16,708 nucleotides of DNA from an uncultured Prevotella sp. (lineage in GTDB: Bacteria > Bacteroidota > Bacteroidia > Bacteroidales > Bacteroidaceae). The translations under genes and the position numbers were made by a program. The DNA is taken from the NCBI GenBank assembly GCA_934202525.1, contig CAKPYB010000056.1, positions 1-16,708 on the forward strand. Reading direction: 5' to 3'. This document shows, in pieces, positions 1 through 16,708 of the stretch (positions are counted from its first letter, which is position 1; the number at the start of each line of letters is the position of its first letter). The notes under the pieces were generated by a model. It had not been told where the DNA came from. It was given only the letters and a program-made list of their open reading frames with translations, and made no database searches.

Positions 1-184
1 CCCTGGGTATAATGGCAATCAGCAAGGCGCCCTGTAAGGGCAAAAGCTTTGTATATTGCCAGGTATTTGAAAGCTTTTGCCCTTACAGGGCGACAGGTTT
101 GCGCCCATAAACACCCAGGGCGATGCCCTGGGCTAGGAGCTTCTGCCCTTTCAGGGCGTGTGGGGCTTACTTGCGAAACTTCAG
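1..184 (+). repeat. REP-like palindromic intergenic element, copy A
   Basis: This stretch is built of nested inverted repeats. A perfect 23-bp pair (28-50 with 70-92, 19-nt loop) sits inside an outer pair CCCTGGGT (1-8) with ACCCAGGG (113-120). A second palindrome follows (114-121 with 125-132), then a core from 130 to 184 containing GCCCTTTCAGGGC and ACTTGCGAAACTT. The 130-184 core recurs at 7403-7455 (minus) and 9531-9579 (plus). Mobile palindromes of this style are common between genes in Bacteroidales. No transposase gene is present here. The window edge may cut the element at its left end. Confidence 0.75.
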
Positions 185-229
185 TGAAGAATTCAAGTGT
201 AAAGTGTATAGCAAGAAAACGCCAACGAG

Positions 230-700
230 ATGAAGACAGAACTCATTTTGGTCGGAAAGACCGTAAACAAGCATTTCATTGCGGGCATCAAGGATTATGC
301 CGAGCGCATCACCCATTATATGCCTTTCAACATAACAACCATTCCTGAGCTCAAGAACACCAAGAGTCTCAGCGAACAGCAGCAGAAGGACCGGGAAGGA
401 GAACTGATTCTGAAACTCCTCCAGCCTTCGGATACGGTGGTGCTGATGGATGAACATGGACAGGAATTCCGAAGCATCGAGTTTGCCAAATGGATAGAGC
501 GCAAGCAGGCTACTGCCCGCAGGCTCGTCTTTATCATCGGCGGTCCCTACGGTTTCTCGCAGCCTGTCTACGACCGCGCCAACGAGAAGATCTCCCTCTC
601 CAAGATGACCTTCTCGCATCAGATGGTGCGCCTTATCTTCACCGAGGCGCTCTATCGCGCATGTACTATTATAAAAGGTGAACCTTACCACCACGAATAA
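230..700 (+). CDS. rlmH: RlmH, 23S rRNA (pseudouridine1915-N3)-methyltransferase
   Basis: The 156-residue protein has the normal length of RlmH, a SPOUT-fold enzyme that uses S-adenosylmethionine to methylate pseudouridine 1915 in helix 69 of 23S rRNA on the assembled 70S ribosome. Diagnostic segments are the FIIGGPYGFS glycine-rich loop (about residues 101-110) and the C-terminal LSKMTFSHQMVRLIFTEALY knot region (about 123-142) that forms the cofactor pocket and dimer face. The MKTELILVGKT start matches the family N-terminus, so the ATG at 230 is well supported. The gene is 34 nt ahead of uvrA on the same strand and may share a transcript. I see no clear -7 box in front of it; a REP-like element occupies that space. 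Confidence 0.95.
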   Translation: MKTELILVGKTVNKHFIAGIKDYAERITHYMPFNITTIPELKNTKSLSEQQQKDREGELILKLLQPSDTVVLMDEHGQEFRSIEFAKWIERKQATARRLVFIIGGPYGFSQPVYDRANEKISLSKMTFSHQMVRLIFTEALYRACTIIKGEPYHHE

Positions 701-734
701 GGGTAAAAGGGTAAAAAAGTAAAAAGGTAAAAAA
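701..734 (+). repeat. Purine-rich GGTAAAA tandem linker between rlmH and uvrA
   Basis: The whole 34-nt spacer is made of imperfect repeats of (G)GGTAAAA(AA), with no other base composition. It is A/G-rich right up to the uvrA ATG. It could serve as a weak, unstructured ribosome landing site, or be a slipped-strand microsatellite. No promoter box is visible in it, which favours read-through from rlmH. Confidence 0.5.
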
Positions 735-3632
735 ATGGGGAAAGAAAAATATATAGAAATAAAAGGAGCAAGAGCCAACAACCTCAAGAATATCGATGTG
801 AAGATACCTCAGGGCAAGTTTGTTGCCATTACGGGTGTCTCCGGATCGGGAAAATCATCGTTGGCTTTTGATACCTTATATGCTGAGGGCCAACGCCGCT
901 ATGTGGAGTCGCTCTCTTCATACGCACGCCAGTTTCTGGGACGTATGAGCAAACCGGAATGTGATTTCATCAAGGGATTGCCACCTGCCATCGCCATCGA
1001 ACAGAAAGTGATTTCGCGCAACCCACGCTCTACCGTGGGCACCAACACCGAAATCTACGAATACCTGCGACTGCTCTACGCACGCATCGGTAAAACCTAT
1101 TCGCCTATCAGCGGACAGGAGGTGAAACGCCATACTACCGAAGATGTACTCGCCTGTACCCGACAGTATTCCCAGGGTACCAGGTTTGTCATCCTCGCCC
1201 CTATCCACGTCATCGAAGGGCGCAGTCTCGGCAAACAGCTGGAGATGTACAACCAGGAAGGTTACGCACGTATATATATAAAAGGTGAATTCGTACGCAT
1301 AGAAGACTTCATGGAGCAGGCAGATAAGGAACTGCTGGAAGTAAGCGGCGACAAACTGAGAAAGAGAATGCAGCAGAAGGATGAAGAAATCTTCCTGGTC
1401 ATCGACCGTGCTTCGGTAAGCGATGAGAAGGATGATATCAGCCGACTGATGGATTCTGCCGAAACTGCCTTCTATGAGGGCGATGGTGCCTGCCGTCTCG
1501 TCTTCCTGCCAAGCAATATCTGCTACGACTTCTCTACCCGGTTCGAAGCTGACGGCATGCAGTTTGAAGAGCCTACCGACAACATGTTTGCCTTCAACTC
1601 CCCTCTCGGAGCCTGCCCTACCTGCGAAGGTTTCGGCAGCGTAATTGGCATCGATGAGAAACTCGTCATCCCGAACACTTCGATGAGCGTTTATGACGGA
1701 TGTGTGGTTTGCTGGCGAGGCGAAAAGATGGGTATGTGGCTCAAGGAATTCATCCGCAGAGCTGCCGAATACGACTTTCCTATCTTCAAGCCATATTTCG
1801 AACTGACTCAGCAGCAGAAGGACTGGCTGTGGCATGGTCTGCCTGGCGAGAAGAAACGTAAACAGCAGGAAAGGGTGAGCATCGACGAGTTCTTCAGAAT
1901 GGTGAAGGAAAACCAGTATAAGATACAATACCGCGTGATGCTGAGCCGATTCCGTGGAAAGACGATTTGTCCCGACTGCCACGGTACCCGACTCAGGAAG
2001 GAAGCCAACTATGTGAAGATTGGCGGAAAGAGCATCACCGAACTGGTAGAGATGTCGATTGTGAACCTGAGCGAATGGTTTAAGAAACTGGAACTCTCCG
2101 AACACGAAAAGGAAATCAGCAAGCGTCTGCTCACAGAAATCACCCATCGTCTGCAGTTCCTCCTGGATGTGGGTCTGGGTTATCTTACGCTCAACCGACT
2201 CTCCAACACCCTCTCCGGAGGTGAGAGTCAGCGCATCAACCTGACCACCAACCTGGGTTCATCGCTCGTGGGTAGCGTATATATCCTCGACGAACCGAGT
2301 ATCGGACTCCATAGCCGCGATACTGCCCGACTGATTAAGGTGCTGAAAGAACTGCAGCAACTGGGCAATACGGTGGTTGTGGTAGAACACGACGAAGAGA
2401 TTATGCGGGCTGCCGACTATCTCATCGATATCGGTCCCGATGCCGGCAGACTGGGCGGAAGAGTGGTCTATGCCGGTCCGTCATCAGAATATTCTAGCAC
2501 CGATAAGGCTGAACAGGAAAAGCTGCTGGCTGAATATCCGGAGAGTTATACCATCAAGTACCTGACCCACAACGAGGAGATAAAGGTGCCAACGAGCCAC
2601 CGTGCCTGGAACCAGTATATCGAAATCAAGGGAGCCCGGATGAACAATCTGCGCGGCATCGACGTGAAGATACCGCTGAATATATTCACCTGCGTAACCG
2701 GTGTATCAGGCTCGGGCAAGAGTTCGCTCATCAAGGGAATCCTCTACCCTGCCATGCGTCGCCGTCTGGACCTCGTAGCAGATGCCCCAGGCGAATATGC
2801 ATCGATGGAAGGCGACTGGAAGAGCATCCGTCATGTAGAGTTTGTTGACCAGAACCCTATCGGAAAGAGTACCCGCAGCAACCCTGCCACTTATCTGAAG
2901 GCATACGACGCGATACGTGCCCTCTTTGCCAACCAGCCATTGGCTAAGCAGATGGGATTCACCCCGCAATACTTCTCTTTCAATACCGAAGGTGGAAGAT
3001 GTGAGGAATGTAAGGGTGCGGGATATGTTACCATCGAGATGCAGTTTATGGCAGACCTCACGCTGACCTGCGAGGCTTGTAAGGGCAAGCGTTTCAAGCA
3101 CGATATCCTGGAGGTACGCTATGGCGGAAAAGACGTCAATGATGTGCTGAACATGACGGTAAACGAGGCCATCGAGTTCTTCAGCGATGAAAAACTGCAG
3201 CGCAACGAGGGCGACTTCGACAACTGCCGCATCATCGTAAACCGGCTGAAACCGCTTCAGGATGTAGGTCTGGGTTATATCAAGCTCGGTCAGAATTCAA
3301 GTTCGCTTTCGGGTGGTGAGAATCAGCGTGTAAAGCTCGCCTTCTTCATAGGTAAGGAAGAACAGGAGCCTACGCTCTTCATCTTCGATGAGCCTACCAC
3401 GGGTCTTCACTTCCACGACATCAAGCGCCTGCTCCATGCCTTCAATGCCCTGATAGAAAGGGGCCATTCGCTGGTAGTGATTGAGCATAATCTGGATGTC
3501 ATCAAGTGTGCCGACTATATCATCGACTTAGGTTCGGAAGGCGGCGATAAGGGCGGTAATCTTGTTGTTGCCGGAACCCCGGAAGAAGTAGCTGCCTGCA
3601 AGACAAGCCTCACCGGAAAGTTCTTGCGATAA
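735..3632 (+). CDS. uvrA: UvrA, excinuclease ABC damage-recognition ATPase
   Basis: UvrA dimers scan DNA with UvrB for bulky lesions and start nucleotide excision repair. The 965-residue protein has the tandem ABC layout: Walker A GVSGSGKS at 34-41, signature LSGGESQR at 493-500, Walker B with D519-E520; then a second Walker A at 656-663, signature LSGGENQR at 858-865, and D885-E886. The second zinc module is complete (C756/C759 and C779/C782). The insertion-domain module has CPTC at 294-297, but its expected upstream CxxC is absent (the matching stretch reads SNICYDFSTRFEADG). CPDC occurs at 412-415. My memory of Bacteroidetes UvrA sequences is that this loss is typical of the lineage. Length is normal or slightly long. 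The final codons form a small hairpin (TCTTGCG/CGCAAGA) with the sequence just after the stop. Confidence 0.97.
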   Translation: MGKEKYIEIKGARANNLKNIDVKIPQGKFVAITGVSGSGKSSLAFDTLYAEGQRRYVESLSSYARQFLGRMSKPECDFIKGLPPAIAIEQKVISRNPRSTVGTNTEIYEYLRLLYARIGKTYSPISGQEVKRHTTEDVLACTRQYSQGTRFVILAPIHVIEGRSLGKQLEMYNQEGYARIYIKGEFVRIEDFMEQADKELLEVSGDKLRKRMQQKDEEIFLVIDRASVSDEKDDISRLMDSAETAFYEGDGACRLVFLPSNICYDFSTRFEADGMQFEEPTDNMFAFNSPLGACPTCEGFGSVIGIDEKLVIPNTSMSVYDGCVVCWRGEKMGMWLKEFIRRAAEYDFPIFKPYFELTQQQKDWLWHGLPGEKKRKQQERVSIDEFFRMVKENQYKIQYRVMLSRFRGKTICPDCHGTRLRKEANYVKIGGKSITELVEMSIVNLSEWFKKLELSEHEKEISKRLLTEITHRLQFLLDVGLGYLTLNRLSNTLSGGESQRINLTTNLGSSLVGSVYILDEPSIGLHSRDTARLIKVLKELQQLGNTVVVVEHDEEIMRAADYLIDIGPDAGRLGGRVVYAGPSSEYSSTDKAEQEKLLAEYPESYTIKYLTHNEEIKVPTSHRAWNQYIEIKGARMNNLRGIDVKIPLNIFTCVTGVSGSGKSSLIKGILYPAMRRRLDLVADAPGEYASMEGDWKSIRHVEFVDQNPIGKSTRSNPATYLKAYDAIRALFANQPLAKQMGFTPQYFSFNTEGGRCEECKGAGYVTIEMQFMADLTLTCEACKGKRFKHDILEVRYGGKDVNDVLNMTVNEAIEFFSDEKLQRNEGDFDNCRIIVNRLKPLQDVGLGYIKLGQNSSSLSGGENQRVKLAFFIGKEEQEPTLFIFDEPTTGLHFHDIKRLLHAFNALIERGHSLVVIEHNLDVIKCADYIIDLGSEGGDKGGNLVVAGTPEEVAACKTSLTGKFLR

Positions 3633-3656
3633 TTGAAGTTTCGCAAGAGGTTTAAG

Positions 3657-3887
3657 ATCCGTGAAAAGATATCAGTGGAGGTGTCATTATATAAGGTCAC
3701 GCAGATTTCGCAGATGACGCAGATTTTTCATCGGATAACTCTGCGAAATCCAATGAAAAATGATCTGCATTATCTTATAGACCGCATAGGTCAAAAATCT
3801 GCGTCATCTGCGAAATCTGCGTGACAAAAATTCCAAGCCCGAATAGGGCAAAAAATCTGCGTGAATCCGTGAAAAGATATCAGTGGA
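3657..3887. repeat. Palindromic element with perfect 33-bp inverted arms, flanked by 23-bp direct repeats
   Basis: Two perfect 33-nt inverted arms (3696-3728 and 3793-3825) enclose a 64-nt loop. The arms contain repeated CGCAGAT/ATCTGCG words. The whole is bracketed by two identical 23-nt direct repeats at 3657-3679 and 3865-3887, containing GTGAAAAGATATCAGTGGA. ATCTGCGTGA also appears again next to the right direct repeat. No coding frame is evident inside. This fits a non-autonomous palindromic element, with either target duplication or part of the element itself as the direct repeats. Confidence 0.75.
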
Positions 3888-3915
3888 ATCCGGCGACCGC
3901 CGGATTCCACTTTTT
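3883..3915 (+). terminator. Strong rho-independent terminator after uvrA
   Basis: A perfect 12-bp stem, GTGGAATCCGGC (3883-3894) with GCCGGATTCCAC (3899-3910), has a 4-nt loop GACC. It is followed by TTTTT on the plus strand, which suits ending rlmH-uvrA transcription. The left stem overlaps the end of the right direct repeat of the preceding element. The minus-strand gene at 3941-4225 also points at it, but there is no U-tract in that direction. Confidence 0.8.
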
Positions 3916-3940
3916 AATTTAAAAATCCAATTCAAAAGTA

Positions 3941-4225
3941 TTATTTATTAAAAAAGTAACTATCATCGAAGGCTGCTTCGATAAGTCGTTGCTTCACCCG
4001 GGCGTATTCTGCCGAATCTTCGATAAAGTACCGAAGAGCAGAAACAATCCTCACATAAACACTGAGCCGATAATCGCCCTTACCCTTTTAGATTGCAAAA
4101 ATGTTTTCCTTATGCATCCCAGCATAATACATCAGATCAGAACCAGATACATGATGGTTCTTCATCACTTCACTCAGAACAACACCGAAACGGCTGTTGT
4201 CTGCATTAAATTTTTCAATTTTCAT
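3941..4225 (-). pseudogene. Small XRE-like helix-turn-helix regulator, broken by one in-frame stop
   Basis: On the minus strand from ATG at 4225, a 94-codon frame reads to a stop at 3941-3943, interrupted only by one TAA at codon 46 (4088-4090). The sequence around it, ENIFAI*KGKGDYRLSVYV, looks like the recognition-helix exit of an XRE/Cro-type domain, where I-E-KGKG would be expected. A single GAA to TAA change would explain the stop. The reading frame is otherwise intact on both sides. It lies divergent to the primase-helicase gene, with an operator-like palindrome between them, so it probably regulated that module. A short 45-residue product could still be made. The function is inferred from fold-like pattern only. 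Confidence 0.6.
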
Positions 4226-4263
4226 CTTAAAAAAAATTAAAATTTTGAATATATTTATTTACA

Positions 4264-4282
4264 AGTTCCCACTACGGGAACT
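4264..4282. promoter_or_regulatory. Operator-like palindrome between regulator remnant and primase-helicase gene
   Basis: AGTTCCC-ACTAC-GGGAACT has perfect 7-bp arms with a 5-nt spacer. It lies about 20 nt upstream of the -7 box for the plus-strand gene, in the place of the -33 element, so a bound dimer would block polymerase. The broken XRE-type gene next door is the natural candidate for the protein that bound it; that link is an inference. Confidence 0.5.
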
Positions 4283-4302
4283 CTCTTTTATTTTCTTTTT
4301 AG

Positions 4303-4310
4303 TATCTTTG
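4303..4310 (+). promoter_or_regulatory. Bacteroidota -7 promoter box for the primase-helicase gene
   Basis: TATCTTTG matches the Bacteroidota -7 consensus TAnnTTTG, with transcription expected to begin near 4316. There is no clear TTTG 19-21 nt upstream; that position is taken by the palindrome at 4264-4282. The ensuing leader of about 90 nt holds two further hairpins, CAGATT/AATCTG (4323-4338) and ATATTGT/ACAATAT (4370-4387), and an AGGAG ribosome site at 4397-4401 just ahead of ATG 4405. Confidence 0.6.
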
Positions 4311-4404
4311 CATCGTGTATAACAGATTCAACAATCTGCTTACCTAAAGAAAACGTATAACCGATACATATATTGTATAAACAATATAAAATTTTTAGGA
4401 GATT

Positions 4405-6450
4405 ATGAACATAAGTACATTCATTAATATGGCCAGCAAGATTCCTTCATCTGGTCAGTTGGAAGGCCTGGTAACCTTCATGAAGGAAGATGAGAAACTC
4501 AGGTTTTTCACCGAGTCTTACCGGAAAACGGGGGATAAGTCGTACAAACACGATGCACCCCTCTTCGCCGTAGCCTGCATCTTCGAAGGCGGAAAAGGCA
4601 AGGACAACATCCGGAGTCTCACACATCTGTCGCTGGTCGACTTCGACCACATCACAGAGAAACCGGATGACGGCACTCTGCGCTCGCTCAAAGAGAGAAT
4701 CTGCCACGATGCCCACACCCTGCTCTGCTACGTTACCATGAGCGGCAACGGACTGCGCGTCATCTACCGCTACGAAGGCGAGGATTATCCCGCCGCCTTC
4801 GCCATGGGAAACGACTACTACGCGCATCTCATCGGCAAGGAAAGCGATCCGCTCTGCAAGAACATCACAAGGCTCAGCGGACTCGCCTACGACCCCGAAG
4901 TCTATTTCAATCCTGAAGCTAAAGCCTTCAGCGCCGAGGAAATAAGCCATTTCCATTCAGCTACGCTCAAGACCACTCAGAAGAAAAAGAAACAGGAACG
5001 CATCGCCGACTACTACGAGAACATCATCAAACCCAAACTGGAAAGCGAACAGGTAAAGTACGAACCCGGCAACCACAACCAGTATGTGATGCGGGTGGGC
5101 TACATGATGGCTAAGAAACGGTACGACAGGAAGGAAGCCACCCAGTGGGCTATCAGGCAGTTTCCCGAATACGACGACGTAGAACAGGTGTTCAAATCGT
5201 GCTACGACAACACCACTCACCCCCAGAAGGCGAAGGCAGAAAACGGAAAGATTCCCTATGCCACCGTAGATGAAATCAAAGACTTCCTCGACGGGCATAT
5301 CAAACTCCGCTTCAACCTCATCACCCTGCGCTACGAGTATCTGAAGGGGAAATGGCGAATCCTCCAGGACCGCGATCTGAATACGCAATGGAGCAACATG
5401 TCGCTAACCGCAAGGGTGAGCAAGAGCGACATGATCAATGTCATCGAGAGCGACTATACACCGCCCTACAATCCCTTCACCGATTATCTGGAGAATCTCC
5501 CACCCTGGCAGAAAGGTGACAAGGATTATATTGCCGAACTCGCTGCCACGGTAAAGCTGAAGGGCACCCCGGTGATGCCCTTCTGCGAAGCCCTAAGGAA
5601 ATGGCTTGTGGCGATGATAGCAGGATGGATAGACGAAGGTGCCGTCAACAATGTCATCCTGGTGTTCATCGGCAGACAGGGCGCCTACAAGACCACCTGG
5701 TTCAACTATCTCCTGCCGCCGGAACTGAAGCAATACTTCTATACGAAGGCGAATGCCAGACGCATGACGAAGGATGATATCATCGCCCTTTCGCAGTATG
5801 CACTCATCTGTTATGAAGAGCTCGACACGATGAGTCCGTCGGAACTGAACCAGCTGAAGGCTGTGGTAACGATGCAGTATACCAACGAAAGGGCGGCATA
5901 CGGCCATTATGCCGAGCAGCGCAAGCATATCAACACCTTCTGCGGCACGGGCAACAATCCCGAGTTTTTGAGCGACCCTACCGGTAACCGTCGCTGGCTG
6001 CCCTACGAGATAGAGAGCATCCTCTCGCCCCGTGAGCATCCGTTCAATTACGAAGGCATCTACGCCCAGGCTTACGCCCTCTACAAGAGTGATTTCCGCT
6101 ATTGGTTCACCGATGAGGAGATAGAAAAGCAGAACCGGCACAACCGCGCTTTTGAGGCGCCTAGACTAGAACAGGAACTTGTGGATCTCTACTTCCGAAA
6201 GCCAACGGAGGCGGAGACAGGGGAGTTCGTGTCCATAGCCAGAGCGATGCAGATTATCAGTTGCAACATCTCCCAGAAGCTGAGCAGCACCAAGCTGGGC
6301 AGAGCTTTCAATGATCTCGGATTCGAAAAGATGCGCACCACCTACAACCGTGGGTACAGGGCGATTATCCGTACTGCCGAGGAAATCAAGGCATACCAGG
6401 TATCCCTCTGCATCAACTCGCAGCATTCCGATGATGATGCCCCGTTCTAG
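4405..6450 (+). CDS. BT4734-like primase fused to VirE-type superfamily 3 helicase
   Basis: The 681-residue protein combines two domains. The N-terminal part (about 1-200) matches the BT4734-like/VirE N-terminal family, related to archaeo-eukaryotic primases, with DFDH (79-82) and MSGNGLRV (112-119) as probable active-site pieces. The C-terminal part (about 350-640) is a VirE/D5-like SF3 ATPase: Walker A GRQGAYKT (423-430), Walker B LICYEELD (467-474), sensor-like CGTGN (513-517) and an arginine pair in GNRRW (527-531). Such proteins prime and unwind DNA for phage, plasmid or integrative elements and are frequent in Bacteroidales genomes. ATG 4405 is preceded by AGGAG. A run of palindromes and 22-bp repeats follows it, then a DUF4248 gene, suggesting a replication module remnant. 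The reading frame is intact. Confidence 0.85.
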   Translation: MNISTFINMASKIPSSGQLEGLVTFMKEDEKLRFFTESYRKTGDKSYKHDAPLFAVACIFEGGKGKDNIRSLTHLSLVDFDHITEKPDDGTLRSLKERICHDAHTLLCYVTMSGNGLRVIYRYEGEDYPAAFAMGNDYYAHLIGKESDPLCKNITRLSGLAYDPEVYFNPEAKAFSAEEISHFHSATLKTTQKKKKQERIADYYENIIKPKLESEQVKYEPGNHNQYVMRVGYMMAKKRYDRKEATQWAIRQFPEYDDVEQVFKSCYDNTTHPQKAKAENGKIPYATVDEIKDFLDGHIKLRFNLITLRYEYLKGKWRILQDRDLNTQWSNMSLTARVSKSDMINVIESDYTPPYNPFTDYLENLPPWQKGDKDYIAELAATVKLKGTPVMPFCEALRKWLVAMIAGWIDEGAVNNVILVFIGRQGAYKTTWFNYLLPPELKQYFYTKANARRMTKDDIIALSQYALICYEELDTMSPSELNQLKAVVTMQYTNERAAYGHYAEQRKHINTFCGTGNNPEFLSDPTGNRRWLPYEIESILSPREHPFNYEGIYAQAYALYKSDFRYWFTDEEIEKQNRHNRAFEAPRLEQELVDLYFRKPTEAETGEFVSIARAMQIISCNISQKLSSTKLGRAFNDLGFEKMRTTYNRGYRAIIRTAEEIKAYQVSLCINSQHSDDDAPF

Positions 6451-6484
6451 CCGTTCCCAAGCCATCGGTTCCAACTGGTCAGAT

Positions 6485-6628
6485 TATGACACTATGACAC
6501 TTATGACACTAGTTTTTCAACTTTTCGCCTCGCACGCGGGCAGGCAGGAACTTTCGGCCTGATTTTTCCTGCCTGCCCGCGCGAGAGCAAATCTTCAGAA
6601 TTCACTGTCATAAGTGTCATGTGTCATA
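6485..6628. repeat. Large nested inverted repeat downstream of the primase-helicase gene
   Basis: The outer arms are TATGACAC-rich: 6485-6507 and 6607-6628 pair along 22 bp with a single unpaired base. The inner arms GCGGGCAGGCAGGAA (6536-6550) and TTCCTGCCTGCCCGC (6566-6580) pair perfectly over 15 bp, and the pairing continues outward through CTCG/CGAG with a 2-nt bulge. The loop is 15 nt. The GC-rich inner stem contrasts with AT-rich flanks. There is no T-tract directly after the stem, so it is a poor intrinsic terminator; a cruciform or protein-binding role is possible. Confidence 0.75.
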
Positions 6629-6735
6629 GCAAAGCCAGTTACTTCCGAATCGGAAACCAAAGGTTTACGGTGCAAAAGTCAGAGACTTACGATGTAAAAG
6701 CCAGTAGCTTATGATGCAAAAGTCAGGGACTGAAC
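6629..6735. repeat. Five 22-bp tandem units, iteron-like
   Basis: Units start at 6629, 6651 (21 nt, most degenerate), 6672, 6694 and 6716. The consensus is close to GCAAAAGYCAGNNRCTTACGAT. The three units from 6672 are the best preserved. A 22-bp period equals about two DNA turns, as in plasmid iterons bound by replication initiators. The array directly follows a primase-helicase gene and a large palindrome. It is not a CRISPR, since there are no spacers between units. Confidence 0.6.
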
Positions 6736-6746
6736 TTTCGCATATC

Positions 6747-6882
6747 AGGAAGTTAAAGGAGTTAAGGAAGTTAAGGAGTTAAGACGTATGTCTTGCAGCT
6801 TAAAAACTACGCCAAAAAGACTATTGTCTTAACTCCTCAGCGACCGTAGGGAGCGATAACTCCTTTAACTTCTTTAACTCCT
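6747..6882. repeat. Inverted repeat of AGGAGTTAA words
   Basis: The left arm 6747-6785 consists of GGAAGTTAA/GGAGTTAA words ending in GAC. The right arm 6826-6882 carries the complement, GTCTTAACTCCT and later AACTCCTTTAACTTC, interrupted by an 18-nt insertion near 6838-6858. The repeat fills the space before the DUF4248 gene and is followed directly by ACTTGCGAAACTT (6885-6897). I see no gene in 6451-6935; the stretch is entirely repeats and hairpins. Confidence 0.6.
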
Positions 6883-6935
6883 GAACTTGCGAAACTTGAA
6901 TCAATCATAAACCCCTTTAAAAATCAAACAAAACT

Positions 6936-7145
6936 ATGGATTTAAGAAGTTATACCAAGCAAGAGCTAGCTCTTCTATATTTTCCCGATGCTACTCCAGC
7001 AGTAGCCAGTGCTCACCTGATGCGATGGATCCAGCGCATCCCCGACCTTCTCCAGAAGCTCGCCGCCACCGGTTACGGCAAGAACTGCAAGGAGTTCACC
7101 CCGATGCAAGTCTCCGACATCCTCTACTTCCTCGGTGAGCCCTAA
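6936..7145 (+). CDS. DUF4248 family small protein
   Basis: This 69-residue protein matches the DUF4248 pattern: an RSYTKQELALLYFPD start, a central MRWIQR helix (about 26-31), and an FTPMQVSDILYFLGEP end. The layout resembles a compact winged-helix or MerR-like DNA-binding domain, but no function is established for the family. DUF4248 genes commonly sit near BT4734/VirE-type primase-helicase and HU-type genes in Bacteroidales, and here the helicase gene is 485 nt upstream. The ATG at 6936 gives the usual family start. Its last 75 nt and 37 nt beyond are duplicated at 8075-8186. Confidence 0.8.
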   Translation: MDLRSYTKQELALLYFPDATPAVASAHLMRWIQRIPDLLQKLAATGYGKNCKEFTPMQVSDILYFLGEP

Positions 7146-7214
7146 CCCTGTTCCACCTCATCTGAAAATGAGCCAACAAAAGATACTTCTACCTGAAGAC
7201 ATCATGCAATAGGA

Positions 7215-7254
7215 AAAAGGGCCTATACACCCTTTTGTCGAGGTGTATAGACCC
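7215..7254 (-). terminator. Intrinsic terminator, copy 1, for the minus-strand antitoxin-like locus
   Basis: The stem GGTGTATAGACCC (7242-7254) pairs with GGGCCTATACACC (7219-7231) across a 10-nt loop, with one mismatch. Read on the minus strand it is followed by TTTTT-CC, as expected of an intrinsic terminator. The same module, nearly identical over about 65 nt including CAACC/GGTTG downstream, occurs at 9616-9690. Another small perfect pair, GCCAAAT/ATTTGGC, lies at 7290-7316. Otherwise 7146-7328 appears empty of genes. Confidence 0.6.
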
Positions 7255-7328
7255 TTGAAACAACCGCGAAATATGGGTTGATAAATATTGCCAAATTCTT
7301 TATTCTCCCATTTGGCTTAGGAGCTATT

Positions 7329-7495
7329 TTATTCAGTAATCAGTTTTACTTGATTCTTCAATCCATTATCATTTATAGCTTTTTTTAGCAAATCAATAGT
7401 TCAACTTTCGCAAGTTTTGTCCCATACGCCCTGAAAGGGCAGAAGCTCCTAGCCCGTACTTGAGTCAGTTCCATAAAATCACATTGCTCTAACAT
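7329..7495 (-). pseudogene. Possible toxin gene remnant split by a repeat element
   Basis: One base after the stop of the antitoxin-like gene, ATG 7495 opens a frame reading MLEQCDFMELTQ. It then runs straight into repeat copy B (7403-7455) and stops soon after it. Beyond the repeat, in another frame, IDLLKKAINDNGLKNQ continues to a TAA at 7329-7331. The two ends could be the head and tail of one gene of which most is lost. Position directly after an antitoxin-like gene is the only reason to suggest a toxin; no toxin family is recognisable. Confidence is low. Confidence 0.3.
7403..7455 (-). repeat. REP-like palindromic element, copy B (core only)
   Basis: Read on the minus strand, this matches the 130-181 core of copy A: GGGCTAGGAGCTTCTGCCC, then TTTCAGGGCGT, then ACTTGCGAAAGTT. 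Differences from copy A are few and cluster in the GTGTGGGGCTT segment. The GCCCT/AGGGC mini-hairpin is kept. It interrupts the frame after the antitoxin-like gene. Confidence 0.75.
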
Positions 7496-7496
7496 T

Positions 7497-7658
7497 TTAA
7501 ATGTACAGTTTTGAACGTTTTAATATAGCACGTGCCTTGGCTACTTGCTTGGAGAAGTCAATGGAGCCACGCTTTTCCAATGCCTCATCAGCTGCTTCAA
7601 CGAAACGAGCTGCTGCCTCACCATGAAGGACAGGTATTGTTTTAATTTCTATTGCCAT
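7497..7658 (-). CDS. Small antitoxin-like protein, 53 residues
   Basis: The minus-strand frame from ATG 7658 encodes 53 residues, starting MAIEIKTIPVLHGEAAARF and containing GSIDFSKQVAKARAIL near its end. Small proteins with an N-terminal IPVLxGxAAxRF pattern and an IDFSxQ segment occur in Bacteroidales as presumed antitoxins or orphan regulators; this assignment is from memory of the pattern. It has a good upstream promoter (7698-7729) and is followed after one nucleotide by the ATG of a broken frame, the layout of a type II toxin-antitoxin pair whose toxin has been lost. Codon use is ordinary for the region. What it neutralised, if anything, cannot be read from this sequence. Confidence 0.6.
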   Translation of the reverse strand: MAIEIKTIPVLHGEAAARFVEAADEALEKRGSIDFSKQVAKARAILKRSKLYI

Positions 7659-7697
7659 AATCTTCTTGTTTTTAATGTTATGTACTTATTTAATTTG

Positions 7698-7729
7698 CAA
7701 AATTATGCTTTTATTTTCACTTTACCAAA
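7698..7729 (-). promoter_or_regulatory. Bacteroidota-type promoter for the antitoxin-like gene
   Basis: On the minus strand, TTTG (7729-7726) is followed by 20 nt and then TAATTTTG (7705-7698). This matches the TTTG-N19-21-TAnnTTTG consensus in both boxes and spacing. Transcription should start near 7692, about 34 nt ahead of ATG 7658. Confidence 0.65.
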
Positions 7730-7791
7730 CTTTTTGTTAACTTTCTGTTGAATTTCTACGAAAAAATTCCAAATACCAACTTCATGCCATT

Positions 7792-7974
7792 TTAACGTCT
7801 CATTCTTTCCAATTCATCATCCTTTCGCATTTTGTCGTTCAACTTCTCCTGCATTCTGTCTAGGAAGTAAGTACGGCTATGGTTTTTGCGTTTTCTGATG
7901 TCGGTATAGAAACGATAGCAGTCCTTGGCTTTGATGCCATGAAGCTCCTGTACCTCCTGGATGACAGGTACCAG
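7792..7974 (-). pseudogene. C-terminal remnant of an unrecognised minus-strand gene
   Basis: The minus-strand frame ending at 7792 reads, over its last 55 or so codons, ELHGIKAKDCYRFYTDIRKR and onward to DELERMRR, with coding-like codon use and a highly charged end. Upstream of about 7975 the same frame turns into phenylalanine/histidine-rich nonsense, the reverse image of an EGMEEG-type sequence on the plus strand. I read this as a truncated gene end joined to other debris. The overlapping plus-strand frame is less protein-like here, but the choice of strand is not certain. Family unknown. Confidence 0.35.
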
Positions 7975-7977
7975 AAA

Positions 7978-8064
7978 GGAATGGAAGAAGGTATGGAAAA
8001 AAGCAGAGCTGAAGGCATGGAAGAAGGCATGTCCCAGCGAAGCCTTGAAATTGCCAGGAAGATG
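7978..8064 (+). pseudogene. C-terminal tail of an Rpn/PDDEXK-family transposase-like protein
   Basis: The plus-strand frame reads GMEEGMEKSRAEGMEEGMSQ and then RSLEIARKM. The EGMEEGM repeats followed by LEIARKM are typical of the charged C-terminal helix of Rpn-type or PD-(D/E)XK-family transposase-like proteins in Bacteroidales. The nuclease domain is missing, and the usual downstream helix is replaced abruptly by a DUF4248-like tail in another frame. It is debris, not a functional gene. Confidence 0.5.
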
Positions 8065-8074
8065 TGCTGGCAAA

Positions 8075-8186
8075 GGGTATGGCAAGAACTGCAAGGAGTT
8101 CACCCCGATGCAAGTCTCCTACATCATCTACTTCCTCGGTGAGCCATAACCCAGTTCCGCCTAATCTGAAAATGAGGCAACAAAAG
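8075..8186 (+). pseudogene. Duplicated tail of the DUF4248 gene
   Basis: This 112-nt stretch matches 7071-7182 with 9 substitutions and no gaps. It encodes GYGKNCKEFTPMQVSYIIYF and then LGEP with the stop at 8147-8149, and the match continues 37 nt past the stop. The first two thirds of the gene are absent, replaced by the Rpn-like tail. The changes within codons include Ser-Asp to Ser-Tyr and Leu to Ile, so the copy has drifted. An origin by segmental duplication or recombination with a second DUF4248 locus is likely. Confidence 0.75.
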
Positions 8187-8259
8187 GAGAACAAGGATAT
8201 TAACAGCATTCTTGCAAAGACTTCAAAAAAAACATTTTCGTGAAAAAAAACGGTTATTC

Positions 8260-8290
8260 TTGTAGGTTTCACAAAATAATCGTATATTTG
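8260..8290 (+). promoter_or_regulatory. Promoter for the first DUF1016 nuclease gene
   Basis: TTG (8260-8262), a 20-nt gap, and TATATTTG (8283-8290) fit the Bacteroidota -33/-7 pattern. Transcription should begin near 8296, leaving a leader of about 80 nt. The leader contains a 16-codon frame, MRQIEESIFYLYLKLL (8313-8363), ending 12 nt before ATG 8376; whether it is translated is unknown. Confidence 0.65.
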
Positions 8291-8375
8291 CAGAAAAATA
8301 AATGAATGGCGTATGAGACAGATAGAAGAAAGCATTTTTTATTTGTATCTAAAGCTATTGTAAAGGAACAAAAAT

Positions 8376-9518
8376 ATGAACAAACCGATAAACATTTTAG
8401 ATAAAGATTACTTGCAATGGGTCAAGGAACTCTGTAAGCGTTATCGCCAGAGCCAGATAAAGGCTGCGGTAAAGGTGAACCATGTTGTTCTTCAATTCTA
8501 TTGGGACCTAGGTAAAGACATTTGCAATAAAGAAGCAGAAAACAAGTATGGCAGCAAGTTTTATGCAACGTTGAGTCGAGATTTACGAAACGAAATACCA
8601 GATGCAGAAGGACTATCAGAAAGAAATTTGCGTTATACAAAAAAGTTCTATCAGCTTTATAATCAAAAGATTAAAATTTTGCAGCAAATTGCAGCAAATT
8701 CTGAAAGTGAAATTTTGCAGCAACCTGCTGCAAAATCTAATACAGAATTGGCAAGCCAAGAATTAGCAGCTCATATTATGCAAGATTTGTTCTCAGTGCC
8801 ATGGGGACATCAGATGTTGCTTATTGATAAATGTTCTGACGATGTAATAAAAGCTCTATTCTATGTACAACAAGTTGTTGAGAACGGCTGGAGCAGGAAT
8901 ATCCTTCACAATTACATAGACTCGTCTCTGTATGAGCGACAAGGGAAAGCTTTGAGCAATTTTACCCGCACATTACCTGAGGTCGGCAGCGATTTGGCAC
9001 AAGAAATCACAAGAGACCCATACAACTTTGCTTTCACTGGAATCACCAAACCATATAATGAGCGCATTCTTAAAGATGCTTTGCTCAACAATATCACCAA
9101 ATTTCTAACAGAACTTGGTACAGGTTTTGCCTACGTAGGCAAGGAATATCGCTTGCAGATTGGAGAGAAAGAGAACTTTATCGACTTGCTCTTTTATAAT
9201 TTGAACTTGTCATGCTACATAGTTCTGGAAGTCAAGATAGGTTCATTCACCTTTGCTGATGTCGGGCAACTTGGTGGTTATGTAGTAGCTTGTAACCACC
9301 TACTTCGCAAAGAGGGGCGTGACAATCCTACAATAGGTTTACTTATTTGCAAGGAGAAAGACCGTATCCAGGCACAGTATGCCCTGGAATCAAGCAGCCA
9401 ACCCATAGCTATTTCTGAGTACGATCTAGAAAAATTCTATCCTGAAAAATTGGAAGGAACTATGCCGACGATAGAGGAATGGGAAGCTAAGTTGGGGGGT
9501 AGCATTGAACACGAATAA
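8376..9518 (+). CDS. DUF1016 (YhcG-like) PD-(D/E)XK nuclease domain protein
   Basis: The 380-residue protein has the two-part DUF1016 build. An N-terminal helical domain (about 10-100) contains QFYWDLGKDI and LSERNLRYTKKFYQLY; a C-terminal YhcG-type nuclease fold (about 240-360) shows FIDLLFY and LEVKIG, giving D270 and E285-x-K287 as the PD-(D/E)XK metal site. Between them (about 101-135) is a low-complexity stretch of repeated LQQxAA words, matched by GCAGCAAATT repeats in the DNA. Family members are putative endonucleases, sometimes near restriction or mobile genes; no substrate is established. The gene is markedly more AT-rich than uvrA, a sign of transfer. It has its own promoter and an intrinsic terminator at 9661-9687. 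A distant paralogue is at 15052-16098. Confidence 0.85.
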   Translation: MNKPINILDKDYLQWVKELCKRYRQSQIKAAVKVNHVVLQFYWDLGKDICNKEAENKYGSKFYATLSRDLRNEIPDAEGLSERNLRYTKKFYQLYNQKIKILQQIAANSESEILQQPAAKSNTELASQELAAHIMQDLFSVPWGHQMLLIDKCSDDVIKALFYVQQVVENGWSRNILHNYIDSSLYERQGKALSNFTRTLPEVGSDLAQEITRDPYNFAFTGITKPYNERILKDALLNNITKFLTELGTGFAYVGKEYRLQIGEKENFIDLLFYNLNLSCYIVLEVKIGSFTFADVGQLGGYVVACNHLLRKEGRDNPTIGLLICKEKDRIQAQYALESSSQPIAISEYDLEKFYPEKLEGTMPTIEEWEAKLGGSIEHE

Positions 9519-9530
9519 TATAGAATTATT

Positions 9531-9579
9531 CAAGTTTTGCCCCTTCAGGGCGTGTGGGGCTAAACTTGCGAAACTTCAG
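9531..9579 (+). repeat. REP-like palindromic element, copy C
   Basis: GCCCCTTCAGGGCGTGTGG, GGC, TAA and ACTTGCGAAACTT repeat the core of copies A and B. The element is a nested hairpin: CAAGTTT (9531-9537) with AAACTTG (9563-9569), and GCCCC (9539-9543) with GGGGC (9556-9560). It begins 12 nt after the stop of the DUF1016 gene. Confidence 0.75.
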
Positions 9580-9615
9580 AACAACCATTTTATCCACCCA
9601 ACAGTGTATATTGCA

Positions 9616-9656
9616 AAAAAGGGTCTATACACCCTTTTGTCGAGGTGTATAGACCC
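9616..9656 (-). terminator. Intrinsic terminator, copy 2, for the GLUG surface-protein operon
   Basis: GGGTCTATACACC (9621-9633) and GGTGTATAGACCC (9644-9656) make a perfect 13-bp stem with a 10-nt loop. On the minus strand the stem is followed by a run of six T, a classic intrinsic terminator, located 67 nt past the stop of the 43-residue peptide gene. It is the near-twin of the module at 7215-7254. Confidence 0.8.
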
Positions 9657-9660
9657 TTGA

Positions 9661-9690
9661 AACAACCGCAAAGTATGGGTTGTTTTTTTC
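9661..9690 (+). terminator. Intrinsic terminator for the first DUF1016 gene
   Basis: AACAACC (9661-9667) pairs with GGTTGTT (9678-9684) and is followed by a T-tract on the plus strand. Together with the neighbouring minus-strand hairpin it makes a bidirectional terminator between convergent transcripts. In copy 1 (near 7261-7280) the same short stem is present but lacks the T-tract. Confidence 0.65.
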
Positions 9691-9722
9691 CAGATAATTG
9701 GTTTTCCTGTCAACTTAGGACT

Positions 9723-9854
9723 TTACCACATATCTTCATTTCCATCCTCGGGACTTTTTCCTCCATTGAAACCAGGAGTTTCTGACCCTGCCAGCAACTG
9801 TTGGGCTTTTATCTCATGCACCTGCATTTCTGGTTTTATATATTCTTTCTTCAT
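9723..9854 (-). CDS. 43-residue MKKxYIxP-type small peptide downstream of the GLUG gene
   Basis: The minus-strand frame from ATG 9854 to TAA 9723-9725 reads MKKEYIKPEMQVHEIKAQQ, then LLAGS, then an acidic glycine-rich end ETPGFNGGKSPEDGNEDMW. Short frames that begin MKKxYIxPxM and carry a hydrophobic LLAGS-like segment before a Gly/Asp-rich tail recur in Prevotella and Bacteroides genomes as unannotated or hypothetical genes; this is a recollection of the pattern. It starts 12 nt after the stop of the large surface protein and precedes the operon terminator, so it is almost certainly co-transcribed. It has no signal peptide, cysteine or membrane helix. Leader-plus-core architecture is imaginable, but no modifying enzyme is visible nearby. 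Function unknown. Confidence 0.65.
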   Translation of the reverse strand: MKKEYIKPEMQVHEIKAQQLLAGSETPGFNGGKSPEDGNEDMW

Positions 9855-9866
9855 ATTGTGCTATTT

Positions 9867-12800
9867 TTATTTGATTACTACTTTCTTGTTGTTCTTTATG
9901 TATATGCCCTTTGTCGGATTGACTATCTTTCTACCTTGGAGGTCGAAGATTCCTTCAATAGTGCCATGACGCTGCACGTCAGTACCCATAATGGTGATTC
10001 CCTCTATGCCTGTTGTCTCGTTGCCGCCACCGAATACAAAGCTGCGAGCGAGTGCTGCCGATGATGGGTCTTTTGCTTCATTTTCAGATACTTTCAGATA
10101 AGCCTTTCCTGGAGTCGCCTTGAGACTTTTTCCGTCGTCCACACCGAGGTAGAAGCCGAGACCTTCTTTTTTTTCTGCTTTATTATATGTGAGACGATAG
10201 AGTTTACAACCGGCATCTGCTGTTACAGTCTTAGCTACAGCTGGTGTAGCCACAAGGTGGTTTTCATCAGAGGAAGCTGTTGTCAACTCATTTGTCTTGT
10301 TTGCATTGACATACTCTCCGTCTGTCTTCAGTAGCACACCCTCTTCCTTTGCCACTTGTTTGTCGCGTTGTGTCAATGTCAGCTTGCCACCGCTTACCGT
10401 TGCGTTGTAGACATTAAGCGATCTGTCTGAAGGAACAGAAAGGGTTACATCGTTTGTCAGATTGCTGAATGTTGCCCAATATGTATAGTTGCCATTTGCA
10501 TCCTTGTCGCCCTGTGCAGCCTTGATTACTTTATTGTCAGAGCCGGGAACGGGATATTGGTCCTTGCCTAACTGCTGTCCCCATGCCTGCTCAACTAAGG
10601 CTTTGCCTTCGGCAAGCAAATAAGCCACCTCACCGCTCTTCAGCTGCTCTGCGGTGAATGCCTTGATCACGTCAGCTTCATTCACGCCTTCAGGATAGGT
10701 CAATGAGCCTTCTCCGATAGCCTTGACAGCTTCACCTGTCTGCTCAGCTCCATTGATGGTCAGCTTAGCACTGCTGTTGTATGCCAAGATACCAGAAGCG
10801 GCGCTGGAGGATTTGCTTATGCGCCCAACAAGGAGACCGGCACGCTCTGTATCAGAAGTAGCAGTAACATTACCAGTGCCAAGCACATTGTTCAGATTGC
10901 ATATAACACCTTCTCCTATCAGGTTTCCGACATTATCTCTTCCAGTTATATCGCCATAGTTGGCACTGTTCTGGATGGTTCCTGAGTCAAAATATCCAAC
11001 CATGCCGCCAACTTGTCTGTACGTGCCTGTTACAGCACCATAATTGGCGCATGAAGTGATGGAATTGTCGGAACCGTAATACATACCTAAAATACCTCCG
11101 AGAGATCCCGTTCCCTTCACTTCTGCATGGTTTTCGCAGTTGCTGATGTTGCCCACAGCTATTCCTGCTATTCCGCCAGTTATATCTTTTCCTTCTACCG
11201 AACAGTTTCCTAAGGTCTTGATGTTTTCAAAAATACAAGAACCTGCGTATCCTGCCAAAATTCCAGTATAATAATTACCAGTATTCACCTTCGCATTGTC
11301 GAAAGTGATATTTTTGATGTTGCCACCAGCAAGATGACCGAAGAAACCGGCAAAAGCAGAGGTGGCATTGATGTAGAGATTACTGATGGTCTTCCCGTTG
11401 CCATCGAATGTACCTTGATACTTATTATCAAAGTTACCAATAGGAGTCCAGCTGAGCTCTGCTATCTGCTTTTCGGTATCAGCCTTATGGCATACTGTGC
11501 TCATATCAATTTCTTTCACCTCATCGGCAATCTTTGCGCAGACTAATGTGTTACATTCATTCACGCAGTCACGGAACCACGCCAGATGATCTGCCGTCTT
11601 CAGCACAAATGGTTCCGCCTCTGTTCCTTTACCAGTCATACCTGCTGGCAATTCACGATCAAGACCATTCATTTTTACATTGAGCTTGACTTCGCCTTCG
11701 ATGGCTTTGCCAAAAAATTCTCTTGCGCCGATATAATAAGTGGTGCCTTTCGTTACAGTATAGATGATTTTGAAGTCAGGCCAATTGCCAGAATCATCGT
11801 AAATCAAGCGAGATGCAGCCGTAGGGCTCTCCCACAGGGTGCCACAGGTATTATTGTCGTTGCTGTTTGCCGTCACCTCCAATGTACCATCTTCTGGAGC
11901 TGTATATTTATAAAGGTTGTAACCGCTGATTTTTTCCCGCTCGCCCTGCACCTTTCCGATTGTTATGGAATTGTTGCCCAATTTCAAGAAAGGAATTTCC
12001 TGTTGACACTTCGTACACTTGTCGTTCTCATCATATTCATGTCCGGTAGCTGATACTACTACAAGACTGCTCACCATTTGTGTCATTTGCTCGTTCGAGA
12101 AAGACTTATGACAAAGATTACATTCCCAATATTCGATGTTGCCATCTGTGGTGCAGGTAGCAGCCACGAATTTGTGATGTTTGGGACTATCGCCATGCTT
12201 AAACGTAAATGTGCCCTCTTGTGCAGGCTTGGTATTGGTAAATATACCTGTACCTTCCAGCTCGCCTAAACAATTCATTGTCAGATTACCATCCAAGTAA
12301 ACCTCATCAGCAGAGCCAAGTAAAGGATAATCGTTTGTGTTCAGTTTTTGTCCCCATCTTGCACTTCCTGATACGTTTTTCTGAAGCTGATTGGCAACCA
12401 ATCCGCTCTTCAACTGTTCTTCAGTAAATGCCATTATCTTTTCAGCTGATGTCAATGAGCCTCCTCCGATAGCCTTGACGGCATCGCCTGTCTGCTCAGT
12501 TCCATTGATGGTAAGCTTCGCGCTGCTGTTGTATGCCAAGATGCCAGAAGCGGTGCTGGAGGATTTTCTTATGTTTCCAACAAGGAGACCGGCAAGCTTT
12601 GCAGAAGTAGCAGTAACATTACCAGTGCCAAGCACATTGTTCAGGTTGCATTCTTCAGCAAGTCCTATCAAATTTCCGACATTATCAGTTCCCGTTACAT
12701 CGCCATAGTTGGCACTGTTCTGAATGGTTCCTGAGTTAAAATATCCAGCAATGCCACCAACGCTCTCTCCCGAGCCTGTTACGACACCATAATTGGCGCA

Positions 12801-13463
12801 TGAAGTGATGGAATTACCGGAATAGGCAGCTACAACTCCTCCGAGATATCTTATACCCTTCACTGTTGCACGGTTTTCGCAGTTGCTGATGTTGCCGTTA
12901 GCAACTCCTGCTATTCCGCCAACGTAGTTTTCTCCTTCTACCGAACAGTTTGCCAAGGTCTTGATATTTTCAATAATACAAGAACCTGCGTTTCCTACCA
13001 AAATTCCAAAATTATAACCACCAGTATTCTTCACCCTCGCATTGTCGAAAGTGATATTCTTGATACTGCCAACATAAGCATAGCCGAAGAAACCGGTATA
13101 ATTAGAGGTGGCATTGATGTAGAGATTGCTGATAGTCTTCCCGTTGCCATCAAATGTACCTTGAAACCAAGTGATAGGAGTCCAGCTGAGCTCATCTGTA
13201 TACGTGGTGCCATCAGCCGCATGGCAGAACTCTGCCAAGTCAATATCTTCAGTCAGCGTGGCTGAAACACGATTATTACCACTATTCACCTGGTCGCGGA
13301 ACCACGCCAGTTCGGCTGCTGTGGATATCTTATAAGGTTTGTCTGCTGAGCCATCACCTTTGGAAGGCGGCGTTTGTGCCCATGCCCCCCCATAAGGCAT
13401 GAGGATAGCCATCACGAGCAGCAGCATCGTGAATAGCCTGTTTCTTTGTTTTTTGTTATTCAT
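9867..13463 (-). CDS. Secreted GLUG-repeat surface protein, possible adhesin
   Basis: The 1198-residue protein starts with a signal peptide (1-29, hydrophobic LFTMLLLVMAILM core, cut expected after AWA or AWAQ). It then has two large homologous modules (about 31-390 and 605-965), each opening with a xLAWFRDxVN segment and GTFDGNGKTISNLYINATS. Strings of GLUG-like repeats follow, such as GGIAGxxxGNISNCEN, which fold as beta-solenoids in adhesins. Between them lies a cysteine-rich part (about 430-490, CNLC and CTKC) and a beta-rich domain (about 500-600). The C-terminus (about 1150-1198) ends GIFDLQGRKIVNP...GIYIKNNKKVVIK, a sorting-like tail common in Bacteroidales surface proteins. It follows a small membrane protein gene and precedes a 43-residue peptide gene. 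Expression is probably governed by the AraC operator at 13786-13860. Confidence 0.85.
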   Translation of the reverse strand: MNNKKQRNRLFTMLLLVMAILMPYGGAWAQTPPSKGDGSADKPYKISTAAELAWFRDQVNSGNNRVSATLTEDIDLAEFCHAADGTTYTDELSWTPITWFQGTFDGNGKTISNLYINATSNYTGFFGYAYVGSIKNITFDNARVKNTGGYNFGILVGNAGSCIIENIKTLANCSVEGENYVGGIAGVANGNISNCENRATVKGIRYLGGVVAAYSGNSITSCANYGVVTGSGESVGGIAGYFNSGTIQNSANYGDVTGTDNVGNLIGLAEECNLNNVLGTGNVTATSAKLAGLLVGNIRKSSSTASGILAYNSSAKLTINGTEQTGDAVKAIGGGSLTSAEKIMAFTEEQLKSGLVANQLQKNVSGSARWGQKLNTNDYPLLGSADEVYLDGNLTMNCLGELEGTGIFTNTKPAQEGTFTFKHGDSPKHHKFVAATCTTDGNIEYWECNLCHKSFSNEQMTQMVSSLVVVSATGHEYDENDKCTKCQQEIPFLKLGNNSITIGKVQGEREKISGYNLYKYTAPEDGTLEVTANSNDNNTCGTLWESPTAASRLIYDDSGNWPDFKIIYTVTKGTTYYIGAREFFGKAIEGEVKLNVKMNGLDRELPAGMTGKGTEAEPFVLKTADHLAWFRDCVNECNTLVCAKIADEVKEIDMSTVCHKADTEKQIAELSWTPIGNFDNKYQGTFDGNGKTISNLYINATSAFAGFFGHLAGGNIKNITFDNAKVNTGNYYTGILAGYAGSCIFENIKTLGNCSVEGKDITGGIAGIAVGNISNCENHAEVKGTGSLGGILGMYYGSDNSITSCANYGAVTGTYRQVGGMVGYFDSGTIQNSANYGDITGRDNVGNLIGEGVICNLNNVLGTGNVTATSDTERAGLLVGRISKSSSAASGILAYNSSAKLTINGAEQTGEAVKAIGEGSLTYPEGVNEADVIKAFTAEQLKSGEVAYLLAEGKALVEQAWGQQLGKDQYPVPGSDNKVIKAAQGDKDANGNYTYWATFSNLTNDVTLSVPSDRSLNVYNATVSGGKLTLTQRDKQVAKEEGVLLKTDGEYVNANKTNELTTASSDENHLVATPAVAKTVTADAGCKLYRLTYNKAEKKEGLGFYLGVDDGKSLKATPGKAYLKVSENEAKDPSSAALARSFVFGGGNETTGIEGITIMGTDVQRHGTIEGIFDLQGRKIVNPTKGIYIKNNKKVVIK
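10701..11458 (-). repeat. Direct DNA duplication inside the GLUG gene, second copy (encodes C-terminal module)
   Basis: This stretch aligns at the DNA level with 12453-13192, at an offset of about 1746-1752 nt, with many identical runs and small indels. Examples are TAGGAGTCCAGCTGAGCT at 11441 and 13175, and TCGCCATAGTTGGCACTGTT in both. The nucleotide similarity shows a fairly recent internal duplication or ongoing homogenisation. Confidence 0.8.
12453..13192 (-). repeat. Direct DNA duplication inside the GLUG gene, first copy (encodes N-terminal module)
   Basis: Partner of 10701-11458. Recombination between the two copies would remove or add about 1.75 kb, which is close to a multiple of three, so length variants of the surface protein could arise in frame. 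Confidence 0.8.
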
Positions 13464-13491
13464 ATCTGTAAATTATTATTATTCTACTTTC

Positions 13492-13755
13492 TTACATATT
13501 TTCTCTCATTGCCATCAGATATACTGTAAATCCCAGGATGATGACGAAAGTCTGTCCGAGAAACAGATAGATATAATATCTTCCTCTCTTGATGAAATCA
13601 CAGAAGCTGTAGCGAGCCTTGTAGTTTTCATCAAGATATATCCTGTAGTCTTGAACCATGGCATAGCCCATGACTATAGCGAACAACAGAAGACACAATG
13701 CCACTATAAGAATAGCCTGTTCCTCTTTCATGAAAGTTTCTATTATATTTTCCAT
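13492..13755 (-). CDS. Small membrane protein with two predicted helices
   Basis: The frame encodes up to 87 residues with two hydrophobic segments, AILIVALCLLLFAIVMGYAM (14-33) and YYIYLFLGQTFVIILGFTVY (60-79). They are joined by a charged loop with DENYKARYSF. I do not recognise the family. The listed start (ATG 13755) is the longest possible, but the -7 box at 13760-13767 would put the transcript start at about 13754, so the second ATG at 13731 (79 residues) is the more likely real start. It lies 28 nt upstream of the GLUG protein gene in the same direction and should be in its operon. It may help export, anchor or signal for the surface protein; that is an inference from position only. 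Confidence 0.65.
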   Translation of the reverse strand: MENIIETFMKEEQAILIVALCLLLFAIVMGYAMVQDYRIYLDENYKARYSFCDFIKRGRYYIYLFLGQTFVIILGFTVYLMAMRENM

Positions 13756-13759
13756 GGTG

Positions 13760-13767
13760 CAAAGATA
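13760..13767 (-). promoter_or_regulatory. -7 box of the surface-protein operon, no -33 box
   Basis: On the minus strand TATCTTTG matches TAnnTTTG exactly. About 20 nt upstream, where TTTG should be, the sequence is instead the nearest copy of the AGGTGTCTACTT operator (13786-13797). A promoter with a good -7 box, a missing -33 box and an activator site in its place is the expected form for activator-dependent transcription. Confidence 0.65.
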
Positions 13768-13785
13768 GTGTTTTTCTTCGGAAAA

Positions 13786-13861
13786 AGGTGTCTACTTGCC
13801 CCACTTAGGTGTCTACTTCCTACAAAATAGGTGTCTACTTGGTGGGGGAAGTAGACACCTA
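13786..13861 (-). promoter_or_regulatory. Phased operator array, three direct and one inverted copy of AGGTGTCTACTT
   Basis: Identical 12-mers lie at 13786-13797, 13807-13818 and 13829-13840; the inverse, AAGTAGACACCT, is at 13849-13860. Start-to-start steps are 21, 22 and 20 bp, about two helical turns, so all would face the same side of DNA. The last direct copy and the inverted copy form a 13-bp hairpin with an 8-nt loop just after the AraC gene stop. Relative to the presumed start at 13754 the centres are near -38, -59, -81 and -101. The gene just upstream encodes an AraC-domain protein, the natural ligand. Confidence 0.8.
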
Positions 13862-13871
13862 AGGCGTGATT

Positions 13872-15038
13872 TTATTGTATTTTTGCTCTCCAGACAGTTG
13901 GTGAGCAACCTTCTTTCTCTTTGAATATGCGATAGAGATAGGAGCGTGAAGAGAAGCCACATTCGGCAGAAATGATGTCGTTGTTGTAGTCGGGATAGTC
14001 GAGCATCATCTTCTTTGCTGCCTCGAAACGTACCTCGGCAAGCCAGATGCGGAAGGTGGAGTTAAGGCACGCAGTGAAGTAGCGTGACAGCTCGTTCTTG
14101 GAAATGTTCAGCGAGCGTGACAGGGTGAACATGTTTACAGAAGTGTCTTTATAGCCCAAATCGGCGCACCACTTGTCAAGCATCTCCTTGATAAATGCCT
14201 GACGCTCCTGAGAAATTGACTGTAAATTTTCTTTATCGTCTATAGGTTCTGCATACTGCCCATTGGAGCTTTCCAAAGATGCTCCCCCATTTTCAGTTTC
14301 TTCATCTGCTATGGCTGCGCTTTCTTCTTCCTCCTTATCCAAGAGTTCCTCGGTAGGAACGTAATTGTAGCCCAATGCCACGAAACTCAGGTTGAAGAAA
14401 AGAATTGAGAGCAAAGCCAATGGTCCTATTATATATAATAAGGTGGTAGAGAGGATGACGAAAGGCATGGTAAGGGTAGAGAAGAACAGGGCGAAGACAC
14501 TGGCTCGGGCATATCGCACGTAGGGCAGCATGTCGCCACCTGTCATCAGCTCTAACATTTTCTTGCGTTTCCGCATCTCAATCATAATCATATAGATGCA
14601 ATACGCTACGTTTGTGCCGAACAATACGAGCATCGCATAGAGCCAGTTGCCAATGTTAAGACTTCCGCTATTGCTGTAGCCTATGCAGAAAACTGCTATG
14701 ATGGCGGCATAAATGCAAGCGCAGACGATGTTCATCTTTCGGCGGTTGGCATGGGTCGCCTCAATGTTGTATATGCCCATGGCGATAGTGGTGATGCATG
14801 GGGTATAGACAAGAATGTTGAAAATAGCTCCCAAGTCATCGCTTTTCGCACGAAAGCCCAAGCGCATCTGCAAGAGATATTGTATGGCAAGTCCCATCAT
14901 GCCTGCAAGTATCATCCAGCGTGACCACTCATAGCGTCGGTTGGTCCACTTCATGTGCAGGTGGGTGATGCCGAGGATAAGGGCATTGATGAGCATGAAG
15001 ATGAAACATGCGAACTGAAGGAAATATAATGAGTCCAT
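13872..15038 (-). CDS. Membrane-bound AraC-family transcription regulator with seven predicted helices
   Basis: The 388-residue protein has about seven hydrophobic segments (roughly 4-26, 41-58, 70-90, 102-120, 130-152, 180-200, 203-222). An acidic linker follows (about 229-270, rich in E, D and S), then an AraC/XylS DNA-binding domain (about 285-388). Its two helix-turn-helix units are visible as FTLSRSLNISKNELSRYF and DIISAECGFSSRSYLYRIFK. The design suggests that a signal sensed in or across the inner membrane changes DNA binding. I chose ATG 15038; the frame is open to a GTG at 15074 inside the upstream gene, but MDSLYFLQF begins the first helix and sits 13 nt after the upstream stop. The tandem operator directly after its stop is the likely target, controlling the surface-protein operon. 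Confidence 0.85.
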   Translation of the reverse strand: MDSLYFLQFACFIFMLINALILGITHLHMKWTNRRYEWSRWMILAGMMGLAIQYLLQMRLGFRAKSDDLGAIFNILVYTPCITTIAMGIYNIEATHANRRKMNIVCACIYAAIIAVFCIGYSNSGSLNIGNWLYAMLVLFGTNVAYCIYMIMIEMRKRKKMLELMTGGDMLPYVRYARASVFALFFSTLTMPFVILSTTLLYIIGPLALLSILFFNLSFVALGYNYVPTEELLDKEEEESAAIADEETENGGASLESSNGQYAEPIDDKENLQSISQERQAFIKEMLDKWCADLGYKDTSVNMFTLSRSLNISKNELSRYFTACLNSTFRIWLAEVRFEAAKKMMLDYPDYNNDIISAECGFSSRSYLYRIFKEKEGCSPTVWRAKIQ

Positions 15039-15051
15039 ATTGTTTGTTTCC

Positions 15052-16098
15052 CTAATTGTTTCTCTTCTCCTCACTAAATGCCTTTATCTCATCAGCAAGG
15101 ACTTTCTGTAATTTCTCTTTCGGTACTATCAACTGATAATCCGCCACTCCAATAGGTTTTCCCATATCTTCAAGTGCGAGTTCCACCTCTACACGGTCTT
15201 TCTCCGCACAAAGTATGATTCCTATAGAACGGTTCTCGTCAGCACCACGTTCAAGACGGTCAAGCAGAGACAGATAATAGTTCATCTTACCTGCATACTC
15301 TGGTTTGAAAGGACCTATCTTTAGGTCAACAGCAACAAGGCAGCGCAGTCCACGATGGAAAAACAACATATCTACCTTACTTTCTTTACCATTGTATTCC
15401 AATACATGCTGGTTGCCAATGAAAGTGAAGCCATTACCAAGTTCCATAAGGAAACGAGTGATAGCTTTTACTAGGCGGTCTTCAAGTTCAAGCTCCAGAA
15501 TGGGACTTGTTACTCCCAAGAAACCAAGATTGTAGCTACTGTTAAACACCTCGTTGGCATACTGCGCCTGTTCGGCAGGAAGAGTGCGGTCGAAATTGTT
15601 ATCTACTCGTGCCAATGCCTGTGTCTCATACATATTGAGTTTGATGGCATTGAGCAACAAGTCACGATTCCAACCTTTGGTTATAGTTTCCTGAGCATAA
15701 TATAGCGTGGTTGCATCATTAAATCCCTTGCTCAGCAGTAGCAGATTGTGCGACCACGGCAAAAGTGCTACGGAGCGTAGCACTTTTTCATCATGTCCCG
15801 CGTAACGTTCATAAAATTTCTTCATGTTCCAAAGTTGACGTGGTGAAACACCCATCTTCGGGTATCGTTCTTTCAGGTCTGCTGACAATCTTCTTACAAC
15901 GCTGTCACCATACCCACTTTCAATCTTGCGCTCATGAAGCATTTGACCAATCTCCCAATAGGCGGTAGATACGTAGCCATTGACATGTCGGGCTATTTCT
16001 GTCCGTGCATGCTCAATTACTGCGACAGCGTGTCGCAGTATCTCAGCATAATCGCTACTTCCTATTGAGAGTTTGTTGTCTTTATTGTCTGTTGTCAT
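15052..16098 (-). CDS. Second DUF1016 (YhcG-like) PD-(D/E)XK nuclease domain protein
   Basis: This 348-residue protein has the DUF1016 N-terminal helical domain (about 20-100; STAYWEIGQMLHERKIESGYG and SPRQLWNMKKFYERYAG) and a YhcG-type nuclease domain (about 215-330). The metal site reads KVDMLFF with D243, then VAVDLKIG with D258-x-K260, so it has Asp where the other copy (8376-9518) has Glu. Both fit the PD-(D/E)XK rule. The shared order NLGFLGVT/NFAFTGIT shows common descent, but the two proteins are far apart in sequence. The gene lies 13 nt upstream of the AraC regulator and is probably in its operon. A -7 box TACCTTTG (minus strand, 16150-16143) is upstream. Role unknown; a nucleic-acid-acting enzyme is likely. 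Confidence 0.85.
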   Translation of the reverse strand: MTTDNKDNKLSIGSSDYAEILRHAVAVIEHARTEIARHVNGYVSTAYWEIGQMLHERKIESGYGDSVVRRLSADLKERYPKMGVSPRQLWNMKKFYERYAGHDEKVLRSVALLPWSHNLLLLSKGFNDATTLYYAQETITKGWNRDLLLNAIKLNMYETQALARVDNNFDRTLPAEQAQYANEVFNSSYNLGFLGVTSPILELELEDRLVKAITRFLMELGNGFTFIGNQHVLEYNGKESKVDMLFFHRGLRCLVAVDLKIGPFKPEYAGKMNYYLSLLDRLERGADENRSIGIILCAEKDRVEVELALEDMGKPIGVADYQLIVPKEKLQKVLADEIKAFSEEKRNN

Positions 16099-16119
16099 TT
16101 TATCAGTCTATTATTTGCC

Positions 16120-16154
16120 ATATGCAGATGCATATTTAATTACAAAGGTAATTA
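16120..16154 (-). promoter_or_regulatory. Promoter and two palindromes ahead of the second DUF1016 gene
   Basis: The -7 box TACCTTTG (16150-16143 on the minus strand) lies inside the palindrome TAATTAC-AAAG-GTAATTA (16137-16154). Just downstream, in the expected leader, is a second palindrome, ATATGCA-GA-TGCATAT (16120-16135). No -33 TTTG is evident. Two dyads over the start region suggest repressor control of the DUF1016-AraC operon, but no candidate repressor is in the window. Confidence 0.5.
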
Positions 16155-16360
16155 TAATACATCACTATTCCGCATAAACACAGTGATTTTTAAGTTTATT
16201 TAGCAGCTTGATAAAAAACTGTTATTATATTGCACATCACCCCTTAAAAGTGCGGTAAGGAGACCGCCATCCATAGCGTTTGCCGACTTGCTTGTTTTTG
16301 TAAGATTCAAGCAAATGATGAATCATTATAATGGGCTTAAAAACACCAGAATAAAAAGAA

Positions 16361-16410
16361 TCTATGAAAAAGTATGATAAAACATGAGCAAGTATGAGCA
16401 ACTGTGAGTT
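16361..16410 (+). repeat. Five tandem decamers upstream of the HU-type promoter
   Basis: Consecutive 10-mers TCTATGAAAA, AGTATGATAA, AACATGAGCA, AGTATGAGCA and ACTGTGAGTT share an (T/C)(A/G)TGA core at exact 10-nt intervals (16363, 16373, 16383, 16393, 16403). The array ends on the -35-like TTG of the promoter. The rest of 16155-16360 has only a weak hairpin, GCGGT/ACCGC (near 16251-16266), and no gene that I can support. Confidence 0.6.
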
Positions 16411-16436
16411 GACACCTCACCGATTTCGTATCTTTG
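16409..16436 (+). promoter_or_regulatory. Promoter of the HU-type gene
   Basis: TTGACA begins at 16409, and TATCTTTG lies at 16429-16436, 17 nt after TTG. The -7 box fits the Bacteroidota pattern; the spacing is shorter than the usual 19-21 nt and resembles a classical sigma70 promoter. Transcription near 16442 would give a leader of about 95 nt, with a GC-rich AGGCAATGCGCAGCGCCCCC stretch (about 16472-16491). Confidence 0.6.
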
Positions 16437-16535
16437 CATTGTGGTTCAGAGATAACATCTCATACCACCAAGAGGCAATGCGCAGCGCCCCCTAGTACAC
16501 AAACACAATTTATTAACCTTAAAAATGAAGACACT

Positions 16536-16708
16536 ATGATTCTGTACACATTGAAGAAGTATGTCAACGAGAAGTTGAGCGCCGCTTACGGCAAGTTTTT
16601 CGCCTACCCTGTAATCACCCAGACCTATGGTCTTGATGAACTCGCAGAGCACATGGAAAGTCACAACACCCCGTTCTCAAAGGGAGCCATCAAGGGTATG
16701 CTCACCGA
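16536..16708 (+). CDS. HU-HIG type DNA-binding protein, 5' part only
   Basis: The frame from ATG 16536 runs off the window after 57 codons. It reads MILYTLKKYVNEKLSAAYGK, then FFAYPVITQTYGLDELAEHM, then ESHNTPFSKGAIKGMLT. The AYGKxxAxPVxTxTxxxxxLAEHMxxHNxPFSKG pattern is that of the HU-HIG family of Bacteroidales, HU-related DNA-binding proteins of about 120-170 residues, often encoded near BT4734/VirE-type primase-helicase, DUF4248 and amidase genes. An earlier ATG at 16525 gives only a four-codon frame that ends in the ATG-overlapping stop (ctATGA), so it may act as a tiny coupled leader. The C-terminus is not visible. Confidence 0.8.
   Translation, partial: MILYTLKKYVNEKLSAAYGKFFAYPVITQTYGLDELAEHMESHNTPFSKGAIKGMLT

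Follow-up and report, generated by a model that had tools for sequence, protein, structure and literature searches.

At araI1-araI2, E. coli AraC occupies direct half-sites at a spacing of about 21 bp on the same face of the DNA, the proximal one overlapping the -35 region and the araI2-bound AraC contacting RNA polymerase. Spy1337 of S. pyogenes belongs to the AraC family as well. Promoters of Bacteroidota follow a -7/-33 consensus, and Segatella copri is among the most abundant bacteria of the human gut. Transcription regulators residing in the membrane, such as ToxR and TcpP, have been surveyed, and in the part of this survey that was consulted about 56% of them are single-pass proteins (PMC10269533). 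Among the papers listed by literature searches, judged by titles and the openings of abstracts, there was no account of the control of pili and related surface proteins in S. copri, nor of slippage phase variation in this species or of a membrane AraC protein of pilus loci.

The window, i.e., the whole stretch of DNA analyzed (16,708 nucleotides), is Segatella copri-like. According to the ORF list, the gene of an AraC regulator is followed on the minus strand by a repeat array and by genes for an 87-aa, a 1198-aa and a 43-aa product (Table 1). No RNA family reached the gathering threshold within the window. Judged from sequence comparison, this locus appears, with a probability of roughly 80%, to encode a membrane-tethered one-component AraC activator which reads the four-site array in front of the operon.

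Table 1. Features of the regulator-operon locus and their positions in the window.
Feature	Position	Strand	Basis
Membrane AraC regulator, 388 aa	13872..15038	-	ORF; HTH_18 E 1.5e-17, residues 306-385
N-terminal membrane domain, residues 1-223, seven predicted helices	14370..15038	-	AlphaFold2
Linker, residues 224-276, largely disordered	14211..14369	-	pLDDT <50 at residues 222-272
AraC-type DNA-binding domain, residues 277-388, two HTH motifs	13875..14210	-	Profile search and model
Tyr367 codon, second recognition helix; co-varies with operator triplet	13938..13940	-	Locus comparison
Putative operator site nearest promoter; GACACC end 19 nt before -7 box	13786..13797	-	Exact repeat
Putative operator site, end 40 nt before -7 box	13807..13818	-	Exact repeat
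Putative operator site, end 62 nt before -7 box	13829..13840	-	Exact repeat
Inverted putative operator site, 81 nt before -7 box	13849..13860	+	Exact reverse complement
Hairpin of inverted site pair, then TTTTG; possible terminator of AraC transcript	13828..13861	-	Fold and terminator scan
-7 box TATCTTTG; ATG of next gene starts 4 nt later	13760..13767	-	Sequence
87-aa protein, two predicted membrane segments, first operon gene	13492..13755	-	ORF, hydropathy
1198-aa protein, signal-peptide-like start, two GLUG-like halves	9867..13463	-	ORF, comparison
Seven-G run, codons 25-27 (signal peptide) of 1198-aa protein; likely slippage switch	13385..13391	-	Sequence and homologues
43-aa peptide ORF, last in operon	9723..9854	-	ORF

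An exact search for the 12-mer AGGTGTCTACTT returned three direct copies, at 13786, 13807 and 13829 when read on the plus strand, and one inverted copy at 13849, the direct copies following each other in steps of 21 and 22 nt. Since a given 12-mer should recur only about 7.5e-6 times within the array span, both strands counted, the three extra copies do not arise by chance, which confirms the four-copy array that the original prediction had placed between the AraC gene and the operon. Equally borne out was its claim that the nearest copy takes the place of a missing -33 box in front of a good -7 box, as this copy ends 19 nt before TATCTTTG.

Sixty genomes had a match, and in 33 of these a locus was read or scanned. 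The register of the window (direct sites 62, 40 and 19 nt before the -7 box and an inverted site at 79-81 nt) recurs in 11 of 14 close loci, with the 19-nt site being clear in four of these 11, and also in L043 (38% identity) and in an array without a neighboring AraC gene, described below. Randomly shifted registers were found in 0-1 of 44 loci. In every array read, the inverted site is the one farthest from the promoter. The register scan took in 32 loci, five of which are second copies of the same place, and covered 22 distinct distant ones; in 21 of these 22 scanned homologues (22-28% identity) the array is absent. The single distinct distant locus above the threshold, L025, has, 722 nt past the AraC stop, three in-register words resembling TTTGAACAC. 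No array was found at L046 and L047, and L044 stayed below the threshold because its sites sit one base out of register. Loss of the array despite a retained AraC gene was thus seen in none of the 14 close loci, but in most homologues below 30% identity, which are other proteins within the wider family. When five new loci were held against the predicted register, it was fully clear in L132 only; L131 lacks it, L133 shows it in part, L130 has lost the -7 box and L134 keeps the spacing with a different core.

The original prediction also proposed to test whether the repeat co-varies with the recognition helices of the AraC protein. Across the close loci it does: the variable triplet follows residue 367 of the second recognition helix, with Tyr accompanying GTA and His accompanying TGC. 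When clear sites are counted, the predicted triplet leads in 12 of the 14 close loci and is tied in the other two (L035, L036); none of the Tyr loci has mostly TGC and none of the His loci has GTA. For two loci the triplet was predicted beforehand. Of the 94 HTH columns, that of residue 367 alone separates the first seven Tyr from four His loci, although a separating column also turns up in 17 of 330 splits of equal size, and a fixed one in three. On a tree of the membrane domain the Tyr/His label needs four changes, at least three of them forced, whereas the HTH tree forces no more than one. Some arrays are mixed. The array of G001 (L035) has two GGA and two TGC sites despite a His helix, contig C75 of G423 has one TGC and two GTA, and L036 combines GTA and GTG with two degenerate sites carrying other triplets. 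In the Tyr loci L037, L038 and L132 the site nearest the promoter is TGC-like, and Gln in L133 pairs with TTA, so that the predicted TCA/TCG failed.

The pairing of reader and sites is also visible in an exchange, in which the DNA-binding half and the operators have been swapped together while the flanks are nearly identical: the exchanged block holds 139 of 144 informative sites, an outcome reached in 0 of 300 permutations. One S. copri genome (iAQ1173) contains both classes and, in addition, a complete array without an AraC gene alongside, which precedes a relative of the surface protein of the window. Because of this orphan array the regulator likely acts in trans, and for the same reason the idea of a self-contained module was abandoned; the genes before and after the module also vary among loci. 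The one-protein relay from membrane to promoter that had been proposed is partly supported: comparison backs this AraC protein as the likely reader of the array, and the self-contained part is not supported. The original prediction had overlooked the exchange of HTH and operators, the G runs, the pilus genes in relatives and the hairpin formed by the inverted pair.

Inverted pairs of this kind were sought in 398 genomes and occur at 15 places, eight of which adjoin this AraC clade; the remaining seven are about as many as the eight of the control. This clade-limited excess, the co-change of triplet and helix and the register within the close clade make the AraC protein of the window the likely reader of the array, with binding itself being inferred. 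The inverted pair also forms a 13-pair terminator-like hairpin behind the AraC gene, followed by TTTTG, with fold z-scores of -5.2 to -8.7 in four loci, and the arms still pair in G001 though both diverge from the direct sites. It is conceivable, if rather unlikely, that this pair acts mainly as an intrinsic terminator for the AraC gene, the direct copies alone being operators. The terminator scan found two such sites in 1.6 kb compared to 1.3 in shuffled sequences. Against a mainly terminating role, the orphan array retains its inverted site at 80 nt, with neither an AraC gene in front of this site nor a T run behind it, L043 retains the inverted site as well, and in C75 the arms mismatch each other. 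Both roles may co-exist.

The comparative evidence speaks to recognition and not to its sign, and the combination of a distal inverted site with direct sites resembles looped E. coli AraC, so that the protein could bind the array and repress or loop the operon until a signal releases it. This appears improbable, as the nearest site replacing the -33 box in front of a good -7 box is the layout of an activator-dependent promoter, at which there would be little to repress. That another factor reads the array, or that the array is the remnant of a mobile element or of invertible DNA, is very improbable: recombination sites are likewise marked by short inverted and direct repeats, and such an array stands at the end of contigs C65 and C75 of G423, but the register to the -7 box is fixed, the array changes together with the AraC helix, and only beside this clade does the inverted pair exceed the control.

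Profile searches of the regulator exceeded the Pfam cut-offs (HTH_18, 64.1 bits vs. 33.6; HTH_AraC, 30.2 vs. 26.6), sequence searches linked its DNA-binding domain to AdpA (E 5.2e-5) and E. coli AraC (E 7.5e-4), and the top Foldseek matches were AraC domains (best E 1.7e-3, none below E 0.001). By these similarities the protein has a C-terminal DNA-binding domain of the AraC/XylS type with two HTH motifs. The seven membrane helices of the original prediction fared less uniformly: AlphaFold2 places seven, at residues 3-28, 34-60, 68-93, 97-124, 131-164, 171-196 and 198-223, with moderate confidence (mean pLDDT 68), and hydropathy alone, scanned at a threshold of 1.5, gives five strong segments. 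The protein is thus predicted to unite a DNA-binding domain with at least one membrane region. Homology of the seven-helix domain to a known receptor was considered but is not claimed, Foldseek returning rhodopsins only weakly (E around 0.03, TM-score to target around 0.5) and, for this moderate-confidence model, no match of any kind below E 0.001. Among 111 candidate stretches of viral contigs none carried the AraC clade.

For the membrane-tethered activator, the following mechanism is proposed. The seven-helix domain would keep the AraC protein in the membrane and set its state with or without a signal, and a flexible linker would join it to the DNA-binding domain, each of which would take one GAA-NNN-GACACC half-site. 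With three sites spaced by two helical turns and one inverted site, the array could load several AraC copies, of which the one at the missing -33 position would touch RNA polymerase. The operon would then yield the small membrane protein and the large, probably exported protein.

The cargo behind such arrays differs among loci and includes type V pilus genes as well as OmpA-like, GLUG and LamG proteins. L037, for example, carries Mfa2 (E 1.6e-27) and Mfa_like_1 (E 4.6e-44); ORF and Pfam searches found neither an Mfa2 anchor nor a fimbrillin gene in the operon of the window. An ORF resembling the 87-aa protein sits at the same place in L005, L035, L077 and L037-L040. The 1198-aa protein, annotated as a hypothetical protein in S. 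copri, matched no Pfam family, and the GLUG motif (PF07581) by which it had been named is missing up to E 5. In L005, this place is taken by a 719-aa protein that does contain GLUG (E 1.7e-10) and shares 33% identity with the 1198-aa protein over 420 aligned positions. The model of residues 1-430 of the 1198-aa protein is strand-rich (mean pLDDT 54.6) and was too weak for a fold search. The 43-aa peptide had matches in three of five genomes at E 0.026-0.92 only, and none in G001 or G423. In G001, too, the small membrane gene is followed by a YIKP...LAGS stretch as in this peptide.

In several related loci the linker of the regulator contains a run of 7-8 G, at which the frame is broken in four loci and unbroken, with 7 G, in one. 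A G-tract linker is present in 71 of 120 regulator homologues, seven of which stop behind the tract in two frames, and eight or nine of 120 homologues of the surface protein start inside the G tract, the frames of the homologues being inferred from their proteins. Alleles in and out of frame at the homopolymer thus appear to exist in nature. This suggests G runs as a second switch, acting on the regulator linker in related loci and on the signal peptide of the surface protein in the window. The prediction of a G-run break (G485:C15) failed: in L132 the frame breaks elsewhere than at a G run.

Taken together, S. copri and its kin could possess a combinatorial surface switchboard, in which membrane AraCs are insulated by a code of one residue and one triplet and re-addressed by a cassette of about 480 bp (HTH, operators and promoter), regulators or cargo are flipped by G-run slippage and orphan arrays provide extra addresses; we consider the chances of this wider picture to be evenly balanced. 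If true, surface proteins would have a dedicated regulator whose operator code is resolved to a single residue and a single base triplet, and the surface met by host and phages would have a source of cell-to-cell diversity. Paralogous regulators would be kept from cross-talk in nature as the DNA reader travels with its sites, and swapping reader and address would rewire a fixed sensor, a natural route to orthogonal regulators.

With E. coli AraC the locus shares the spacing of direct half-sites, the promoter-proximal site and the pair of HTH motifs, but E. coli AraC has a soluble sugar-binding domain in place of the seven-helix domain and no four-site array. Transmembrane transcription regulators likewise combine a membrane region and a DNA-binding domain in one protein, and they act from the membrane, as is proposed here, some with a partner protein; the main text of the survey contains no word starting with AraC, and in the part consulted no exchange of HTH and operators was seen (PMC10269533). 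At Spy1336/R28-Spy1337 of S. pyogenes, a regulator also lies beside a surface-protein gene and homopolymer length alters transcript levels, but the tract is intergenic and consists of T, and no membrane domain or operator array was seen in the part consulted (PMC7098570). Phase-variable loci of Bacteroidales control gut surface structures reversibly, as the G runs may do here, yet by DNA inversion and not by slippage, the words "slipped" and "poly-G" being absent from the main text (PMC12632263, consulted in part). In the immunity regions of lambdoid phages, too, repressor and operators are exchanged as a matched block; there, the exchanged proteins are phage repressors, whereas the block that moves in the present case comprises just the HTH half of a membrane regulator and the promoter region.

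The four 12-mer copies on which the original prediction was built were all found to be exact, and the gene order, with the membrane AraC gene followed by the surface-protein operon, was as it had described. As only 7.5e-6 further copies would be expected, chance can be excluded as the origin of this array, whose nearest operator site ends 19 nt before the -7 box. In 7 of 7 such loci compared (the window, L005, L035, L037, L039, L040 and L077), the small membrane gene has an ATG that starts 4 nt after this box, which makes a leaderless operon message likely.

Features of the array, the operon and their surroundings (window positions)
Feature	Position	Strand	Remark
BT4734-like/VapE-like primase-helicase gene	4405-6450	+	
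YhcG-type (DUF1016/PDDEXK) nuclease gene	8376-9518	+	brackets operon
Small peptide behind surface gene	9723-9854	-	YIKP...LAGS near start
Operon	13755-9723	-	
-7 box, TATCTTTG	13767-13760		
12-mer, direct copies	13786, 13807, 13829		exact
12-mer, inverted copy	13849		exact
AraC gene	13872-15038	-	
Second YhcG-type (DUF1016/PDDEXK) nuclease gene	15052-16098	-	ends 13 bases before AraC start

The primase-helicase gene may be the sign of an element integrated close to the operon. The nearest genome in the comparison has 21% of the window's words in common with it. In the closest named relative, Segatella copri iAQ1173 (genome G423, locus L005; 90% AraC identity to the window), a different ORF of 572 aa lies ahead of the AraC gene. 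The YIKP...LAGS motif is also present in a small peptide behind the small membrane gene of L035 (after 7395), and such peptides might be exported or processed.

Of 398 genomes searched within the genus, 60 contained AraC matches with an E value of 1e-18 or lower, and 20 regions were retrieved. The close clade, defined by about 57% or more AraC identity to the window where measurable, or by the same membrane domain or HTH, comprises 14 loci (the window, L005, L035-L041, L077, C75 in L068, the G411:C38 remnant in L048, and, from other genera, L130 and L132). All 14 contain the inverted pair and 12 at least one clear additional direct site, with degenerate ones or none in L036 and L041. An in-register -7 box is present in 11; it is absent in L041 and L130, and the contig of C75 stops before its position. 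Upstream of the box, direct sites in this clade end at distances of 62, 40 and 19 nt, with the inverted site at 79-81 nt; the 19-nt site is clear in the window, L005, L035 and L077 and degenerate or altered in the other seven loci with a box.

Beyond the clade, the entire register occurs in L043 (38% AraC identity) and, to within one base, with another core and without the 19-nt site, in L044 (33%). L010, L042 and L045 exhibit the register in part, with other cores, L134 the spacing alone, also with another core, and L133 has part of the array. A scan for similar words at 62 and 40 nt was passed by one (L025) of 22 distinct homologues of 22-28% identity (control with 20 random register shifts: 0 or 1 of 44 loci passing), and no array was found at L046, L047 and L131, so the array is a mark of this AraC clade and not of the wider family. 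L025 (27% identity) has, 722 nt downstream of the AraC stop codon, three words similar to TTTGAACAC that fit the 62/40/19 register and are possibly an additional array type.

Within the close clade, the operator triplet goes with residue 367 of the second recognition helix, whose sequence in the AraC alignment is SRSY or ARTY for the Tyr loci and RTH for the His loci. Among the clear sites, those of Tyr loci carry GTA (four in the window, three each in L037, L038 and L132, two in L041), joined by one GTG in L005 (three GTA) and L036 (one GTA) and by one TGC in C75 (two GTA); those of His loci carry TGC (four in L077, three each in L039, L040, C38 and L130, two in L035 next to two GGA). In 12 of 14 loci the expected triplet thus outnumbers any other, and in two it is tied; the promoter-nearest site is TGC-like in the Tyr loci L037, L038 and L132. 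Residue 367 is the sole one of 94 HTH columns splitting the first seven Tyr from four His loci; among 330 splits of equal size, 17 had some separating column and three a fixed one. A forecast made beforehand, His with TGC for L130 and Tyr with GTA for L132, came out for both. The forecast register, however, was clear in L132 alone among five new loci, and Gln in L133 goes with TTA, against the forecast TCA/TCG. On the membrane-domain tree the Tyr/His label requires four changes, with at least three forced by well supported branches, and on the HTH tree three, with one forced.

The inverted-pair pattern with free triplet yielded 15 places in the 398 genomes, eight of them next to a member of this AraC clade or to its remnant, seven elsewhere, and eight places when read backwards as a control. 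In G423, RGGTGTC-N-ACTT matched 13 times; all eight matches with leading A and none of the five with leading G lie in arrays. GAATGCGACACC was found in five genomes at 18 places, 15 of them within arrays (control: 1), and the shorter GAAGTAGACAC at 19 places, 13 in arrays and six outside, of which five are in G353 (control: 26). The remaining GAATGCGACACC places are G423:C23, G001:601188 and G067:C15, and surroundings were read for the first. There, at G423:C23:68926 (L126 about 2427-2466), an inverted repeat has TGC operator arms without direct sites or an in-register -7 box; it could be a decoy, a terminator or a remnant.

HTH and operators have also been exchanged together. L039 and L037 come from different genomes; their identity in membrane-domain DNA is 97-99% over the first 500 bases and 90-94% over the next 200, and it is 97-100% in the small membrane gene, but only 58-80% in linker, HTH and operators. 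L039 and L040 are 94-97% identical from HTH through promoter. The best middle block, of about 480 bases, starts at L039 codon 277 and reaches 24 bases into the following gene; of 268 informative sites, it holds 139 L040-like and five L037-like ones, versus 23 and 101 outside, a score reached by 0 of 300 permutations. Among 120 listed protein homologues of L037's truncated ORF, the helix was readable in 111 (62 ARTY, 49 RTH), with membrane domains 97-100% identical to the L037 ORF across both types; some pairs are identical over the first 225 residues and 81% identical in the HTH. For the window's AraC, the listed protein homologues (120) comprise 114 SRSY, five ARTY and one SRSQ, with membrane domains 97-99% identical. 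The AraC remnant at G411:C38 retains the membrane-domain tail, the second HTH and an in-register array, as if HTH and operators persisted as a unit. In L130, the DNA differs from that of L039 after oriented position 3323, near the expected -7 place, and a putatively integrase-like ORF of 421 aa follows; this array seems cut off from its operon.

G423 contains a Tyr regulator with GTA sites at C12 and a His regulator with four TGC sites at C10. A complete in-register TGC array is also found at C53, a contig with none of the 15 AraC matches of this genome, and behind it lies a 1287-aa protein with 66% identity to the window's 1198-aa protein (999 aligned positions). The C10 module includes the small membrane gene, but the following 1.7 kb has no large gene on the module's strand. 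The simplest reading of these sequences is that the C10 regulator would serve the C53 array in trans. Tandem short CATACAGGAGGGCGTGCTGGG-like units lie shortly ahead of this orphan array (L125 about 1951-2090). As cargo, L037 has an OmpA-family protein, an Mfa2 anchor and fimbrillins, with similar-looking ORFs in L038-L040, L036 an 1868-aa LamG protein and L005 a GLUG protein.

The AraC frame is broken at 7-8 G in the linker of L037, L038, L040 and C75; L130 has seven G with the frame open, and the break in L132 lies, against the forecast, away from any G run. By text pattern, 71 of 120 listed homologues have a G-tract linker; 62 read into the HTH, seven meet a stop in either of two other frames and two lack the helix. 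A single truncated database entry represents 544 member sequences. Runs of at least seven G or C occurred three times in 505,725 bases of other, partly overlapping loci. As the window's linker contains five G only, its regulator is probably not switched by G-run slippage. The window's 1198-aa gene has seven G within the signal peptide, and among 120 listed homologues eight start with MGGAWAQ and one with MWGGAWAQ, as would be expected if the G run were shifted out of frame. This shift is deduced from proteins, and part of the pattern could also stem from gene calling or from errors in assembly. One homologue, P0300, carries an additional in-frame Gly, and in some homologues the full run is missing.

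The inverted pair folds into a strong hairpin with a T run behind it and may end the AraC transcript; in the orphan array and L043 the inverted site is kept without such a terminator context. The best reading remains a one-protein relay by a membrane AraC, with topology modelled at moderate confidence and with binding, activation and signal all putative. The wider system, matched reader/operator cassettes together with G runs on surface operons, is a more interesting find than the relay alone. Residue 367 lies within predicted helix 365-376, and the position aligned with it in E. coli AraC and in AdpA falls in their second HTH.
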